Source: Sulfurimonas sp.
GTDB taxonomy: Bacteria > Campylobacterota > Campylobacteria > Campylobacterales > Sulfurimonadaceae
Assembly (NCBI GenBank): GCA_028689055.1
Contig: JAQTWZ010000001.1
Span: 19,674 to 83,673 of the forward strand
Reading direction: 5' to 3'
DNA length: 64,000 nucleotides
Shown: piece by piece, positions 1 through 64,000 of the stretch
Layout of the letters: every line of letters starts with the position of its first letter
Position numbering within the stretch: position 1 is the first letter of the stretch
Program-made: the position numbers and the translations under genes
Notes under the pieces: generated by a model
Told to the model about the DNA's origin: nothing
What the model saw: only the letters and a program-made list of their open reading frames with translations
The model's database searches: none

Positions 1-294
1 CATATAAATACTCAAGATTTTTTAAATGATTACTCACCAGACAGTGAATATTTGCCCGTACCTACTGAAAAAATTTATATATTTACAGAAAATCAAAAAA
101 ATGCGTATAGGGGACTTGGAGAATGGTACTATAGATGGAGAGGTGATATTCAAGGAAATATAAAAGGCTGGGTTGCAATATATAAGTTAAATCATGATAA
201 TATCCGCGAATATTATAAGACAAAGACAATTACGGTGTATGAAATTGATAATCGTGACTATATTGAATATTTACGAAAAAAGGCTAACAATTGA
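1..294 (+). CDS. Partial unknown protein (C-terminal end only)
   Basis: The reading frame is open from the first base of the window to the stop at 292-294, so this is the tail (about 97 residues) of a gene that begins to the left. A TTG at 52 could serve as a start, but the open frame upstream makes a truncated view more likely. The visible part is polar and rich in Tyr, Asn and Lys, with several aromatic residues around EWYYRWRGDIQG. I recognise no domain. Its stop overlaps the TTG start of the HD-GYP gene, so it is probably the upstream member of the same operon, which suggests a role in the same surface-polysaccharide or signalling locus. That role is inference. Confidence 0.6.
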   Translation, partial: HINTQDFLNDYSPDSEYLPVPTEKIYIFTENQKNAYRGLGEWYYRWRGDIQGNIKGWVAIYKLNHDNIREYYKTKTITVYEIDNRDYIEYLRKKANN

Positions 295-1796
295 GTATTT
301 TTGAGCAAAGTAGAGACTATCTTAATAATGTATTGCCAGAACAAATTTCGTCTATTTTTGAACTAATTAATCAGTTCTTAGGTCAATACTGGTGGATATT
401 TGTTATAGTGGCCTTCATTATGTTTTTGGTAGCAATGCGATATTTTAGAAAGAGTATCCAGCAAAGAGTGGAAGCTCAAGCAATAGATGAAAGTCTAAAA
501 AAACTTAGTACTAAAAAAGATATTAAAAGTGTTGGGGAAGTATTATTAAAAAGTGCTGAAATAATTAAATCGCATTATATAGCATTGTATGAATTAAGAG
601 GTGAAACATATGTTCTAATTGAATCAAACATTGCAGAAAACAAAGATGCATCTATTTCTCTTAGAGTTGCAAAAAGAGAAATAGCTAACATTACAGAAAG
701 TGGCAAATATATAATAGATGTTTTTATTGGTAATAACAATAATTACATGATTCTTTTTTATTCAAAACAAAAATTAGATAGACAAAAGTTTGCCGGTTAT
801 TTGGATGTTATGTTAAGTTACTATGGCGCTATCTCAGATATTTTTAAAGCAAAAGGCGCAGACGCTTTGCTTAGTATGAGTAAAAGCACTTCTGTATCAT
901 TAATGAAATTACAAATGGACAATAAGCAATTTTTAAATTTTTTTGTTGCTTTGATTATGAAAATTAGTGATGCAAAAGGCGCTAAATTACTCACTAAATT
1001 GGATGAACCTATGTATGTTTATCTTAATAATTTTGATTACCCTTTACAGAAGACATTTTATATAAGAAATACACCCTATAAACTAGAATTTTATGACAAC
1101 AAAGAGTTGGATAGAGAAAAGATGATACAAATAGGTTCTTTTTTAGATACTGCTGGTTCTTTTTTAGTTAATATGGATAGTAAAAGTGAGATGGTTAGAA
1201 ATTATTTAGAGTTATTAAAATTTACTAATGAAGGTATGGAGTTAGGAAATGAATATTATCGTGATCATTCTTTGATGGTGCAAACTATATCTGTTGAAAT
1301 TGCTAAATCATTATACTTGTCTGAATCAGAGATAGATGCAATTTCCATGGGAGCATATTTACATGATATAGGCATGATTGGTGATGTGTTTTCTGTTCTG
1401 GAAAAAGACAATATTGAAGAGAGCGATATGAACCTTATTAAAGAACACCCACTTATAGGAAGTGTTATAGTAGAACCTATTTCACATGTATATCCTATTA
1501 CTGAAATTATAAAATATCATCACGAAAGATATGATGGTAAAGGATATCCTTTTGGCCTTAAAGATGCTGAAATACCATTGAATTCGCAAATTGTTGCTCT
1601 TGGTGAATTTTATACGGGAATAATTGGGGATAGACCTTATAGAAAAGGAAAAACTCATGAGGAGGCTTTAGTTGAAGTTGATAAAATGAGAGATAAAATG
1701 TTTGCTTCAGTAGTCGTTGATGCTTTTCTAGATGTTGAAAAGTCATTAAATAATAAAATAAATAAAATTAGGTTTAAATGGAATAAGAATGATTGA
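291..1796 (+). CDS. Membrane-anchored HD-GYP domain protein (probable c-di-GMP phosphodiesterase)
   Basis: HD-GYP proteins hydrolyse or sense cyclic di-GMP. This 501-residue protein has one transmembrane segment (about residues 33-50), a long middle part that could hold GAF-like sensory domains, and a C-terminal HD-GYP domain. Visible motifs are RDHS (about 322-325), LHDIGMIGD (about 356-364), HHERYDGKGYP (about 410-420) and DRPYR. The usual HDIGK lysine is Met here, while the GYP signature and metal-binding His/Asp residues are kept, so activity is plausible but not certain. It starts with TTG overlapping the previous stop, and its last 8 bases overlap the glycosyltransferase gene. This tight coupling suggests that it controls the downstream glycan genes. 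Confidence 0.85.
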   Translation: MSIFEQSRDYLNNVLPEQISSIFELINQFLGQYWWIFVIVAFIMFLVAMRYFRKSIQQRVEAQAIDESLKKLSTKKDIKSVGEVLLKSAEIIKSHYIALYELRGETYVLIESNIAENKDASISLRVAKREIANITESGKYIIDVFIGNNNNYMILFYSKQKLDRQKFAGYLDVMLSYYGAISDIFKAKGADALLSMSKSTSVSLMKLQMDNKQFLNFFVALIMKISDAKGAKLLTKLDEPMYVYLNNFDYPLQKTFYIRNTPYKLEFYDNKELDREKMIQIGSFLDTAGSFLVNMDSKSEMVRNYLELLKFTNEGMELGNEYYRDHSLMVQTISVEIAKSLYLSESEIDAISMGAYLHDIGMIGDVFSVLEKDNIEESDMNLIKEHPLIGSVIVEPISHVYPITEIIKYHHERYDGKGYPFGLKDAEIPLNSQIVALGEFYTGIIGDRPYRKGKTHEEALVEVDKMRDKMFASVVVDAFLDVEKSLNNKINKIRFKWNKND

Positions 1797-2829
1797 TAAG
1801 TTAAATAGCATAAATGTAGCAGTCGTAATACCAAGCTATAAGGTAAGACCTTTTTTAAAGGATGTTGTGCTAGGACTTCCTGCGTATGTAGATTTTGTAA
1901 TAGTTGTTGATGATAAATGCCCTGACAAATCTTATGAAGTACTTGATGGTGTCAATGAGATAGAAATTCAATATAATGAAGCTAATGAAGCTGTTGCTCC
2001 TTTCAAATCTAAAAAAAAGATTGTATATATTATTCATCATGAAGTTAACCAAGGTGTTGGTGGTGCTATGGTCAGTGGATATAAAAAAGCATTGGAACTT
2101 GAAGCAGATGTGATTGTCAAAGTTGATGGTGATGGACAAATGGACCCTAAATTTATGATACATTTATTAGAACCTTTAATAGAAAACAGGGCTGATTATA
2201 CTAAGGGAAATAGATTTAGAGATTTAGAAGCCTTAAAGTCTATGCCTAGTATTAGACTTTTTGGAAATAGTGTTTTATCATTCCTTGTAAAAGTTGCAAG
2301 TGGTTATTGGACCATTATGGACCCTACTAATGGATATACAGCTATATATAAAAATACACTGGAAAAATTGCCACTTGATTCATTAGATAAACGATATTTT
2401 TTTGAAAGTGACATCCTAATCAATTTAAACATTACAGAAGCCGTTGTTAAAGATGTTGGTATGCCCGCAAAATATGGAGATGAAGTTAGCTCATTAAGTA
2501 TTAAAAAGACTCTTTTAGATTTTCCAAAAAAACTTTTAAAAGGATTAATTAAAAGAATAAAATTAAAATACTTTATATATGATTTTAATGCTGGCTCACT
2601 TTATACAGCAGCAGGCTTACCGTTGTTTGCCTTTGGTATATTATATGGTATCAAAACTTGGATTTTTACTCCAAGTACAAATATAACGGCTGGAACAGAC
2701 TTGATGATAGTGTTACCAACAATTTTAGGGCTACAATTTTTGTTACAAGCTATTAACATAGATATTAAGTCAGAGCCACAGAAAGATCTTGACATAAAAA
2801 TAGCATTATTAAAAAAGATAAGTGAGTAA
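1789..2829 (+). CDS. Family 2 glycosyltransferase with C-terminal membrane segments
   Basis: The N-terminus carries the GT-A fold start NVAVVIPSYKVR (about residues 9-20) and a VDDK acidic pair. The metal/nucleotide-sugar binding DGDGQMDP follows at about 112-119, as in dolichol-phosphate-mannose-type GT2 enzymes. A hydrophobic C-terminal region (about 265-320) probably spans the membrane twice. At 346 residues it has the length of membrane-linked polyprenyl-phosphate glycosyltransferases. It likely transfers a sugar from a nucleotide donor to a lipid carrier or glycan at the inner face of the cytoplasmic membrane. It overlaps the HD-GYP gene by 8 bases and is followed after 11 bases by a flippase-like membrane protein, so the three form one transcription unit. 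Donor and acceptor cannot be told from sequence. Confidence 0.85.
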   Translation: MIDKLNSINVAVVIPSYKVRPFLKDVVLGLPAYVDFVIVVDDKCPDKSYEVLDGVNEIEIQYNEANEAVAPFKSKKKIVYIIHHEVNQGVGGAMVSGYKKALELEADVIVKVDGDGQMDPKFMIHLLEPLIENRADYTKGNRFRDLEALKSMPSIRLFGNSVLSFLVKVASGYWTIMDPTNGYTAIYKNTLEKLPLDSLDKRYFFESDILINLNITEAVVKDVGMPAKYGDEVSSLSIKKTLLDFPKKLLKGLIKRIKLKYFIYDFNAGSLYTAAGLPLFAFGILYGIKTWIFTPSTNITAGTDLMIVLPTILGLQFLLQAINIDIKSEPQKDLDIKIALLKKISE

Positions 2830-2840
2830 AAAGATGTATT

Positions 2841-3752
2841 ATGAAAAGTAAAGTCATTCAAATTTTGTTTTTATTATTAATTGTCTTTTATATTATTCAT
2901 GATTTTAATGTAGAGAAGATTAATCTTTCTATTGTTTCATGGTGTGGGGTGATGCTTACAAGCTTTGTAGTATTTTTGGGCCAACTTGCATTGTCGCTCA
3001 GATGGATGAAAATGTCAAAAATTTCATTTAAAATTTCTTATGAAACTATAACTGTTTCGACAGCACTCAATATGATACTACCAGCCAAATTAGGTGAATT
3101 ATCAAAAGCACTTTATATGAAAAAGTTTTATAAGTATAGCTTTCATAGGGGAATTTCTTTAGTCTTTGTTGAAAGATTTTTTGATATTATTATCCTCTTT
3201 CTTCTCATGTGTTTTTGGGCATATTTATATTTTTCAAGCCCAGCTATAAAAAATGGTATTATTGGTTTATCTATATTAATTATTTTTATAATTATTTTTT
3301 TTAAATCTAGAAGAATTTTGTTATTTCTTAAGAAAATACCATTTAGATTTTTAAGAATATACTCTCAAAAAATATATAACAATGTTAATAAAATATTAAG
3401 AGAACCGTTTTCTGTATTTAGTTTAACCCTCTTAGTTTGGCTAATATACTTTTTAGCCTCATTTGTATTTTTTAGTTATGCCGTAAATTTTGGGTTAAAC
3501 TTTGAAAATATATTAGAACTTTTTATTTTTTCAACAATTGCATTTGCAATTCCTTTGACTCCTGCAGGTGTTGGTACATTTCAAGCTGTTGTTATGCTTT
3601 TTTTAGAGAATCATGGAGTTGGGAAAGAAGATGCTTTTGTTAGTGCTACTATATATCATATTGTAATGTTTGCTGTGTATTTTCTATTATTGGTAATTTT
3701 TTTATATAAAAAAGATATGAAGTTGAAAGATATAATAAAGATAAAATCATGA
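2841..3752 (+). CDS. UPF0104 / lysylphosphatidylglycerol synthase-type membrane protein
   Basis: This is a 303-residue, highly hydrophobic protein with about eight predicted membrane spans. It has the family pattern of the flippase-like TM domain of MprF/AglD: SLRWMKMS early, NMILPAKLGELSKALYMKK near residues 75-95, ERFFDIIIL at about 110-118, and AIPLTPAGVGTFQAVV near 235-250. The E-x-x-K and ER-x-x-D elements are typical of UPF0104. Members move or modify lipid-linked compounds and often sit beside GT2 glycosyltransferases, as here. It overlaps the next gene by 4 bases (ATGA). It probably translocates a lipid-linked glycan made by the neighbouring glycosyltransferase, but this rests on context only. 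Confidence 0.8.
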   Translation: MKSKVIQILFLLLIVFYIIHDFNVEKINLSIVSWCGVMLTSFVVFLGQLALSLRWMKMSKISFKISYETITVSTALNMILPAKLGELSKALYMKKFYKYSFHRGISLVFVERFFDIIILFLLMCFWAYLYFSSPAIKNGIIGLSILIIFIIIFFKSRRILLFLKKIPFRFLRIYSQKIYNNVNKILREPFSVFSLTLLVWLIYFLASFVFFSYAVNFGLNFENILELFIFSTIAFAIPLTPAGVGTFQAVVMLFLENHGVGKEDAFVSATIYHIVMFAVYFLLLVIFLYKKDMKLKDIIKIKS

Positions 3753-5188
3753 TAAGATTCAACCGAAGCAAAAAAATATTTTTAGTTCTTTTATTAATGT
3801 TTTCAGAGTTTGCATTTGCTGCTGATAAAAACTCGTTTTTATCAGCTAAAGATAAATACATTATAATTTCAGAAGTAAGTCAAAATAATTCAATAAAGTA
3901 TAAAAAAGGTGATTTCGCTACCGCAGTATTATTTAACAATAAAGGTGATACTCAATGGGCAACAAAATTTGATATTGTTCAAACAGGCGGGCTTTATGAT
4001 AGGGATATTGATTATAATTTATTAAAATCAAAAGGCTTACTTGATATAAAGCATCTAGTAGGCTATGATTGGATGCCTGCTTTTTATTATTACAAAGATG
4101 GCTCAAGCGAAGACTTCGTTAAATGGTTGCATACCAATAAAAATACTACTACTTTAAATCCTAATGGTCCTTTTACTCATTGTGTGCGCAATAATTACGA
4201 TTGGTGTGAAGATTATTATTATAATTACTTTGATGAAGATGTTGTCAATAAAAGAGTAGATAATTTAGTCATTAATATGAAAACAAAAGGTTTCAACGGA
4301 GTGTTTTTTGATTGGGGTTCTGCTAAATTTTTATTAGAAACTGAAAATCAAGAAATAAATCAATACACTTTAGCGAAGTATCCACAAGAAAAATATTTAC
4401 ACACAGTTGAAAATTTTTATAGTAAATTAAAGAAAAATAATGTTTTTATAATTACAAATCAAGCTTTTAGAGATGATTTATTATTATCTAATGTAAACTA
4501 TGATATGACAGAAAGTTATATTACAACGACACAAAATATAAAAATAAATGCTAATATCCAAGGAAAAGGTTTCGTTGATAATGCTGATATTACAAGGTAT
4601 TATCCAATCTATAAAGATTCAAAGACGATAGAAGACTCTTTATACTTCATCAATATATTAGATGATTATAAAAAGAAATATAAAAAAGATGGATTTCAAA
4701 ATTTTATCTATATGAATTATATAGCTCCAAAATATATCAAAATTAAGAATACAAATACTTACGTGCAGGTAGAGCCAAAAAATGCGATTTATTATGGGTA
4801 TGCGATGGGAAAACTTTCCGACAGCATTGTATATGCTGAAGTTCCACAAGATAGAACTTTAGAAAGAAATGAAATATATTTTTATGACTTAGGTTCTCCA
4901 TTAGGAGAAAAGTATCAAAAACTTGATGCTGTCAATGGTTATATACGTTTTTATACAAATGGTTTTGTTTTAGTTAGTAATGCCTATGAAGAGACAAAGT
5001 ATATCAACATTATTTCTTCATTAATACCTGAAAATATTCAGATTTTTGATGCATATCAAAAAGAGTGGATAAAAAGTAAAGATGGAGAAGTTATTGTAAA
5101 ATTGGTTTTTGAGAAAGAAGTGCTTACTGATAAATCTTTGCCATTAGGTAGAGTTTTTTTATACAATCGATATAAACAAGTTCAATAA
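3749..5188 (+). CDS. Secreted TIM-barrel glycoside hydrolase-like protein
   Basis: The first 25 residues form a Sec signal peptide (basic start, LVLLLMF core, AFA cleavage site). The mature part (to residue 479) has the pattern of putative TIM-barrel hydrolases of the GHL15/GH114 type: a strand ending GFNGVFFDWGSAKFL (about residues 178-192) with a candidate catalytic Asp, then FIITNQAFRDD and DMTESYIT further on. I cannot assign a substrate; the family label is inferred from this pattern. It would act in the periplasm or outside the cell on the glycan made by the preceding genes, as hydrolase partners do in exopolysaccharide loci such as pel. It is the last gene of the block. Reading in the same frame past its TAA stop gives 20 more open codons (to about 5248), which may be chance. 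Confidence 0.65.
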   Translation: MIRFNRSKKIFLVLLLMFSEFAFAADKNSFLSAKDKYIIISEVSQNNSIKYKKGDFATAVLFNNKGDTQWATKFDIVQTGGLYDRDIDYNLLKSKGLLDIKHLVGYDWMPAFYYYKDGSSEDFVKWLHTNKNTTTLNPNGPFTHCVRNNYDWCEDYYYNYFDEDVVNKRVDNLVINMKTKGFNGVFFDWGSAKFLLETENQEINQYTLAKYPQEKYLHTVENFYSKLKKNNVFIITNQAFRDDLLLSNVNYDMTESYITTTQNIKINANIQGKGFVDNADITRYYPIYKDSKTIEDSLYFINILDDYKKKYKKDGFQNFIYMNYIAPKYIKIKNTNTYVQVEPKNAIYYGYAMGKLSDSIVYAEVPQDRTLERNEIYFYDLGSPLGEKYQKLDAVNGYIRFYTNGFVLVSNAYEETKYINIISSLIPENIQIFDAYQKEWIKSKDGEVIVKLVFEKEVLTDKSLPLGRVFLYNRYKQVQ

Positions 5189-5213
5189 CCGTCGTTAGTT
5201 CTTTATGATTTAT

Positions 5214-5259
5214 TAGACTTCTTGTGGAATCTAGTTTGTGGGCTTATGTAAGAAGTCTA
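5214..5259. repeat. 10-bp perfect inverted repeat with 26-base spacer
   Basis: TAGACTTCTT at 5214-5223 is matched exactly in reverse complement at 5250-5259. It lies in the 164-base gap between the hydrolase-like gene and the J-domain gene, at the junction between the AT-rich left block and ordinary genome. It could be a weak terminator stem or a scar of an inserted element. There is no T-run after the second arm. Confidence 0.45.
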
Positions 5260-5352
5260 CTGATAAAGTAAAAGACCCATACGAAACTGGCAGAAAATTT
5301 TTGGAATCAAAATTGCTACTAATGAAAAAATACGTTATCATAAGGTAGAGCT

Positions 5353-6156
5353 ATGGAGATTGTTTTACGTAACAACCTTATATTGATTACCACGAATTTT
5401 GACACTTTAAACAGTTCGTGGATGAAGGAGTTTTTGGGTCATCATTCCCGTGGCATGCTCTTTTTGCCAAAGGCTGTTTTGGTCTTTAGAAATGAAAGTC
5501 TCAAGGAGATTCGAGAAGAGTTTCTGCATCAGTTGAGCAGATATCACGCTTCTGTACATGATTTTTCGCATGAGTTTTTTTTGCGTTCTATGTTGAGATA
5601 TGGTTCACAGCCTATCAAAATAGAGCTACATGAGCTAGAAGATACACAAAATGTTCAGGTAAAGCTTTATGCTTATGACAAAAATACCGTTCTTATCACA
5701 CTTGACAAGCCAAACGCATGGGTTATCAGCTATATGCGCTCGCAGCTTGATGTTTATGTAGAGAGGGGAACGGATATCTCGTTAGTTGTGGATGTGTCGG
5801 ACTATAAAGCCAAAGCAAGGTTGGAACGTGCACTGGGCAAACGCCATATCTTGCACTACAATATCCAATATACTTTTGATAACCACTTCATGAGCAAGCT
5901 TTATTCAGATTTTGCCAGTTTTTCTTTTGGTGATTTGTGTAGAGAAGAGGCAGAAGAAGAGAACAAATATTTTTATACAGTTTTGGAATGTCCCGTCGGT
6001 GCCAGTCAGGATGCTCTGAAAAAAAGCTACAAAAAACTCACCAAAGTCTATCATCCCGACAAGGTCTTTCACGAGTGCCCGCATATGTTGCAGCACTATA
6101 CGCAAAAGTTTCAGCTTCTTCAAGAAGCCTACACCGCACTACGTGTTGTTAGTTGA
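5353..6156 (+). CDS. J-domain protein (C-terminal DnaJ domain)
   Basis: The last 60 residues of this 267-residue protein form a J-domain: FYTVLECPVGASQDALKKSY, then KVYHPDK with the HPD tripeptide at about 234-236, then a final helix. J-domains stimulate the ATPase of DnaK-type Hsp70 chaperones. The first 200 residues resemble no domain I know and have no membrane anchor, so this is a specialised co-chaperone rather than DnaJ itself. The domain stands at the C-terminus, as in DjlA-type proteins. Its stop overlaps by 8 bases the stop end of the convergent DUF234 gene. An AAACGCA heptamer at 5712, the leftmost in the window, lies inside it. Confidence 0.8.
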   Translation: MEIVLRNNLILITTNFDTLNSSWMKEFLGHHSRGMLFLPKAVLVFRNESLKEIREEFLHQLSRYHASVHDFSHEFFLRSMLRYGSQPIKIELHELEDTQNVQVKLYAYDKNTVLITLDKPNAWVISYMRSQLDVYVERGTDISLVVDVSDYKAKARLERALGKRHILHYNIQYTFDNHFMSKLYSDFASFSFGDLCREEAEEENKYFYTVLECPVGASQDALKKSYKKLTKVYHPDKVFHECPHMLQHYTQKFQLLQEAYTALRVVS

Positions 6157-7090
6157 TAAAATTTTCTATCAACTCTTCGCGAGCACTGTTTTTGAGCAGT
6201 GCTTTGAAATCTTCACAACTGTAAAGTGCAAGATCTTTGCTTTGCATATTTATAAGCTCCTTGGAAAATCCTCTTTTTGAAAAGAATGCTATCTGATAAG
6301 GTTCGATATCGAGTTTTTCACATTTTTCGATGATTTTGTGAAACTCTTTTTTGTTGATTATATGGTTTGTCCATTTGCATTCGCCTACATAGATTTTTTC
6401 GTCTTGGGTTACGGTGAGGATATCTATTTCCACTTTTGCATCCCAATAGCTCCCCGAACTCAGTATCTGTGAGTCGCGTATATGGTAGTTTAGCAGGACT
6501 TCTGAGAGCTCTTCAAAAACGAGGCTTGTGTAGCTGTTTTGTCGCTCATGAAATATCTTGATGATATTTTCATAGTTTTTTTCTTTGATATCTTTGATGT
6601 GCGGTGCGATAAAATAGAACCAAAAACGTACAAATGGTTGTGAAAAAAGGACTTTATGAGAGATGCGGTGTTTGGCTATTTCGCGTTTGAGTTTGCCATA
6701 AGGCTGCAGACTTCTAGCAGGTTCTTCTCTGGAATATTCTATACTGATGAGCCCTTTTTCTTGAAGATAGTTGAGTGCTGTTCCTCCGTTTTTATTGTTG
6801 AGTCCCGCTCTGTTAAACGCAGAAAAAATTCTTCTATCTCCCACAGCCAAAGCACGAAGCAATCTTTTGTTGTTGTTATCGTTGAAGGTGAGTTGCGTCA
6901 TTTTTTCGCTCAGCATCTCAAAGTTTGCAAATATCAGCTCATGGAGAAGTGTTTCAAAAGATTTGGAACTATCCACATCCCAGCCAAGCCCACCAAAAAC
7001 CGAAAAATACTCGATTTGAAGTTCCATGTCATCGGGATAGTTTCTAAAATAAAAAGACCTGAACTGATCTAAAAGTTTGTTATGTGTCAT
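6149..7090 (-). CDS. DUF234 family protein with nuclease-like C-terminus
   Basis: DUF234 is normally the C-terminal part of archaeal-type AAA ATPases. Here it forms a 313-residue protein without any P-loop. Residues 80-125 look like a winged helix (RALAVGDRRIFSAF to GLISIEYS). The C-terminal part has a PD-(D/E)xK-like core, EID at 221-223 and ECK at 237-239 on adjacent strands, followed by the Gln-less helix region usual for the fold. It may bind or cut nucleic acid, but function is unknown. It may be a derived stand-alone form or a truncated ATPase; the intact start and normal codon use favour a stable gene. It is convergent with the J-domain gene. Confidence 0.7.
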   Translation of the reverse strand: MTHNKLLDQFRSFYFRNYPDDMELQIEYFSVFGGLGWDVDSSKSFETLLHELIFANFEMLSEKMTQLTFNDNNNKRLLRALAVGDRRIFSAFNRAGLNNKNGGTALNYLQEKGLISIEYSREEPARSLQPYGKLKREIAKHRISHKVLFSQPFVRFWFYFIAPHIKDIKEKNYENIIKIFHERQNSYTSLVFEELSEVLLNYHIRDSQILSSGSYWDAKVEIDILTVTQDEKIYVGECKWTNHIINKKEFHKIIEKCEKLDIEPYQIAFFSKRGFSKELINMQSKDLALYSCEDFKALLKNSAREELIENFIN

Positions 7091-7122
7091 GGGCTGTATT
7101 CTAACATAATAATGAAATAACC

Positions 7123-8391
7123 CTACATCTCACTGCCCCATTTTAAAGTATCTATGCCATATTTTTCACGCATCTTCTGCGTTTGCGTGCTTAAGCTTTT
7201 CATCTTTTGTTCTGCATCAAATCCCAAAAGGGAGAGCTCTTTTCTGCTGTCTCTTGTAAAACTTGAGCAGTTGATACTGAGTCTGATGACATGAAGTCTT
7301 TTGTAGATATCGGCTTCATGAAAAAGCAAAAGACAAAGAGAATCAAATTTTTTTTCTGTAAATATCTCACAAAGGCTGATGTTTTTATGCGAATTTTCCC
7401 CCATCTCATACGCGATGCTTAGATAAAAAACAGTTGGAATAACCTCTAGTTTTTGGATGGCAAAACTCAGATGGCGTGCAAGGACATGTACTCTGCGCCT
7501 GAGCTCACTTCTGTCATAAAGCGGATCAAAAGTTCTTGAAATCCCAATGGATTTTCTTCTATGGTTCGTTTGTATCGCACCATCACTTTCACCGTTTATG
7601 CGTTTGTAAAGTTCTGTAGCGTAGGGTCCCCATGATTCAAGTGTTCCGCGTCTAGCCCGCAACTCTCCCAAAGTGTGGATTTGTGCGGATTTGAGTTTCG
7701 TGCTCATGCTGCGTCCGATACCTGCAAATTTGTCCACAGAGATTGGATTGACAAAGGCATCAAAATCGTGCTTCGTGATAGTTTTGCATCCAAAAGGTTT
7801 TGCATAGGTTGTGGCAAGTTTGGCGATATAGCGTGTTTTTGCCGCTCCGATGGATACGGGGAGCTTTGTGTGGCGTTTTATCTCATGACGCAGATTGTCT
7901 ATAAACGCAGGCACATCGACATCTTCTATCCAGCCACTCAAATCTCCATAAAATTCATCAATACTTGCCTGTTCTATCAGCGGTATTTTTTTTTGTAAAA
8001 ACTCATGTAGCTCATGAGAGAGTTTTTGATAGAGGGTCATATTGGGTGCTTTGATGATAAGATGCGGGCAGAGCATGAGCGCCTCTTTGATGTTCATAGC
8101 GGTTTTGACGCCATACGCTCTGGCTTCATAACTTGAGGTGGTGAGGATACCGCGTACGCGACCATCCTCGTCCTTAAACGCAGCGATATCATCTTTTTCT
8201 TCGTAAGTCTTATAAAATATCGGCACGAAAGAGCCTGCGTTTTGTAGATTGACACTTTGACCTTTACTCTCCTTGCCAAATATCTTCGTATCGCTTCTTC
8301 CTCCGATAGCAACGGCTTTGTGTTCAAGCTCAGGATGGGCTATTCTTGCAGCGCTGACAAAAAAACAGTCTATATCTATATGTATCTTCAT
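7123..8391 (-). CDS. dinB: Y-family DNA polymerase IV
   Basis: Translesion DNA polymerase. The start chosen is the ATG at 8391 giving MKIHIDIDCFFVSAA, which places the metal-binding Asp (D6/D8) at the N-terminus as in all Y-family enzymes. A longer frame to 8493 would run into the divergent lipoprotein gene. The second catalytic element, ASIDEFYGDLSGW, carries the Asp-Glu pair. A helix-hairpin-helix-type segment (KFAGIGRSMSTKLKSA) follows in the thumb, then a little-finger domain. Length 422 is close to DinB of other Campylobacterota. It is divergent from the lipoprotein-nfo pair; the shared 80-base intergenic region contains one AAACGCA heptamer (8414). Confidence 0.88.
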   Translation of the reverse strand: MKIHIDIDCFFVSAARIAHPELEHKAVAIGGRSDTKIFGKESKGQSVNLQNAGSFVPIFYKTYEEKDDIAAFKDEDGRVRGILTTSSYEARAYGVKTAMNIKEALMLCPHLIIKAPNMTLYQKLSHELHEFLQKKIPLIEQASIDEFYGDLSGWIEDVDVPAFIDNLRHEIKRHTKLPVSIGAAKTRYIAKLATTYAKPFGCKTITKHDFDAFVNPISVDKFAGIGRSMSTKLKSAQIHTLGELRARRGTLESWGPYATELYKRINGESDGAIQTNHRRKSIGISRTFDPLYDRSELRRRVHVLARHLSFAIQKLEVIPTVFYLSIAYEMGENSHKNISLCEIFTEKKFDSLCLLLFHEADIYKRLHVIRLSINCSSFTRDSRKELSLLGFDAEQKMKSLSTQTQKMREKYGIDTLKWGSEM

Positions 8392-8471
8392 TTTTGAATT
8401 ATAGATAAATTCAAAACGCAAGTACGAAAATATGGCAAATTGAAAATAAAATAGCTGATATAATTGCATCC

Positions 8472-8942
8472 ATGAAAATCTTACTTTTAACATTGATACT
8501 TTTTTTTACTGCCTGCAGCACGAAAAATTATGAAATCACCCAAACAAAAATTGTCATTATGAAGTCTCCAAAACTCAAGTTTGCCGATGTCGGATACCTT
8601 AGAAATACCCAAAACAGCATAGAGTTAGAGATATTTATCGCAGGAACCGCCGTTGAAAAAATTGCCATCAATCATGTTATCTGTGTAAGCGATGGCTGCA
8701 TGAGCAAAAGCAGTTTCAATCAGGATTATCTTCATGCTTCGTATCCTGAAGATATCTTGCAAAATGTCCTCTTGGGCAAGGCTATCTATGAGGGAGAAAA
8801 CAGAGTCAAAACTGCTGAAGGCTTTGAGCAACATATACAAAACGCAACGGTAGATATAGAGTATAAAGTAAGTGCAAACGCAATCTCTTTCAAAGACAAA
8901 AAGAACGGAATATTATTAAAGTTAAAGGATACGAATGAATAA
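8472..8942 (+). CDS. Putative lipoprotein, unknown function
   Basis: A short signal sequence ends in the lipobox FTAC (Cys at about residue 15), so the 156-residue protein should be processed by signal peptidase II and lipid-anchored. The mature part has no domain I recognise; two cysteines around [11 protein letters not shown] may form a disulfide in the periplasm. It overlaps the endonuclease IV gene by 8 bases, which suggests translational coupling, though no functional link to DNA repair is evident. Confidence 0.75.
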
Positions 8943-9822
8943 AAAATTTATCGGTGCTCATGTAAGTGCGAGCGGTGGTGTTTTTAATGCACCTATAAAC
9001 GCAACGGCGATAGGCGCAAAAGCTTTTGCCCTTTTTACGAAAAACCAGAGACAGTGGGGTGCTAAAGAGCTAGACACTGAGACGATAGATAAGTTCAAGC
9101 ATGAGCTACAAAAAAGCGGGATTTTGCCAAAACATATCTTGCCTCATGACTCTTATCTCATCAACCTCGGGCATCCTGATGTCGAGCAGCTGGAAAAATC
9201 ACGTGCTGCGTTTATCGATGAGTTGGAGCGATGCGCGCTTTTGGGACTCGATAGACTCAACTTCCATCCGGGAAGCCACTTGGCGAAAATCACCAAAAAA
9301 GAAAAAGAAAATCCTACCATCATCAAACCCATAGAAGATGTTTGCCTTGACACTATCGCTGAGTCTATCAATATCGCTTTGGATAAAACGCAGGGTGTCA
9401 AAGCGGTGATAGAAAACACCGCAGGACAGGGAAGCAACCTTGGCTGGCGTTTTGAGCATCTTGCCCATATCATCGACAAGGTAGAAGACAAATCCCGCAT
9501 CGGAATCTGTATCGACACCTGCCATATGTTCACCGCAGGATACGACATCAGAACGCGTGAAACGTATGATAAAACATGGGCAGAGTTTGAGAAAATCGTC
9601 GGGTTCAAATACCTCATGGGGATGCACATCAACGACTCCAAACCGCCGCTTGGCTCCCACGTGGATAGACACCATTCTCTGGGAAAAGGTGAGATAGGTC
9701 TGGATGCGTTTCGTTTTATCATGAACGATGAGCGGATGGATGATATCCCACTTGTACTCGAAACAATTGATGAGACTATTTGGAAGCAAGAGATAGAACT
9801 TTTGTACTCGTTTGTGGATTAA
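8935..9822 (+). CDS. nfo: Endonuclease IV (apurinic/apyrimidinic endonuclease)
   Basis: Zn-dependent AP endonuclease of base-excision repair, which nicks 5' of abasic sites. The 295-residue TIM barrel shows the family signatures in order: GAHVSASGG at the start, [54 protein letters not shown] and LVLETID, which supply the His/Glu/Asp ligands of the three zinc ions. It starts inside the end of the lipoprotein gene (8-base overlap). Length is normal for the family, and no oddity is seen. Confidence 0.95.
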
Positions 9823-9881
9823 TAGTAAATATAAGTTTGGATGGTGTACTATAGTTTTCACAAAAAAAAGGGAAAAAAATA

Positions 9882-11159
9882 ATGAAAAAAATAGCTTTAC
9901 TATCATTCGTCGCTAGTTCGATACTTCTAGCGGGCGGATATAAAATACCTGAAACATCTACAAACGCAGTAGCACTCAGTGCTGCAAACATAGCGCACAA
10001 TAAAAGTGCAGACGCAGCGTACTACAATCCTGCAAATATGGTTTTTATGTCCAAAGAAAATCATATAGAAGCCAATCTGATGTATATCAAACTTAATCCG
10101 ACCAATTATACAAACGCAGCCGATACCGTTGATATCGATGCCCAGACGGAGAACTTTTTAGTCCCTTCTGTGCATTATGTATCAGATGACATAAATGGCG
10201 CGCGTTTTGGTTTGAGTATCGTCTCTCCGGGTGGTTTGTCAAAGAGATGGACAGAAACACCTGCTGTTTATTCTGCAGAAGAATTTACTTTACAAACTGC
10301 TGAGATTAACCCAACAGTAGCGCTTCCTATAGGAGATAATGCAGGTATCGCGGTTGGTTTAAGAATTGTGCATTCAAGTGGTATTGTAAAGAGTACAGCA
10401 CCGATAGCTTCTCGTGATATGACAGGTGATTCTATTGATTTTGGCTATAACATCGCTCTTGCATATAAGCCGACATCAGAGTTAGAACTCGGTGCTACTT
10501 ACCGTTCTCAAGTGGATTTGAGTGTTGAAGGGGATGCTAAATTGTCTTACACGGATACACCAACGTTGATAACGACCGATGGTCCTACTGTTGGAAATTT
10601 TACGGCTTTTACTGGTTTGCCCGCAGGGACAACTTACACTTCAGACAGCAGCGCCAATGTTACTGTGCCTCTTCCTGCTACTTTGAGTTTAGCAGCAGCT
10701 TATACCCTCCCTACAAAAACAACAGTAGAGTTTGTATATGAAAGAAATTATTGGTCGGCATATAATGAGTTGGATTTTGACTATGGCTCAGGTGCCAATT
10801 TTGTTACGAATTATGTTTTCGGTTCAGTAGTTAATAAAAACTGGAACGACACAAATACATTTCGTCTAGGAGTTACGCAAGAACTCGATGCTCTTACCTT
10901 GATGGCGGGTATCGTTTATGACCAAACACCTGTTCCTGATGAGACTTTGAGTTTTGAGCTTCCAGATTCTGACTCGACTTCGGTTTCTATCGGAGGGCGT
11001 TATTCTATCAATGATAAAGTAGATGTCGGTTTGGCGGCACTTTACTCTATGCGTAAAAATAGAAGCGTAAGCGCAGCAGATAATGAAAATGGCCTTGACG
11101 GAGAATTTTCAAATTCAAATGTACTCCTAGTTTCCGCAGGCGTCGGATATAAATTTTAA
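9882..11159 (+). CDS. FadL/OmpP1/TodX-type outer membrane transporter
   Basis: This 425-residue outer-membrane beta-barrel has a signal peptide (LLSFVASSILLAGG). The mature N-terminus contains the FadL-family plug sequence with a KSADAAYYNPANMVFM motif, like the NPA element of FadL/TodX. The protein ends in VSAGVGYKF, with the C-terminal aromatic typical of barrel assembly. FadL channels let hydrophobic compounds such as long-chain fatty acids or hydrocarbons cross the outer membrane. The actual substrate is unknown. Upstream is AGGGAAAAAA as ribosome site. It is followed after 8 bases by the AAA ATPase gene with a TTG start. Confidence 0.88.
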   Translation: MKKIALLSFVASSILLAGGYKIPETSTNAVALSAANIAHNKSADAAYYNPANMVFMSKENHIEANLMYIKLNPTNYTNAADTVDIDAQTENFLVPSVHYVSDDINGARFGLSIVSPGGLSKRWTETPAVYSAEEFTLQTAEINPTVALPIGDNAGIAVGLRIVHSSGIVKSTAPIASRDMTGDSIDFGYNIALAYKPTSELELGATYRSQVDLSVEGDAKLSYTDTPTLITTDGPTVGNFTAFTGLPAGTTYTSDSSANVTVPLPATLSLAAAYTLPTKTTVEFVYERNYWSAYNELDFDYGSGANFVTNYVFGSVVNKNWNDTNTFRLGVTQELDALTLMAGIVYDQTPVPDETLSFELPDSDSTSVSIGGRYSINDKVDVGLAALYSMRKNRSVSAADNENGLDGEFSNSNVLLVSAGVGYKF

Positions 11160-11167
11160 GGAAAAAA

Positions 11168-12904
11168 TTGAAGATATTAATAGACTTTTTACAAGCAAAA
11201 GAGATAGAGAGTTCAGAGATATTTGCACATCTCAAATGCTCTGTGTCGGAGGCTTTGATGCTTCAGTATCTCGCGAAACAGTATATGCGAGGGCAGGATG
11301 ATGTCCTTGTCTTGGACTTGTTGCAGGACTTGTACAAAAAAGAAAAGTATGAGTATTTGGAGCATCTGGGTGAGTTAAAGAACCTTTTGGAGCTTGGATG
11401 GCTGCACCAACAGAGTTTTACACCTATGAAGATGTCGGAAGTGACACCTTTGGAACTGCTCAACACTGCAGTCGGACTTGCTCCTTCATTTTTGAAACTG
11501 CTGCAAGACGGCACGCTTGAGTTAGATTTGCCCGATATCAAACCCTATGCCGATCATCTTGAGTATCTTCAAGATCAGTTTTTTCGTATTGAGCTTTACC
11601 AAAAGATGAGTCTTATCCGTCAAAGCGTACATGAGCACTCTTTGGGTATCGACAGAGTACAGAACAAACTCAAGCTTTTGGAAAAACGCATCGAAGAGCG
11701 CGTAGCACAAACAAAAGAGACCCTTATCTTGGATAAGTTTTTTAAGCAAAAAAAGATGCAGCCAAAAGAGCAGGTGATTTTTATAGCACTTCTTCGAGAA
11801 GAATATAGTGCTACAGACACTTCCCTTCGTGATATGAATGCACTTATTGATTTGATATCGCTTGATGAATATGAGCGTATCAAAAACCGTTCACTTTTGG
11901 AAGAAGGCTCAAATCTTGTGAGTGGCGGGATTATTGATTATGAAGAGATGCTCAACCCTTTTGGCGGGATTTCCCGCTCTTTTTATATCGTCGATGAGGT
12001 GCTCCAAGGTATCATCCATCCGCAAAAAAACAAAAAAGTGCGTCGTCTCAAACTCAATGCACTTATCGAAGAGCAGGATATCTTTGAGCTTGTTGAACCG
12101 ACAACAGCCCTCTCGGATGTCGTACTCAACAAAAAAACGCAGACAACACTTGAAAACCTCATGCATCAGGTGGACAAAGAAGTTATTAATCGTTTAGTCG
12201 ATTGGGGCATCAAGGACAAAAAAAGCGGGATAGACGCGCGTATCATCTTTTATGGAGCAGCGGGCACTGGCAAAACGATGACGGCATATTCATTGGCCAA
12301 ATCACTCAAACGCCAAGTCCTTGCGTTTGACTGTTCAAAAATCCTCTCTATGTATGTGGGAGAGAGTGAGAAAAATGTACGCAAGATATTTGATACATTT
12401 TATGACTTATGTGAAAAAACAAAATCTGAGCCTATCTTGCTTCTCAATGAAGCCGACCAGTTCCTCAGTTCACGCTCAAGCGGTATCAGTTCAAGCGCAG
12501 ACCAGATGCACAACCAGATGCAAAATATCTTTTTGGAACAGATTGAAAAATTTCGTGGGATGCTTATTGCTACGACAAACTTACTTGAAAATATCGACAA
12601 AGCATTTTCTCGCCGTTTTAACTATAAGATAGAATTCAAAAAACCTGACCAAACGCAGCGTTTAGAACTCTGGGGTAAGATGCTCCCAAAAGAAGCACCG
12701 TATGAAGAAGGTTTTGATGCAAAAGAGCTTGCAACTTACGCGCTTACAGGCGGACAAATCCATCTCATCATCAAAAATACGGCCTATAAAGTAGCCGTAA
12801 GAGAAACGCCGATTTTTAGTATCAAAGATTTTGTAGATGAAATCAGTAGAGAAAAAGACGCCAGCTTCGATAACGAAAAATCTATGGGATTTTTAAATAA
12901 ATAG
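11168..12904 (+). CDS. AAA family ATPase, central-domain type
   Basis: This 578-residue protein has an N-terminal helical part of unknown fold and a C-terminal AAA module. Walker A is GAAGTGKT (about 363-370). The Walker B position reads LLLNEAD (about 422-428) with Asn where Asp is usual, while the Glu is kept. Sensor/arginine-finger elements are TNLLENIDKAFSRRF. This AAA type drives remodelling of proteins; no partner is evident. The start is TTG at 11168 behind a GGAAAAA ribosome site, 8 bases after the porin gene. A hairpin at 12905-12927 follows immediately and probably ends transcription. Confidence 0.8.
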   Translation: MKILIDFLQAKEIESSEIFAHLKCSVSEALMLQYLAKQYMRGQDDVLVLDLLQDLYKKEKYEYLEHLGELKNLLELGWLHQQSFTPMKMSEVTPLELLNTAVGLAPSFLKLLQDGTLELDLPDIKPYADHLEYLQDQFFRIELYQKMSLIRQSVHEHSLGIDRVQNKLKLLEKRIEERVAQTKETLILDKFFKQKKMQPKEQVIFIALLREEYSATDTSLRDMNALIDLISLDEYERIKNRSLLEEGSNLVSGGIIDYEEMLNPFGGISRSFYIVDEVLQGIIHPQKNKKVRRLKLNALIEEQDIFELVEPTTALSDVVLNKKTQTTLENLMHQVDKEVINRLVDWGIKDKKSGIDARIIFYGAAGTGKTMTAYSLAKSLKRQVLAFDCSKILSMYVGESEKNVRKIFDTFYDLCEKTKSEPILLLNEADQFLSSRSSGISSSADQMHNQMQNIFLEQIEKFRGMLIATTNLLENIDKAFSRRFNYKIEFKKPDQTQRLELWGKMLPKEAPYEEGFDAKELATYALTGGQIHLIIKNTAYKVAVRETPIFSIKDFVDEISREKDASFDNEKSMGFLNK

Positions 12905-12927
12905 TTCTTCTCTTTTTTAGAGAAGAA
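12905..12927 (+). terminator. Probable rho-independent terminator after AAA ATPase
   Basis: An 8-bp stem, TTCTTCTC paired with GAGAAGAA, encloses a T-rich loop directly after the stop codon. Most T residues lie in the loop rather than after the stem, so termination strength is uncertain. Confidence 0.5.
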
Positions 12928-13025
12928 TATTCTCACATATCACAAAATCTAATCTTTGTAACAGCTCTGTAACAAATTTCTCGCACAATACCGGCATAAA
13001 AACTTTCTGAGTTCAAGGAAAAACA

Positions 13026-13205
13026 ATGTTGGCATTTACAGAGGCAATTGTTAATTATATAGTGAAGTATTACAATGTAAATAGAGCGGAAATTGAGATG
13101 ATGATAGAAGATGAATGGGACTTTATCGAAGATGCGTTTTATGCAGAAAATATCAATGTAAAAGAGATGGCTAAAGAACTGCTAGATCTTTATATGGTTG
13201 CATAA
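13026..13205 (+). CDS. Small acidic protein (59 residues), unknown
   Basis: An ATG behind a CAAGGAAAAA ribosome site opens a 59-codon frame ending one base before the ATG of the large acyltransferase gene, so the two are almost certainly co-translated. The protein is acidic and helical (MMIEDEWDFIEDAFY near the middle, then MAKELLDLYMV), with no cysteines, signal peptide or known domain. It might be a regulatory subunit or an acyl-carrier-protein interaction partner of the acyltransferase, but no serine attachment motif is present and this is a guess. Confidence in the ORF rests on ribosome site, spacing and coding-like sequence. Confidence 0.65.
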   Translation: MLAFTEAIVNYIVKYYNVNRAEIEMMIEDEWDFIEDAFYAENINVKEMAKELLDLYMVA

Positions 13206-13206
13206 G

Positions 13207-14907
13207 ATGGCTATATCTGTAGAAAAATACCTTACACATAATTATCCATCGCTTGAAAAATGGCCGCAATTACTTCAAAAAACCGTTGTATCTCTGTTTA
13301 AAAAAGTCGCTCATGAAGAGGAGATAAATCTTTTTCTCAAAGCCAATGAACATGAAAGCGCTTTTGGGTTTATTGAGTCTATTATGGACTATTTCAACAT
13401 AGACATAGCAATCAATCAAAATGAACTCTCAAGAATTCCTTCTTACGGAAGAGTCGTTATCATCGCGAACCATCCGCTGGGTGCGCTTGACGCTCTCGCA
13501 CTTATCCATGTACTCAAAAATGTACGAAAAGATATCAAAATAGTCGCGTCCAACTTTTTAAATGCATTTGACAATCTCAATGAACTTCTTATCCCGATTG
13601 AAAATGTCAAGGGAAAAATGGGGAAAAGTTCTGTGAACGCTATCTATGATGCGCTCAAACAAGAACAAGCCGTCATCATATTTCCCTCAGGTGAAGTGAG
13701 CCGTGCACGCCCTAACGGGATAAAGGATACGAAGTGGAGAAGCGGATTTTTAAAAGTAGCGCAGAAAACGCAGTCTCCTATTTTGCCTATCTATGTCAAT
13801 GCCAAAAACTCAAAGTTTTTTTATATGGTCTCAATGCTCAACAAATCTCTGGCAACAGCGACTATCCCGCATGAGATGTTTAAGTATCATGATAAAATTA
13901 TCGGTTTTCGCATCGGAAAAAGTATCCCGTATGAAAACTATAACATCCCATCACTCTCTCTTGAAGACAAGATTAAGCTTTTTCGCAAGCACTTTTATCT
14001 CGTCTCCAAAAAGCATCGCGGTATCTTTAAAACGCATAACTCAATAGCCTTGGCGGAAGATAGACAGGAACTTAAACTGGCACTCAGAGATGCAAAAGTT
14101 CTAGGAGAGACCACCGATGGAAAAAAAATCTATCTTTATAACTCAAATGAAGAGAGTGTTTTACTCAAAGAAATAGGAAGACTCAGAGAGATCAGTTTTC
14201 GTCAAGTCAAAGAGGGAAGCGGTAAAAAAAGAGATTTGGATGCGTTTGATTATTATTACGAACACATCATTTTATGGGATGATAAAGATCTCGAAATAGT
14301 AGGTTCTTACCGAGTGCTCAAAACAAAAGAAGCGTATGATATCAGTGAACTTTATACTGCTACGCTTTTTGATTATGAAGAGGGTTTTTCTGAGTATCTT
14401 CAAGAAGGTTTGGAGCTTGGACGAAGTTTTGTACAGCCAAAATACTGGAATTCAAGAGCACTTGATTATCTCTGGCAGGGAATAGGGGCATATCTTAGAG
14501 CCAATTCTGATATCCGTTATATGTTTGGTCCGGTAAGTATTTCCCGTTCGTATGATAATGAAGCAGTCTCTTTACTCGTCTATTTTTATAAACACTATTT
14601 TGGGGCAAAATCGAAATCTGTTTCGCATAAAGAGAGCTATTTTATCACACAAGCCAAAGAAGAAAAATATAAAGCACTTTTTTCGCTTGATAATTATGCA
14701 GAGGATTTAGCGGTGTTAAAAAATGAACTTCAAATCAATGGCAATGCAATCCCTACACTTTATAAGCAATACAGTGACTTGTGCGAAGAGGGCGGCGTGT
14801 CGTTTATGGATTTTGGAATAGATAGAAGTTTTGATGACTGCGTGGATGGTTTTATCCTTGTAGAAATAGAAAAACTCAAGCCAAACAAACGCAAGCGCTA
14901 TTTGTAA
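13207..14907 (+). CDS. OlsF-like bifunctional acyltransferase (PlsC + OlsB-type domains)
   Basis: Two acyltransferase domains are fused. The N-terminal PlsC-like domain has NHPLGALD at about 88-95 (the NHx4D catalytic motif) and FPSGEVSR at about 159-166. The C-terminal third (about 310-500) resembles the N-acyltransferase fold of OlsB: VGSYRVLK, ELGRSFVQPKYW and MFGPVSISR. In known OlsF proteins such fusions make ornithine lipid from ornithine and two acyl chains. This predicts aminolipid synthesis at the cytoplasmic membrane. The ATG at 13207 is preferred over an upstream TTG (13198) because it avoids overlap with the 59-codon gene. The amino-acid substrate is not determined; haemolysin-like is the generic alternative annotation. 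Confidence 0.75.
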   Translation: MAISVEKYLTHNYPSLEKWPQLLQKTVVSLFKKVAHEEEINLFLKANEHESAFGFIESIMDYFNIDIAINQNELSRIPSYGRVVIIANHPLGALDALALIHVLKNVRKDIKIVASNFLNAFDNLNELLIPIENVKGKMGKSSVNAIYDALKQEQAVIIFPSGEVSRARPNGIKDTKWRSGFLKVAQKTQSPILPIYVNAKNSKFFYMVSMLNKSLATATIPHEMFKYHDKIIGFRIGKSIPYENYNIPSLSLEDKIKLFRKHFYLVSKKHRGIFKTHNSIALAEDRQELKLALRDAKVLGETTDGKKIYLYNSNEESVLLKEIGRLREISFRQVKEGSGKKRDLDAFDYYYEHIILWDDKDLEIVGSYRVLKTKEAYDISELYTATLFDYEEGFSEYLQEGLELGRSFVQPKYWNSRALDYLWQGIGAYLRANSDIRYMFGPVSISRSYDNEAVSLLVYFYKHYFGAKSKSVSHKESYFITQAKEEKYKALFSLDNYAEDLAVLKNELQINGNAIPTLYKQYSDLCEEGGVSFMDFGIDRSFDDCVDGFILVEIEKLKPNKRKRYL

Positions 14908-14932
14908 AGCAGCTTATTCAAGAAGTGTCATG

Positions 14933-14952
14933 AATCCTTTGAAGAAAGGATT
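14933..14952 (+). terminator. Probable terminator after acyltransferase
   Basis: Stem AATCCTTT / AAAGGATT with a GAAG loop, 25 bases after the stop codon, followed by a short TT-rich tail (TTCACTC). The short tail makes it a moderate candidate. Confidence 0.5.
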
Positions 14953-15242
14953 TTCACTCAAAATGTAGTGTTTTTTCACACTTGATTTGTTGCGTGTTAC
15001 TTTCCTCTACAATTGCCTCTCTTAATAGAAAATCATGTTGCGTTTCGTGACATTTTACAATCTTCTTTTTCCCCAAACAAGTTTATTTAATACTCTTTTA
15101 GTTATAGTGCAAGTAACTGTTTTTTCTAATATTGTGCATAAATAGTAAGTTTGTAGCTTTGTATTTTTGCTGATTTTGGAAAACAAAATATTAAGAGGTC
15201 ATGTTTTAAGGGATTTGACTTTGAAATTAAAAGGTAGGTTAT
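14953..15242 (+). promoter_or_regulatory. Leader region of the nuo operon
   Basis: About 290 AT-rich bases without a supported gene precede nuoA. A TATAGT hexamer at 15103-15108 is the best -10 candidate; Campylobacterota sigma70 promoters usually lack a clear -35. The leader from there would be about 135 bases. A ribosome site (AAAAGGTAGGTT) lies just before the nuoA ATG. One TGCGTTT heptamer (15039) is in this non-coding stretch. No riboswitch or leader peptide was recognised. Confidence 0.4.
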
Positions 15243-15632
15243 ATGGAACATATTGCAACTGCAAATCCGTATTTTGGGGTCTTTGTACTGTTTGTTATAA
15301 CGTTCGGTGCGTTTATAGGAACAACTATAATCGCCCGTTTAGCGAGTCGTGCTTTAGCACGCAAAGATTCTGAAAAGATTAAACTTTCAGTCTATGAATG
15401 TGGACCTGAGATTACAAAACAGCCAAATAGAGTATCACCGCAGTTTTATCTCTTTGCGCTTTTATTTTTATTGTTTGATGTGGAAATTATATTTATGTTC
15501 CCATGGGCAGTTGACTTTAAACTTCTCGGTTGGTTCGGTTTTGCTGAGATGCTGATGTTTATCTTATTACTCACGATTGGTTTCGTGTATGCATGGAAAA
15601 AAGGAGCACTTGAATGGCACAACATAAAATAA
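15243..15632 (+). CDS. nuoA: Complex I subunit NuoA
   Basis: NuoA is a membrane-arm subunit of proton-pumping NADH:quinone-type oxidoreductase. The 129-residue protein has three membrane spans (about 10-30, 63-85, 92-115). Between them is the conserved loop around [19 protein letters not shown], which contains the functionally important Cys of the ND3 loop. It opens a 14-gene operon and overlaps nuoB by 19 bases. Confidence 0.95.
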
Positions 15633-16123
15633 ATTATACGCAAGACGGCGGTTTACCGGTTGCACTTACAAGTATCGACAAGATAGTAAACTGGGGTCGT
15701 TCAAACTCTCTTTGGGCGCTTACTTACGGTCTTGCTTGTTGTGGTATTGAGATGATGGCTTCAGGCGCGTCTCGTTTTGACTTTGACCGCTACGGTACTA
15801 TCTTTAGAGCTTCTCCTCGTCAAGCGGATGTTATGATCGTTGCAGGAACACTTACAAAGAAACATGCGGAGTTTATCAAAAGACTTTATGACCAGATGAC
15901 TGAGCCTAGATGGGTTATCTCTATGGGCTCATGTGCAAATACCGGCGGTATGTTCAACACTTACGCAACGGTTCAGGGGTGCGACCGTATCATTCCGGTA
16001 GATTTGTATCTTCCGGGCTGTGCGCCAAGACCTGAGACACTCCAATACGGCGTGATGTTGCTTCAGAAAAAAATCCGTGCCAATAAAGCCGGAAACGCAC
16101 AAAAAGCAAAAAGGCTGATGTAA
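15614..16123 (+). CDS. nuoB: Complex I subunit NuoB
   Basis: NuoB carries the terminal [4Fe-4S] cluster N2 that reduces quinone. The sequence shows all four ligands: the tandem cysteines in [10 protein letters not shown], the Cys in [12 protein letters not shown] and the Cys in LPGCAPRPE. At 169 residues it has the normal length. It begins inside nuoA and its TAATG stop/start junction couples it to nuoC. Confidence 0.97.
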
Positions 16124-16929
16124 TGAGAGCATATACACCAAAAGATGATGTACAGGCTAAAGCGTATTATACGGACAGATTTTATGTAGCGCCTCAAGTT
16201 CCAAAAGAAGCAGTAGAGAGTGATGCGGTTTTCGTAGCAGATTTAGAGGCTATCAAAGCAAAGTTTGCAGTAAGTGATGCCTATATTCAAGTCGGACAGA
16301 TGGTTGTTTATATAAACGCAGCAGATAATTATGGCGTTTTAGAATTTCTCAGAGATGAACTTGCATATACACAACTTTCAGAAATGAGTGCTATTGACTG
16401 GTTGGCTAAAGATAACACTTTTGAGATTTTTTACCAAATGTTGAGCATGAGCAAACGCAAGCGTATCCGTATTAAATTTTTCATCAATAAAGGTCAAGCA
16501 GTAAATTCAGTAGAAAAACTTTTCCGCTGTGCTGATTGGTCTGAGCGTGAGATGTATGATATGTTCGGTATCGAAGCAAACAATCATCCTTTTATGAAAC
16601 GTATCCTTATGCCGTATGATTGGCAGGGACATCCACTTCTTAAAACCTATCCTTTGCAGGGTGATGAGTTTGCTGCATGGTATGAAGTAGATAAGATTTA
16701 CGGTAAAGAAGCGCGTGACATCATCGGGCCTGAAATCCGTGATACTGCACGCGTCGATAGATATGATTCTGAGCGTTTCGCTCGCTTAGGTTTTGAAGTG
16801 CCTAAAGGAACGGAAATTACAGGTAATGAGCCAAGAAATGTAGAGTCGTACCAAGAAGAGGGCGGCGTTTTCTTGATTAAAAAATTTGATAAAGCATCAT
16901 CGGTAATCGTTGATGATCCTCAAAGATAG
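16123..16929 (+). CDS. nuoC: Complex I subunit NuoC (30-kDa)
   Basis: This is a 268-residue peripheral subunit of the quinone-reducing module. The 30-kDa signature is visible at WSEREMYDMFGIEANNHPF and RILMPYDWQGHPLLKTYP. N- and C-terminal extensions (the first 50 residues and the last 30) are longer than in the minimal family. It is separate from NuoD here, unlike the fused NuoCD of enterobacteria. The start overlaps the nuoB stop. Confidence 0.95.
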   Translation: MRAYTPKDDVQAKAYYTDRFYVAPQVPKEAVESDAVFVADLEAIKAKFAVSDAYIQVGQMVVYINAADNYGVLEFLRDELAYTQLSEMSAIDWLAKDNTFEIFYQMLSMSKRKRIRIKFFINKGQAVNSVEKLFRCADWSEREMYDMFGIEANNHPFMKRILMPYDWQGHPLLKTYPLQGDEFAAWYEVDKIYGKEARDIIGPEIRDTARVDRYDSERFARLGFEVPKGTEITGNEPRNVESYQEEGGVFLIKKFDKASSVIVDDPQR

Positions 16930-16941
16930 GGTGGCAAAAAT

Positions 16942-18183
16942 ATGGCACAAGTAAAAAATAGATTAACACCGTTTTTTGAAAATATAACATTTGACAGAGA
17001 CGACAATGAGCTTATCCTAAACTTCGGTCCGCAGCACCCTTCTGCTCACGGACAGTTGCGTTTGATGCTTCACTTACAGCAAGAACAGATAACAAAAGCG
17101 CATCCGGATATAGGATACCTTCACCGTGGTATGGAGAAGATGGCTGAGAACATGATCTACAACGAGTTCATGCCGACAACTGACCGTATGGACTATATCG
17201 CTTCAAGTGCGAATAACTACGGTTTTGCTTTGGCGGTTGAGAGACTTATCGGTCTTGAAGTACCTCGTCGTGCAAAAGTTATCCGTATGATGCTTCTTGA
17301 AATCAACCGTTTGATGTCTCACCTTTTCTGGTTGGCGACAACAGCGCTGGATATCGGGGCTATGACGGTTTTCCTTTTTGCATTCCGTGAGAGAGAATAC
17401 CTTATGGATATTATCGAAGGCTATTGTGGTGCGCGTTTGACGCATGCAGCTATTCGTATCGGTGGTGTTCCTTTGGATATTCAGGACACTTTTATCGCAC
17501 AGCTCAAAACTTTCTTAGATAAGTTACCGGCAAACATCAAAGATTATGAAGATCTTCTTGATACAAACCGTATCTGGCTCATGAGAATGGAAGAAGTAGG
17601 GACGATCTCAACTGAGATGGCGCTTTCATGGGGTTGCAGCGGTCCTATGCTTAGAGCTTCAGGTGTTGCTTGGGATATTCGTAAAGAAGAGCCGTATGAA
17701 TTGTATGACGAAGTAGAGTTCAATGTTCCTTATTCAGACAAAGGCGACAACTTCGCGCGTTACCGTATCTATATGGAAGAGATGAGAGAGTCTGCAAAGA
17801 TTTTGTATCAAACTATAGATATGTATGAAGCAACTGTAAAAAATAATCAAACAGAACTTATGGCTCATGCACCAAAATATATCTCTGCTCCAAAGCTTGA
17901 TATCATGACACAAAACTACTCTTTGATGCAGCACTTCGTACTTGTGACACAAGGGATGAGACCACCTGTGGGTGAAGTTTATGTGGCTACTGAGTCGCCA
18001 AAAGGAGAGCTTGGTTTTTACATCAATTCTCAAGGTGGACCATACCCGTACAGACTCAAACTTCGTGCGCCGTCATTTTGGCACACAGGGATTTTAACTG
18101 ATCTTTTACCGGGTCACTATATTCCGGATGTTGTTTCTATCATAGGAACGACAAACATCGTATTTGGAGAGGTTGACCGCTAA
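16942..18183 (+). CDS. nuoD: Complex I subunit NuoD (49-kDa)
   Basis: This is a 413-residue, hydrogenase-large-subunit-like protein that forms the quinone pocket with NuoB. Conserved elements are [14 protein letters not shown] near the start, with the quinone-binding His in HPSAHG, then [37 protein letters not shown] and the C-terminal [18 protein letters not shown]. It ends with TAATG, overlapping the next start by one base. Confidence 0.97.
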
Positions 18184-18404
18184 TGAAAAGATATGATTTA
18201 AGACACCTAAAAGAAAACTTTGAACCTCGTATGAAAGAGCTTTTAGGTACGCATAAGGCGGGTGAAGTGGCGATATTTTTATTTGAGATAGGGGACTTTT
18301 CACCTATCCAAAAATCAGCTGATGTGGTAAAAGAATGTGGCTATGAGTTGATGAACTCTTTAAAGTTTAACGAAGTCGATTGGACTATCGTTTGCAAAAA
18401 ATAA
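18183..18404 (+). CDS. Small NuoE-position protein (HP1264/Cj1575c-like)
   Basis: This 73-residue protein lies where nuoE normally stands. A canonical NuoE is about 160 residues with a thioredoxin-like [2Fe-2S] domain and four Cys ligands. This protein has only two cysteines (KECGYEL and the VCKK end) and cannot hold that cluster in the usual way. Helicobacter and Campylobacter carry equally short proteins at this operon position in place of NuoE. It is probably a structural adaptor between the peripheral arm and the next subunit. Strict overlap with nuoD (TAATG) and 12-base spacing to the next gene show that it belongs to the operon. Confidence 0.75.
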   Translation: MKRYDLRHLKENFEPRMKELLGTHKAGEVAIFLFEIGDFSPIQKSADVVKECGYELMNSLKFNEVDWTIVCKK

Positions 18405-18416
18405 GAGGATTGAATT

Positions 18417-20450
18417 GTGAGTAAAGTCTATTTTTCTACTTGGAACGGGGAGCTGATCAACAATATCGGTAAACCTGAGCAAGAGTGGGAAGAATCAGCT
18501 TATAACCTACCGGCACAATACGATGATCACCGTGATTCTAAGGCTTTTATAGGCTGGGATGGCGTTTCATTGTTCAATGCAGATGTAGATGTAATCCGTT
18601 TAGCGATGGAATACGCTGCACAGTACCAAGAGTATTCTGAAGCTTGTGGAAGATGCGCACCCGGAAGATGGGGTGGACGTATTTTATATGACTTGCTTGA
18701 TAAGATCGCTCGCGGTGAAGGTTGTGTCGCAGATTTGGATCACTTAAAAGAGATCGGCAAAAGTATGCAGCTTACTTCAAAATGTGAAATTGGAAAAACA
18801 GTTCCTAATCCTATCATTGATTTGATGGTTCATTTTGAAGCTGAGTTTATGGCTTGTATCAATGAGCAAAAAGCATCAAAACACTATAACGATTCTATCG
18901 GTTATATTGCCAAAATTACAGCTCCGTGTACAGACGCTTGTCCTGCTCATGTTGATATTCCTGCCTATATTGAAGGTGTTAGAGACCTGCGTTTTGATGA
19001 TTCGCTTGAAGCTACGCGTCAAACTATGCCGCTTGCTCATGTATGTGGCCGCGTTTGTCCACACCCATGTGAAGATGCTTGTCGTAGAACAAACCTTGAT
19101 GAGCCTATAGCTATTATGGCACTGAAACGTTTGGGTGCAGACTGGGAAACAGACCATGGGTATGACTTTTTTCATCCTATGGAGAAAAAACCGATGAGTG
19201 GCAAAAAAGTAGCGGTTGTGGGTGCAGGACCAGCGGGTCTTACGACTGCATATTACCTAGCAGCAGAGGGCGTTGCAGTAGATGTTTATGAAGAGCTTCC
19301 TGTTCTTGGCGGTGAGGTTACAGTAGGTGTGCCACAGTACCGTATGCCTTGGGATAAGTATCTTCAAGATATCGAATGTGTCCGTGATATGGGCGTAAAC
19401 TTCATCTTAAATCATAGAGTAAGTGCTGATGAGATGAGAGAGTTTGAAACAAGTTACGATGCGACGATGATCGCTTCGGGGACACGTATCTCTAAAAAAG
19501 TCTATTGTGACAATGAACGTCCTGAGATCAAAGGATACTGGGGTGCTATCGACTTCCTTGACTGGGTAAACTTGTATGAGAAGTTTGATATCAAAACGCC
19601 TCAAAAGGTTCAAGAACAGCAAATGCTTCCGACGGATCATGTTGATCTTACCGGCAAGACAGTTGCCTGTGTCGGTGGCGGTTTTACTTCTATGGACGTT
19701 GTGCGCTGCGCTATCCGTGCTGGAGCTAAAAAAGTTGTCATGATTTATCGCCGTGATGAGCAGACTATCATCCGCAACACGACTTATGAAGAGTATCATG
19801 AAGCAGTTGAAGAGGGCGTGGAGTTTTACTTCCACTCTGCAGTCTCTGAGATGAAAGATGAGAATAATGTACTCAAATCGCTCATCATAGATAAGTTTGA
19901 ACTCGTGCCTCCGCCAGATGGCGGGCGTGCTGAACTTGTAAAGATTGAAGGTGCATCATACGAACTTGAAGTGGATTATCTTATCCCAGCAGTTTCTCAA
20001 GCGGCAGATTTGAAGTTTATCCCATCTGAATGGGAGTTAGAGATGACTTCATGGGGCACACTCAAGACAAACGGCAAAGACTATATGACATCTCGCAAAG
20101 GTATCTTTGCTTCGGGTGATTGTGAATACGGCCCTATGACTATCGTAAACGCAGTCGGTCAGGCAAAACGCGGTGCTTCGGTTATGGCTCGTTATCTTGA
20201 AAATGGTGAGATTACTCTTTCGGATGATGAGATTATGGAAGATCACCTGCGTAAACTCAAGGTCTATAACAAAAAAGAAAAAGTCACAGGCTGGCTTGCC
20301 GGGCTTGCACGTCAACATAGTGAAGTTGTAGATGTTGATATCAGAAAGTTCAATAATATGGAAGTCAATTTAGGTTTCACACAAGATGAAGCTATGAGTG
20401 AAGCTGATCGCTGTATGCGTTGTTATTACATCGCTATGGTTCAGGCGTAG
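18417..20450 (+). CDS. NuoF-replacing flavoprotein: NuoF C-terminal remnant fused to a GltD-like oxidoreductase
   Basis: This 677-residue protein has a GTG start behind AAGAGG. Residues 75-150 resemble only the C-terminal [4Fe-4S] region of NuoF: EACGRCAPGRWGGR. C77 and C80 are kept, the third Cys is Gly83, and the fourth Cys is C123. Residues 165-240 are a GltD/DPD-type iron-sulfur domain (C171, C175, C210, C214, C218, C222). An FAD site follows (VVGAGPAGLTTA, about 268-279), then a nucleotide site (CVGGGFTSMD, about 418-427) and a second FAD element (FASGDCEYGP). The NuoF FMN/NADH domain is absent. It probably feeds electrons into complex I from NAD(P)H or another donor, or bifurcates. Donor unknown. 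Confidence 0.8.
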   Translation: MSKVYFSTWNGELINNIGKPEQEWEESAYNLPAQYDDHRDSKAFIGWDGVSLFNADVDVIRLAMEYAAQYQEYSEACGRCAPGRWGGRILYDLLDKIARGEGCVADLDHLKEIGKSMQLTSKCEIGKTVPNPIIDLMVHFEAEFMACINEQKASKHYNDSIGYIAKITAPCTDACPAHVDIPAYIEGVRDLRFDDSLEATRQTMPLAHVCGRVCPHPCEDACRRTNLDEPIAIMALKRLGADWETDHGYDFFHPMEKKPMSGKKVAVVGAGPAGLTTAYYLAAEGVAVDVYEELPVLGGEVTVGVPQYRMPWDKYLQDIECVRDMGVNFILNHRVSADEMREFETSYDATMIASGTRISKKVYCDNERPEIKGYWGAIDFLDWVNLYEKFDIKTPQKVQEQQMLPTDHVDLTGKTVACVGGGFTSMDVVRCAIRAGAKKVVMIYRRDEQTIIRNTTYEEYHEAVEEGVEFYFHSAVSEMKDENNVLKSLIIDKFELVPPPDGGRAELVKIEGASYELEVDYLIPAVSQAADLKFIPSEWELEMTSWGTLKTNGKDYMTSRKGIFASGDCEYGPMTIVNAVGQAKRGASVMARYLENGEITLSDDEIMEDHLRKLKVYNKKEKVTGWLAGLARQHSEVVDVDIRKFNNMEVNLGFTQDEAMSEADRCMRCYYIAMVQA

Positions 20451-20458
20451 GAGGGGAT

Positions 20459-22708
20459 ATGAGTAATATGATTGAATTTAAAATCAACGGTATCTCTGTA
20501 GAAGCTAAAAAAGGCGAGACTATCCTTCAGGTAGCGCGCAAAAATGATATCTATATCCCTACGATGTGTTATATCTCCAAAACGACACCGTGTGCATCAT
20601 GTCGTATGTGTGTGGTTGAAGCCGAAGGAGTGAATGGTTTTGTACTTTCATGCAATACGCCTCCCGTAGCAGGTTTGGATGTACATACAAATAGCGAAGC
20701 ACTGGAGTTGGAACGCACAAACATCATGAAACTTTATGATGTGAATCATCCTCTTGAGTGTGGTGTTTGTGACAAATCCGGCGAATGTAATTTGCAAAAT
20801 AAGACTTTAGAATTTGGCGTGACAACGCAGAACTTTACCACCCGTGAACAGCATCGTCCGGTAGAACATTGGGGTCTTATCAATTATGATCCGGCACTTT
20901 GTATCATGTGTGAAAAGTGTGTTCACGTCTGTAATGAAGTCATCGGTGACGATGCGATAGATGTGAAGTTTGGCGGATATAGCTCAACTATCATTCCTAA
21001 AAACAGTGATACGCTTGATTGTACTTTTTGTGGAGAGTGTATCGCGGTTTGTCCTGTGGGTGCGCTTGTGAGTTCAAACTTTCAATATACTGCAAACGCA
21101 TGGGAACTCTCCCGTATCCCTGCAACGTGTGCACACTGTTCAGGTGGTTGTTCTTTAGAATATGAGACAAAATTTGCAGGTATCAACGGTGCAAACGAAA
21201 TCTACAGAGTCAAAAATAACTTTGAGTTCACTTCACTTTGTGGAGCAGGACGTTTTGGATTTGATTTTGAAAATAGAGCACTCAGAGACGAAGCTGCGTT
21301 TGAGAAGGCTGTAACAGCTGTAAAAAATGCAAAAGCAATCCGTTTTTCTTCGATGATTACCAATGAAGAAGCCTATATGCTAGGGGAACTAAAAGAAAAT
21401 TTTGGACTCAAACTCTTCAATGAAGATGCAAGAATGTTCCAAGAGTTTATGGGTGCATATAGCAGTATAAGCGGCAAAAAACACTACAGCGGTTCACTCG
21501 ATGCTATCAAACAAGCCGACGCGGTTATCATGATAGGCAGCAGAATCGCAACGGATAATCCGGCGGTGCGTTATGCTCTCACAACCGCTTCACGCCATAG
21601 GGGTGCGAAAATAGTTTATGCACATCCGCTTGAAGATGCGCTCATGCAAAATACTATCACACAGTTTATGAAATATGAAGTAGGAACGGAAGAGGGTGTG
21701 ATGGCACTTCTTGCAAACGCAATCCTCAAAGATGCGGATTTAAGTGAAGCAGAGAGAGCATTTTTTGATGATCTTGATTTTGGTTATCTTGATGCTGAAT
21801 GTAATGTCGGTGCAGAAGAGATTGCATTTATGATGCAGTCGTTTAAACGTGCCAAAAATCGCGTTTTAATATTGGGAAATGACCTTATCGCACATGAGCG
21901 CTCATGTAATATAGCAAAACTTGCGGCAATGATAGAAAAATATAGCGACTTTTCTTTAGTTGTAGTGCCAAATGAAGTGAACACTTTGGGTGTTTCACTG
22001 ATAAGCTCTTTAGACAAAGATGAGAATATAGAAAATGTAGTAGGCTATAACGCAGAAGGTGGCTTTGTTATCTCTTCACTTTCAGGCGCAGATATGGCTA
22101 TCCCTGCACTCAATCAGCAAGAGGGAACTTTTGTAAGTATAGACAATAGAGTTTTGCCTACAAATGTTGCTATTGGTTTTGAAGGTCATACGCTCAATGA
22201 TATCTTGCTTGCTTGCGGTATCAGACACTACAATACAATCGATTGTACAAAAGAGCTGGGTCGTTTTGAAGGCTTTAAAGCGTATGAATTTGACACCTTG
22301 GAAAATTATCTTTGCGCTCATGGAGAGGATAACCGAGGTTATCTTTTGGATGAAGTTTCTTGTGAAGCAGATGGTACTTTAGAGAGTTTGAGTGATATGC
22401 CGGAGTTCAACGGTACGGTTATTTATCACTCAAATCCTGTATTGCAGTTCAACGCTTATACAGCAAAAACAAAACAGTTAGAAAAAGAGACAACACTACG
22501 CGGTTCAGCGCAATTTGCCGCAGCAGCGAGAATTTCTGATGGTGATACTATAGAGATATCCTACGGATCATGCAGCATAACAAGAGAGTTCAAGCTAGAT
22601 AACGATCTTAAAGGAACTATAGCGCTAAATCCTACTTTTGATAGTGTAGTAGATGCGAGCAGATATAGATTTGAAAAATCCAAAATAGTGAGAGTAGTAC
22701 ATGAGTAA
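20459..22708 (+). CDS. nuoG: Complex I subunit NuoG, first copy
   Basis: This large iron-sulfur subunit is 749 residues from the ATG at 20459, which has a GGAGGGG ribosome site 8 bases after the previous stop. The N-terminal ferredoxin-like [2Fe-2S] motif is in CYISKTTPCASCRMC. The His/Cys [4Fe-4S] region is HPLECGVCDKSGEC, and two further [4Fe-4S] motifs are CIMCEKCVHVC and CTFCGECIAVC. A fourth Cys set (CAHCSGGCSLE) starts the molybdopterin-oxidoreductase-like domain, which fills the rest. It overlaps the second nuoG by 8 bases. Confidence 0.93.
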   Translation: MSNMIEFKINGISVEAKKGETILQVARKNDIYIPTMCYISKTTPCASCRMCVVEAEGVNGFVLSCNTPPVAGLDVHTNSEALELERTNIMKLYDVNHPLECGVCDKSGECNLQNKTLEFGVTTQNFTTREQHRPVEHWGLINYDPALCIMCEKCVHVCNEVIGDDAIDVKFGGYSSTIIPKNSDTLDCTFCGECIAVCPVGALVSSNFQYTANAWELSRIPATCAHCSGGCSLEYETKFAGINGANEIYRVKNNFEFTSLCGAGRFGFDFENRALRDEAAFEKAVTAVKNAKAIRFSSMITNEEAYMLGELKENFGLKLFNEDARMFQEFMGAYSSISGKKHYSGSLDAIKQADAVIMIGSRIATDNPAVRYALTTASRHRGAKIVYAHPLEDALMQNTITQFMKYEVGTEEGVMALLANAILKDADLSEAERAFFDDLDFGYLDAECNVGAEEIAFMMQSFKRAKNRVLILGNDLIAHERSCNIAKLAAMIEKYSDFSLVVVPNEVNTLGVSLISSLDKDENIENVVGYNAEGGFVISSLSGADMAIPALNQQEGTFVSIDNRVLPTNVAIGFEGHTLNDILLACGIRHYNTIDCTKELGRFEGFKAYEFDTLENYLCAHGEDNRGYLLDEVSCEADGTLESLSDMPEFNGTVIYHSNPVLQFNAYTAKTKQLEKETTLRGSAQFAAAARISDGDTIEISYGSCSITREFKLDNDLKGTIALNPTFDSVVDASRYRFEKSKIVRVVHE

Positions 22709-25187
22709 AATTACTATAAACATTGATGGAAGAGATGTCCAAACGCAAGAGGGTGAGTATATATTAAACGCAGCCCGTGCAAATGATATCTTTATTCCGG
22801 CAATATGTTATCTAACAAGATGCAGTCCGACACTTGCGTGTCGTATCTGTCTTGTCGAAGCGGATGGTAAGCAGGTTTATGCGTGTAATGCCAAAGCAAA
22901 AGATGGAATGAATATCATAACATCCACTCCAACAATCCAGAGCGAACGCCGTGCGATTATGGAAGTGTATGATGTTAACCACCCTCTTCAGTGTGGTGTT
23001 TGTGACCAGTCCGGCGAATGTGAACTTCAAAATTATACACTTGAAATCGGCGTGGACTCTCAGTCCTATGCCATCAAAGATGTTGACAGAAGTTCTCACG
23101 ACTGGGGACATTTACATTATGATCCGGGTCTTTGTATCGTGTGTGAGCGTTGTGTGACTGTATGTAAGGATATGATAGGGGATAACTCACTCAAAACTAT
23201 CGCGCGCGGTTCGGATGCGATAGAAGCAGAGTATAAAGAGAGTATGCCTAAAGATGCCTATGCAATGTGGAATAAACTCAACAAATCCGTCATCGGTCTC
23301 ACAAACGGAACTGATGTTCTTGATTGTACTTCATGTGGTGAATGTGCCGCTGTTTGTCCTGTGGGCGCGCTTGTCGATACTGACTTTATGTACAAATCAA
23401 ATGCTTGGGAACTCAAACAAATCCCTGCGACTTGCGGACACTGTTCTGCGGGATGCCAGATTAGTTATGATGTAAAACATACAAGTATCGAAAACCCTGA
23501 AAACAAAATCTACCGTGTAATGAATGAGTGGAACTATGTATCACTTTGTGGTGCAGGACGTTACGGATTTGATTATGAAAACAGAGTAAGTGCAAAAGAG
23601 ACGGCTGCGTTTGCAAAAGCAATCGAAGCGTTCAAAAAAGCAGATACGGTTGCGTTTACATCGACTATCACAAATGAAGAAGCGTATTTACTTCAAAAGA
23701 TGAAAGAGAAGTTCGGATACAAACTTGTAAACAACGAAGCAAAAGCATTCCAAACTTTCCTATCTGATTATAGTGATATTAGCGGTACAAAACTCTATGG
23801 AAGCGACCTCAAAGCGGCACATAACGCAAACTTTGTCATCTCTGTAGGCGCAGCACTGAAGTCTGATAATCCAAACGCAAGATATGCGCTCAATAACTCA
23901 ATGACGGTTAACAAAGGTGCTGGACTTTATTTCCACCCTGTTAGTGATCCAATCATAGAAGGACTTGGAAAGAGTATCATGAGCGTTAAACACGCTCCGC
24001 TTCAAGAAGAGGCTGTGATGTATCTCATCCTTGATCTTTTTGCTGATAAGTCAAAACTCTCTAGCGAACTTGTGGCATATCTTGCATCTTTTCACTCAAA
24101 GAAAACGATTACGGTTACTGAAACAGTCAAAGAAAAAGTAGTCGAAATCATCAAAGAGATGAAAAAAAATGAAGAGAGTGGCGAAGAGGAAGAAGTAGAA
24201 GTTGAAAAATCTACTATGGTAAACAAAGAGGTTTCCAAAGAGGTAGAGGTGGATGAAAATGCACTTCTTGCTTTGGTAAACGCAGACAAAAGCTTTGTAG
24301 AAGAACTGGATAAAAACCTCAAGAAAAAAGACGCTTTCTCACTTATCGTAGGTCCGGACTTTTATACACATCCAAACGCGAAAAATTTAGCGCGTTTAGT
24401 GGCACTTGTCGAGAAGTACAGCGACTTTGAAGTGGTGATGATTCCACCGCTTACAAACTCTTTGGGTGTAGCACTTATCTGTGAGTTAGACGATACAAAA
24501 GGAAACTTTACTATCGGATATAACACGAAGGGCGACTTTACTCTCTCTGCACTTGGTGATGGAGATCTTGATATGCCGGCTATAAACCAGCAAGAAGGAA
24601 CACTGACAAGTATCAATAAACGTGTCAATCCTACAAACGCAGCGCTTGAATACAAAGGTTATGAACTCAATGATATCGCCAATGCTCTTGGACTCAAAGC
24701 AGACAATGTGATTGACTATACTGCAAAACTTCCAGTTGCAGCAGGCTTCAAAACAGAGGAGTTTGATGCACTTCCAAACCGCTATGAAAATGACGGGACT
24801 GAGGTGAGAGGTTACATTTTAGAGAATATTACTCTTAAAGTAAGTGACGATGAAACTGTACAAATGTACAATAATGCTAAACTAGAGGGAACAATTGTTT
24901 ATATTGCAAATCCTGTAAGACAGTTTACTGCGTTTACGAACAAAACTACCGCACTCTCACAGGTGGGTGGTGTTTACATGAGCGAAGAGTTCCTCAGTAA
25001 AAGTGACCTTAATGAAGGAGACAGTGTGCGTATCAAAAGCAGCACCGGTGAATTAGTAGTAAAAATCATCAGTGATAATAAAATCGCAGGCGATATAGCA
25101 CTTCTCCCGACCTATGATTCTAAAATAAATCCAGAGGTTATAACGAGCGGATACCGCTTTGCCGTAGCTTCGATTGAAAAGGTGTAA
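22701..25187 (+). CDS. nuoG2: Complex I subunit NuoG, second copy
   Basis: This second, 828-residue NuoG paralogue stands directly after the first and keeps the same cofactor motifs: CYLTRCSPTLACRIC, HPLQCGVCDQSGEC, CIVCERCVTVC, CTSCGECAAVC and CGHCSAGC. It differs by an inserted highly charged stretch at about residues 469-520 (Lys/Glu/Val-rich, with the run ESGEEEEVEVEK), absent from the first copy. The two copies may coexist in one complex, or form alternative complexes with different donors. Both are intact, with ordinary codon use, so a recent duplication is unlikely. Confidence 0.92.
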   Translation: MSKITINIDGRDVQTQEGEYILNAARANDIFIPAICYLTRCSPTLACRICLVEADGKQVYACNAKAKDGMNIITSTPTIQSERRAIMEVYDVNHPLQCGVCDQSGECELQNYTLEIGVDSQSYAIKDVDRSSHDWGHLHYDPGLCIVCERCVTVCKDMIGDNSLKTIARGSDAIEAEYKESMPKDAYAMWNKLNKSVIGLTNGTDVLDCTSCGECAAVCPVGALVDTDFMYKSNAWELKQIPATCGHCSAGCQISYDVKHTSIENPENKIYRVMNEWNYVSLCGAGRYGFDYENRVSAKETAAFAKAIEAFKKADTVAFTSTITNEEAYLLQKMKEKFGYKLVNNEAKAFQTFLSDYSDISGTKLYGSDLKAAHNANFVISVGAALKSDNPNARYALNNSMTVNKGAGLYFHPVSDPIIEGLGKSIMSVKHAPLQEEAVMYLILDLFADKSKLSSELVAYLASFHSKKTITVTETVKEKVVEIIKEMKKNEESGEEEEVEVEKSTMVNKEVSKEVEVDENALLALVNADKSFVEELDKNLKKKDAFSLIVGPDFYTHPNAKNLARLVALVEKYSDFEVVMIPPLTNSLGVALICELDDTKGNFTIGYNTKGDFTLSALGDGDLDMPAINQQEGTLTSINKRVNPTNAALEYKGYELNDIANALGLKADNVIDYTAKLPVAAGFKTEEFDALPNRYENDGTEVRGYILENITLKVSDDETVQMYNNAKLEGTIVYIANPVRQFTAFTNKTTALSQVGGVYMSEEFLSKSDLNEGDSVRIKSSTGELVVKIISDNKIAGDIALLPTYDSKINPEVITSGYRFAVASIEKV

Positions 25188-25190
25188 TAT

Positions 25191-26180
25191 ATGGATACAG
25201 CATATCTAATAGAGACGATTATCAAAGTCGTTGTAGTTTTACTCATATTTTCTGCATTAGCGGGTATAGGGACTTATTTCGAAAGAAAAATCCTTGCGTT
25301 TATGCAGCGTCGTTTGGGGCCGATGAATGTTGGACCTTATGGTTTACTGCAAGTTGCAGCCGATGGTATCAAACTCTTTACAAAAGAGGATATCATCCCT
25401 ACAAATGTAGTAGGACGCATCTTTAAAATAGCTCCGGTTATCACCGCAGCGACTGCGTTTATGGCAGCTGCAGCGATACCGTTTTTACCTCAGTTTGAGC
25501 TTTTTGGATATACGGTGCACCCGATCATCGCTGATGTAAACATCGGTATCTTGTACATCCTAGGTATCATGGGTGTAGGACTTTACGGACCGCTTCTTGG
25601 CGGTATGGCTTCGGCAAATAAGTTTTCACTGCTTTCTGCTGCGCGTAGTGCGGCTGTATTTATATCATACGAGGTAGTGACGGGTCTTTCTATCCTTGCT
25701 CCGATTATGATGGTTGGTTCTCTTTCACTCATAGATTTCAATGAGTACCAATCAGGCGGGTTCGGTGATTGGATCGTTTGGTCGCAGCCGGTTGCATTTA
25801 TCCTTTTTTGGATAGCTGCGTTTGCTGAAACTGGGCGTACTCCATTTCACTTGGTTGCAAACGATCATGAGATTATTGATGGTTTTGGTACGGAGTATTC
25901 TGGTATGAGATGGGGTCTTTTCTTCATCGGTGAATATGCAAATATGTTCTTTATCTCTTTTGTAATTCCGCTTCTTTTCTTGGGTGGTTATGGAGATGGA
26001 AGTTTCTTAGGCGCACTTGGCTTACTTGCGAAGATGTCATTTTTCTTCTTCTTTTTCTTATGGACAAGAGCTGCTTGGCCAGATGTAAGACCTGACCAAC
26101 TCATGTGGTTATGTTGGAAAGTGCTTATGCCGATAGCTGTGATTAACATCGTTATTACTGGCTTTGTGATGATGTTTTAA
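25191..26180 (+). CDS. nuoH: Complex I subunit NuoH
   Basis: NuoH (ND1) is the membrane subunit joining the peripheral arm to the pump arm and lining the quinone tunnel. The 329 residues contain about eight membrane spans. The signatures are YFERKILAFMQRRLGPMNVG near residue 28, AETGRTPFHLVANDHEIIDG in the middle and WTRAAWPDVRPDQLMWLCWK near the end. It lies 3 bases after the second nuoG. Confidence 0.97.
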   Translation: MDTAYLIETIIKVVVVLLIFSALAGIGTYFERKILAFMQRRLGPMNVGPYGLLQVAADGIKLFTKEDIIPTNVVGRIFKIAPVITAATAFMAAAAIPFLPQFELFGYTVHPIIADVNIGILYILGIMGVGLYGPLLGGMASANKFSLLSAARSAAVFISYEVVTGLSILAPIMMVGSLSLIDFNEYQSGGFGDWIVWSQPVAFILFWIAAFAETGRTPFHLVANDHEIIDGFGTEYSGMRWGLFFIGEYANMFFISFVIPLLFLGGYGDGSFLGALGLLAKMSFFFFFFLWTRAAWPDVRPDQLMWLCWKVLMPIAVINIVITGFVMMF

Positions 26181-26190
26181 GGGGATATGA

Positions 26191-26811
26191 ATGAAAAATA
26201 CTGAAGTGTTTAATAACAGAAATGTTAGTGAAAATGGTTACTATTTAGTTGACATTGCAGATTATCCTACGGATGGCTGGGGTAAATTTAAGCGTGTTGT
26301 CAAAAGAACTTTCAGAGGCGAACTTTTTGTCGGTCTTTGGGTCGTTCTTCGTGAGATGATCAAGTTTGATATCCATACGATCCAGTATCCGCAGGAAAAA
26401 ATGCCTATAGGTCCAAGATACCGTGCGGTGCATGAGATGAAAAGACTTTGGGAATCAGATGCTGAGAGATGTATCGGATGTGGACTTTGTGAGAAAATCT
26501 GTATCTCTAACTGCATCAAGATGGATACACGTATCGATGAGCACTCTCGTAAAGAAGTAAGCGAATATACTATAAATCTTGGACGCTGTATCTTCTGCGG
26601 CTACTGTGCTGAAGTTTGTCCGGAACTTGCTATTACTCACGGTGGTGAGTATGAACAGGCATCTGAGCAAAGAGAACATTTTGTGGATTATAGCTATATG
26701 CTTACTCCGCTTGACAAGATGAAAGCCGGAACACAAGTTGAGTTTGAAGGTTTTGGTTCGATTACACCACATGAAGATGAGCGCGTCAAAAAAACGCCTC
26801 TCGCATATTAA
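26191..26811 (+). CDS. nuoI: Complex I subunit NuoI
   Basis: NuoI is the two-[4Fe-4S] ferredoxin-like subunit (clusters N6a/N6b) passing electrons to NuoB. Motifs are CIGCGLCEKICISNC and CIFCGYCAEVCPE. The first has Ile-Ser where CxxxCP is common, but all cysteines are present. Its 206 residues include a 70-residue N-terminal amphipathic region (FRGELFVGLWVVLREM) that docks on the membrane. Confidence 0.96.
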   Translation: MKNTEVFNNRNVSENGYYLVDIADYPTDGWGKFKRVVKRTFRGELFVGLWVVLREMIKFDIHTIQYPQEKMPIGPRYRAVHEMKRLWESDAERCIGCGLCEKICISNCIKMDTRIDEHSRKEVSEYTINLGRCIFCGYCAEVCPELAITHGGEYEQASEQREHFVDYSYMLTPLDKMKAGTQVEFEGFGSITPHEDERVKKTPLAY

Positions 26812-26822
26812 GGAGATAAGAT

Positions 26823-27395
26823 ATGTTTGAAGCTGTAGCTTTTTATCTGTTTGCGTTTTTAACAATCGCGATGTTTTTTATAGCCGTGACGACCTCACAA
26901 GCTCTATATGCATTGACGGCGTTAGCGGCAGGGATGATTTTTATATCGGCATTTTTCTTTATTCTTGGTGCTGACTTTTTAGGTGCGGTGCAAATCGTTG
27001 TGTATTCGGGAGCTGTTATGGCGCTTTATGCTTTTGGTATGATGTTTTTTGATACGACAAGAGATGTAAAAGAGAAGAACGGAAACAAATATATTGTTAT
27101 CGGCTTATCTGTAATCAGCGCAATATTGGTCGTAGCTATCTTTTCTGCACCGATTGTTTCTGAAAATATTACAGCGCTTTATCCTATGGTAGAGGGTGCC
27201 GGAAATACACAAGAAGTTGGGTTAGTTCTTTTTACGAAGTATCTTGTTCCATTTGAAGTTGCGGCGGTTATGTTGCTTGTAGCGATGATTGCCGGAATTG
27301 TTTTGGCTGGAAAAGATATGGATTTATCACTGACACTCTTGGATGACAAAGAGATAGAAGAGATTAAAAACAAAAAAATGAAAAAGGTGCTTTAA
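26823..27395 (+). CDS. nuoJ: Complex I subunit NuoJ
   Basis: This is a 190-residue ND6-type membrane subunit with five predicted spans. The conserved third span reads GAVQIVVYSGAVMALYAFGM, which contains the pi-bulge helix region involved in proton-pump coupling. A cytoplasmic C-terminal tail is Lys/Glu rich. It overlaps nuoK by one base (TAATG). Confidence 0.95.
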   Translation: MFEAVAFYLFAFLTIAMFFIAVTTSQALYALTALAAGMIFISAFFFILGADFLGAVQIVVYSGAVMALYAFGMMFFDTTRDVKEKNGNKYIVIGLSVISAILVVAIFSAPIVSENITALYPMVEGAGNTQEVGLVLFTKYLVPFEVAAVMLLVAMIAGIVLAGKDMDLSLTLLDDKEIEEIKNKKMKKVL

Positions 27396-27703
27396 TGATG
27401 GAAATTGGCTTAAATCACTACCTTATCCTTTCAACTATTCTTTTTGCAATAGGTTTGATAGGTGTAATGCGTAGAAAAAACCTTCTTTTACTGTTTTTCG
27501 CAACGGAGATTTTACTCAACTCTGTAAATATCGCTTTTGCTGCGATTTCACACTTTTACGGTGACTTAACTGGTCAGATGTTTGCGTTTTTCGTCATCGC
27601 AATCGCTGCTTCAGAAGTAGCTGTAGGTCTTGGATTGTTAATTGTATGGCACAAACGCCATGGAACTATCGACCTCGATACAATGTCAACAATGAGAGGA
27701 TAG
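27395..27703 (+). CDS. nuoK: Complex I subunit NuoK
   Basis: This is a 102-residue ND4L-type subunit with three membrane spans. Conserved membrane glutamates appear in LFFATEILLNSVNIAF and IAASEVAVGLGLLI, matching the Glu36/Glu72 pair of the family. It starts on the last base of nuoJ. Confidence 0.96.
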   Translation: MMEIGLNHYLILSTILFAIGLIGVMRRKNLLLLFFATEILLNSVNIAFAAISHFYGDLTGQMFAFFVIAIAASEVAVGLGLLIVWHKRHGTIDLDTMSTMRG

Positions 27704-27707
27704 AGAT

Positions 27708-29630
27708 ATGGAATTATATTTATATCTAGCACTATTTGCACCGCTAGCAGGTTCACTTTTTGCAGCACTTTTTGGTGCATCACCTAAAACAATAGTAGCG
27801 GGTCTAGTACCGAGCATACTTCTTTTTGTCTCTTTTGTGAGCAGCACGATTCTTTTGGTGCATATCCTTAGCGGCGGAGCAGTTGTTCATGTTGAAATGA
27901 TGACGTGGATGGCTACGGGAGATCTTTATATACCATTTGGTTTTGTAGTAGATCAGGTTTCTGTGACGATGATGATGGTTGTAACTGTGGTCTCTACTGT
28001 AGTACACTTCTATTCTGTCGGGTATATGGATCATGACAAAGGGTTCAATAGATTTTTCTCTTACCTTTCAGCTTTCGTTTTCTCGATGATGGTTCTTGTC
28101 ATGAGCGACAACTTCGCAGGTCTTTTCATAGGTTGGGAAGGTGTTGGTCTTTGTTCTTGGTTGCTTATCGGTTTTTGGTATCACAAAGAGAGTGCTACTT
28201 GGGCTGCAAACGAAGCGTTTATTATGAACCGTATTGCAGACCTTGGAATGCTTATCGGTATCTTTTTGGTTTACTGGAATACAGGTACACTCCAATATGA
28301 ACAAGCGTTCGCTGCTATGCCTGCACTTGAAGCAGACATTCTTACACTCATGGGCATCTTTCTCTTTATCGGTGCTATGGGTAAATCAGCGCAGTTTCCA
28401 CTCCATACATGGCTTGCAGATGCGATGGAAGGTCCAACTCCTGTTTCTGCACTTATTCATGCTGCGACGATGGTAACAGCAGGTGTTTATCTTGTTGTTC
28501 GTGCAAATCCTCTCTACGATTTGATTCCTCATGTAGGGATTTTTATCGCAAGTCTCGGTGCTTTTGTTGCTCTTTTCGCTGCTTCTATGGCACTTGTAAA
28601 CCGTGATATGAAACGTATCATCGCCTACTCAACACTTTCTCAGCTTGGATATATGTTTGTGGCTGCGGGTCTTGGTGCTTACTGGGTCGCACTTTTCCAT
28701 CTTATGGCACATGCTTTTTTCAAAGCACTTCTCTTCTTGGGCGCTGGAAATGTTATGCACGCGATGCATGACGAGCTTGATCCATTTAAGATGGGTGGAC
28801 TCAAAAAAGCGATGAAGTGGACATTTATCATGATGACTGTGGCTTCCGTGGCACTTGCGGGTATTTATCCTCTAGCAGGTTTCTTCTCAAAAGATTTGAT
28901 TCTTGAAGTCGCTATGATAGAACATCACTATATCATCTACTCTGTGCTGCTTTTTACAGCGGGTCTGACTGCGTTTTATTCATTTAGACTTGTAGCGCTT
29001 ATTTTCCATGGTGAAGAGAGATACAAACTCTTTGGTGTACATCCACATGAAGCATATAAGTTTATGCTTATCGCGATGTCTCCACTGCTTATCTTAGCTG
29101 TAATCGCAGGTTCGTTCAAAATGACTTATTTTGAGATGGTGACAGCAGTACTGCCAGCGACTGAGTATCATGTTCATAGTGCTCTTGCGTACTGGATTAT
29201 GACGATAGGAACACAACTTTTTGTTATCGCAGCTATTGCGTTTGCATACAAAAAATATGCACGCAGCGGCATCACTGTTCCAGATGGCACATCAAAAATG
29301 GAAAATAGACTTTGCTATAAAATACTCAGTAATCAGTATTACATTCCATATGTGTATGAAGAATATTTGGTAAAACCATACAGAGAACTCTCTACAGTTT
29401 TCTGGAAACAGATAGATATGAAAGTGGTCGATGCTACAGTTGATGGTATCGCAGGTATTATCTATGGTACTGGTGAGAAAACAAGAGATATGCAAAGTGG
29501 TAATCTTTCTACTATGCTTAAATGGATGGTAGCCGGAACGGTCGGCTTGCTATCGTTAGCTGTGGTTTTTGGACTTGCAGTAAGATACTCTGTTGAAATC
29601 AAAGCGATTTTATCAGGTTTAGGAGTTTAG
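27708..29630 (+). CDS. nuoL: Complex I subunit NuoL
   Basis: This is a 640-residue ND5-type antiporter-like proton channel. Signatures include LFIGWEGVGLCSWLLIGFWY with the key Glu, GKSAQFPLHTWLADAMEGPTPVSALIHA with Lys and His of the proton path, and YSTLSQLGYMF. The C-terminal part includes the long lateral helix and a final membrane anchor. Spacing of 4 bases from nuoK and 3 to nuoM. Confidence 0.97.
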   Translation: MELYLYLALFAPLAGSLFAALFGASPKTIVAGLVPSILLFVSFVSSTILLVHILSGGAVVHVEMMTWMATGDLYIPFGFVVDQVSVTMMMVVTVVSTVVHFYSVGYMDHDKGFNRFFSYLSAFVFSMMVLVMSDNFAGLFIGWEGVGLCSWLLIGFWYHKESATWAANEAFIMNRIADLGMLIGIFLVYWNTGTLQYEQAFAAMPALEADILTLMGIFLFIGAMGKSAQFPLHTWLADAMEGPTPVSALIHAATMVTAGVYLVVRANPLYDLIPHVGIFIASLGAFVALFAASMALVNRDMKRIIAYSTLSQLGYMFVAAGLGAYWVALFHLMAHAFFKALLFLGAGNVMHAMHDELDPFKMGGLKKAMKWTFIMMTVASVALAGIYPLAGFFSKDLILEVAMIEHHYIIYSVLLFTAGLTAFYSFRLVALIFHGEERYKLFGVHPHEAYKFMLIAMSPLLILAVIAGSFKMTYFEMVTAVLPATEYHVHSALAYWIMTIGTQLFVIAAIAFAYKKYARSGITVPDGTSKMENRLCYKILSNQYYIPYVYEEYLVKPYRELSTVFWKQIDMKVVDATVDGIAGIIYGTGEKTRDMQSGNLSTMLKWMVAGTVGLLSLAVVFGLAVRYSVEIKAILSGLGV

Positions 29631-29633
29631 TAT

Positions 29634-31187
29634 ATGTTAGATCATATTTTATCGATTTTAATTTTCTTTCCTGCGATAGCGGGAGTTTTTGGATTTATGA
29701 TTCAAAAAGATAGTGTACGTGCGTACGGGGTTGCTGTAGCAACTGTGGAGTTTGCACTCTCTTTATGGTTGTGGTTTGCGTTTGATGCAAATGTTTCTGG
29801 TATGCAGTTTATGGAACAGTTGCCTCTTGTGCCTGCTTTTGGTATAAACTATACTTTGGGTGTAGATGGGATATCTCTCTTTATAATTATCCTCGCTGCG
29901 TTTTTTACGATGATAGGTATCGCTTCACTTACTGAGACAAAAGATGTCAAAAATATGATTATCTCTTTGTTGTTTTTACAGATGACAATGGTAGGTGTTT
30001 TTGCGGCTCTTGATGCGATAGTATTTTATATCTTCTGGGAACTTTCTCTTGTGCCGATGCTTTATATCATCGGTGCATGGGGTGGTCCACTTCGTATTTA
30101 TGCTTCTGTGAAATTTTTCCTTTATACATTTGCAGGCTCTCTCGTGATGCTTGTCGGTATGCTTTTTATGGCATATTTTTATTACCAAGCGACGGGTGTA
30201 TGGAGTTTTGCGATACTTGAATGGTACCGTCTGATATTGCCAGAAAATTTCCAATTATGGTTATTTGCAGCATTTTTTGTAGGTTTTGCTATAAAAGTTC
30301 CTATGTTTCCATTTCATACTTGGTTACCGTATGCGCACGGACAAGCACCTACAATAGGTTCTGTTATACTTGCAGCAATTTTACTTAAAATGGGTACGTA
30401 TGCGTTTATCCGTTTTTCATTACCGATGTTCCCGGATGCTTCAGCATTTTTTATGTTCCCTATAGCAATATTAGCGATTATTATGATTATTTATACTGCG
30501 ATGGTTGCTTATGCACAAGAAGATATTAAACAGGTTGTTGCGTACTCTTCTGTTTCGCATATGGGTGTTATTATCCTTGGTACTTTTGCGCTGAATGTTG
30601 AAGGTATCTCAGGTTCTATCTTTTTGATGATTGCACACGGTGTTGTCTCTGGGGCTCTGTTCTTGCTTGTTGGTGTTATCTATGATAGACGCCATACGAA
30701 GATGATGAATCAGTTTGGTGGTCTCGCTCATGTTATGCCTCGTTATGCGACAATCTTTGGATTGATGTTGATGGCTTCTGTAGGTATGCCTTTGACGATT
30801 AACTTTGTAGGAGAATTTTTAAGTTTACTTGGATTTTATCAACAGTCACATGTACTTACTATCTTGGCAGGTACAGCGATTATCGTCGGCGCTATTTATA
30901 TGTTAGCTGCGTATAAAAAGATGTTTTTTGGTACGGTTACGATCGAAGAAAATAGAAATCTTCCGGATGTAAATAAAAGAGAACTTTTAGCACTTATACC
31001 ACTTTCTATTATTACTGTTTGGTTAGGTGTTTACCCTAATCCTGTACTTGCACCGATTAACAAAAGTGTAGAGTCGATTGTACAGCTCATGCACGATAAA
31101 TCTATCACAGAAGAAGCAAAAAGTAGAATTCCTAACCTTGTTCAAGGAATAGAAATCACTAGAACTTCAAAAGAGGAGGCAAACTAA
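29634..31187 (+). CDS. nuoM: Complex I subunit NuoM
   Basis: This is a 517-residue ND4-type proton-translocating subunit. Conserved pieces are FYIFWELSLVPMLYIIGAWGG (Glu of the proton channel), AIKVPMFPFHTWLPYAHGQAPT (Lys-Pro-Phe-His) and AYSSVSHMG. It is about 14 membrane spans long. The stop overlaps the nuoN start. Confidence 0.97.
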   Translation: MLDHILSILIFFPAIAGVFGFMIQKDSVRAYGVAVATVEFALSLWLWFAFDANVSGMQFMEQLPLVPAFGINYTLGVDGISLFIIILAAFFTMIGIASLTETKDVKNMIISLLFLQMTMVGVFAALDAIVFYIFWELSLVPMLYIIGAWGGPLRIYASVKFFLYTFAGSLVMLVGMLFMAYFYYQATGVWSFAILEWYRLILPENFQLWLFAAFFVGFAIKVPMFPFHTWLPYAHGQAPTIGSVILAAILLKMGTYAFIRFSLPMFPDASAFFMFPIAILAIIMIIYTAMVAYAQEDIKQVVAYSSVSHMGVIILGTFALNVEGISGSIFLMIAHGVVSGALFLLVGVIYDRRHTKMMNQFGGLAHVMPRYATIFGLMLMASVGMPLTINFVGEFLSLLGFYQQSHVLTILAGTAIIVGAIYMLAAYKKMFFGTVTIEENRNLPDVNKRELLALIPLSIITVWLGVYPNPVLAPINKSVESIVQLMHDKSITEEAKSRIPNLVQGIEITRTSKEEAN

Positions 31188-32695
31188 TGTTAGCGCCAGT
31201 AAATGTTTCTTTAGAGTCGTTAAATTTAATGACTCTAGCTCCGATGCTTATTCCAATTATTGGAGCATTAATAATTTTAGTTATTGATATGCTAAAAGGC
31301 GGACTTGATAAAAGTTTGTATGTAGTACTTAGCTTACTTTTCCTTATCATGGACTTCTCTACGATTGTAGATGCATCAAGCATCTTTATGAAAGACGGTA
31401 CGCTCATGGGAGTCTTTGATGTGATGCTTATTGATGGACTGGCGATTTTATCACAGTTTATTATTGTAGGTGCATCTATACTCTTTATACCTTTAGCACT
31501 TTCACATAAGCGTTTCCATGAGTTTGCATATCCTGAGTTTTTCGCACTTTTCTTATTTATGATAGGTGGATTCCAGTTTATGGTCGCTACGGATAACCTT
31601 ATTCTTGTATTTGTAGGATTGGAGACTTCTTCATTAGCGCTTTATACACTTATAGCGATGCACAACCGTGACAAATCATTTGAAGCGGCTGTCAAGTATT
31701 TTACAATGGGCGCACTTGCGGCAGGTCTGTATAGTTTTGGTGCGATGGTTTTTTATGCGCTTACAGGTTCGGTCGAAATCAGTAAAATAGCAGCAGTTCT
31801 TGCGGCAAATGCTTATGCTGATTTAGCGTATGTGCTTATCGGTGTTGTATTTATGCTCGCTGCGTTTGCATTTAAACTTTCACTTGTGCCTTTTCATACT
31901 TGGGCACCGGATGTTTATGAAGGTTCAAGTGCAGCGATGGCAGGATATATGTCTATCGTTCCAAAAATAGCTGCGTTTGTTGTGGCTATGAGACTCTTTG
32001 AGTTCCTTATCCATAGTGGTGTTGTGTGGCTGGAAATAGTACTGTATATCTTTGTTATCGTCACAATGACCGCTGCAAATATCTGGGCACTTGTGCAAAC
32101 AGATGTGAAACGTATGCTTGCGTACAGTTCGGTTTCACACGCAGGTTTTGTGATGGCGGCTATATTGATAGGCACGACACAATCAAACTCAGCGCTCTTT
32201 TTGTATTGGATTTTATTTAGTTTTACAAACCTAGGTTCGTTCTCTATGCTTTGGATCTCTCGTCAGAAACATCTTCCGGCATACCAAAGTTCAGACCATA
32301 GTTATGATAAATTTGCAGGGATGATCAAAACAGCTCCGATAGCTGCTACAATCATGGGACTTTTTATGTTGAGTCTTGCAGGTATTCCACCGTTTGCACT
32401 TTTTTGGGGTAAACTTTATCTTATCAGCTCGGCTGTCACAAGCGGTTATACTGTTCTAGCTCTGATTATGGCACTTAACTCGGCAATCGCAGGTTATTAC
32501 TATGTAAAACTTATCGTATTTATGTTTATGAAAGAGCCTATAGTCGGGAATGATGGACATATGTATGTTGCAAACGCAACAAAACCGCTTCGTACTATTA
32601 TAGGGATCGCTGCTATAGGAACTATTTTTGCTTTCCTTGCGATAAACCCACTATTGGAGTTTGTAACTTCATTTGTTTACAATAGCGGATATTAA
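31187..32695 (+). CDS. nuoN: Complex I subunit NuoN
   Basis: This is a 502-residue ND2-type proton-translocating subunit and the last nuo gene. Motifs are FVGLETSSLALYTLIAMHNRD (Glu), FKLSLVPFHTWAPDVYEGSS and MLAYSSVSHAGFVM. It is followed 29 bases later by the TTG start of the PflA-like gene on the same strand with no visible terminator, so that gene may be transcribed with nuo. Confidence 0.97.
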   Translation: MLAPVNVSLESLNLMTLAPMLIPIIGALIILVIDMLKGGLDKSLYVVLSLLFLIMDFSTIVDASSIFMKDGTLMGVFDVMLIDGLAILSQFIIVGASILFIPLALSHKRFHEFAYPEFFALFLFMIGGFQFMVATDNLILVFVGLETSSLALYTLIAMHNRDKSFEAAVKYFTMGALAAGLYSFGAMVFYALTGSVEISKIAAVLAANAYADLAYVLIGVVFMLAAFAFKLSLVPFHTWAPDVYEGSSAAMAGYMSIVPKIAAFVVAMRLFEFLIHSGVVWLEIVLYIFVIVTMTAANIWALVQTDVKRMLAYSSVSHAGFVMAAILIGTTQSNSALFLYWILFSFTNLGSFSMLWISRQKHLPAYQSSDHSYDKFAGMIKTAPIAATIMGLFMLSLAGIPPFALFWGKLYLISSAVTSGYTVLALIMALNSAIAGYYYVKLIVFMFMKEPIVGNDGHMYVANATKPLRTIIGIAAIGTIFAFLAINPLLEFVTSFVYNSGY

Positions 32696-32724
32696 TTGAT
32701 AGACCATCTGTAGGAGAAGAGAAT

Positions 32725-35097
32725 TTGTATAAATGGATACTCTTACTCTTAGGATTTAGCTGCTTCTTTACTTCATCTCTTTTTGCACTTGAGTTTTCTA
32801 TCAACGGTGCAAAAGAGAACTTTGAAAAATATTCTACATTTCATGTACGCGATACTTCCCATTTTTTGTGTAAAGAAGAAAAAAATGAATTTGAAGAAGT
32901 CACAAAAATTATCTGTGCATTTGCTAAAAAACCATCGAGTAAACTCAAAAATATAGAAAATGATTTTTTTAAAGTGCAAAGCAGCAGTAAAAACGATATG
33001 TTTTTTCTCACTATTACTCCCTATCATAAAATAAAACTTTACCCACTGCTCTTTAATCTTGCTAGTGAAGATGCCGTATATGAACCAAATGCAGAACTTT
33101 CCAAACAATGGATGATTGTAGGATATATAGACAAACTTCCTTATATTAAAAATACTCAAAATAGGGATACAGGTATCAATTTTCCATTTGTGATGGCTCA
33201 TGACAAACTTCCTTATGTCGGAGGATTGGATATCAAAGGGAATCCGGTTCATATCAAAAAAGTCCAAGATGTTTCAGACTATCTGAAAATCAAAAAACTC
33301 TATACAGAAGAGAAGTACGATGTATGTCTTGAACTGATTGATGAGATTATGAAAGAATATCCACACTCTCTATTTAATCCGGAACTTCTTTTTTATAAGA
33401 TTAGAGTCTTTTCAAAATTAAACGACAGTGATAATGTGATTGAAAATTCCAAGATTTATTTGCGGGAGTATTCTTCTGATGAAAATGTTCCTGAAGTTCT
33501 TTCTCTGAGTGCCAAAGCTTACTCAAAAATAGGTCTCAACACAGACGCTGAATATTTCTTCGACAGACTCTTTACAGAACATGAAGAGTCTATGTATGCA
33601 AAGTGGGGTTATATCTATTTTGGTGAGATGCTTGAGTCTTCGGGAGCGGCATCAAAAGCGCTTACGTATTATTTAAAAGCACTCGGTGAGACTGATAATA
33701 TCGAACTTGCGGCAACTGCAGCGTATAAAATCGCACAATATTATATGGGAAATTCAGATCTTCCAAAAGCTGCCGAATATCTGATGAAGATTGTTAAAGC
33801 CAAACCAGACTTTTTTATGCAGGATATGAAAACTGCTATGGAAATAATGTATGCTTTTGCAGAAAACGAAGACTATATTACAGCTGCTGCAATTGCAAAA
33901 TCACTGATAAACGCAACAGACAAAAGTAATGATGAGTATGAACGACTTTTAAAAGAGAGTGGTGTGTGGCTCTCAAAAACGCCAAATAAACTTGAAGCTT
34001 TAGAGAGTTTAAATCAATATATTGCCCAATATCAATTTGGTACTTATGAAGATGCTGTAAAGGTAGCTAAAGATTCTCTTTTCTTTGATACGACAGAGAG
34101 CAATGTAAGCCAGAGACTGAGTCACTATGATGAACTCATCAGTGAATATCCAAATGATTCTATAGGTGAGCGAGCTATTTATGAAAAAGCAAAATTGCTT
34201 TTGGAAAATGAGATGTACAGCGATGTTCTCGGATTTAAAGATTCTCTTTTAGGACTCTCTACAGAGCATTACACAGATTTGGATGCGATAGTCAAAGAGG
34301 CGGCTATTGGTGTTATGAAGCAATCGCTCAAACAAAAAGAGTGTTATGAAGTGCTAAATATATCCAAGGATTATAACATTACTCTCTCAAACGAATGGGA
34401 TGAAGGCATCTATGATTGTGCAATGATGGGAGGAGATTTTATCCTCTCTAAACGCATAGCAGAGAAAAATCTTAAATCCAAAGATTTGGAACAAAGAAAA
34501 AAATGGCTCTACAGATATATCAAGGTCGATTTTGCAACGGGGAACTATAGCGAACTTATCGAGGCTTCAAAAGATCTCATAGCACTTATCAAAGATGCAC
34601 CCGGCGATGAATATAAAGATGTTTATAGATATCTCTTTGATACATACCAGCGAGTAGAAAACAAGGAGAAAATGATATCTTCTATTTTGGAGATACAAAA
34701 GATTTTTGGAGAGAGTTATCAAGATATAGATAGATATGTGGCTGTGATGGCCATAGCCAATACGCTCAAAGATGACAATCTTGTCATCACATATGGTTCT
34801 GAGGTGATGAAGATACAAAAAGCATCCAAATCATACGCTCAGAGTCCTTTTGTGGAGTTTACGCTCTATCAAGCTTATGTAAATAAAGAAGATTTTAACA
34901 AGGCGCTGGATGTGATGCAGTCACTGGATATCGTAGAACTTATTCCACTCAAACGTGCAAGACAAAAATATATTCTTGGAACTTTGTTGGATAAGTTGTG
35001 GAGAAATGATGAAGCAAAAAAAGCCTACCAAGAAGCTATAGATGCAGACCCAACTTCACCTTGGGCGAAGCTGGCAGAGGATGCAAAGAAGATCTAG
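32725..35097 (+). CDS. pflA: PflA-like flagellar motor scaffold (paralysed-flagella protein A)
   Basis: PflA is a periplasmic TPR-repeat protein forming part of the enlarged motor scaffold of Campylobacterota flagella; loss in C. jejuni gives paralysed flagella. The 790-residue size matches C. jejuni PflA (788), and the position just after nuoN is the same. The start is TTG at 32725 with TAGGAGAAGAG as ribosome site, giving a signal peptide ([17 protein letters not shown]). Residues 200 to 790 are helical TPR-like repeats (for example [19 protein letters not shown] and [21 protein letters not shown]). The assignment rests on length, architecture and gene order rather than alignment. Its stop overlaps the convergent dapB stop in a CTAG. 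Confidence 0.82.
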
Positions 35098-35861
35098 AGC
35101 TCTAAGCAGTCCGCGATAGAATAAAGCCCAGCCTCTTTATCAAAGAGCCATTTTCCTGCTCTGATCGCGCCTTTTGAAAATGTGTTTCTTGAAGTGGCTG
35201 TGTGGTTGAGTTCGATAAACTCTCCATCGTTATAAAAACCTACGGTATGGCGTCCGACTATATCCCCGCCACGAAGCGCCATAACAGCAATCTCATCTTT
35301 ATTTCTTGCTCCGATATTGCCATCACGACCGCTTACGCGTACTTTGTCTATATCAAGTCCGCGTCCACGTGCAGCAGACTCACTGAGCGTCAAAGCCGTA
35401 CCGCTAGGGGCATCTTTTTTGTGTTTGTGGTGCATCTCGACTATTTCAATATCAAAGTCTTCTAACGCGGCTGCAGCTTGATAGACAAGTTTGTTGAGAA
35501 GCGCTACACCCAAAGACATATTTGTAGCGTAGAGTATTGGCATAAGTTCACTAGCCTCTTTTAAAAGATTGAGCTGATGTGTAGTGAGCCCCGTTGTCCC
35601 GATGACCAAAGGTTTTGGAGTTTTGATGGCTTGTTCAAGTAAAACTTCGCACGCCTCAGGAAGTGAAAAGTCTATAACAACATCACAAGCACTCAAAAAA
35701 GATTTCATATCCGCCGTAACCAAGATAGAAGGGTCTATAGAAAAATCCAGTTCATTGCGTACATATACCGTACTTACGCTCATGTTGGGAGTTGCTTTTA
35801 TATCCTCTAAAAGCAATTTGCCGACTCTCCCACTTGCTCCAAAAACACCGATTTTTATCAT
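35094..35861 (-). CDS. dapB: 4-hydroxy-tetrahydrodipicolinate reductase
   Basis: DapB carries out the NAD(P)H-dependent step of lysine and meso-diaminopimelate synthesis. The 255-residue protein has the Rossmann start [14 protein letters not shown], the family core [16 protein letters not shown] with the catalytic His and Lys, and [18 protein letters not shown]. It is convergent with pflA, sharing a CTAG stop overlap. The 120 bases upstream are AT-rich and contain a TGCGTTT heptamer (35932). Confidence 0.96.
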
Positions 35862-35980
35862 CTGATTTTCCTTATATTGATTTGTATAATAATTTTTTTA
35901 ATTTGAAGTTCAATGATAACAAATATTTCGTTGCGTTTTGATTAGTTTTACATATCCAAGTAAGAATAAGCGTCACCGAA

Positions 35981-38128
35981 TCAGTTATGATTTGTCCATT
36001 GTATAGCCCATTCTAAAAATTCTTCGATTGGCATAGGGCGACCTATACCATATCCTTGACCCATTTGACATCCTAGTGTTAGAAGTTTTGAAGTAAGTTT
36101 CTCATTTTCTACACCCTCAGCTATCACTTTTTTTCCAAACGCAGTAGCAAGAGAGATGATGCCTTGAACGATGATGAGGTCATCAGGGTTATCTTCTATG
36201 TCTTTAATGAAACTTTGGTCTATTTTAAGTGTAGAGATTGGCAATCGCTTGAGATAACTGAGTGATGAGTAACCTGTCCCAAAATCGTCCAAAGAAAATT
36301 GCACTCCCATAGAAGTACACTCTTGAATGACATGAATTGCAGCGCTGAGATTTTCCAATGCACTAGTCTCCAAAATCTCTATCTCAAGGCGTGCGGGATT
36401 TGCATCAGGAAATTTTTTTAAAATTGTTTGAAGTTTTTGTGCAAAATTACCACTAAGCAGTTGCAAAGCACTGACATTGACACTAACACTGATTGGAAGA
36501 TTGTGTTGCTCAAGCAAAGCTAACTGAGAGAGAGCCTCATGAATTACCCACTCTCCGAGTTCAATAGAGATTATTTCATCTTCAATAAATGGGAGGAAAT
36601 CTAGAGGATAGATAAGTTTTTCGTTCGGCTGTGCCCATCGTATGAGTGCCTCAGCACCCAAAATCTCTCTCGTATGCATATTTATTTTTGGTTGAAAATG
36701 TAGAACAAACTCATCATGAGCGAGTGCTTGCTTGATTTTTTCTACCATTTTGTGCTTTGAGCGAATTGTCTCATCATGAAGAGCATCAAAAATATGGTAG
36801 CGATTTTTACCAGACTGCTTTGCATTGTACATTGCCAAATCGGCTTGGCGAATAAGCAAATCACCATCGATATCTTCTCCCTTTTGCGGATAAAAAGTCA
36901 CTCCTACACTTGCAGTAACTTTATGGGTAGTACCATTAATAATGAGAGGCTCTTCAAAGGATTTAAGTATGCGATTGAGAATAGGGAGTGCCTCAGTTGG
37001 TGAAGTGAGATCAGCTAAAATCACGCTAAATTCATCTCCACCAAGGCGTGAGAGAGTATCCCCCTCACGAAGTCTTGCCAGAACTCTTTGAGAGACATCA
37101 ATCAAAAGAATATCCCCTATATCGTGACCATAAGCGTCGTTAATGGGTTTAAATCCATCGAGATCTAAGTACAAAATAGCTACAAAGGTTTCCCTACGTT
37201 TGGATTGTAAAAGTGCTTGTTGCAGTCTGTCGGCATATAAAACACGATTAGGGAGTGCGGTAAGCGCATCATAGTGAGCAATATGCTCAAGCTCATTTTG
37301 GTGATTTTTTTGCTCACTTATATCTGTAAATGCCCCAACCATTCTGAGCGGTTTACCCTCACTGTCTCGTTCGATGATTTTACCTCTATCTTGCACCCAA
37401 ATCTCACTCCCATCAAAACGAATCATTCTATGTTCTGAGAAGTAGCTTTGTGCCTCTCCATTAAGGAGTGTCTCGATTTTACTCCATACATTTTGGCGGT
37501 CTTGTGGATGAAGAAGTGCAGCAAATTCTTCAACATAGGTGCACTTGTGATTTGTTGGAGCTCGCAGTGTTGTGTACCACTGCGGACTGTTTGCTACCTC
37601 TCCTGTTGCTATATTCCAGTCCCAGATTCCCTCTTTAGCGATGCTCATCACCTCTTTGAGGAGATTTTCACTTTTTACGACCTGTTTTTGAGACTCTATC
37701 ACATCTGTAATATCTGTAGCTATAACTAAAATGCGGTTTTTGCCGTTTGCATCTTTGAAGGGTTTTTTGATGGAGCGAAAGTGGCGTATCTCTCCGGTGT
37801 TTGCATCTCTGCTTTCTTCCATCACTATAGAGGTTTGCCCTTTTTTCATAATGCTTAAAACATTGTTTCTAAAGTTATCTGCTATCTCTTTTGGAACACC
37901 AAAATCATCATCATGTTTGCCCACCATCGCTTCTGGCTTGGTTCCATAAAACTCAGCAACAGCACGGTTACAAAGAAGAAAGTCACCATTTTCATCTTTA
38001 AGAACTAGAAAACTTGGTATCTCATGGATTACCGTGTCAATGAGACTTTGATTATCCTGAAGCTTCTCAAGTGCAGTGTGTTTTTTACGAGAGAGTAAAA
38101 TTATTATCTTTTCAATAAAAGATTGCAT
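35981..38128 (-). CDS. PAS-PAS-GGDEF-EAL cyclic-di-GMP signalling protein
   Basis: This soluble 715-residue protein has a PAS domain (about 28-145; VLKDENGDFLLCNRAVAEFY), a second PAS/PAC (about 155-280), a GGDEF domain (motif RLGGDEFSV, about 360-368) and an EAL domain (AEALIRW about 490; DDFGTGYSSLSYLKRLP; LKIDQSFIKD). Both catalytic signatures are intact, so it could make and degrade c-di-GMP, with PAS input deciding. No membrane spans are seen. It stands alone between dapB and trxB. In this window it is the natural counterpart of the HD-GYP protein at 291. Confidence 0.92.
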   Translation of the reverse strand: MQSFIEKIIILLSRKKHTALEKLQDNQSLIDTVIHEIPSFLVLKDENGDFLLCNRAVAEFYGTKPEAMVGKHDDDFGVPKEIADNFRNNVLSIMKKGQTSIVMEESRDANTGEIRHFRSIKKPFKDANGKNRILVIATDITDVIESQKQVVKSENLLKEVMSIAKEGIWDWNIATGEVANSPQWYTTLRAPTNHKCTYVEEFAALLHPQDRQNVWSKIETLLNGEAQSYFSEHRMIRFDGSEIWVQDRGKIIERDSEGKPLRMVGAFTDISEQKNHQNELEHIAHYDALTALPNRVLYADRLQQALLQSKRRETFVAILYLDLDGFKPINDAYGHDIGDILLIDVSQRVLARLREGDTLSRLGGDEFSVILADLTSPTEALPILNRILKSFEEPLIINGTTHKVTASVGVTFYPQKGEDIDGDLLIRQADLAMYNAKQSGKNRYHIFDALHDETIRSKHKMVEKIKQALAHDEFVLHFQPKINMHTREILGAEALIRWAQPNEKLIYPLDFLPFIEDEIISIELGEWVIHEALSQLALLEQHNLPISVSVNVSALQLLSGNFAQKLQTILKKFPDANPARLEIEILETSALENLSAAIHVIQECTSMGVQFSLDDFGTGYSSLSYLKRLPISTLKIDQSFIKDIEDNPDDLIIVQGIISLATAFGKKVIAEGVENEKLTSKLLTLGCQMGQGYGIGRPMPIEEFLEWAIQWTNHN

Positions 38129-38296
38129 AAGTGCCTCAGTGTTTTGAAGATACTACAATCAATTCTAGCTGTAGCCCCCTTGAAAAAAACTGAAGCTATA
38201 CTACATATTTAAAGAGTAGAAAAAGAGAGAGTAATTTTTACTGAAGATTTGTTGAGCAAGATAGAGTTCTACATGCCGTGGCATGCAGAAAACTTA

Positions 38297-39238
38297 CTAG
38301 TGGTTTAAAAGCTCATCTACATAAGAAATGGCTTGAAGTGCTGCGACTGCACCATCACCTGCGGCACTGACAACTTGTTTTGGAGCGGCGATACGCATAT
38401 CTCCTGTTGCAAAAAGTCCTGGAATTGATGTTTTCATACTGATATCTACGATCACTTCACCTGCAGAATTCATCTCACATAAAAATGAGCCGTCTTCTTG
38501 GATAAGTGTTTGGTTATTGACATCATTGCCTACAAATGTAAAAACGCCGGGAACTACGATATCGCGAATAACACCATCTTTGTTTTTTACTTTGAGACCG
38601 TTAACGCCCATCTTGTCGCCATACACTTCTTCTGGCACTGCGTTTAGCACGAGTTCGATATTTGCAGTGCGTTTGATTCTCTCAACCGTATTTGGAGCAG
38701 AACGAAAGGTGTCTCGTCTATGGATAAGATAAACTTTTGCACAGATTTTTGCAAGGTAGAGCGCTTCTTCAAGTGCGGTGTCACCACCGCCTACGACTGC
38801 TACTTCTTTGTTTCTGTAAAAGAAACCGTCACAAGTCGCACAGGTGCTTACACCGCGTCCAAAGAACTCATCTTCACCTGTAAAACCTGCACGGCGAGGA
38901 CGAGAGCCTGTCCCAATGATAACACTATGCGCTTCATCGACTTTGCCGTCGTTTCTATGTATTTTAAATACATTTCCCTCTTTGCTTACTCTTGTGACTT
39001 CGACCATCTCATGTTTGAGACCAAATTTTTGACATTGCTCAGGCCACGGCTCCATGAGCTCCATACCGGTAATCTCACCTACAGCTCCGGGATAGTTTTC
39101 TATCTCTGAGCTTTGTGTGATTTGACCGCCCGGCATACCTTTTTCGTACATTGTTACATTTTCTAAACCACCGCGAGTTGTATAAAGTCCTGCAGTAAGA
39201 CCAGCCGGTCCACCGCCTATTATAGCGCAATCTAACAT
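38297..39238 (-). CDS. trxB: Thioredoxin reductase
   Basis: This FAD/NADPH enzyme reduces thioredoxin. The 313 residues contain the FAD site [14 protein letters not shown], the redox-active CATC in [16 protein letters not shown], an NADPH site [13 protein letters not shown] and the C-terminal GLFATGDMR. It is the last gene of a three-gene minus-strand cluster trxA - thioredoxin-like protein - trxB. Spacing to the middle gene is 14 bases. Confidence 0.96.
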
Positions 39239-39252
39239 TCTAAATAATCCTT

Positions 39253-39741
39253 CTATAAGTTGTTAATTTTGGATGATAACTCTTGTAAATTATCGAGTTT
39301 GTGAATCATACTATCTTGTTTATAAAGAGTCTCTTTTGATTTTTTTATAAAAAAAATAGATGGGGATTCATAGATGTTAAAGCGTTGGATGAAGCTCAGA
39401 GAGTTTTTTGTGCCTGAACGTAAGAAGGTTGTGTTTTGGCTATTTTCTCTTACCTCATTATAATAATCTATAGCAAGTAGTGGAAAAGGGAGCTCTATAT
39501 CGGCAAGCTGTTGCATCGTACCGCTCTCTTTGGAAGAGTAAAAAACGACGATGTATTTTTCATCTTTTGGGATGAAAATATCGCTTTTTTCGTAAAAAAT
39601 CCACTCTTTGAAATCAATAAACTTGTACTCAGAAAATTTGTAGTTGAAGTAAGCAAAAGCAGCAGCAATCATGACTGCGCCGAAAAAAGAAGCGAGAAGC
39701 GTGGAGAGAGAGAAGAGGCTTTTACCCCCTCTTCCAGCCAC
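39253..39741 (-). CDS. Membrane-anchored thioredoxin-fold-like protein without CxxC
   Basis: This 162-residue protein starts with GTG. It has one N-terminal membrane span (about 11-30) and a presumably periplasmic domain. The pattern [14 protein letters not shown], then [10 protein letters not shown], then [13 protein letters not shown] follows a thioredoxin fold, with the Ser-Pro where thioredoxins have the cis-proline. No cysteine pair stands at the active site, so it would be redox-inactive. Position between trxB and trxA supports a thioredoxin-related role, perhaps as a docking or assembly factor. No family name is recognised. Confidence 0.65.
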
Positions 39742-39757
39742 TAGAGAAACCTAAAGA

Positions 39758-40078
39758 TTACGCTAAAAGAGCGTTGATTTTATCAGCTAGAGCTTGTTTA
39801 GATTGTGCTCCAACGATTTGATCAACCATCTCTCCGTTTTTGAAGAACATAATAGTTGGAATAGAACGGATGCCAAATTTCACGGCAATGTCTTGTTCTT
39901 CATCAGTATTTACTTTACAGATTTTTGCTTTTCCGTCAAAATCAGCAGCCAACTCTTCAATGATTGGAGCAATCATACGGCAAGGTCCACACCATGGTGC
40001 CCAAAAATCTACCAAAGATACACCCTCTGAAAGTGTTGCTTCAAAATCTGCACCTGTTAATTCTATATATTTTCCCAT
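39758..40078 (-). CDS. trxA: Thioredoxin
   Basis: This is a 106-residue classical thioredoxin with the WAPWCGPCRM active site (about 28-37) and the cis-Pro segment IRSIPTIMFFKNGE. It donates electrons to ribonucleotide reductase, methionine sulfoxide reductase and similar targets. A strong ribosome site (AAAGGAAATAACAC) precedes the ATG. It is the first gene of the trxA - middle gene - trxB cluster, likely transcribed from the 197-base gap shared with the divergent globin gene. Confidence 0.97.
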   Translation of the reverse strand: MGKYIELTGADFEATLSEGVSLVDFWAPWCGPCRMIAPIIEELAADFDGKAKICKVNTDEEQDIAVKFGIRSIPTIMFFKNGEMVDQIVGAQSKQALADKINALLA

Positions 40079-40218
40079 GTGTTATTTCCTTTGTTAAATT
40101 AAATATGAAACATTATACAAATGTAACCTTTAAATACATCTTTAGACATGAGGGGGTGTCGTTAAAACTCAGTTAGAGATAAAAGAGTGAATAAGTGAAC
40201 CATTGTTGCTGCGTTTTA

Positions 40219-40245
40219 GTTAGAACTAACACGATTTTTTATAAA
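40219..40245 (+). promoter_or_regulatory. Candidate operator and -10 region of the globin gene
   Basis: A perfect 12-base palindrome (GTTAGAACTAAC, 40219-40230) lies 10 bases before a TATAAA hexamer (40240-40245) that would serve as -10 box, with the ATG 30 bases further. The palindrome occupies the place of a -35 element and could bind a dimeric regulator. It does not match the CRP-like NssR site that I know from Campylobacter globins. Confidence 0.4.
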
Positions 40246-40275
40246 ATCCTTGACACAAAATACGAAGGAGCAGAG

Positions 40276-40719
40276 ATGAAGTTGACTATAACAGAGGGTG
40301 CAATCGGTGTGAGACCTCCTGTTGCAAAACCGCATCCGGGATTTTTTTATGAAGTCGGTGAAGAGAGATTTAAAAGATTAGTGTACGATCACTACGATGC
40401 AATAGAGACGAGTGACATCGCTTTTTTGTTTCCTATCAATGACGAAGAAGATTTTGCAGAGGCAAAAAAACACGCTTTTGATTTTCTTGTTGAGATTTCT
40501 GGAGGACCTGATTATTTCACGCAAAGTCGCGGAGCGCATCAGATGGTCGGTCGTCACGCACCTTTTCGTATAGATGAACATGGAAGAGTGAGTTGGCTTT
40601 CACTGTATATTCCTCTTTTGGAGGCCTTAGTAGAAGAGGGAGTTACTCCAGAATACATAGAATCTTTTTGGAACTATCTGGATATTTTTTCAATGTGGTT
40701 AGTCAATACAGAGAGTTAA
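40276..40719 (+). CDS. Truncated hemoglobin
   Basis: This 147-residue protein starts at the ATG at 40276 behind GAAGGAG; a longer frame from 40195 has no ribosome site. Features of group II-like truncated globins are FYEVGEERFKRLVYDHYD at the start, ISGGPDYFTQSRGAHQMVGRH with the proximal His in the RHAPF segment, and a Trp in SWLSLY (TrpG8-like). Such globins bind O2 or NO and serve NO detoxification or oxygen handling in microaerophiles. The stop overlaps the stop of the convergent phosphatase gene (TTAA). Confidence 0.85.
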   Translation: MKLTITEGAIGVRPPVAKPHPGFFYEVGEERFKRLVYDHYDAIETSDIAFLFPINDEEDFAEAKKHAFDFLVEISGGPDYFTQSRGAHQMVGRHAPFRIDEHGRVSWLSLYIPLLEALVEEGVTPEYIESFWNYLDIFSMWLVNTES

Positions 40720-41495
40720 AACGCAAGAAACTCTCTTTTTCTTTTTTTGAAGATAGCACACTCCGTATAGCCTACGTCTTTAGCGATACGGACTATCTCT
40801 TGTGCATACATACTCACTTGCTCTGGGTCATGAGCATCGGAGCCAAAAGTGATAGGAATCCCCATCTTAAACGCCTCTCCTAAAAGAGAGATAGAAGGAT
40901 AAGCCTCTGCTATAGGCTTTCTAAAGCCGGCTCCGTTTATCTCCAAAACCATATCGGCTTCTTTGATAGCTAATAGTGCGTTTTTTGCGATAAGAGTTAT
41001 ATCTTTTTTTGGCATAAATTTAAAGACTTTGATAAGGTCAAAATGCCCCACAATATCAAAAAGTCCACTTTTTGCCATTGCTTCGATTGCATCGAAATAT
41101 TTTTGCCAGATTGTATCTATATCTTCATGCTCATATCTGCCGATAAACTCAGGATTGTCGAAGCCCCATTCACCGATAAAATGTACAGAACCGATAAGAT
41201 AATCGACATTCACATCAAGAACTCTTTGGTCCATATGACCTTCGAGATAGTCCACTTCGTATCCCAAAAGTATCTCGATTGTATTTTTATATTTTTCTTT
41301 AAGAGACAAAACATCTTTTTCATAATGGCTCATGTCCTCAAAACCCATACGGTATTTTGGATCAAAATCCATAGGTGCATGATCAGAAAAACCAAAGTAT
41401 TTTGTGCCGCAATCTATGGCTTTTTTTACATATTCTTCCATCTCGCCAACAGCATGATTACACAGAGTGGTATGGTTATGTAAATCAACTTTCAT
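40716..41495 (-). CDS. PHP-domain histidinol-phosphatase
   Basis: This 259-residue PHP-family phosphohydrolase resembles HisJ/HisK, the last-but-one step of histidine synthesis. Metal-binding motifs are VDLHNHTTLCNHA at the start, FGFSDHAPMD, LLGYEVDYLEGH, SVHFIGEW, IVGHFDLIK and TFGSDAHDPEQV. All expected His/Asp/Glu ligands are present. Substrate specificity within the PHP family cannot be fixed by eye. It is convergent with the globin gene and divergent from cheZ (79-base gap). Confidence 0.85.
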   Translation of the reverse strand: MKVDLHNHTTLCNHAVGEMEEYVKKAIDCGTKYFGFSDHAPMDFDPKYRMGFEDMSHYEKDVLSLKEKYKNTIEILLGYEVDYLEGHMDQRVLDVNVDYLIGSVHFIGEWGFDNPEFIGRYEHEDIDTIWQKYFDAIEAMAKSGLFDIVGHFDLIKVFKFMPKKDITLIAKNALLAIKEADMVLEINGAGFRKPIAEAYPSISLLGEAFKMGIPITFGSDAHDPEQVSMYAQEIVRIAKDVGYTECAIFKKRKREFLAF

Positions 41496-41574
41496 TTTCT
41501 CTCTCGTTTGTTTAATTTATGATATTATAGTGACAATTAATAAATTTGACTAACAGACAGATGGAGATTTTTGC

Positions 41575-42255
41575 ATGACTCAAGAAGAATTAGATGCGCT
41601 TATGAGTGGAGATATTGATGATATGGATATGGCTGAAGATGAGCTATTAGGGGATGATTTAGAGAGTTCTTCTCTTGATCAAGAGGAAGAACTTCTTTCA
41701 GAAGAGAAAATAGTCCATGACAATCATCCACCTCTTCCAACAGATGAAAACAAAATGGTCCATCAACTTGATGATGTCACTAAAGAAAGTGAAGAAAAAG
41801 CGACACAGATTTTTGATATCATCGATTCTATAAGCAACGAACTTATGGAAAAAGAAGAAAATGCAAATAGAGTCATTGAAGTGCTTGCGTCTAATGTTGC
41901 TCTTTTTGGGACTTTAAGTAGTAAATTTCCTGATGTTCAAGCTTTTGCTGTGCAACTAGAAAAAAATCAACAAGCTTTGCAAGATGCCAATGAAGGCTTA
42001 GAAACACTTCAAGCAAGTGGAGAGTCCATTATGAGTGTTATGGATATCATGCAGTATCAAGATATCCATCGCCAAAAAATCGAACGCGTCATTAATGTAA
42101 TGCGCGCACTCTCCAGATATATGACCACTCTTTTTGAAGGCAAAGTGGACGACAGTAAAAGAGTCTCTTCTGCAAAACATATAGAAGGCGACAGCAATAG
42201 TGAACTTGCTTCCACTGATGATATAGAAGCGCTTTTAGCGCAGTTTGGACAGTAG
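41575..42255 (+). CDS. cheZ: CheZ-type CheY phosphatase, Campylobacterota form
   Basis: This 226-residue remote CheZ homologue of the HP0170/Cj0700 type dephosphorylates CheY~P in chemotaxis. The central helical hairpin carries MQYQDIHRQKIERV, which matches the CheZ catalytic Asp/Gln motif (QDLTGQ in E. coli). Both ends carry short acidic-aliphatic motifs that look like CheY-docking peptides: TQEELDALMSG at the N-terminus, like that of FliM, and TDDIEALLAQFG at the C-terminus, like that of E. coli CheZ. It leads the cheZ-U32-purE-DUF3972 series known from C. jejuni. A TATTAT at 41523-41528 may be its -10 box. Confidence 0.87.
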   Translation: MTQEELDALMSGDIDDMDMAEDELLGDDLESSSLDQEEELLSEEKIVHDNHPPLPTDENKMVHQLDDVTKESEEKATQIFDIIDSISNELMEKEENANRVIEVLASNVALFGTLSSKFPDVQAFAVQLEKNQQALQDANEGLETLQASGESIMSVMDIMQYQDIHRQKIERVINVMRALSRYMTTLFEGKVDDSKRVSSAKHIEGDSNSELASTDDIEALLAQFGQ

Positions 42256-42313
42256 TTTGAATTTTTAATCATCTTCGTACCTCTTCTTCGATAAAATCCT
42301 TTCAAAATCTTTA

Positions 42314-42333
42314 GCCCAAAAGCTTTTTTGGGC
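42314..42333. terminator. 8-bp hairpin between cheZ and the U32 gene
   Basis: GCCCAAAA (42314-42321) and TTTTGGGC (42326-42333) pair perfectly around GCTT. No T-run follows, so it may be a weak terminator for cheZ or a 5' leader stem in front of the U32 gene, whose ATG is 18 bases downstream. Confidence 0.4.
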
Positions 42334-42350
42334 GCTTAAAATGAGAACAT

Positions 42351-43649
42351 ATGCAAAAAGTAGAACTCCTCTCTCCTGCTGGAACTTTAGAAAAATTAAA
42401 AATAGCACTTGACTTTGGTGCGGATGCGGTTTATGGCGGTGTGAGCCACTTTTCACTTCGTATTCGCTCAGGCAAAGAGTTTAGTATGGAAGAGTTTGCG
42501 GAGGGCATCGCTTACGCACATGAGCGAGGGAAAAAAGTCTATGCAACAATAAACGGCTTTCCTTTTAACTCTCAGCTAAATCTTTTGAAAAAACATATCA
42601 TTGCTATGGCTGCGTTAAAACCCGATGCTTTTATCGTAGCGACTCCCGGCGTCTTAAAGCTTTGTCATGAGCTAGCACCTGATATGCCTTTGCATCTCTC
42701 GACACAGGCAAATGTGATGAATGTTCTTGATGCACAGGTCTATCATGAGATGGGTGCGACGCGTATTATCACTGCACGGGAGATTTCACTCAAAGACCTC
42801 AAAGAGATCAAAAAAGAGTTACCGAATCTTGAACTTGAGGTTTTTGTACATGGCTCTATGTGTTTTGCTTACAGCGGACGATGTCTCATCTCCACACTGC
42901 AAAGCGGACGTGTGCCAAATCGTGGCTCATGTGCCAATGACTGCCGTTTTCCTTATGTGATGTATGCCGCAAATCCTGAAACAGGAACTCTTTTCAAGCT
43001 AGAAGAAGATGAGGGAGTCGGCACTTACATTATGAACTCAAAAGATCTCAATCTTGCTTCACATATCGGGGAGATTCTTGATAGCGGGGCGGTGGATTCT
43101 ATAAAAGTCGAAGGGCGTACAAAAACTGCTTATTATGCGGCAACAACTGCAAAAGCCTACAGAATGGCGATCGATGATTATTATGCAGGGACGCTTGAGA
43201 GTGAAAAATATCAGTATGAACTTCAATCTTTGCAAAATCGCGGATATACGGATGCCTATCTAATTTCACGCCCATTTGAAAAGCATGATACGCAGAGTTT
43301 GGATTTTACGATGCAGCTTGGGACGCATCAGGTGAGCGGTGTTGTCAATGAGGAAGGGACGCACTTTTTGTGCAAATACAAAACCCTGCCCAATGATGAA
43401 CTTGAGATTGTAGCTCCATTAAAAAGTGAAATAGCTTTTGTTGATAACGAGTTTGGTACGACGTATGAGAGAGATGGAAAAATATTTATGAAGTTTAAAC
43501 AGCTCAAAGCCATCAATGGAAAAATCTGGGATGAAGTACACAGCGGAAACGTCAATCTTATAACACTTCCGACGAAGTTCCCTTCTTATACGTTTTTCAG
43601 GATTCCGGCACATCCTGATATGGATACATATCCTAAAGCCAAGCTTTAA
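42351..43649 (+). CDS. U32 family peptidase-like protein (TrhP/YegQ type)
   Basis: This 432-residue U32-family protein has the N-terminal barrel start VELLSPAGTLEKLKIALDFG, the U32 signature EVFVHGSMCFAYSGRCLIS and the following Cys-rich segment NRGSCANDCRFPY. These cysteines probably hold an iron-sulfur cluster. YegQ/TrhP relatives act in hydroxylation of U34 in tRNA (ho5U), which is a better guess than proteolysis. Its C-terminal domain (after residue 330) is a small beta barrel. The gene lies between cheZ and purE as in C. jejuni (Cj0701). Confidence 0.88.
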   Translation: MQKVELLSPAGTLEKLKIALDFGADAVYGGVSHFSLRIRSGKEFSMEEFAEGIAYAHERGKKVYATINGFPFNSQLNLLKKHIIAMAALKPDAFIVATPGVLKLCHELAPDMPLHLSTQANVMNVLDAQVYHEMGATRIITAREISLKDLKEIKKELPNLELEVFVHGSMCFAYSGRCLISTLQSGRVPNRGSCANDCRFPYVMYAANPETGTLFKLEEDEGVGTYIMNSKDLNLASHIGEILDSGAVDSIKVEGRTKTAYYAATTAKAYRMAIDDYYAGTLESEKYQYELQSLQNRGYTDAYLISRPFEKHDTQSLDFTMQLGTHQVSGVVNEEGTHFLCKYKTLPNDELEIVAPLKSEIAFVDNEFGTTYERDGKIFMKFKQLKAINGKIWDEVHSGNVNLITLPTKFPSYTFFRIPAHPDMDTYPKAKL

Positions 43650-43702
43650 AAATTAAACAAAGAAAATGTATAATTCGCAGATCAAAAAAAAGGAAGAAAA
43701 CT

Positions 43703-44203
43703 ATGAAGTTTGTATCGATAATTATCGGAAGTAAAAGCGATTTTGAGGTTATGAAATCTTGTTCAGACACACTAGAAGCATTTGGCGTAAATTACGAACT
43801 TGTAATATCTTCAGCACACCGTTCACCTGAGCGTACAAAAGATTATATCACTGCAGCTGAGAAAAAAGGTGCACAGGTATTTATCGCCGCAGCGGGAATG
43901 GCTGCGCATTTAGCGGGCGTTTTATCTTCAAAAACTGTCAAACCTATCATCGGTGTTCCGATGTCTGCTTCTGCTTTGAGTGGTATCGATGCACTTTTAT
44001 CCACGGTACAGATGCCGGCTGGAATGCCAGTTGCTACAGTAGCGATAGGAAAAGCAGGCGCGATCAATTCGGCGTATTTGGCGATGCAAATCTTGGCTCT
44101 TGAGAATGAAGAGTTGGCAGTTAAACTCAAAGAAGACCGTATTGCAAAAGCAAAAAAAGTTGAGCTTGATTCTTTAGAGATTGAGACGATTATCAAGCTA
44201 TAA
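43703..44203 (+). CDS. purE: N5-carboxyaminoimidazole ribonucleotide mutase
   Basis: This 166-residue PurE belongs to the purine pathway and converts N5-CAIR to CAIR. Diagnostic motifs are IIGSKSDFEVM (GSxSD) near the start, SAHRSPERT with the catalytic His, and AAAGMAAHLAGVLSSKT. The following PVIGVP-like element reads PIIGVPMSASALSG. Ribosome site AAAGGAAG precedes the ATG. Followed after 24 bases by the DUF3972 gene. Confidence 0.96.
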   Translation: MKFVSIIIGSKSDFEVMKSCSDTLEAFGVNYELVISSAHRSPERTKDYITAAEKKGAQVFIAAAGMAAHLAGVLSSKTVKPIIGVPMSASALSGIDALLSTVQMPAGMPVATVAIGKAGAINSAYLAMQILALENEELAVKLKEDRIAKAKKVELDSLEIETIIKL

Positions 44204-44227
44204 GTTTTCCTATCTGAAGGGGTATGT

Positions 44228-44698
44228 ATGAAGTGGATGAGTGATGATGAGTATAGTGAGTTAACGGGTTTGGAACTATCTGCTATAGATGATTTGTGTG
44301 AACGCGGTAAACTTACTGTAAAAGTTGAAGATGGCATCAGGATGATAGACCCTTCAAAAGGGACTTCTGATGTTGTTCCTGCGACACTCAGAGAACTCTC
44401 AAGACGCAATACGCATGAGATGCTCGTTCAGCCGCAGTTTGTCGAAAAAACGATAGGTACTATCATCAATCTTCATGAAAAAGTTTTGGATGCAAAAGAC
44501 GAAACACTTGCCGCGGTGCGGGTGGAAAATGAATTTTTGCGTGAAGCTCTTGGCTCTTTGCAAGAGCTGTATGATGAAGACAGGGTAACAATCCACACAC
44601 TTCAGGAGCAGCTCAAACTCTCCCAACAAGAAGTAGAATTTATGCGAAGAAAATATAAGCTCATGTGGAACAAAGCCATCGAAGAGCATACAAACTAG
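44228..44698 (+). CDS. DUF3972-type protein, unknown function
   Basis: This 156-residue protein has an N-terminal helix-turn-helix-like segment (EYSELTGLELSAIDDLCERG) and a long predicted coiled coil (about 80-150: ETLAAVRVENEFLREALGSL and onward). It corresponds by position and length to Cj0703 of C. jejuni, between purE and glyQ. This layout could fit a DNA-binding or scaffold role, but no function is known to me. Its stop TAG shares the G with the GTG start of the DUF89 gene. Confidence 0.8.
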   Translation: MKWMSDDEYSELTGLELSAIDDLCERGKLTVKVEDGIRMIDPSKGTSDVVPATLRELSRRNTHEMLVQPQFVEKTIGTIINLHEKVLDAKDETLAAVRVENEFLREALGSLQELYDEDRVTIHTLQEQLKLSQQEVEFMRRKYKLMWNKAIEEHTN

Positions 44699-45555
44699 TG
44701 AAGATAGAAGAGGCTTGTGTCGGTTGCATCATCAACCAAAGTGTGCGTGTTGCGGATGCTATCCATGCAAACGCAGCGCTCAAAGAAGAACTCACTTCCA
44801 GTGTAGAGACGATGAGCAAAAGTTTCTCTTTTGCCCATACACCTCCAGAAATCGCCGCTGATGTTTATGCACTTATGGCGCGTATTGCTCAAAAACATGA
44901 TCTTTATGATGCGCTCAAAAAAATCTCAACTGCAAAAGCACTCTCTTTTGTGCCGCTACTCAAAGAAAAACTCTCTCAAAGTGATGATAAACTTCTCACA
45001 GCAACCAAAATAGCCGTAGCCGGAAACGTCATAGATTTGGCGGCAGAAGTTGCGTTTGACCTGGGCGAAGAGCTTGCAAAAATCTTTGATACTGCATTTG
45101 CTCATGATGATTTTGCACTGCTTCAAATGCAACTCCAAAACGCAAAAACAATCGTTATTCTTGGAGACAATGTCGGAGAACATATCTTTGACTTTATCTT
45201 TTTGCAAACACTTCAAGAACTCTATCCAAACGCCAGTTATGCTTATTTTGTACGAGGTACGCCTATCATCAATGATGTGACGATGCAAGAAGCCAAAGAG
45301 GCGGGGTTTGAGAGTATTTGCGAACTTGTAGATAGCGGTGTCAATACTCCGGGGTTTACCTACAGTAGGGCAAATAGACATGCACAAGAGCTCTTTGACG
45401 CGGCGGATCTTGTTATATCAAAAGGGATGGGAAACTACGAATGCCTTACTCCCTCACACAGAAATAATATCTGTTTTTTACTCAAGGTGAAGTGCTCCGT
45501 CGTAGCGGGTTCACTTGACAAAAATCGAGGAGATATCGTATGCAAAATGGCTTAA
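44698..45555 (+). CDS. DUF89 / damage-control phosphatase-like protein
   Basis: This 285-residue protein uses the GTG at 44698 overlapping the previous stop; the longer frame upstream would run 33 bases into the previous gene. It begins with KIEEACVGCIINQ (the CxxC of archaeal-type DUF89). It contains the metal-site pattern VILGDNVGEHIFDFIFLQTL (Asp-Asn...Glu...Asp) and a C-terminal SKGMGNYECL. DUF89 proteins dephosphorylate damaged sugar or cofactor phosphates. Substrate unknown. It is not in the corresponding place in C. jejuni, so it appears inserted between DUF3972 and glyQ. Confidence 0.78.
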   Translation: MKIEEACVGCIINQSVRVADAIHANAALKEELTSSVETMSKSFSFAHTPPEIAADVYALMARIAQKHDLYDALKKISTAKALSFVPLLKEKLSQSDDKLLTATKIAVAGNVIDLAAEVAFDLGEELAKIFDTAFAHDDFALLQMQLQNAKTIVILGDNVGEHIFDFIFLQTLQELYPNASYAYFVRGTPIINDVTMQEAKEAGFESICELVDSGVNTPGFTYSRANRHAQELFDAADLVISKGMGNYECLTPSHRNNICFLLKVKCSVVAGSLDKNRGDIVCKMA

Positions 45556-46100
45556 AACTACTAGTGACAACAGCACTTCTTGGAACTTTGAACTGCGTTT
45601 GGGCAGAGCCAAAAATAGTCGCTTCGTTTGCGTTTGTCGGTATGGCGATGGTGTTATTTTAGATAGCGAAAAATCTACATATTTTAAGTGACTCGTTGGA
45701 GGTTTCTTGCGGGCTTGGGCTTGGTTATAGATATTGGGAACGCCAACTCTCAGCTTCTCAGATAGAACTTTATGAGTGGTTTTCGCTGCGTCCAAAAGTG
45801 GGAGTTGCGTACAGTTTGTCACATGAGCTGCGTTTAGCTTTGGATTTGGAGTACCAATATGGCATCAGTCCTACGATGAGTGAGAGCTATTATGGTCTGG
45901 ATTTTGATTTGGGGGCGGCTGATATAGTGAAAGTATCTGTGCCTCTCACTTATAGATACAGTAGTGTGATGGATTTTTTTGTTACGGCAGTTTATGAACA
46001 GCAAAAGATTGAGGCTTCTGATGTGAAGTCTGGATTTTATGAACCAGACAGCACCGCAAACAATAGCTACTTGAAACTAGGACTTCTCTTCAAATACTAG
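45540..46100 (+). pseudogene. Decayed outer-membrane beta-barrel gene with in-frame TAG
   Basis: An ATG at 45540 opens a 40-codon frame whose product looks like a signal peptide (LLVTTALLGTLNCVWA) and stops at TAG 45660-45662. In the same frame, directly after the stop, 145 more codons run to the stop at 46100. That part reads as a beta-barrel end (GLGLGYRYWERQLS, then VGVAYSLSHELRLALDLEYQ, last residues LGLLFKY). A TTG at 45696 could start it, but without a signal sequence it could not reach the outer membrane. Other frames in 45630-45720 also give barrel-like pieces (DGVILDSEKSTYF; TRWRFLAGLGL), which suggests deletions and frameshifts. I read it as a remnant. Confidence 0.65.
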
Positions 46101-46471
46101 TTCGAATTTTTCGGATGCGTCCGCTCATGTGCGGCTTTTTGTCTCTCACTCCAAAGTTTTGAGAGTTCTGCTGTATCGAGCTTGTCTATTTTTTGCAAAG
46201 CAGCGGCTTTGTTGAGCGGACTCTTTTCATATTTGATACCGCTTGGCATGAGCCTATTTTCTTTGATTTGGGCATATTCAAAGTTTTTTGTCTCTTCGTT
46301 GTATTTTAAAATATCCCCATCTTGCGTTTGTATCCAGTGAAGGTGTTGATTGCCTTGGGCTTTTGCCATAAAAGTCGTGCCGTCTGCGTTTGTAAACTCT
46401 CTGAGAGCGTCAAACGCAGGTGCACCGAAAAGTAAAACGCAGCTCATGAAGAGTAAAATCATTGTTTTCAT
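46097..46471 (-). CDS. Small secreted protein resembling an M6 protease pro-region
   Basis: This 124-residue protein has a signal peptide (MILLFMSCVLLFGA). The second ATG (46471) is chosen because AGGA then lies 6 bases upstream; the first ATG touches it. The mature part reads REFTNADGTTFMAKAQGNQH, then HWIQTQDGDILKYN, which matches the pattern of pro-domains of M6-like secreted metalloproteases (TxADGT-x-GDEhxHW-x-DGy). It follows the M6 protease gene after 8 bases on the same strand. It may act as a separate inhibitor or chaperone of that protease. This is inference. Confidence 0.65.
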   Translation of the reverse strand: MKTMILLFMSCVLLFGAPAFDALREFTNADGTTFMAKAQGNQHLHWIQTQDGDILKYNEETKNFEYAQIKENRLMPSGIKYEKSPLNKAAALQKIDKLDTAELSKLWSERQKAAHERTHPKNSN

Positions 46472-46479
46472 AATCATTC

Positions 46480-47844
46480 CTATTTTATATTTAAGTTCAT
46501 CACAGAAGCTCTAGGAGATATGCTAGAGACTAAAGTCAGAAAATAATTGACATTTCCTTCATAATAAAGAGCATTTTCATCTCCACTGCCTCCAAGTGTA
46601 TCAATAGTTCCGACAACCGCTTCGACCAAATCTACACCTTTATTAGCTGTATCTGCGTTTACTATATTGTTATCAAAGTAGTAAGAAGTGAGTTTTGTCT
46701 CGTCCACTTTCCAGATAGCTATACCGCCTCCAAAAGTCCCATCAAGCACATAAAGTCCTTTGTCATAACCCGCATTATTTCTATTTTCCAAAAGATAGTA
46801 GCTTGTTGTGTCTATAGGGATTTTTATCAAATCATAATCGAGTGACGCTGTTTGGGTAAGTGTTGTGCTACCTGTAATAGTTTTTGGTGTGACCCAGCCG
46901 TTGTAGTATTTGCTCCATGCAGAAAAGTGTGTCGGCGTATTCCCGGGATATTCGCTGCTGTTTTGTCTCGCCCACGTGCCCGCTCCCATGAGCCCGAAAT
47001 AGCCTATGCCCCCAGTTGTTCCCTGTGTATTATATAAATCAGGAAGATGAAACGCAGAGTGTCCCAGCTCATGTGCGATGATACCTATAGTTGCATTATG
47101 TGAGTTGGCGACATTATGTCTCTCTCCAAAGAGAGCAAAATTGCCTTCGTTTGCACAGCCCATAAGAGTGACACCATCAAGCGTAGGGACAATTGCATCA
47201 TCGTAGATGCAATAAGAATGTGCCCAGATGCCGTTTTTGACATGATATCCTTCGTATGCGTCTTCATAGCCTGCTATGATAAAAGTCAAAAGCAGTTCAT
47301 CGGGTGTAATATGCCCATCTGCGTTTGTGTCATAATTGGAAAAATCAACAACGCTGTCCAGAGCAACAAGAGCCGCTGTGAGGTCAGGATAAACAGCGGC
47401 AGCAAATGCTGTAAAATCGTCTATATCTGCGTTTGGATGGTCTTTATCTAGGCGAATAGAAACAAGACCATCATTTGCAGTGCCTCCACTTTCGACTACT
47501 TTTGCAAACTCAAAATTACCATGACTGGCTTCTATATAATAGTGGTTGAGCTGATGGTCAAGTTTGCCAAAAAGCTTGCCGCTCCATGTGCTTTGGGATG
47601 AGGTAATCTGGATATTGTTATAGCTGATAAGTATGCCTAACATCGGGATAGAAGATTGAGTAATAGTTGTATTAGTCTCTTCGGGTATAGTTGCATTTAT
47701 ATCAGTAGTATTTTCATCTTCAGGTAAAATAACTGGAAGTTCCGTTTCACTTGTTGGCGTTTCAGTTGAGTCACTCGAACCCCCAGAGCTACAGCCAAAA
47801 AAGAGTGAAGAAGCAATGATCAGAAGAAGCAAATTTTTCATCAT
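46480..47844 (-). CDS. M6-family metalloprotease lipoprotein
   Basis: This 454-residue secreted Zn protease begins with a lipoprotein signal (LLIIASSLFFGCSSGG), followed by a Thr/Ser/Glu/Pro-rich linker. The catalytic HELGHSAFHLPD (about 257-268) is the HExxHxxxxxD metzincin-like motif of M6 (InhA-type) proteases. An EF-hand-like loop, DTNADGHITPDE (about 175-186), suggests calcium binding. It lacks an obvious own pro-domain; the next gene encodes one. It would act at the cell surface or periplasm. The Met-Met start leaves a 3-base ambiguity. Confidence 0.82.
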   Translation of the reverse strand: MMKNLLLLIIASSLFFGCSSGGSSDSTETPTSETELPVILPEDENTTDINATIPEETNTTITQSSIPMLGILISYNNIQITSSQSTWSGKLFGKLDHQLNHYYIEASHGNFEFAKVVESGGTANDGLVSIRLDKDHPNADIDDFTAFAAAVYPDLTAALVALDSVVDFSNYDTNADGHITPDELLLTFIIAGYEDAYEGYHVKNGIWAHSYCIYDDAIVPTLDGVTLMGCANEGNFALFGERHNVANSHNATIGIIAHELGHSAFHLPDLYNTQGTTGGIGYFGLMGAGTWARQNSSEYPGNTPTHFSAWSKYYNGWVTPKTITGSTTLTQTASLDYDLIKIPIDTTSYYLLENRNNAGYDKGLYVLDGTFGGGIAIWKVDETKLTSYYFDNNIVNADTANKGVDLVEAVVGTIDTLGGSGDENALYYEGNVNYFLTLVSSISPRASVMNLNIK

Positions 47845-47937
47845 TAAGGCACCCTTTTTCTCTTATTATACCCTTAGATTTATGAATAAACAAGCACACA
47901 GTGGTTACAATGGCGCAATTTATTTGAGAGGGAAGAG

Positions 47938-48819
47938 ATGATAACTTTTAGCGAGATGTTACTAAAACTGCAAGAATTTTGGATGAGGGAGGGGTGCAAT
48001 ATCGTGCAGCCTTACGACATTCCAGCAGGAGCAGGGACATTTCACCCTGCTACTTTTCTTCGCTCACTCGATTCTACTCCATGGGCTACGGCGTATGTAG
48101 CACCAAGCCGCCGCCCGACGGATGGACGCTACGGTGAAAACCCGAACAGACTTGGAAGCTACTATCAGTTTCAAGCACTTATCAAACCATCACCTGATAA
48201 TATCCAAGAGCTTTATCTCAAATCTTTGGAGTATCTGGGGCTTGATGTCTCACAACACGATATCCGCTTTGTAGAAGATAACTGGGAATCCCCGACACTC
48301 GGTGCGTGGGGACTTGGCTGGGAAGTTTGGCTCAATGGAATGGAAGTGACACAGTTTACTTATTTCCAACAAGTCGGCGGCATCGAATGTAACCCTGTAG
48401 CCGTGGAGATAACCTACGGAACAGAGAGACTTGCGATGTATCTTCAGGGCGTGGACACTGTTTTTGATATCGTCTGGGGCGAAAACCAGTACGGCAAAAC
48501 TCTCTATCGCGATGTACACAAAGAAGCCGAAATCGAATTTAGCAAATACAACTTTGAAGTAGCCGACACCGCAATGCTTTTTCACGAGTTTAACGCAAAA
48601 AGCGAAGAGTGCCTCAAAACGCTAGCAGCAGGACTTCCTCTCCCTGCGTACGACCTCTGTATGATGGCAGCAAGCACATTCAACGTCCTCGACGCCCGCA
48701 AAGCCATCAGCCAAACAGAACGCCAAAACTACATCCTAAAAATCCGCGAACTCTCAAAAGGCTGCGCAGAACTTTATAAGGCACAAGAAGCGGATAGAGT
48801 TGCGAGGGTGAAGGGGTAA
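47938..48819 (+). CDS. glyQ: Glycyl-tRNA synthetase alpha subunit
   Basis: This is the catalytic alpha chain of the alpha2beta2 glycyl-tRNA synthetase. The sequence is unmistakable: [57 protein letters not shown] and [30 protein letters not shown]. Length 293 is normal. The beta subunit glyS is not in this window, as usual for Campylobacterota where the two are unlinked. The foreign-looking restriction-modification segment starts directly downstream. Confidence 0.97.
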
Positions 48820-48820
48820 T

Positions 48821-48853
48821 ATTAATTTCATGACATTTTGTCATAAAATTAAT
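48821..48853. promoter_or_regulatory. Long AT-rich hairpin/palindrome between glyQ and the methyltransferase
   Basis: The 15-base arms 48821-48835 and 48839-48853 pair with a single mismatch around a TTT loop. The structure begins one base after the glyQ stop region and ends about 50 bases before the methyltransferase ATG. It may terminate glyQ, or be a control operator of the restriction-modification genes, or mark the insertion edge. Confidence 0.5.
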
Positions 48854-48906
48854 ATATAAAATTGCATTTTGATATTCTACTTCAAATTTCTATTTGGAGC
48901 TATATC

Positions 48907-50214
48907 ATGAAAATTCCAAACTTATTTACACATTATTTAAAAGATGAAATCAACATGAATAAACCAACTTCACACACAATTAGAACTGTTGAATTGTTTG
49001 CCGGAGTTGGAGGATTTCGTCTTGGATTAGAGCGGGCAGCAAACGCAAAAAAATCTTATAAAGTTGTCTGGAGTAACCAATGGGAACCCTCTACAAAAAT
49101 ACAACATGCATCTGATGTATATTGTGCAAGATTTGGTTATGAAAATCATGCCAACGAAGATATATCTACAGTAAAAGTTTTTGATATACCAAATCATGAT
49201 CTTCTTGTCGGTGGATTTCCTTGTCAGGACTATTCTGTTGCAAGTACACTAAAAAATTCACATGGCATAGTAGGTAAAAAAGGTGTACTTTGGTGGGAAA
49301 TTTATCGCATACTAGAAGAAAAACAAGAAAATGCTCCAAAATATTTAATGCTGGAAAATGTCGATAGATTACTCAAGTCACCTGCTTCCCAAAGAGGAAG
49401 AGATTTTGCAATTATTTTAGCATCACTTAATAAATTGGAATATGCCGTTGAATGGCGAGTAATTAATGCAAGTGACTATGGGATGCCACAAAGACGCCGT
49501 CGCATTTTTATAATGGCATACAAAAAAGGTACACATCTTTATAAAAAAATTAAAAAATATACTCCAGTAGAGCTTCTCAACAAAGAAAGCTTATTCGCAA
49601 AAACTTTCCCCGTACAACACATAGATGAAACTCAAATCCTTAGTGCACAACTTGATGATGACTTAGTGCATATAACAAACCATTTTAATGAAGAAACACC
49701 GAAACAAAATTCTTTTTTAGAATCAGGATATATGATAGAGAGTGTTTATTTCACATCTACATATAAGCCAAAGTATCAAGGTTTATTTAATGTTTTAGGA
49801 GATTTTTTAGAAAATGAATCAAATATTCCAAAAGAGTTTTATATTAGTGAAGAAGAGTTGGAAAAATGGCAATATCATAAAGGCTCAAAATCTATAGAAA
49901 GAGTCAATAAAACTACAGGGCATAAATATCTTTATAGTGAAGGAAGTATGGGCTTTCCTGATGCTTTAGATAAGCCATCACGAACTATTATTACTGGGGA
50001 AGGTGGAGCAAGCGCATCACGATTTAAACATGTCATATGTGTAAATGGTAAGTATCGAAGGCTCACTCCTGTTGAGTTAGAAAGATTAAATATGTTTCCA
50101 GATAATCATACTGCTGGAGTTAGTGATACAAAAAGAGCATTTTTAATGGGGAATGCTCTCGTAATAGGCGTTGTTGAAAAACTTGCTAAAAATCTTTTAG
50201 AAGTACTTGGTTGA
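48907..50214 (+). CDS. DNA (cytosine-5) methyltransferase, Sau3AI-type partner
   Basis: This 435-residue C5-methyltransferase has motif I VELFAGVGGFRLGLE (about 27-41), catalytic motif IV GGFPCQDYS with Cys106, motif VI LENVDRLL, motif VIII QRRRRIFIM, motif IX RLTPVELERLNMFP and motif X GNALVIGVVEKLA. The ATG at 48907 follows GGAG by 7 bases; upstream in-frame ATG 48862 has no site. The nuclease beside it is MutH/Sau3AI-like, so the likely target is GATC with methylation of the C. Target specificity is inference. It has low G+C and one TGCGTTT-type heptamer (49041) only. Stop and next start overlap in TGATG. Confidence 0.88.
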   Translation: MKIPNLFTHYLKDEINMNKPTSHTIRTVELFAGVGGFRLGLERAANAKKSYKVVWSNQWEPSTKIQHASDVYCARFGYENHANEDISTVKVFDIPNHDLLVGGFPCQDYSVASTLKNSHGIVGKKGVLWWEIYRILEEKQENAPKYLMLENVDRLLKSPASQRGRDFAIILASLNKLEYAVEWRVINASDYGMPQRRRRIFIMAYKKGTHLYKKIKKYTPVELLNKESLFAKTFPVQHIDETQILSAQLDDDLVHITNHFNEETPKQNSFLESGYMIESVYFTSTYKPKYQGLFNVLGDFLENESNIPKEFYISEEELEKWQYHKGSKSIERVNKTTGHKYLYSEGSMGFPDALDKPSRTIITGEGGASASRFKHVICVNGKYRRLTPVELERLNMFPDNHTAGVSDTKRAFLMGNALVIGVVEKLAKNLLEVLG

Positions 50215-51614
50215 TGCATCTTTTGCCCTATGATGTAAATAATAAATTATCAATAATTAGGTATGCGCAAGAACTCAAAAATCAAACTCTTAGAATAAAA
50301 TGCCAGCCTTCAGATCAGAATACTAAAACAAACAATAAAGGGTCTTTTGGTCAAATCTTGGAAAAATATTATTTTCTCTATGAGCCAAATTCGAATAGTG
50401 AACCAGACTTTATAGAAGTTGAGCTCGAATTAAAATCTTCCCCTCTGAAACAATTGAAAAAACTCAACTATGTATCCAAAGAGCGTCTTGTGCTCAATAT
50501 TATTAATTATTTAACTGTAGTTGATGAAGATTTTGTAAATAGCTCTTTTTGGAAAAAAAATAAAGATTTATTACTTATTTTTTATCTTCATGAATCAAAT
50601 AAAAATTTTCTTGACTACCAAATTAAAATAGTAGATGAATGGATTTTTCCAGATATAGATTTAGAAATTATAAAAAATGATTGGGTTCGCATCAAACAAA
50701 AAATTCAAGATGGAAAAGCTCATGAACTCTCTGAAGGTGATACGCTTTACTTAGGAGCATGTACAAAAGGTAGCAAAGGTGGTAATCTTCGTGCACAACC
50801 AAATGCATCAATACAAGCAAAACAAAGAGCTTATTCTTTAAAACAAGGATATGTAAATCATATTATTGCTTCACTAACGCACAAGCATCCATCTTATGGA
50901 AAAATTATTTCTACTTTAGATGTAGCAAAATCTTCTTCCATTGAAGAGATTGTAATTGCTAAATTTCAGCCCTATTATAATAAAAATATCACAGAAATTT
51001 TGGGAATTTTAGGAATTTCAATAAATCAAAAAGCAAAAAACTTCTATGCAAATCTCTCTAAAGCAATATTAGGAATATCTTTGAACCAAGAGATTGAAGA
51101 GTTTAAAAAAGCAGATATTGTTGTCAAAACAGTGAGATTAAAAGAAAATTTCTTGCCAAAAGAAGATATTTCTTTCCCTGTTTTTCAGTACAAAGATCTT
51201 GTTGCAGAAAAATGGGAAGAATCTCAGATTAAAGATACTTTAGAGCATAAATTTTTGTTTATTTTCTTTCAATATGAAGAGCAAAATCTTATTTTAAAAA
51301 AAGTTACCTTTTGGAATATGCCGTATCAGGATATTCTTGAAGTGAAAAAAGTTTGGAATAAAACAAAACAAGTTGTGTTGGATGGTAAAATCGTTAAAAA
51401 GATAAAAATAAACAAGGATGGAAAATTAACAAGGTTAACAAATTTTCCATCAAAAAAATATAATGCAGTTGCTCATGTACGACCTCACGCAATAAATGCA
51501 AGCGATACTTTACCTCTGCCAGTAAAAGATAAATTCACAAAGAGTGAGACATACACTAAGCATTGTTTTTGGCTAAATAATACATATGTAAGAGATAATA
51601 TTTATAAAGCTTAG
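50214..51614 (+). CDS. Sau3AI/MutH-family type II restriction endonuclease
   Basis: This is a 466-residue protein. The N-terminal half has the MutH/Sau3AI core: KGSFGQILEKYYF, then D65-x6-E72-x-K74 in PDFIEVELELKSSP, the exact spacing of the MutH active site. The remainder is a second, divergent MutH-like half, as in Sau3AI, which uses a pseudo-dimer. Sau3AI cuts GATC. The ATG at 50214 overlaps the stop of the methyltransferase by one base, so the modification enzyme is made first. The AT-rich, Lys/Ile-rich character and near absence of the TGCGTTT heptamer point to recent acquisition. Confidence 0.82.
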   Translation: MHLLPYDVNNKLSIIRYAQELKNQTLRIKCQPSDQNTKTNNKGSFGQILEKYYFLYEPNSNSEPDFIEVELELKSSPLKQLKKLNYVSKERLVLNIINYLTVVDEDFVNSSFWKKNKDLLLIFYLHESNKNFLDYQIKIVDEWIFPDIDLEIIKNDWVRIKQKIQDGKAHELSEGDTLYLGACTKGSKGGNLRAQPNASIQAKQRAYSLKQGYVNHIIASLTHKHPSYGKIISTLDVAKSSSIEEIVIAKFQPYYNKNITEILGILGISINQKAKNFYANLSKAILGISLNQEIEEFKKADIVVKTVRLKENFLPKEDISFPVFQYKDLVAEKWEESQIKDTLEHKFLFIFFQYEEQNLILKKVTFWNMPYQDILEVKKVWNKTKQVVLDGKIVKKIKINKDGKLTRLTNFPSKKYNAVAHVRPHAINASDTLPLPVKDKFTKSETYTKHCFWLNNTYVRDNIYKA

Positions 51615-51945
51615 TTTGCATCTAAACTAGATTTCGTAAATGGCAGAGTTATATTGAGTAGTGTTTCATCATAAAATCAAAAAAAGCAAAGAAGCAAATT
51701 TTTTACTCATCATGCATGAGCACCTTTTCGTTTTTAAAAAGCTATGACTTTTTCACTTTAGTGGTATCAAATTAGGCATCAGATAAGAAGCAAATTCTGC
51801 GTTTATCTTTAGCCTTATGGCACTTTTTGGGGTGTCTGATTCTAAATTGATGTTTGGTATATGAGAAACTGGTCGATTGAGCTTGATTTACAAATCTTAA
51901 TCAAGACGATTGTTGTAGTCTTGAGTAAAAGGTAGTTACTAAGTT
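51615..51945. other. 331-base non-coding stretch after the restriction gene
   Basis: No ORF with a ribosome site is present. It contains a 12-base direct repeat (AAGAAGCAAATT at 51689-51700 and 51785-51796), one TGCGTTT heptamer (51798), which suggests resident DNA from there onward, and a weak stem (CTTGATT/AATCAAG, 51882-51905). The repeat may mark the right border of the inserted restriction segment. Confidence 0.4.
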
Positions 51946-52173
51946 TTAATCCTCTCTATATTTGGAGATTCCGCAAGGTTGGTTCTGTTTTGGCGGATGT
52001 TCTTTGAGATAGGTCAAGTCTTCGAGTGTTTGTGTGAGGACTTTTTTTTGTTGGAGGATTGGGAGCATAAGGTTATCCTTTTCGTTCAAAGGAACACTCC
52101 AGTCAAGAAGTATCGTTTGTACTTCAGCGTCAAGTTCTGCAAGGGCGTTTTGTATATGTTTTATTGAATTCAT
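51946..52173 (-). CDS. Small protein (75 residues), unknown
   Basis: This frame on the minus strand starts at an ATG (52173). It encodes a helical, acidic N-terminal part ([19 protein letters not shown]), a second helix ([18 protein letters not shown]) and a Pro/Gln-rich tail. I recognise no domain and see no strong ribosome site. Composition looks like a real two-helix protein, but expression is uncertain. It is divergent from rpmI. Confidence 0.5.
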
Positions 52174-52208
52174 GTGAGTATTGTAGCAAAAATTTAGAAT
52201 TGTTTAGA

Positions 52209-52214
52209 TATAAT
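52209..52214 (+). promoter_or_regulatory. -10 box of the rpmI-rplT unit
   Basis: A perfect TATAAT lies 55 bases before the rpmI ATG. It is followed in the leader by a 6-bp inverted repeat (AAAGTC, 52224-52229, with GACTTT, 52236-52241), which could be part of a ribosomal-protein autoregulation site. Confidence 0.55.
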
Positions 52215-52268
52215 TCCAGCCTCAAAGTCTATTTGGACTTTAATGAGAATTTTACAAAGGAGTCATCG

Positions 52269-52460
52269 ATGCCAAAAATGAAATCGGTAAAAGGCGCTGT
52301 TAAGCGTTTTAAAGTGAAGAAAAATGGTACAGTTAAACGTGGAACTGCGTTTAGAAGCCACATTTTGACAAAACAAGATGCACAAACTCGTCGTGATCAA
52401 AACACACCAAAAGTGGTTGCGAAAGTAGATGAAGCAAATATTAAGGCTATGATTAACTAA
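52269..52460 (+). CDS. rpmI: Ribosomal protein L35
   Basis: This is a 63-residue basic protein starting [16 protein letters not shown], typical of L35. The ATG at 52269 with ribosome site AAAGGAG fits; a longer frame from 52164 has no support. It forms a pair with rplT 105 bases downstream. The usual upstream partner infC is not here. Confidence 0.97.
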
Positions 52461-52565
52461 TTTTTAGTTATCTCATAAATCTCCAATTTTTAAAATTGGG
52501 CAAGTCCATCATAGATATGGCACCTTTAGCGCAAGAGCGTCAACGGGTAAAGAAAAAGGAAAAAT

Positions 52566-52925
52566 ATGCCAAGAGTTAAAACAGGTGTTGTTCGTAGAAG
52601 AAGACACAAAAAGATATTAAAATTAGCAAAAGGTTTCTACAGTGGTCGCCGTAAACACTTTAGAAAAGCTAAAGAACAAATTGAACGTTCATTGTATTAT
52701 GCATTCCGTGACCGCAAGCAAAACAAACGTGAGTTCCGTAAATTATGGATCATCCGTATCAATGCTGCTTGTCGTTTAAATGGTATGAACTACTCAACGT
52801 TCATCAATGGTTTAAGCAAAGCTGGTATCGAGCTTGACCGTAAAATTCTTGCTGATATGGCGATGAATGACGCAGCTGCGTTTAGCGCAGTTGCTGCAGC
52901 ATCAAAAGCAGCACTTGGTAAATAA
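52566..52925 (+). CDS. rplT: Ribosomal protein L20
   Basis: This 119-residue L20, [20 protein letters not shown], contains the conserved [16 protein letters not shown] and [15 protein letters not shown]20 often represses its own operon by binding the leader RNA. A strong terminator hairpin follows 4 bases after the stop. Confidence 0.98.
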
Positions 52926-52929
52926 ATCT

Positions 52930-52947
52930 AAAGACCTTCGGGTCTTT
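52930..52947 (+). terminator. Terminator of rpmI-rplT
   Basis: AAAGACC (52930-52936) and GGTCTTT (52941-52947) form a perfect stem around a stable TTCG tetraloop, right after rplT. The convergent rarA gene ends 18 bases beyond, so it could act on both strands. Confidence 0.75.
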
Positions 52948-52964
52948 GGCTTTGCCAAACTTTC

Positions 52965-54146
52965 CTAAACACCACTCAAAAGTTCTATCCACTCTTTCAT
53001 CTTTTTTTCATAACCACTCTCTATAAGCTTTACAAAACGCAAAGGTTTTTGCAGATAGTTCTGTTTGACATAACCGCCAAAATCATGAGGATAAAGATAG
53101 TTTCCGTCACTTTGTTGTTTGAGATGTTTGGGTATTTCAAGATGCACACCCTCAGCAATGGCTTTTAGAGCTGCGTTTATAGCAAGATATGAAGAGTTTG
53201 ATTTGGGTGAAGCACAAAGATAAACAACTGCTTGAGAGAGGATGATACGCGCTTCAGGATAGCCTATCTTACTCACGCTTGTCATGGCAGATGTGCAGAG
53301 TGTAAGCGCCTGAGGGTTTGCGTTTCCTATATCTTCACTTGCCAAAATGACTAAGCGTCTAGCGATAAATTCCGCACTCTCTCCGCCGTCGATAAGTCTT
53401 GCAAGATAATAAATAGCTGCGTCCATGTCCGAGCCGCGGATGGATTTTATCATAGCCGATGTGAGGTCATAATGTACGCCCGCTTCGCTGCTGCCGGCAC
53501 TGAGTGCGTTTGGGCGAAGGGCTTTGAGGTTTTTGAGAGTGATAGCTGTATCAAGATTGGAGCAAAACTCCAAAAGTTTGAGCATTGCTCTAGCATCACC
53601 GCCGCTGCTTGCAACAAGATATTCTTTGGCATCTTCATCTATTTCTAAGCCTGCATGAGCGGTGGCTTTTTCAAGCAGAGATGTGAGGGCCGCGTTTGTG
53701 ATAGAGTGCAGTTCAAAGAGCATTGCGCGTGAGCGAATAGCAGAGGTGAGTGAAAAGAAAGGGTTTTCGGTGGAAGCACCGATGATAAGTACGCTGTTAT
53801 TTTCCATCACGGGAAGCAAAACTTCTTGCTGGTTTTTTGCAAGACGATGTACTTCATCTATAAATATAAGCGGTTTTTCAAGAGTGTTCTTATGAGTATC
53901 AAAGATTTTTCGTAACTGTTCTATCTTAAGCGAGGTTGCATTAAGTTCATAAAAAGGCATCTGCATCGTTTTTGCGATGATGCGTGCAAGAGTCGTTTTG
54001 CCGCATCCTGCGGGACCAAAGATGAAGCTATGACCTAGCGCACCTTTTTCACACAAAACGCGAAGCGGAGCATCAAAAGCACTGAGATGTTCTTGACCTA
54101 TAAGTGCATCAAAAGAAGACGGTCTGAGATGCTGCGTAAAGTCCAA
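52965..54146 (-). CDS. rarA: Replication-associated recombination protein A (MgsA/RarA)
   Basis: RarA is a clamp-loader-like AAA+ ATPase acting at stalled forks. From the TTG at 54146 the protein is 393 residues, the family length in Campylobacterota. It starts DFTQHLRPSSFDALIGQEHL, with Walker A FGPAGCGKTT (about 43-52), Walker B FIDEVHRL and a sensor ASTENPFFSL. The C-terminal oligomerisation region contains RRLVILASEDIGNANP. A longer frame up to 54260 would encode only the antisense-frame shadow of the rluB tail repeats, so the TTG one base after the rluB stop is preferred (AAGG lies 10 bases before). Confidence 0.92.
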   Translation of the reverse strand: MDFTQHLRPSSFDALIGQEHLSAFDAPLRVLCEKGALGHSFIFGPAGCGKTTLARIIAKTMQMPFYELNATSLKIEQLRKIFDTHKNTLEKPLIFIDEVHRLAKNQQEVLLPVMENNSVLIIGASTENPFFSLTSAIRSRAMLFELHSITNAALTSLLEKATAHAGLEIDEDAKEYLVASSGGDARAMLKLLEFCSNLDTAITLKNLKALRPNALSAGSSEAGVHYDLTSAMIKSIRGSDMDAAIYYLARLIDGGESAEFIARRLVILASEDIGNANPQALTLCTSAMTSVSKIGYPEARIILSQAVVYLCASPKSNSSYLAINAALKAIAEGVHLEIPKHLKQQSDGNYLYPHDFGGYVKQNYLQKPLRFVKLIESGYEKKMKEWIELLSGV

Positions 54147-54147
54147 A

Positions 54148-55206
54148 CTACTTGCTACCTTTTGCTCTAGAGCGAGGTTTTGGTCCTGCTTTGCTATCTG
54201 CTCTATTTTTAGGTTTTGGTCCTGCTTTAGAATCTGCTCTATTTTTAGGTTTTGCAGCAAGAATTTTTCTGAGTTTTACACTGTCTGGATTGTTGAAACC
54301 CTCTGTATTTTTTTCTTCTTCTTTATATTTTGACTTAGTACCGTCTTTGGATTTGTGAGCATCTTTGTTTTTTGGTTTAAAACCTTCTTTGTCTTTTGAA
54401 AAAGCTTTTGGTTTTTTCACGACACCTTGCGTTTCACGCAATTTTTTCTCCTCATCTTTGAGGAAAGTAAAGAGTGCTGAGTATTCGCTTCGCGTGAGAT
54501 ATCTTGATTTTCCAATTGGGAGGTTGTTGAGTTTTATTTCTGCAAAAGAGATGCGTTTAAGGTCAGAGATTTCTGTACCAAAATGGGCAAAAAATCTTCT
54601 AAGCTCACGGTTTTGTCCCTCTTTTATAGCGACTTTGAGCGTTGAGAAGTTGTGTGCGTTTTTCTGGATTTGGTAGCCTATAAAAGGTGCAAATGTCATG
54701 GAAGTCACTTTGGAGTGCGAATGCCCGCCAGCGGTTGCATCATCAAGTGTGAGACCATTTAACATCGCTACTTCCATCTCTTGCGTGACTTCGCCTTTGA
54801 TTTTTATTTTATAAATTCTCTCCAAGTCTGAGTTCATGAGCGCAGTTGCAACTTTTGAAGCATCCGTAAGAAGTAAAACTCCCTCAGAAGCGTAGTCAAG
54901 TCGCCCAACCGGTATAAAGTGTTTGAACTCTTTTTCAAGTGAATCGTAGATTGTTCTTCTACCTTTTGGGTCGCTTTTAGTAACAAGCTCACCTTTTGGT
55001 TTGGAATAGACGATAACCGTATATTTGTCTCTTGGAGTGACCTGTTTGCCACTGATGTAAACGATGTCACTTACTTCATCTATCTGCGTCCCCGGATTTG
55101 TCTCTATTTCGCCGTTAATACGTACGTAACCGCTTATGATCGCAGCATCCGCTTCTCTTCTTGAGTAGCTGGAGTGGTGCGCAATGTATTTGTTTAATCG
55201 CATCAT
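54148..55206 (-). CDS. rluB: 23S rRNA pseudouridine synthase RluB-like, with basic repeat tail
   Basis: This RsuA-family pseudouridine synthase has an S4 RNA-binding domain (about 2-60, RLNKYIAHHSSYSRREAD) and the catalytic motif GRLDYASEGVLLLT with the active Asp. A C-terminal extension from about residue 240 on is Lys/Pro-rich and disordered, ending in tandem 12-residue repeats (KPKNRADSKAGP twice, then KPRSRAKGSK). The tail may add RNA affinity. It overlaps the kdsD stop by one base (TAATG). Confidence 0.9.
   Translation of the reverse strand: MMRLNKYIAHHSSYSRREADAAIISGYVRINGEIETNPGTQIDEVSDIVYISGKQVTPRDKYTVIVYSKPKGELVTKSDPKGRRTIYDSLEKEFKHFIPVGRLDYASEGVLLLTDASKVATALMNSDLERIYKIKIKGEVTQEMEVAMLNGLTLDDATAGGHSHSKVTSMTFAPFIGYQIQKNAHNFSTLKVAIKEGQNRELRRFFAHFGTEISDLKRISFAEIKLNNLPIGKSRYLTRSEYSALFTFLKDEEKKLRETQGVVKKPKAFSKDKEGFKPKNKDAHKSKDGTKSKYKEEEKNTEGFNNPDSVKLRKILAAKPKNRADSKAGPKPKNRADSKAGPKPRSRAKGSK
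54175..54255. repeat. 36-bp tandem repeat in the rluB 3' end
   Basis: Two and a quarter copies of a 36-base unit begin at 54175, 54211 and 54247 (each starts AGGTTTTG on the plus strand). In the rluB frame they encode 12-residue basic repeats. Copy number may vary between strains. Confidence 0.75.
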
Positions 55207-56168
55207 TATGATATGCCTTTTTCAATTAGCGTGTGCAGATGCAGCACGCCTTTTATTTTTTTATTTTTGTCTGTAATTACGAGAAGTTGAATCTTCTTCT
55301 CTTCTATAAGCACGAGCGCTTCACTTGCGAGCATCTCTTCATCTTCAATAGAGAGTGGGTTTAGAGTTGCATATTTTAAAACGCACTCTTCAAGAGAAAA
55401 ATCTTCACGCATCAAAGCACGGCGGATGTCTCCATCACTTAATAGCGCTATGAGTGTGCCGTTGGCATCTTCTATCAAAACAGTTCCCAAACGTCCTTCG
55501 GATATCTTAAGAATCGCATCTTTGACTTTTGTTTCTGCCGTTATTATCGGCAACTCTTCTTTGCGCATAAGGTTACTGACTTTTACAAAAAGTTTTTTAC
55601 CCAAAGCACCGCCGGGGTGAAAAGATGCAAAGTCACTTTTTTGAAAGTTTCTTGCCTTCATGAGCGAAACAGCGATCGCATCACCGAGTGCTAGTGTAAG
55701 AGTAGTCGAACTTGTCGGTGCGATATCAAGAGGACAAGCCTCTTTTTCGACTTCGATTGTTACAACTACATCACTGTATTTTCCCAGCGTTGAGGCTGCG
55801 TTTTTTGTCATACCGATAAGCGGTATCGCAAATCTTTTGATGTGAGGCAGTATTGAACTGAGCTCTTCGCTCTCTCCGCTGTAGCTTATAGCAATCACTA
55901 CATCTTCTTTTGAGAGCATCCCCAGATCCCCGTGTAGAGCCTCTGTAGGATGTAAAAAAAAGCTTGGAGTTCCGGTCGATGCAAAAGTTGCAGCCATTTT
56001 TGCGCCTATAAGACCGCTTTTGCCGACGCCTGTTATAATGAGTTTGCCTTTGCCTGCGAGTATAATCTCGATAGCGCGGTTGAAGTCATCACTGATATTC
56101 TGAGATGCTTTGAGCAGCGTTTGTGCTTCGATTTGTAGAGTTTCTTTTGCTATTATCTTGTAATCCAT
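55206..56168 (-). CDS. kdsD: D-arabinose-5-phosphate isomerase (KpsF/GutQ type)
   Basis: This is the first enzyme of Kdo synthesis for lipopolysaccharide. The 320-residue protein has an SIS domain with ITGVGKSGLIGAKMAATFAS, LHPTEALHGDLGM and IAISYSGESEEL, then two CBS domains (from about residue 205; GTVLIEDANGTLIALLSDGD). Length and order match KdsD. It heads a minus-strand operon kdsD-rluB-rarA joined by one-base junctions. One TGCGTTT heptamer lies upstream in non-coding DNA (56204). Confidence 0.95.
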   Translation of the reverse strand: MDYKIIAKETLQIEAQTLLKASQNISDDFNRAIEIILAGKGKLIITGVGKSGLIGAKMAATFASTGTPSFFLHPTEALHGDLGMLSKEDVVIAISYSGESEELSSILPHIKRFAIPLIGMTKNAASTLGKYSDVVVTIEVEKEACPLDIAPTSSTTLTLALGDAIAVSLMKARNFQKSDFASFHPGGALGKKLFVKVSNLMRKEELPIITAETKVKDAILKISEGRLGTVLIEDANGTLIALLSDGDIRRALMREDFSLEECVLKYATLNPLSIEDEEMLASEALVLIEEKKIQLLVITDKNKKIKGVLHLHTLIEKGIS

Positions 56169-56279
56169 GGCGTGATTATACCCTTTTTCGATAATAAAAG
56201 AGCTGCGTTTATGGTATCGGGATTTGCATTGGACTTCTTTTTGCTATAATAATGTCACTCCAAAATAGGAAAGATTTAA

Positions 56280-57020
56280 ATGACAAACAAAAGAGCAGAT
56301 ATAATTGGAAAATATGAAAGTAGTATAAATATGTTGCGACTTGAGCCTAGGGTGTTGCAGTATAACACGCTCATCCTTGCAGAAGAGGGCTCAGGCAAAA
56401 CAAATCTTGCATGTAAAATACGCAATTTCGTCATTGATATGGAAGTGCCGACACTTTATGTGGACTTTGCAGATTCAAAAATCGAAGAGATAGAAGCCAG
56501 ATATAAAGATGAGCATTTTAACTATATTCAATTTGATGAGAGTGATGCGTTTCAAGAAAAACTAGACAAACTCGTAGCAGAAAAAAAACATATCTATATG
56601 GCTGTCAATCCAAACTTTTTTGCAACTAAAAGAGATGTAAAAAGCAAACTGACGCAAACACTTCAAAAGCAGGAGTTTTTGGATGGTTATTACTATTTCT
56701 TCCACGATATCAAAAATCTTGACGGATTCCATAGTAAATTTGAGGACTTTTTATTATATATGTTGGGCTTTTTAAATATGAAAAAGTATGGACTTACTTT
56801 TCTTGCACAGCCTCACACAACTTTTGAGAGTCACCATGTCAAGCTTCTTTTTACATTTTTATATATAGGAAAATGTTCAAATTTAGAGTACTTCAATACT
56901 TCACAACTTAAAAATCTTGAGAAAAACAATTTTTTCTATCAATATAGAACTGCACACCGTACACTTTTATTTAACGACATCATAAGTAATATGGTGAAAG
57001 TTGACGAGTACAAAAGCTAA
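56280..57020 (+). CDS. P-loop ATP-binding protein, unknown function
   Basis: This 246-residue protein has a Walker A variant AEEGSGKTN (about 35-43) and a hydrophobic strand FFHDIKNLDG where Walker B would be. The rest resembles a small AAA/ATPase_2-like core without further domains. In Campylobacterota such genes are annotated only as ATP-binding. It is 11 bases before nnrDE and probably co-transcribed. No partner or role can be read from sequence. Confidence 0.7.
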   Translation: MTNKRADIIGKYESSINMLRLEPRVLQYNTLILAEEGSGKTNLACKIRNFVIDMEVPTLYVDFADSKIEEIEARYKDEHFNYIQFDESDAFQEKLDKLVAEKKHIYMAVNPNFFATKRDVKSKLTQTLQKQEFLDGYYYFFHDIKNLDGFHSKFEDFLLYMLGFLNMKKYGLTFLAQPHTTFESHHVKLLFTFLYIGKCSNLEYFNTSQLKNLEKNNFFYQYRTAHRTLLFNDIISNMVKVDEYKS

Positions 57021-57031
57021 AGAGCGGCAAA

Positions 57032-58432
57032 ATGCAAAAAATATTTGATGAGGTCAGCAGTTTAGACGCAAGGTGTTATGAGGATTTCGGACTCAGTGAA
57101 GATATCCTTATGGAACACGCCGCAAACGGTATGGCTGCGTTTATACGTGCACATTTTTCTTTTGGTGCAAAAGTCATCATCGTCTGTGGAAGCGGCAACA
57201 ATGGAGCCGATGGTATCGCTCTGGGGCGACAGCTTCACGGTGATTTTGATGTCCAACTTTTGTATGCAAAAATCCCCTCTTCAAATATGGCAAAACTTCA
57301 AACGCAGCGCGCGAAAAATATAGGTGTAAAGAGTATAAACGCAGTAGATGAGTGTGACGTATTGGTTGACGCACTTGTAGGTACTGGCTTTAGCGGAGAG
57401 TTTTCACATGAGCACTCGGATTTGCTTCATGCAATGAACAGGGTAAAAGCTTTTAAAATCGCCTGCGATGTTCCCTCAGGAATACTTACAAACGGTGAAT
57501 GCGCAGAGGCGTGTTTTGTAGCTCATGTCACACTTACTATGGGCGCTTTGAAGAAGAGTCTATTTTTGGATGAGGCAAAAGAGTTTGTCGGTAAGATTGA
57601 AGTTTTAGATCTTGGTATAGCACGCAGTCTCTATGAAACGCAGACAAACTGGCATTTGCTTGATATGCAAGATTTGGAACTTCCTTATAGAATCAAAAAA
57701 GATTCACACAAAGGAAGCTACGGTCATTTGGCACTTGCTTACGGCTCAAAAGCGGGCGCGAGTATCATGAGCGCTAGTGCCGCACTGCGTTTTGGCGCTG
57801 GTCTTGTCACACTTGTGGGGTATGAAAATGAACAACTTCTCAATATCCCTCATTCGCTCGTGTACTCACATGAGCTACCTTCCAACACAAGTGCAATAGC
57901 CCTCGGCATGGGACTTGGTGATGAGTTTAGTGATGTGGAACTTGAGAATTTTTTAGATAACTGGCTTCCTGTCGTAGCAGATGCAGATATCTTTGCTATG
58001 CCTATTCTCACAACTATTCTCAAGAGAGAAAAAGTAGTGCTCACGCCGCACGCAAAAGAGTTTGTAGAACTTCTAAAAATGACACACATAGCTGATATAA
58101 GTGTTGCGATATTGCAAAAAAACCGTTTTGAATATGTCGAAGCTTTTTGTGAGAAGTTTCCACATATCACACTTCTGCTCAAAGGTGCAAATGTTATCAT
58201 TGGCAAAGGAAATCACTTCTTCATCAATCCTCACGGAACTGCAGCACTTGCCAAAGGCGGAAGCGGAGATGTTCTTAGCGGCCTCATCGGCGCACTTTTG
58301 GCGCAAGGATATGAACCTCTAAACGCAGCAAAAAATGCTTCGTTGGCACATACGAAACTTGCATCTTTGTACGAAGGCAATGATTTTTCGCTTACACCTT
58401 ATGATTTGATTGAAGCGATAAGCAAACTCTAA
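57032..58432 (+). CDS. nnrDE: Bifunctional NAD(P)H-hydrate epimerase / ADP-dependent dehydratase
   Basis: This metabolite-repair enzyme restores NAD(P)H from its hydrated form. The 466 residues have the NnrE epimerase part first (VCGSGNNGADGIALGRQL; CDVPSGI). The NnrD ribokinase-like part follows (KGSYGHLALAYGSKAGAS; VVLTPHAKEF; LLKGANVIIG; AKGGSGDVLSGLIGALLAQG). It is the usual fusion. Codons hold six AAACGCA/TGCGTTT heptamers (57136 to 58321). Confidence 0.94.
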   Translation: MQKIFDEVSSLDARCYEDFGLSEDILMEHAANGMAAFIRAHFSFGAKVIIVCGSGNNGADGIALGRQLHGDFDVQLLYAKIPSSNMAKLQTQRAKNIGVKSINAVDECDVLVDALVGTGFSGEFSHEHSDLLHAMNRVKAFKIACDVPSGILTNGECAEACFVAHVTLTMGALKKSLFLDEAKEFVGKIEVLDLGIARSLYETQTNWHLLDMQDLELPYRIKKDSHKGSYGHLALAYGSKAGASIMSASAALRFGAGLVTLVGYENEQLLNIPHSLVYSHELPSNTSAIALGMGLGDEFSDVELENFLDNWLPVVADADIFAMPILTTILKREKVVLTPHAKEFVELLKMTHIADISVAILQKNRFEYVEAFCEKFPHITLLLKGANVIIGKGNHFFINPHGTAALAKGGSGDVLSGLIGALLAQGYEPLNAAKNASLAHTKLASLYEGNDFSLTPYDLIEAISKL

Positions 58433-58499
58433 AAGTAAGCTTTGTTATAGAATGCTTATGTTATGTTACACACTTTCTGGGCAAAGCCTATAAAGTGGC

Positions 58500-58552
58500 A
58501 GGGACAAATGTCCCTACAACCCCCTAAAGCTACTCACATCTTTTGATGTGAG
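58500..58552. terminator. Two adjacent hairpins between nnrDE and thiG
   Basis: Stem AGGGAC/GTCCCT (58500-58515) and a perfect 8-bp stem CTCACATC/GATGTGAG with a TTTT loop (58533-58552) lie in the 157-base gap. Neither is followed by a T-run. No TPP riboswitch core was seen, although thiG is a thiamine gene. Confidence 0.4.
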
Positions 58553-58589
58553 AGAAAAAGAAACATAGAACTTAAATAGGAAAAAAAAT

Positions 58590-59369
58590 ATGGATAATAT
58601 ATTAAAAATCGGAAAATATGAACTAGGAAGTCGTCTTATCGTTGGAAGCGGAAAATACAAAGACTTCCAAACGACAAGAGAAGCGACACTTGCAAGCGGA
58701 AGCGAACTTATCACGGTTGCAGTGCGTCGTCTCAATATCACTGATCCGGACAAAGAGAACCTTCGTGATACTTTCAAGGGAACAAATGTAAAGTTTTTAC
58801 CAAACTCTGCCGGTTGTGTAACTGCTGAAGAAGCTATTACGACTTTTAGGCTCATGCGTGAGGCAACTGGAATAGATTTGATAAAACTCGAAGTAATCGG
58901 AGATACCCTAAAGACTCTCTATCCAGATGTTTTGGAGACTATAAAGGCGTGTAAGATACTTGCAGCAGATGGCTTTACGATCATGGCATACACTTCGGAT
59001 GATCCGATTATGGCAAAAAGACTTGAAGACGCGGGTGCTCATGCAATCATGCCGCTTGCTGCACCTATAGGAAGTGGCCTTGGTATTCAAAATCCTTATA
59101 ACATCGTATTTATCCGTGAAGCTGTAAGTGTTCCTGTGATAGTAGATGCGGGGATAGGATGTGCGAGTGACGCGGCGTATGCTATGGAGCTTGGAGCTGC
59201 GGGTGTACTTACAAATACCGCCATCGCTCAAGCGCAAAATCCTATGATTATGGCTGAAGCGATGAAACATGCAGTTATCGCAGGTCGCATGAGCTACCTG
59301 AGCGGTCGTATCCCAAAACGCCCTTACGCAACTGCATCAAGCCCGATAGATGGGATGATACAGTTTTAG
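58590..59369 (+). CDS. thiG: Thiazole synthase
   Basis: ThiG condenses DXP, dehydroglycine (or glycine-derived imine) and ThiS thiocarboxylate into the thiazole of thiamine. The 259-residue barrel shows [42 protein letters not shown] and [20 protein letters not shown]. The ribosome site AATAGGAAAAAA precedes the ATG. It stands alone; other thi genes are not in the window. Confidence 0.96.
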
Positions 59370-59376
59370 TATAAAC

Positions 59377-59402
59377 GCACGGAGGAAGTGGTTTTTCCGT
59401 GC
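59377..59402. terminator. Hairpin downstream of thiG
   Basis: GCACGGA (59377-59383) pairs with TCCGTGC (59396-59402) 8 bases after thiG. A second small stem (TGACGC/GCGTCA) lies about 35 bases further. The left arm overlaps an AAACGCA heptamer (59373). It is probably the thiG terminator, though without a long T-run. Confidence 0.45.
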
Positions 59403-59477
59403 TTCGCTGAAGCCACTATGGCTACTGAAGCTTTGACGCCCTTTGGGAGCGTCAGAGCGGTTGATTGAAGTCTCTTA

Positions 59478-59753
59478 TTAAACTTCCAATTTTTCAGAGA
59501 GATGGGTCATCAGTAAAAGCTGACCCATTCCTTGAAAAAACTTCTCTACGCCTATTTTGTCCGCTTCTATAGCTTTTTGCAAAGCCACTATAAAAACGAG
59601 CTGTGATTCTTCTGATGCTTGCATAAAAGTCTCTATGATATAGGTATAACTCAATGTATGCGTTACTCCATTGACATCAAAATCTATTTCAGAATCTGTG
59701 TCGATATTTTCTTGTAAGAGAAGTTTTTTACACTCTTTTTCTAAAGCATGCAT
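59478..59753 (-). CDS. Small protein (91 residues), unknown
   Basis: This acidic helical protein lies one base after the symporter gene on the same strand and starts MHALEKECKKLLLQENIDTD. No domain, signal or membrane span is seen. The tight spacing suggests translation coupling with the transporter and perhaps a regulatory role, but this is a guess. Confidence 0.65.
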   Translation of the reverse strand: MHALEKECKKLLLQENIDTDSEIDFDVNGVTHTLSYTYIIETFMQASEESQLVFIVALQKAIEADKIGVEKFFQGMGQLLLMTHLSEKLEV

Positions 59754-59754
59754 C

Positions 59755-61092
59755 TTAAAAAATCCCTATAAGATTGAGCATGACCACAAACATCGCTATG
59801 GGCGTAATATAACGCAAAGAAAAATACCAAGTCTCAAAAGCGAAGCCTAGTTGTGGTTTCAATAGAGATTCCACCTTGCGTTTATCCAAAACAAAACCAA
59901 CAAAAACAGCCATGATAAGTCCACCAATAGGGAGCATGATGGCAGATGTGACATAGTCCACCCAGTCAAAGAAAGTTTTATCTCCCCATGTCAGAAGTTC
60001 TTTATAAGCATCTATGTTGGAGAGCAGGGCGATGATGCCGATGAGATAAAAGAAAAGTCCCATGAGAATAGAGGACTTGAGTCTGCTCCAGCTAAATCTA
60101 TCTATAAAATACTGTACCATCGGCTCAACTAAAGAGACAGAAGAGGTGAGACCCGCAAACGCAAGGGCGATAAAAAATAAAACTGCAAAAATATTGCCGA
60201 TGATACCCATCTCATAAAACGCAGCGGGAAGAGAGATAAAAACAAGTCCAGGACCTTTGGCAGGCCCAGCACCGTATTGGTATAAAAAGGTAAAAAGCAT
60301 AAGTCCTGCAACTATGGCAATTATTGTGTCTAAGAAAACAACCCAAAACGCAGCTTTGATAATGTTGGAGTTTTTTTCCATAGATGCGGCATAAGTCATG
60401 ATGGCACCCATGCCCAAAGAGAGGGTGAAAAACGCATGCCCGACAGCGACGACAAAAGCCTCAGAGTTGATTTTTGACCAATCAGCTGCAAACATAAAAT
60501 CTACTGCTTTTGGAAATGCATCAAGAGAAAGAGCATAGATAAACATGCCTGCAAGTATTATCATGAGCGCAGGCATAAGAACCATATTCATCTTTTCTAT
60601 ACCGCCTTTGATACCTTTTGTCAAAACATAGGTAATCCAGATAAACGCAAGCGAGTGGTAAAAAAGTTGTGTCGATATATCTGTATGAAGCATTATGTTG
60701 AAGGTCGTCTCAGCTTCCTGCACAGAAGAGGGAAGAAAAGAGAGTGAAGTCACTATATAATGAAAAATCCAGCCGATAACAACCGAGTAAAATATCATGA
60801 CAAAAAGTCCGGCTAAACTTTGAAAACCGCCATATTTCCATATATGCTTGTGTGTCGGTGCTATGTTCTCAAAAGAACTCACAGCATCTTTTCTACCAAT
60901 GTACCCGATAAACATCTCTGCAATCATAATGGAAAAACCTATAAGCAAGACAGTCAGTAAATAAATAAATACAAAAGCTCCCCCACCATATTCTCCTGTA
61001 ATATAGGGAAATTTCCAAATATTACCAAGCCCTACAGCACTTCCTGCTGCAGCTAAAATGAATCCTATTCTACTAAATCTAGCTATTTTCAT
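59755..61092 (-). CDS. Sodium-dependent transporter of the NSS/SNF family
   Basis: This is a 445-residue neurotransmitter:sodium symporter-type protein with about 11 membrane spans. The first span carries the Na+/substrate site FILAAAGSAVGLGNIWKFPY, followed by NGGGAF-like EYGGGAFVFIYLL. The later segment TLSLGMGAIMTYAASMEKN is conserved. Bacterial members take up amino acids such as tryptophan, tyrosine or alanine. Substrate unknown. It contains six AAACGCA-type heptamers. It is followed by the 91-residue gene. Confidence 0.93.
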   Translation of the reverse strand: MKIARFSRIGFILAAAGSAVGLGNIWKFPYITGEYGGGAFVFIYLLTVLLIGFSIMIAEMFIGYIGRKDAVSSFENIAPTHKHIWKYGGFQSLAGLFVMIFYSVVIGWIFHYIVTSLSFLPSSVQEAETTFNIMLHTDISTQLFYHSLAFIWITYVLTKGIKGGIEKMNMVLMPALMIILAGMFIYALSLDAFPKAVDFMFAADWSKINSEAFVVAVGHAFFTLSLGMGAIMTYAASMEKNSNIIKAAFWVVFLDTIIAIVAGLMLFTFLYQYGAGPAKGPGLVFISLPAAFYEMGIIGNIFAVLFFIALAFAGLTSSVSLVEPMVQYFIDRFSWSRLKSSILMGLFFYLIGIIALLSNIDAYKELLTWGDKTFFDWVDYVTSAIMLPIGGLIMAVFVGFVLDKRKVESLLKPQLGFAFETWYFSLRYITPIAMFVVMLNLIGIF

Positions 61093-61235
61093 GCGTCAAA
61101 CCCCCTTGATTGGGGATATTATACTAAAATTTCAAGATATAGAGAATATTTCTTCAAAAGCTATTGACATTTTAAATCTAATTGACTATAATTTCGCCTC
61201 ATTAATCAGCATAACAACTGCTTTAATGTGAAGGT

Positions 61236-61313
61236 CGGGGTGTAGCTCAGTATGGTTAGAGTACCTGGTTTGGGACCAGGGGGCCGAAGGTTCGAGTCCT
61301 TTCACCCCGACCA
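61236..61313 (+). tRNA. tRNA-Pro (TGG)
   Basis: A full cloverleaf is present: acceptor CGGGGTG/CACCCCG, D-loop GTAGCTCAG, anticodon stem CTGGT with anticodon TGG, T-arm GGTTCGAGTCC and encoded CCA. First of five tRNAs on the plus strand. Confidence 0.97.
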
Positions 61314-61346
61314 CTTTTAAATTTTACAACTTTTATATTTTGGCAT

Positions 61347-61424
61347 GGTGGGATTAGCTCAGTTGGTTAGAGCACTGGTTTGTGGTGCCGGGGGTCACGG
61401 GTTCGAGCCCCGCATCCCACCCCA
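61347..61424 (+). tRNA. tRNA-His (GTG)
   Basis: The extra G-1 characteristic of tRNA-His pairs with the C discriminator. Acceptor GTGGGAT/ATCCCAC, anticodon GTG in the loop TTGTGGT, T-arm GGGTTCGAGCCCC, CCA encoded. Confidence 0.96.
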
Positions 61425-61465
61425 TAGATTTAAAATATAAAAAATTGATATTAACAAATATAGTA

Positions 61466-61542
61466 GCGTTCGTGGCTCAACTGGATAGAGTTTCGGATTT
61501 CGGCTCCGAGGGTTATAGGTTCGAATCCTATCGGGCGTACCA
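61466..61542 (+). tRNA. tRNA-Arg (TCG)
   Basis: The anticodon stem TCGGA/TCCGA encloses the loop TTTCGGC with anticodon TCG, which reads CGN arginine codons. The T-arm is AGGTTCGAATCCT and CCA is encoded. The first acceptor pair is a G-T wobble. Confidence 0.94.
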
Positions 61543-61556
61543 TATTGACTGAAAAT

Positions 61557-61633
<77 letters not shown>

Positions 61634-61682
61634 CTATAAAAAAGTATCAAGGTCTGAAGAGACAAAAAACACTTATCTACAT

Positions 61683-61767
61683 GCGGATGTGGTGAAATTG
61701 GTATACACGCCAGACTTAGGATCTGGTGCCGTAAGGTGTGGAGGTTCAAGTCCTCTCATCCGCACCA
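61683..61767 (+). tRNA. tRNA-Leu (TAG)
   Basis: This 85-nt class II tRNA has a long variable arm (TGCCGTAAGGTGTGG region), anticodon stem CCAGA/TCTGG and anticodon TAG. CCA is encoded. It is the last tRNA of the cluster. The next 180 bases carry no gene, and accessory DNA follows, so it may have served as an integration site. Confidence 0.95.
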
Positions 61768-61827
61768 CCCATAAATATGGGACTTTAAGCCTCTTACAAT
61801 AAATCATTTTTCCTTTTAAGTTTTCTC

Positions 61828-61851
61828 AAGTCACACTTTAAGTCACACTTT
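61828..61851. repeat. Tandem 12-base repeat beside tRNA-Leu
   Basis: AAGTCACACTTT occurs twice head to tail (61828-61839 and 61840-61851), 60 bases after tRNA-Leu. It may be a leftover of an integration site or arm-type sites of an integrase. No integrase gene is in the window. Confidence 0.55.
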
Positions 61852-61950
61852 TGTATATTCATTTATAGCTACTGCTAACTCAGCAATCAAGTACTTTTTT
61901 AAGAGAGTGAAGAGAGTGAGATAATTTTTCAATAAGCAGTACACATAGGC

Positions 61951-62316
61951 TTAAGATAAAATAGATATAGGTAACGCTAAAAACATATAGCCGTCTTTTT
62001 GCATTGGTATAATGTGCTCACCCATATAAAAAATATACCCTCCCTTGAAAAGATCTCCGCTGTTCTGGGCAAGCTTCACAAGTCCTCGTAGTTCTGAGCT
62101 TTTTATACTTGTTGATGATTTTACTTCTATTCCGATTATATTTGTATTGCTTTGCTTCAACACAAAATCAACCTCGTAGTCAGCGTCTCTGTAGTGATAT
62201 ATTTTTGTAGTTTTCTGAGCGTATGTTGTGTGCTTTAAAAGCTCTGTATAGATAAAGTTTTCAACAAGATTCCCTAAATGTTCACGCTGGGTTAGCAAAA
62301 GTGCTTCTTTATCTAT
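61951..62316 (-). pseudogene. Remnant of a DUF4143-type AAA ATPase (C-terminal end)
   Basis: The frame is open from 62316 (after a TGA) to the stop at 61951. It encodes only the last 120 residues of a DUF4143 protein: LGNLVENFIYTELLKH, HYRDADYEVDFVL, NIIGIEVKSSTSI and KGGYIFYMG. This domain is a nuclease-like tail of ATPases about 400 residues long. The P-loop part is missing and unrelated sequence lies upstream. It has no ribosome site and is almost surely a deletion remnant. Confidence 0.8.
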
Positions 62317-62441
62317 TCAAAGTAAATGTGATGTCATTGCGGTAATTTATATAATAGGAAATGTCACCATTTTTGAGCTCATTAAGTCATACCCCTTCGT
62401 ACTTCCCACCTGCTGGTTTTAGCGCCATCTATTTGTACCTG

Positions 62442-63338
62442 CTATTTAAACTTGATCATCTTGATGATAGCATAGAAAAAATCTTTGCTCCAAATGTCTA
62501 GCTGTTTTTCATCATATATAAAACGATGTACATCTTGTTTTGCCAATGTAATATCAAGTGTATCCACTCTTTTTTGTAGGAGGCTTACAATAAGCTCTGC
62601 AGTATATAGTTTCATCTCTTCTGGTAACTCTACTTCGGTGTCTTGTAGAGCTTTACAACTCTGAATTAAGCGAGTTGCTAGATGCGTCAAGTTTACTTCA
62701 TATTTGTTTTGAACATACCAAACCATATCGTACCAGTCACGCCCTTTTGGTCTATTTTGCCATCCACGACATAAAACGGCATGAAGTTTACCAGCAAATA
62801 ATGAAGAAGGCTTCATACTTCTCACCATAAATGGTGCTGGAGTTAAATGTAACTTTTGTTCTTCTTCAAAATTGATAGGTGGCTCAGTATCTACTTCAAA
62901 TTTAATTTTTAATAATTTACCTGCATTAAAACTTTTGACAATATCTTCAGGAGCATTAATAGCTAGTAGGTGTTTGATGGTATTACCTTTGATAAATGCA
63001 GATTGTACTGTACTATGATCTTTAATTTTTGTCTCAATTTGAGCTTCAAATCCATAAGTTTTTAGTGTTTCTAGTACAGCCTTTTCATATTTACCTAGGT
63101 CAAATGATGGGTCAGGTTTTAGTAGTGAAAAATCAAGATCTTCTGAAAATCTTGGAAGTCCATAGAGTATTCTTAGAGCTGTGCCACCATAAAATACCGC
63201 ATGATTAAAAAAACCTGCATCACTAAGTGCATACAAAACTATCTCTTGTAGTATCTCTCTGAGAGCTTCATAAGGATCGTCTTTGGAGAGATCGTATTTT
63301 TGTAGCATTGCTGTGATGTGTGGATGTGTATTAGCCAT
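62442..63338 (-). CDS. abiEii: AbiEii/AbiGii family nucleotidyltransferase toxin
   Basis: This 298-residue toxin of type IV toxin-antitoxin or abortive-infection systems transfers nucleotides to tRNA or similar targets. The core nucleotidyltransferase motif is FYGGTALRILYGLPRFSEDL and the following DFSLLK, with Gly-Gly-Thr and Asp-x-Asp metal ligands. A later KLHAVLCRGWQNRPKGRDWYD segment is also typical. It overlaps the antitoxin gene by 8 bases. It lacks the TGCGTTT heptamer entirely, so it is likely acquired. Confidence 0.9.
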   Translation of the reverse strand: MANTHPHITAMLQKYDLSKDDPYEALREILQEIVLYALSDAGFFNHAVFYGGTALRILYGLPRFSEDLDFSLLKPDPSFDLGKYEKAVLETLKTYGFEAQIETKIKDHSTVQSAFIKGNTIKHLLAINAPEDIVKSFNAGKLLKIKFEVDTEPPINFEEEQKLHLTPAPFMVRSMKPSSLFAGKLHAVLCRGWQNRPKGRDWYDMVWYVQNKYEVNLTHLATRLIQSCKALQDTEVELPEEMKLYTAELIVSLLQKRVDTLDITLAKQDVHRFIYDEKQLDIWSKDFFYAIIKMIKFK

Positions 63339-63981
63339 TTTTTTGCCTTTTCTTAATGCTTGCGGTCATATTCCGTAATTTTGAAGATGAGTAAGCCATA
63401 GAAAATTTCCATAGAAGTGTTGTATCGAGTTTTGCCATCTCTTCCCACTCTATACGAAGATCATCTTCAAGGTACTCTAATATCTCATCTTTGTTTATAT
63501 CAGCTATTCTTTGATCAGCATAGACTTGATCACATAATGCTTTTTCAGGAGTTGCAATCATATACCCACCATCATGTGTATCAAATTTCCAGTCAATTCC
63601 TATAGAATATGCATTTGATGGAATTTTTTTATAGCTAAATGTACCTATATCTGTGGCGTATGTTTCAGGGCGATAGGTAGTTGCGGAAGTGACTGTATAG
63701 ACTCGTTCTGGTATCAAACCGTGATAAGACAATGCATATTCATAGGACACATAAGATGGCTTATGAAGCATATTTGCTGCAGTGAGCATGTTGAGAGGAC
63801 GATCTCTATACTCAGAACCTAAAGCATATACACCTCTTTTTAGACGAATAAGCTCCCCTTTTGTAACCATACTGTTGATTTTTTTCGTAGGTTGGGCATA
63901 TTCTTGTTCTAAAATAGGCTTTAGCATCTCTGTTGTGAAAACATTGAGTCCGATGATCTTTTTTAATTGCACAATATTCAT
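63331..63981 (-). CDS. abiEi: AbiEi-type antitoxin/transcriptional regulator
   Basis: This 216-residue protein has an N-terminal winged-helix region (VTKGELIRLKRGVYALGSEY) and a C-terminal AbiEi_C-like part (ALSYHGLIPERVYTVTSATT; PEKALCDQVYADQRI). It would neutralise AbiEii and repress the operon. The start ATG at 63981 is only 6 bases after a TATAAT on the minus strand, so the transcript is nearly leaderless if that is its promoter. Confidence 0.88.
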   Translation of the reverse strand: MNIVQLKKIIGLNVFTTEMLKPILEQEYAQPTKKINSMVTKGELIRLKRGVYALGSEYRDRPLNMLTAANMLHKPSYVSYEYALSYHGLIPERVYTVTSATTYRPETYATDIGTFSYKKIPSNAYSIGIDWKFDTHDGGYMIATPEKALCDQVYADQRIADINKDEILEYLEDDLRIEWEEMAKLDTTLLWKFSMAYSSSKLRNMTASIKKRQKNG

Positions 63982-63987
63982 GTACTA

Positions 63988-63993
63988 ATTATA
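63988..63993 (-). promoter_or_regulatory. -10 box of the abiE operon
   Basis: TATAAT on the minus strand, 6 bases before the abiEi ATG. The region upstream is beyond the window edge, so operator repeats for AbiEi cannot be checked. Confidence 0.45.
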
Positions 63994-64000
63994 CAGTCTT

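Follow-up and report, generated by a model that had tools for sequence, protein, structure and literature searches.

The genes for synthesis of the Pel polysaccharide are arranged as pelABCDEFG in Pseudomonas aeruginosa and as pelDEADAFG in Bacillus cereus, and their product is a partly deacetylated alpha-1,4-GalNAc polymer. PelD is a receptor with transmembrane (TM), GAF, and degenerate GGDEF parts. Control of exopolysaccharide synthases by c-di-GMP is known to involve PilZ, degenerate GGDEF proteins (PelD and BcsE), or PgaCD (PMC8461298). For sulfate reducers, a membrane protein has been described that could replace PelD (PMC10553843), and PMC7112194 mentions Gram-positive loci in which PelF and PelG alone were identified. 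Searches of the open-access literature yielded no description of an operon of the pel type that includes an HD-GYP protein.

The operon analyzed here contains such a combination. It is real, conserved, Pel-related, and probably acquired, and an altered HD-GYP protein appears to occupy the place of PelD.

Organization of the operon

The window is the whole stretch of 64,000 nucleotides of DNA that was analyzed (G000:C14:19674-83673, with G000 being the genome of the window). Its left edge cuts an operon of nine genes, A to I, so that the window holds the distal half, and the left-neighbor region is L002. An earlier note on this DNA had listed five overlapping or nearly touching genes at this end, encoding an “unknown protein,” an HD-GYP protein, a GT2, a UPF0104 flippase-like protein, and a secreted TIM-barrel hydrolase. 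Five open reading frames on the plus strand were indeed present, at positions 1-294, 291-1796, 1789-2829, 2841-3752, and 3749-5188. All neighbors in the operon overlapped or were separated by no more than 11 bases:

Gene A: left of the window (L002); 591 aa, outer-membrane protein of the OEP/TolC family
Gene B: 4.1 to 5.7 kb left of the window start; 504 aa, DUF3492 plus GT4, PelF type
Gene C: 2.6 to 4.2 kb left of the window start; 522 aa, matching PelG weakly over the full length
Gene D: left of the window (L002); 440-aa lipoprotein with a lipobox (by eye) and an OmpA domain
Gene E: from 18432 in L002, then 1 to 294 of the window, plus strand; membrane protein of about 721 aa with a predicted GT-C fold
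Gene F: 291 to 1796, plus strand; inner-membrane HD-GYP protein, 501 aa, one N-terminal TM helix, altered catalytic site
Gene G: 1789 to 2829, plus strand; GT2 with C-terminal TM helices
Gene H: 2841 to 3752, plus strand; UPF0104/LPG_synthase_TM flippase-like membrane protein
Gene I: 3749 to 5188, plus strand; secreted putative glycoside hydrolase, 479 aa

The HD-GYP, GT2, and UPF0104 labels agreed with matches to HD_5, Glycos_transf_2, and LPG_synthase_TM, respectively. Pfam contained no match at an E value of ≤0.1 for the first (part of gene E) and the last (gene I) protein of the window. The “unknown protein” was in fact without a Pfam match, but the frame at 1 to 294, which is open at the left, represents the last 97 codons of gene E and hence the C-terminal end of a membrane protein with a predicted GT-C fold. 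Gene E is broken by a gap in the assembly (100 N) that adjoins the left edge of the window. An intact copy of 721 aa is located at L028:12909-15071 in Sulfurimonas sp. GWF2_37_8 (L028), the PelG of which is 98% identical to that of the window operon, and comparison with this copy indicates that the assembly lacks a part of gene E at the N gap. In gene D, the OmpA domain was the sole matching part.

A scan for promoters and terminators near gene A yielded one promoter-like site, which is the level found in shuffled sequence, and no terminator. A scan of positions 1 to 5400 was uninformative, with 44 promoter-like sites versus 35.9 expected and 4 terminator-like sites versus 1.2. By their sequence, genes A to I form one tight unit, the A-to-F portion of which is conserved.

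PelF- and PelG-like proteins

The earlier note had compared the genes with synthase-dependent exopolysaccharide loci, and this likeness was supported, as was the existence of a real, conserved glycan operon containing a c-di-GMP-type protein. The same note had stated that PelF and PelG were missing and that the set matched no known locus. Extension of the sequence to the left overturned the first statement, with PelF- and PelG-like genes located left of the window, and did not support the second, because these upstream genes place the operon near the Pel kind. Gene B matched DUF3492 with 135.6 bits (cut-off, 23.3; E, 3.7e-39) and Glycos_transf_1 (E, 2.8e-28). PF16933 (PelG) was matched by 11 of 13 gene C members with a best E value of 1.6e-8, the protein of the window operon itself being below the cut-off (20 versus 29 bits). 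Comparison by hhalign of the gene C profile with PelD-type PelG gave no useful alignment, and the PelG membership of gene C is therefore derived entirely from Pfam. The PelF proteins of the operon formed a single group on a branch of 2.2, at least 60% identical to each other and about 24% identical to the PelD-type PelF proteins of the same order.

PelD (PF16963) was present in 36 of the 199 genomes of the order, two of them from the genus of the window, and was found neither in G000 nor in any of the 10 operon carriers. This negative association was not significant alone (Fisher p, 0.21). All seven PelD-bearing congener regions examined (L064-L070) contained PelF, and none of their proteins was matched by the profiles of genes C to F. 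A gene-by-gene scan of L064 showed PelD, PelF, a full-score PelG (423 bits), and LpoB-like and TPR proteins. None of the nine operon proteins had a Pfam match to TPR or LpoB-like families, the PelB/PelC/PelE signatures. A polysaccharide deacetylase gene (PF01522) was present in relatives only and not in the locus of the window. The left-hand genes thus came halfway to the known pel locus that the earlier note had named as a refutation: they are PelF- and PelG-like, but not a standard pel locus. Ordinary pel membership was rejected because PelD is absent, and Pel was kept as the nearest kind. The operon appears, at the level of its sequence, to encode a PelF/PelG-type machine outside the pel locus as PelD defines it.

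Conservation and co-occurrence

Two samples were used, 199 genomes of the order and 397 genomes of the phylum, with Campylobacterota as the sampling range. The duplicate records L020 = L034, L019 = L031, and L122 = L037 were each counted once. Gene C occurred in 10 of the 199 order genomes and in none of the 8 other genomes of the genus of the window. Exactly the same 10 genomes carried gene E (hypergeometric p of about 5e-17, with kinship ignored), and gene I was present in all 10 carriers, in G071, where the contig begins within the operon, and, reduced to a scrap of 61 residues, in G125. Co-occurrence of these genes elsewhere, as expected of the single module proposed in the earlier note, was thus found, and the strict co-occurrence of genes C, E, and I largely ruled out chance clustering. 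In the phylum sample, gene E was found in 8 of the 397 genomes. A PelG scan of named genomes gave 12 loci, all titled as Campylobacterota (Sulfurimonas, Arcobacter, Helicobacteraceae, and other MAGs), and a plasmid collection searched with gene E gave no match.

The order A-B-C-D-E-F was kept wherever the contig permits, and in all 16 genomes that could be judged, the gene directly after E, or after its tandem copy, was gene F; L034 was left out of this count, its locus ending inside the second E copy. G426, from another family and absent from profile building, showed the identical A-to-F order. Downstream of F, the genes differed among relatives. Most named relatives continue with a short GT2, DUF2304, a FemAB-like protein, a polysaccharide deacetylase, UPF0104, and gene I, and several possess a gene for an HlyD-type adaptor. 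The window and L028 share a long GT2, UPF0104, and gene I, and in L029, GtrA stands in the place of gene H between a long GT2 and gene I. In genomes of family f18, gene I is located elsewhere, in two of them beside a second E copy and away from PelFG.

Composition and insertion site

The GC content was 28.2% at positions 1 to 5188 versus 39.6% at 5353 to 64000, and 28 to 30% in the whole operon versus 39 to 40% in the flanking stretches. These values and the counts that follow agree with the earlier description of the segment as AT-rich, devoid of the heptamer TGCGTTT, and acquired in appearance. The window contained 108 copies of this heptamer but none at 1 to 5188. Outside the operon, it was 7-fold above the trinucleotide expectation and occurred 1.0 to 2.5 times per kb around the operon, whereas the whole operon (12.5 kb) contained 1 copy versus 1.1 expected, which is the chance level. 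L028 displayed the same pattern of enrichment around the operon and chance frequency within it. In five congener regions around dnaJ, the density was 0.07 to 0.23 per kb. The low GC content and the missing lineage-specific heptamer support a recent entry, and this lineage has probably acquired the operon recently. Among 20 congeners that had a dnaJ match, 10 regions were examined, and all 10 contained dnaJ and an adjacent DUF234 gene without the module. There is no simple empty site because rsmE lies elsewhere in those ten congeners; five of them have it on the contig of dnaJ, at a distance of at least 56 kb.

The HD-GYP protein

Gene F matched HD_5 in Pfam (E, 1e-22), and its profile matched PmGH (4mcw) with an E value of 4.8e-25. 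The numbers of the PmGH metal ligands were fitted to the printed 4mcw chain by a constant offset. On this numbering, gene F keeps H189, H221, D222, H250, H276, and H277, which are six of the eight metal ligands, and it also possesses the GYP motif, the HD, and both HH histidines. All 17 gene F members (14 alignment rows plus L071, L077, and L123) have Met in place of K225, the lysine of HDxxK, and Glu in place of D305, the last metal-ligand Asp. E185 is replaced by Tyr in the 14 alignment rows and by Asn in L123. Five paralogues of gene F exist in its own genome, four of them alignable; the Asp is kept in all four and the Lys in three, L017 being the paralogue without it, and the site of L016 is intact. 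The first 300 residues or so of gene F gave no family match above chance and showed no similarity to PelD, and a status of gene F as a PelD homologue was ruled out (hhalign probability, 0.3%).

Given this fixed alteration of the site, a receptor or a specialized enzyme gains in likelihood over a standard phosphodiesterase. With six metal ligands kept, gene F could still be an enzyme. The presence of an HD-GYP protein suggests that the operon may be under c-di-GMP control.

Predicted glycosylation proteins and putative hydrolase

Gene E matched no Pfam family, and a PDB sequence search with its profile gave no match. Its predicted structure was of low confidence (pLDDT, 59.4). The first 12 Foldseek matches of this model were OST/STT3 or PglB. 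With VIA-align, the best 33 matches, including OST/STT3, PglB, and ArnT, were GT-C proteins or GT-C-like GPI-transamidase subunits with Z scores from 19.5 to 10.3, and the first unrelated match was FtsW (Z, 7.7). In GT-C enzymes, an acidic loop follows the first helix, and the conserved DPxSDT segment of gene E (D185) has this position within the matched region. Gene E is thus predicted from the model to be a membrane protein with a GT-C fold.

Gene G matched PF00535 (Glycos_transf_2; E, 1.8e-12). Its best NCBIfam models were AglJ (E, 5e-14) and PpgS (E, 1.5e-8), both far under the cut-offs, and a PDB sequence search with its profile gave no match. The product is probably a polyprenyl-phosphate sugar synthase of the GtrB/AglJ type. 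Gene H matched PF03706 (LPG_synthase_TM, UPF0104; E, 3.1e-34) and, above the cut-off, the flippase-like TIGR00374. Genes E, G, and H, with a predicted flippase role for H, look like a three-component periplasmic glycosylation set, and three-component systems of matching anatomy are described as decorating polysaccharides (GT136 systems, PMC11127046). Linkage in the operon suggests that gene E may act on the Pel-like chain.

A signal peptide is likely in gene I (by eye), and D188, N237, Q238, R241, and E255 are invariant across 12 relatives. Compared by hhalign with PelA of PelD-type loci, the invariant stretch gave a weak alignment to the N-terminal part, the hydrolase (E, 3e-4; probability, 40%); the corresponding motifs are GFxGxFFDW and ESY in gene I and GFxNFFFDTLD and ESL in PelA. 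In the PelA hydrolases of P. aeruginosa and B. cereus, the catalytic Glu is E218 and E213, respectively (PMC7112168), and E255 of gene I may be its counterpart. The structure model was poor (pLDDT, 53.5), with one Foldseek match below an E value of 0.001 and TM-scores of <0.3 for the listed matches, and it was not used as proof. A PDB sequence search with the gene I profile gave no match. The hydrolase of the earlier note is thus probably secreted, with weak PelA-hydrolase-like motifs, but because of the poor model, its TIM barrel is a motif-level assignment. Gene I is regarded as a secreted putative glycoside hydrolase with motifs distantly like those of the PelA hydrolase.

Predicted function and alternative explanations

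The operon, distantly related to the system that makes the Pel biofilm polymer, probably serves to build, decorate, and trim a sticky surface polysaccharide. A nine-gene, Pel-related, synthase-dependent exopolysaccharide system, with F gating the synthase, E, G, and H decorating the chain, and I trimming it, is the reading that is slightly favored. The steps beyond gene content are inferred. In the cytosol, the PelF-type enzyme encoded by gene B would polymerize a sugar nucleotide, and C, the PelG-like protein, would move the chain through the inner membrane. The HD-GYP protein F would bind c-di-GMP and gate the synthase and would thereby take the role of PelD, to which it is unrelated. G would load a sugar onto undecaprenyl phosphate, H would flip the lipid-linked sugar, and E, on the periplasmic side, would attach it to the chain as this emerges. 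Passage of the chain across the periplasm and the outer membrane would fall to D and A, and I would trim or release the polymer like the PelA hydrolase.

Alternatively, gene F may be an active c-di-GMP phosphodiesterase, perhaps with altered rate or specificity, that functions as a local brake or trigger, with the synthase sensing c-di-GMP elsewhere or not at all. The six ligands, the GYP motif, and both HH histidines would fit this, as would the ability of Glu to bind metal and the paralogue L017, which likewise lacks the Lys, and a role of HD-GYP proteins as trigger phosphodiesterases has been raised as a possibility (Hengge 2016, PMC5052742). Both exchanges are nevertheless fixed across families, unlike the situation in most paralogues, and an enzymatic role is considered unlikely, although it deserves more weight than any other alternative. 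Rather improbable is that E, G, and H form a set for glycosylation of proteins or of the envelope that only shares the operon, or that E itself is a polymerase or ligase. The nearest folds to E, OST and PglB, glycosylate proteins, the second E copy beside gene I occurs away from PelFG in two genomes of another family, and the genes downstream of F vary; E, however, belongs to the A-to-F core, and is confined to genomes with the PelG-like gene, and the set has the anatomy of systems known to decorate polysaccharides (PMC11127046).

An ordinary Pel locus producing a linear GalN/GalNAc polymer, with a PelD diverged past detection, would explain the PelF/PelG pair and the PelA-hydrolase-like gene. 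Against it, PF16963 detected PelD in many genomes of the order and never in G000 or the carriers, F is unrelated to PelD, PelF is highly divergent, and Pfam indicated no TPR or LpoB-like protein, leaving this explanation very little probability. Even less, close to none, is left for unrelated sugar genes that came to lie side by side in an AT-rich island by chance: the variable genes after F would agree with it, but the A-to-F order is identical across several families, including G426, and C and E share the identical 10 genomes.

If the gated and decorated synthase is the correct reading, the altered HD-GYP protein as a fixed partner of a synthase operon would be an additional type of c-di-GMP receptor, and free-living Campylobacterota (Sulfurimonas and relatives) would gain a candidate matrix polymer. 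Because a GT-C/GT2/flippase set is located within a Pel-type operon, this polymer is predicted to be branched and not linear. Only tentatively, the operon may represent a separate Campylobacterota branch of Pel-type machines, in which the synthase has the altered HD-GYP protein as its c-di-GMP receptor, the chain is branched in the periplasm by the GT-C system, and export is TolC-like.

Comparison with known systems

New here are the altered HD-GYP protein in the place of PelD and the GT-C glycosylation set; the Pel-type kind was already known. Like a Pel locus, the operon is tight and contains a pair of PelF-type and PelG-like genes, a c-di-GMP-type inner-membrane protein, and a putative PelA-like hydrolase. 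Unlike a Pel locus, it is without PelD and without a PelB/PelC/PelE signature, its PelF is distant, an HD-GYP protein replaces the degenerate GGDEF protein, and a TolC-like outer-membrane protein and GT-C, GT2, and flippase genes are added. Gene F resembles the HD-GYP phosphodiesterases PmGH (4mcw) and PA4781 (4r8z) in its fold by profile, in six of eight ligands, and in the GYP motif, but differs from them in the fixed Met and Glu and in the residue at position 185. The E-G-H set shares with GtrA/GtrB/Gtr GT-C of Shigella and Salmonella and with the GT136 systems a polyprenyl-phosphate-charging GT2, a flippase, and a GT-C transferase, as predicted from sequence and model. In contrast to these systems, its flippase is of the UPF0104 type, with GtrA in L029 only, and the set is placed inside a Pel-type synthase operon.

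Different histories of the module and its flank

Gene by gene, the nine-gene module was 92 to 99% identical to the locus L028 of Sulfurimonas sp. GWF2_37_8, with the value for gene E, which encodes a GT-C-fold membrane protein, taken from its two matched stretches. The upstream flank (positions 9753 to 12088 of L002, the stretch directly left of the window) was only 79% (rsmE) and 88% (moeA) identical to L028, so the histories of module and flank differ.

In the window, the heptamer TGCGTTT occurred 108 times versus 11.4 expected from dinucleotide shuffles, an approximately 9-fold excess. The stretches rich in it were:

Window, 5189-64000, TGCGTTT-rich
L002, 5770-12272, TGCGTTT-rich

It was likewise dense in the flank of L028 and almost missing from the five congener regions around dnaJ (0.07 to 0.23 per kb). 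TGCGTTT has been amplified specifically in this lineage and may be a signal, either uptake-like or linked to repair.

Genes E and I in other genomes

Gene E was present twice in tandem in G018 (L025, 11420-16010), both copies being interrupted by in-frame stops at identical positions, and also in L034 (6511-10542), where the contig ended within the second copy. In two genomes of another family, a second copy of gene E adjoined gene I, the putative secreted hydrolase gene, apart from the PelFG locus:

L073, 6195-9576, gene I and second E copy
L074, 7660-11032, gene I and second E copy

This adjacency hints that genes E and I work jointly. A C-terminal scrap of gene I (61 residues; L063, G125:C1:209188-209364) in a congener may be the remnant of a lost module.

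Pel loci of congeners

PelD-type pel loci were present in two congeners (L064 and L065), and the last open reading frame of L064, cut by the end of the stretch examined, was similar to the TolC-like gene A (E = 4.8e-7).
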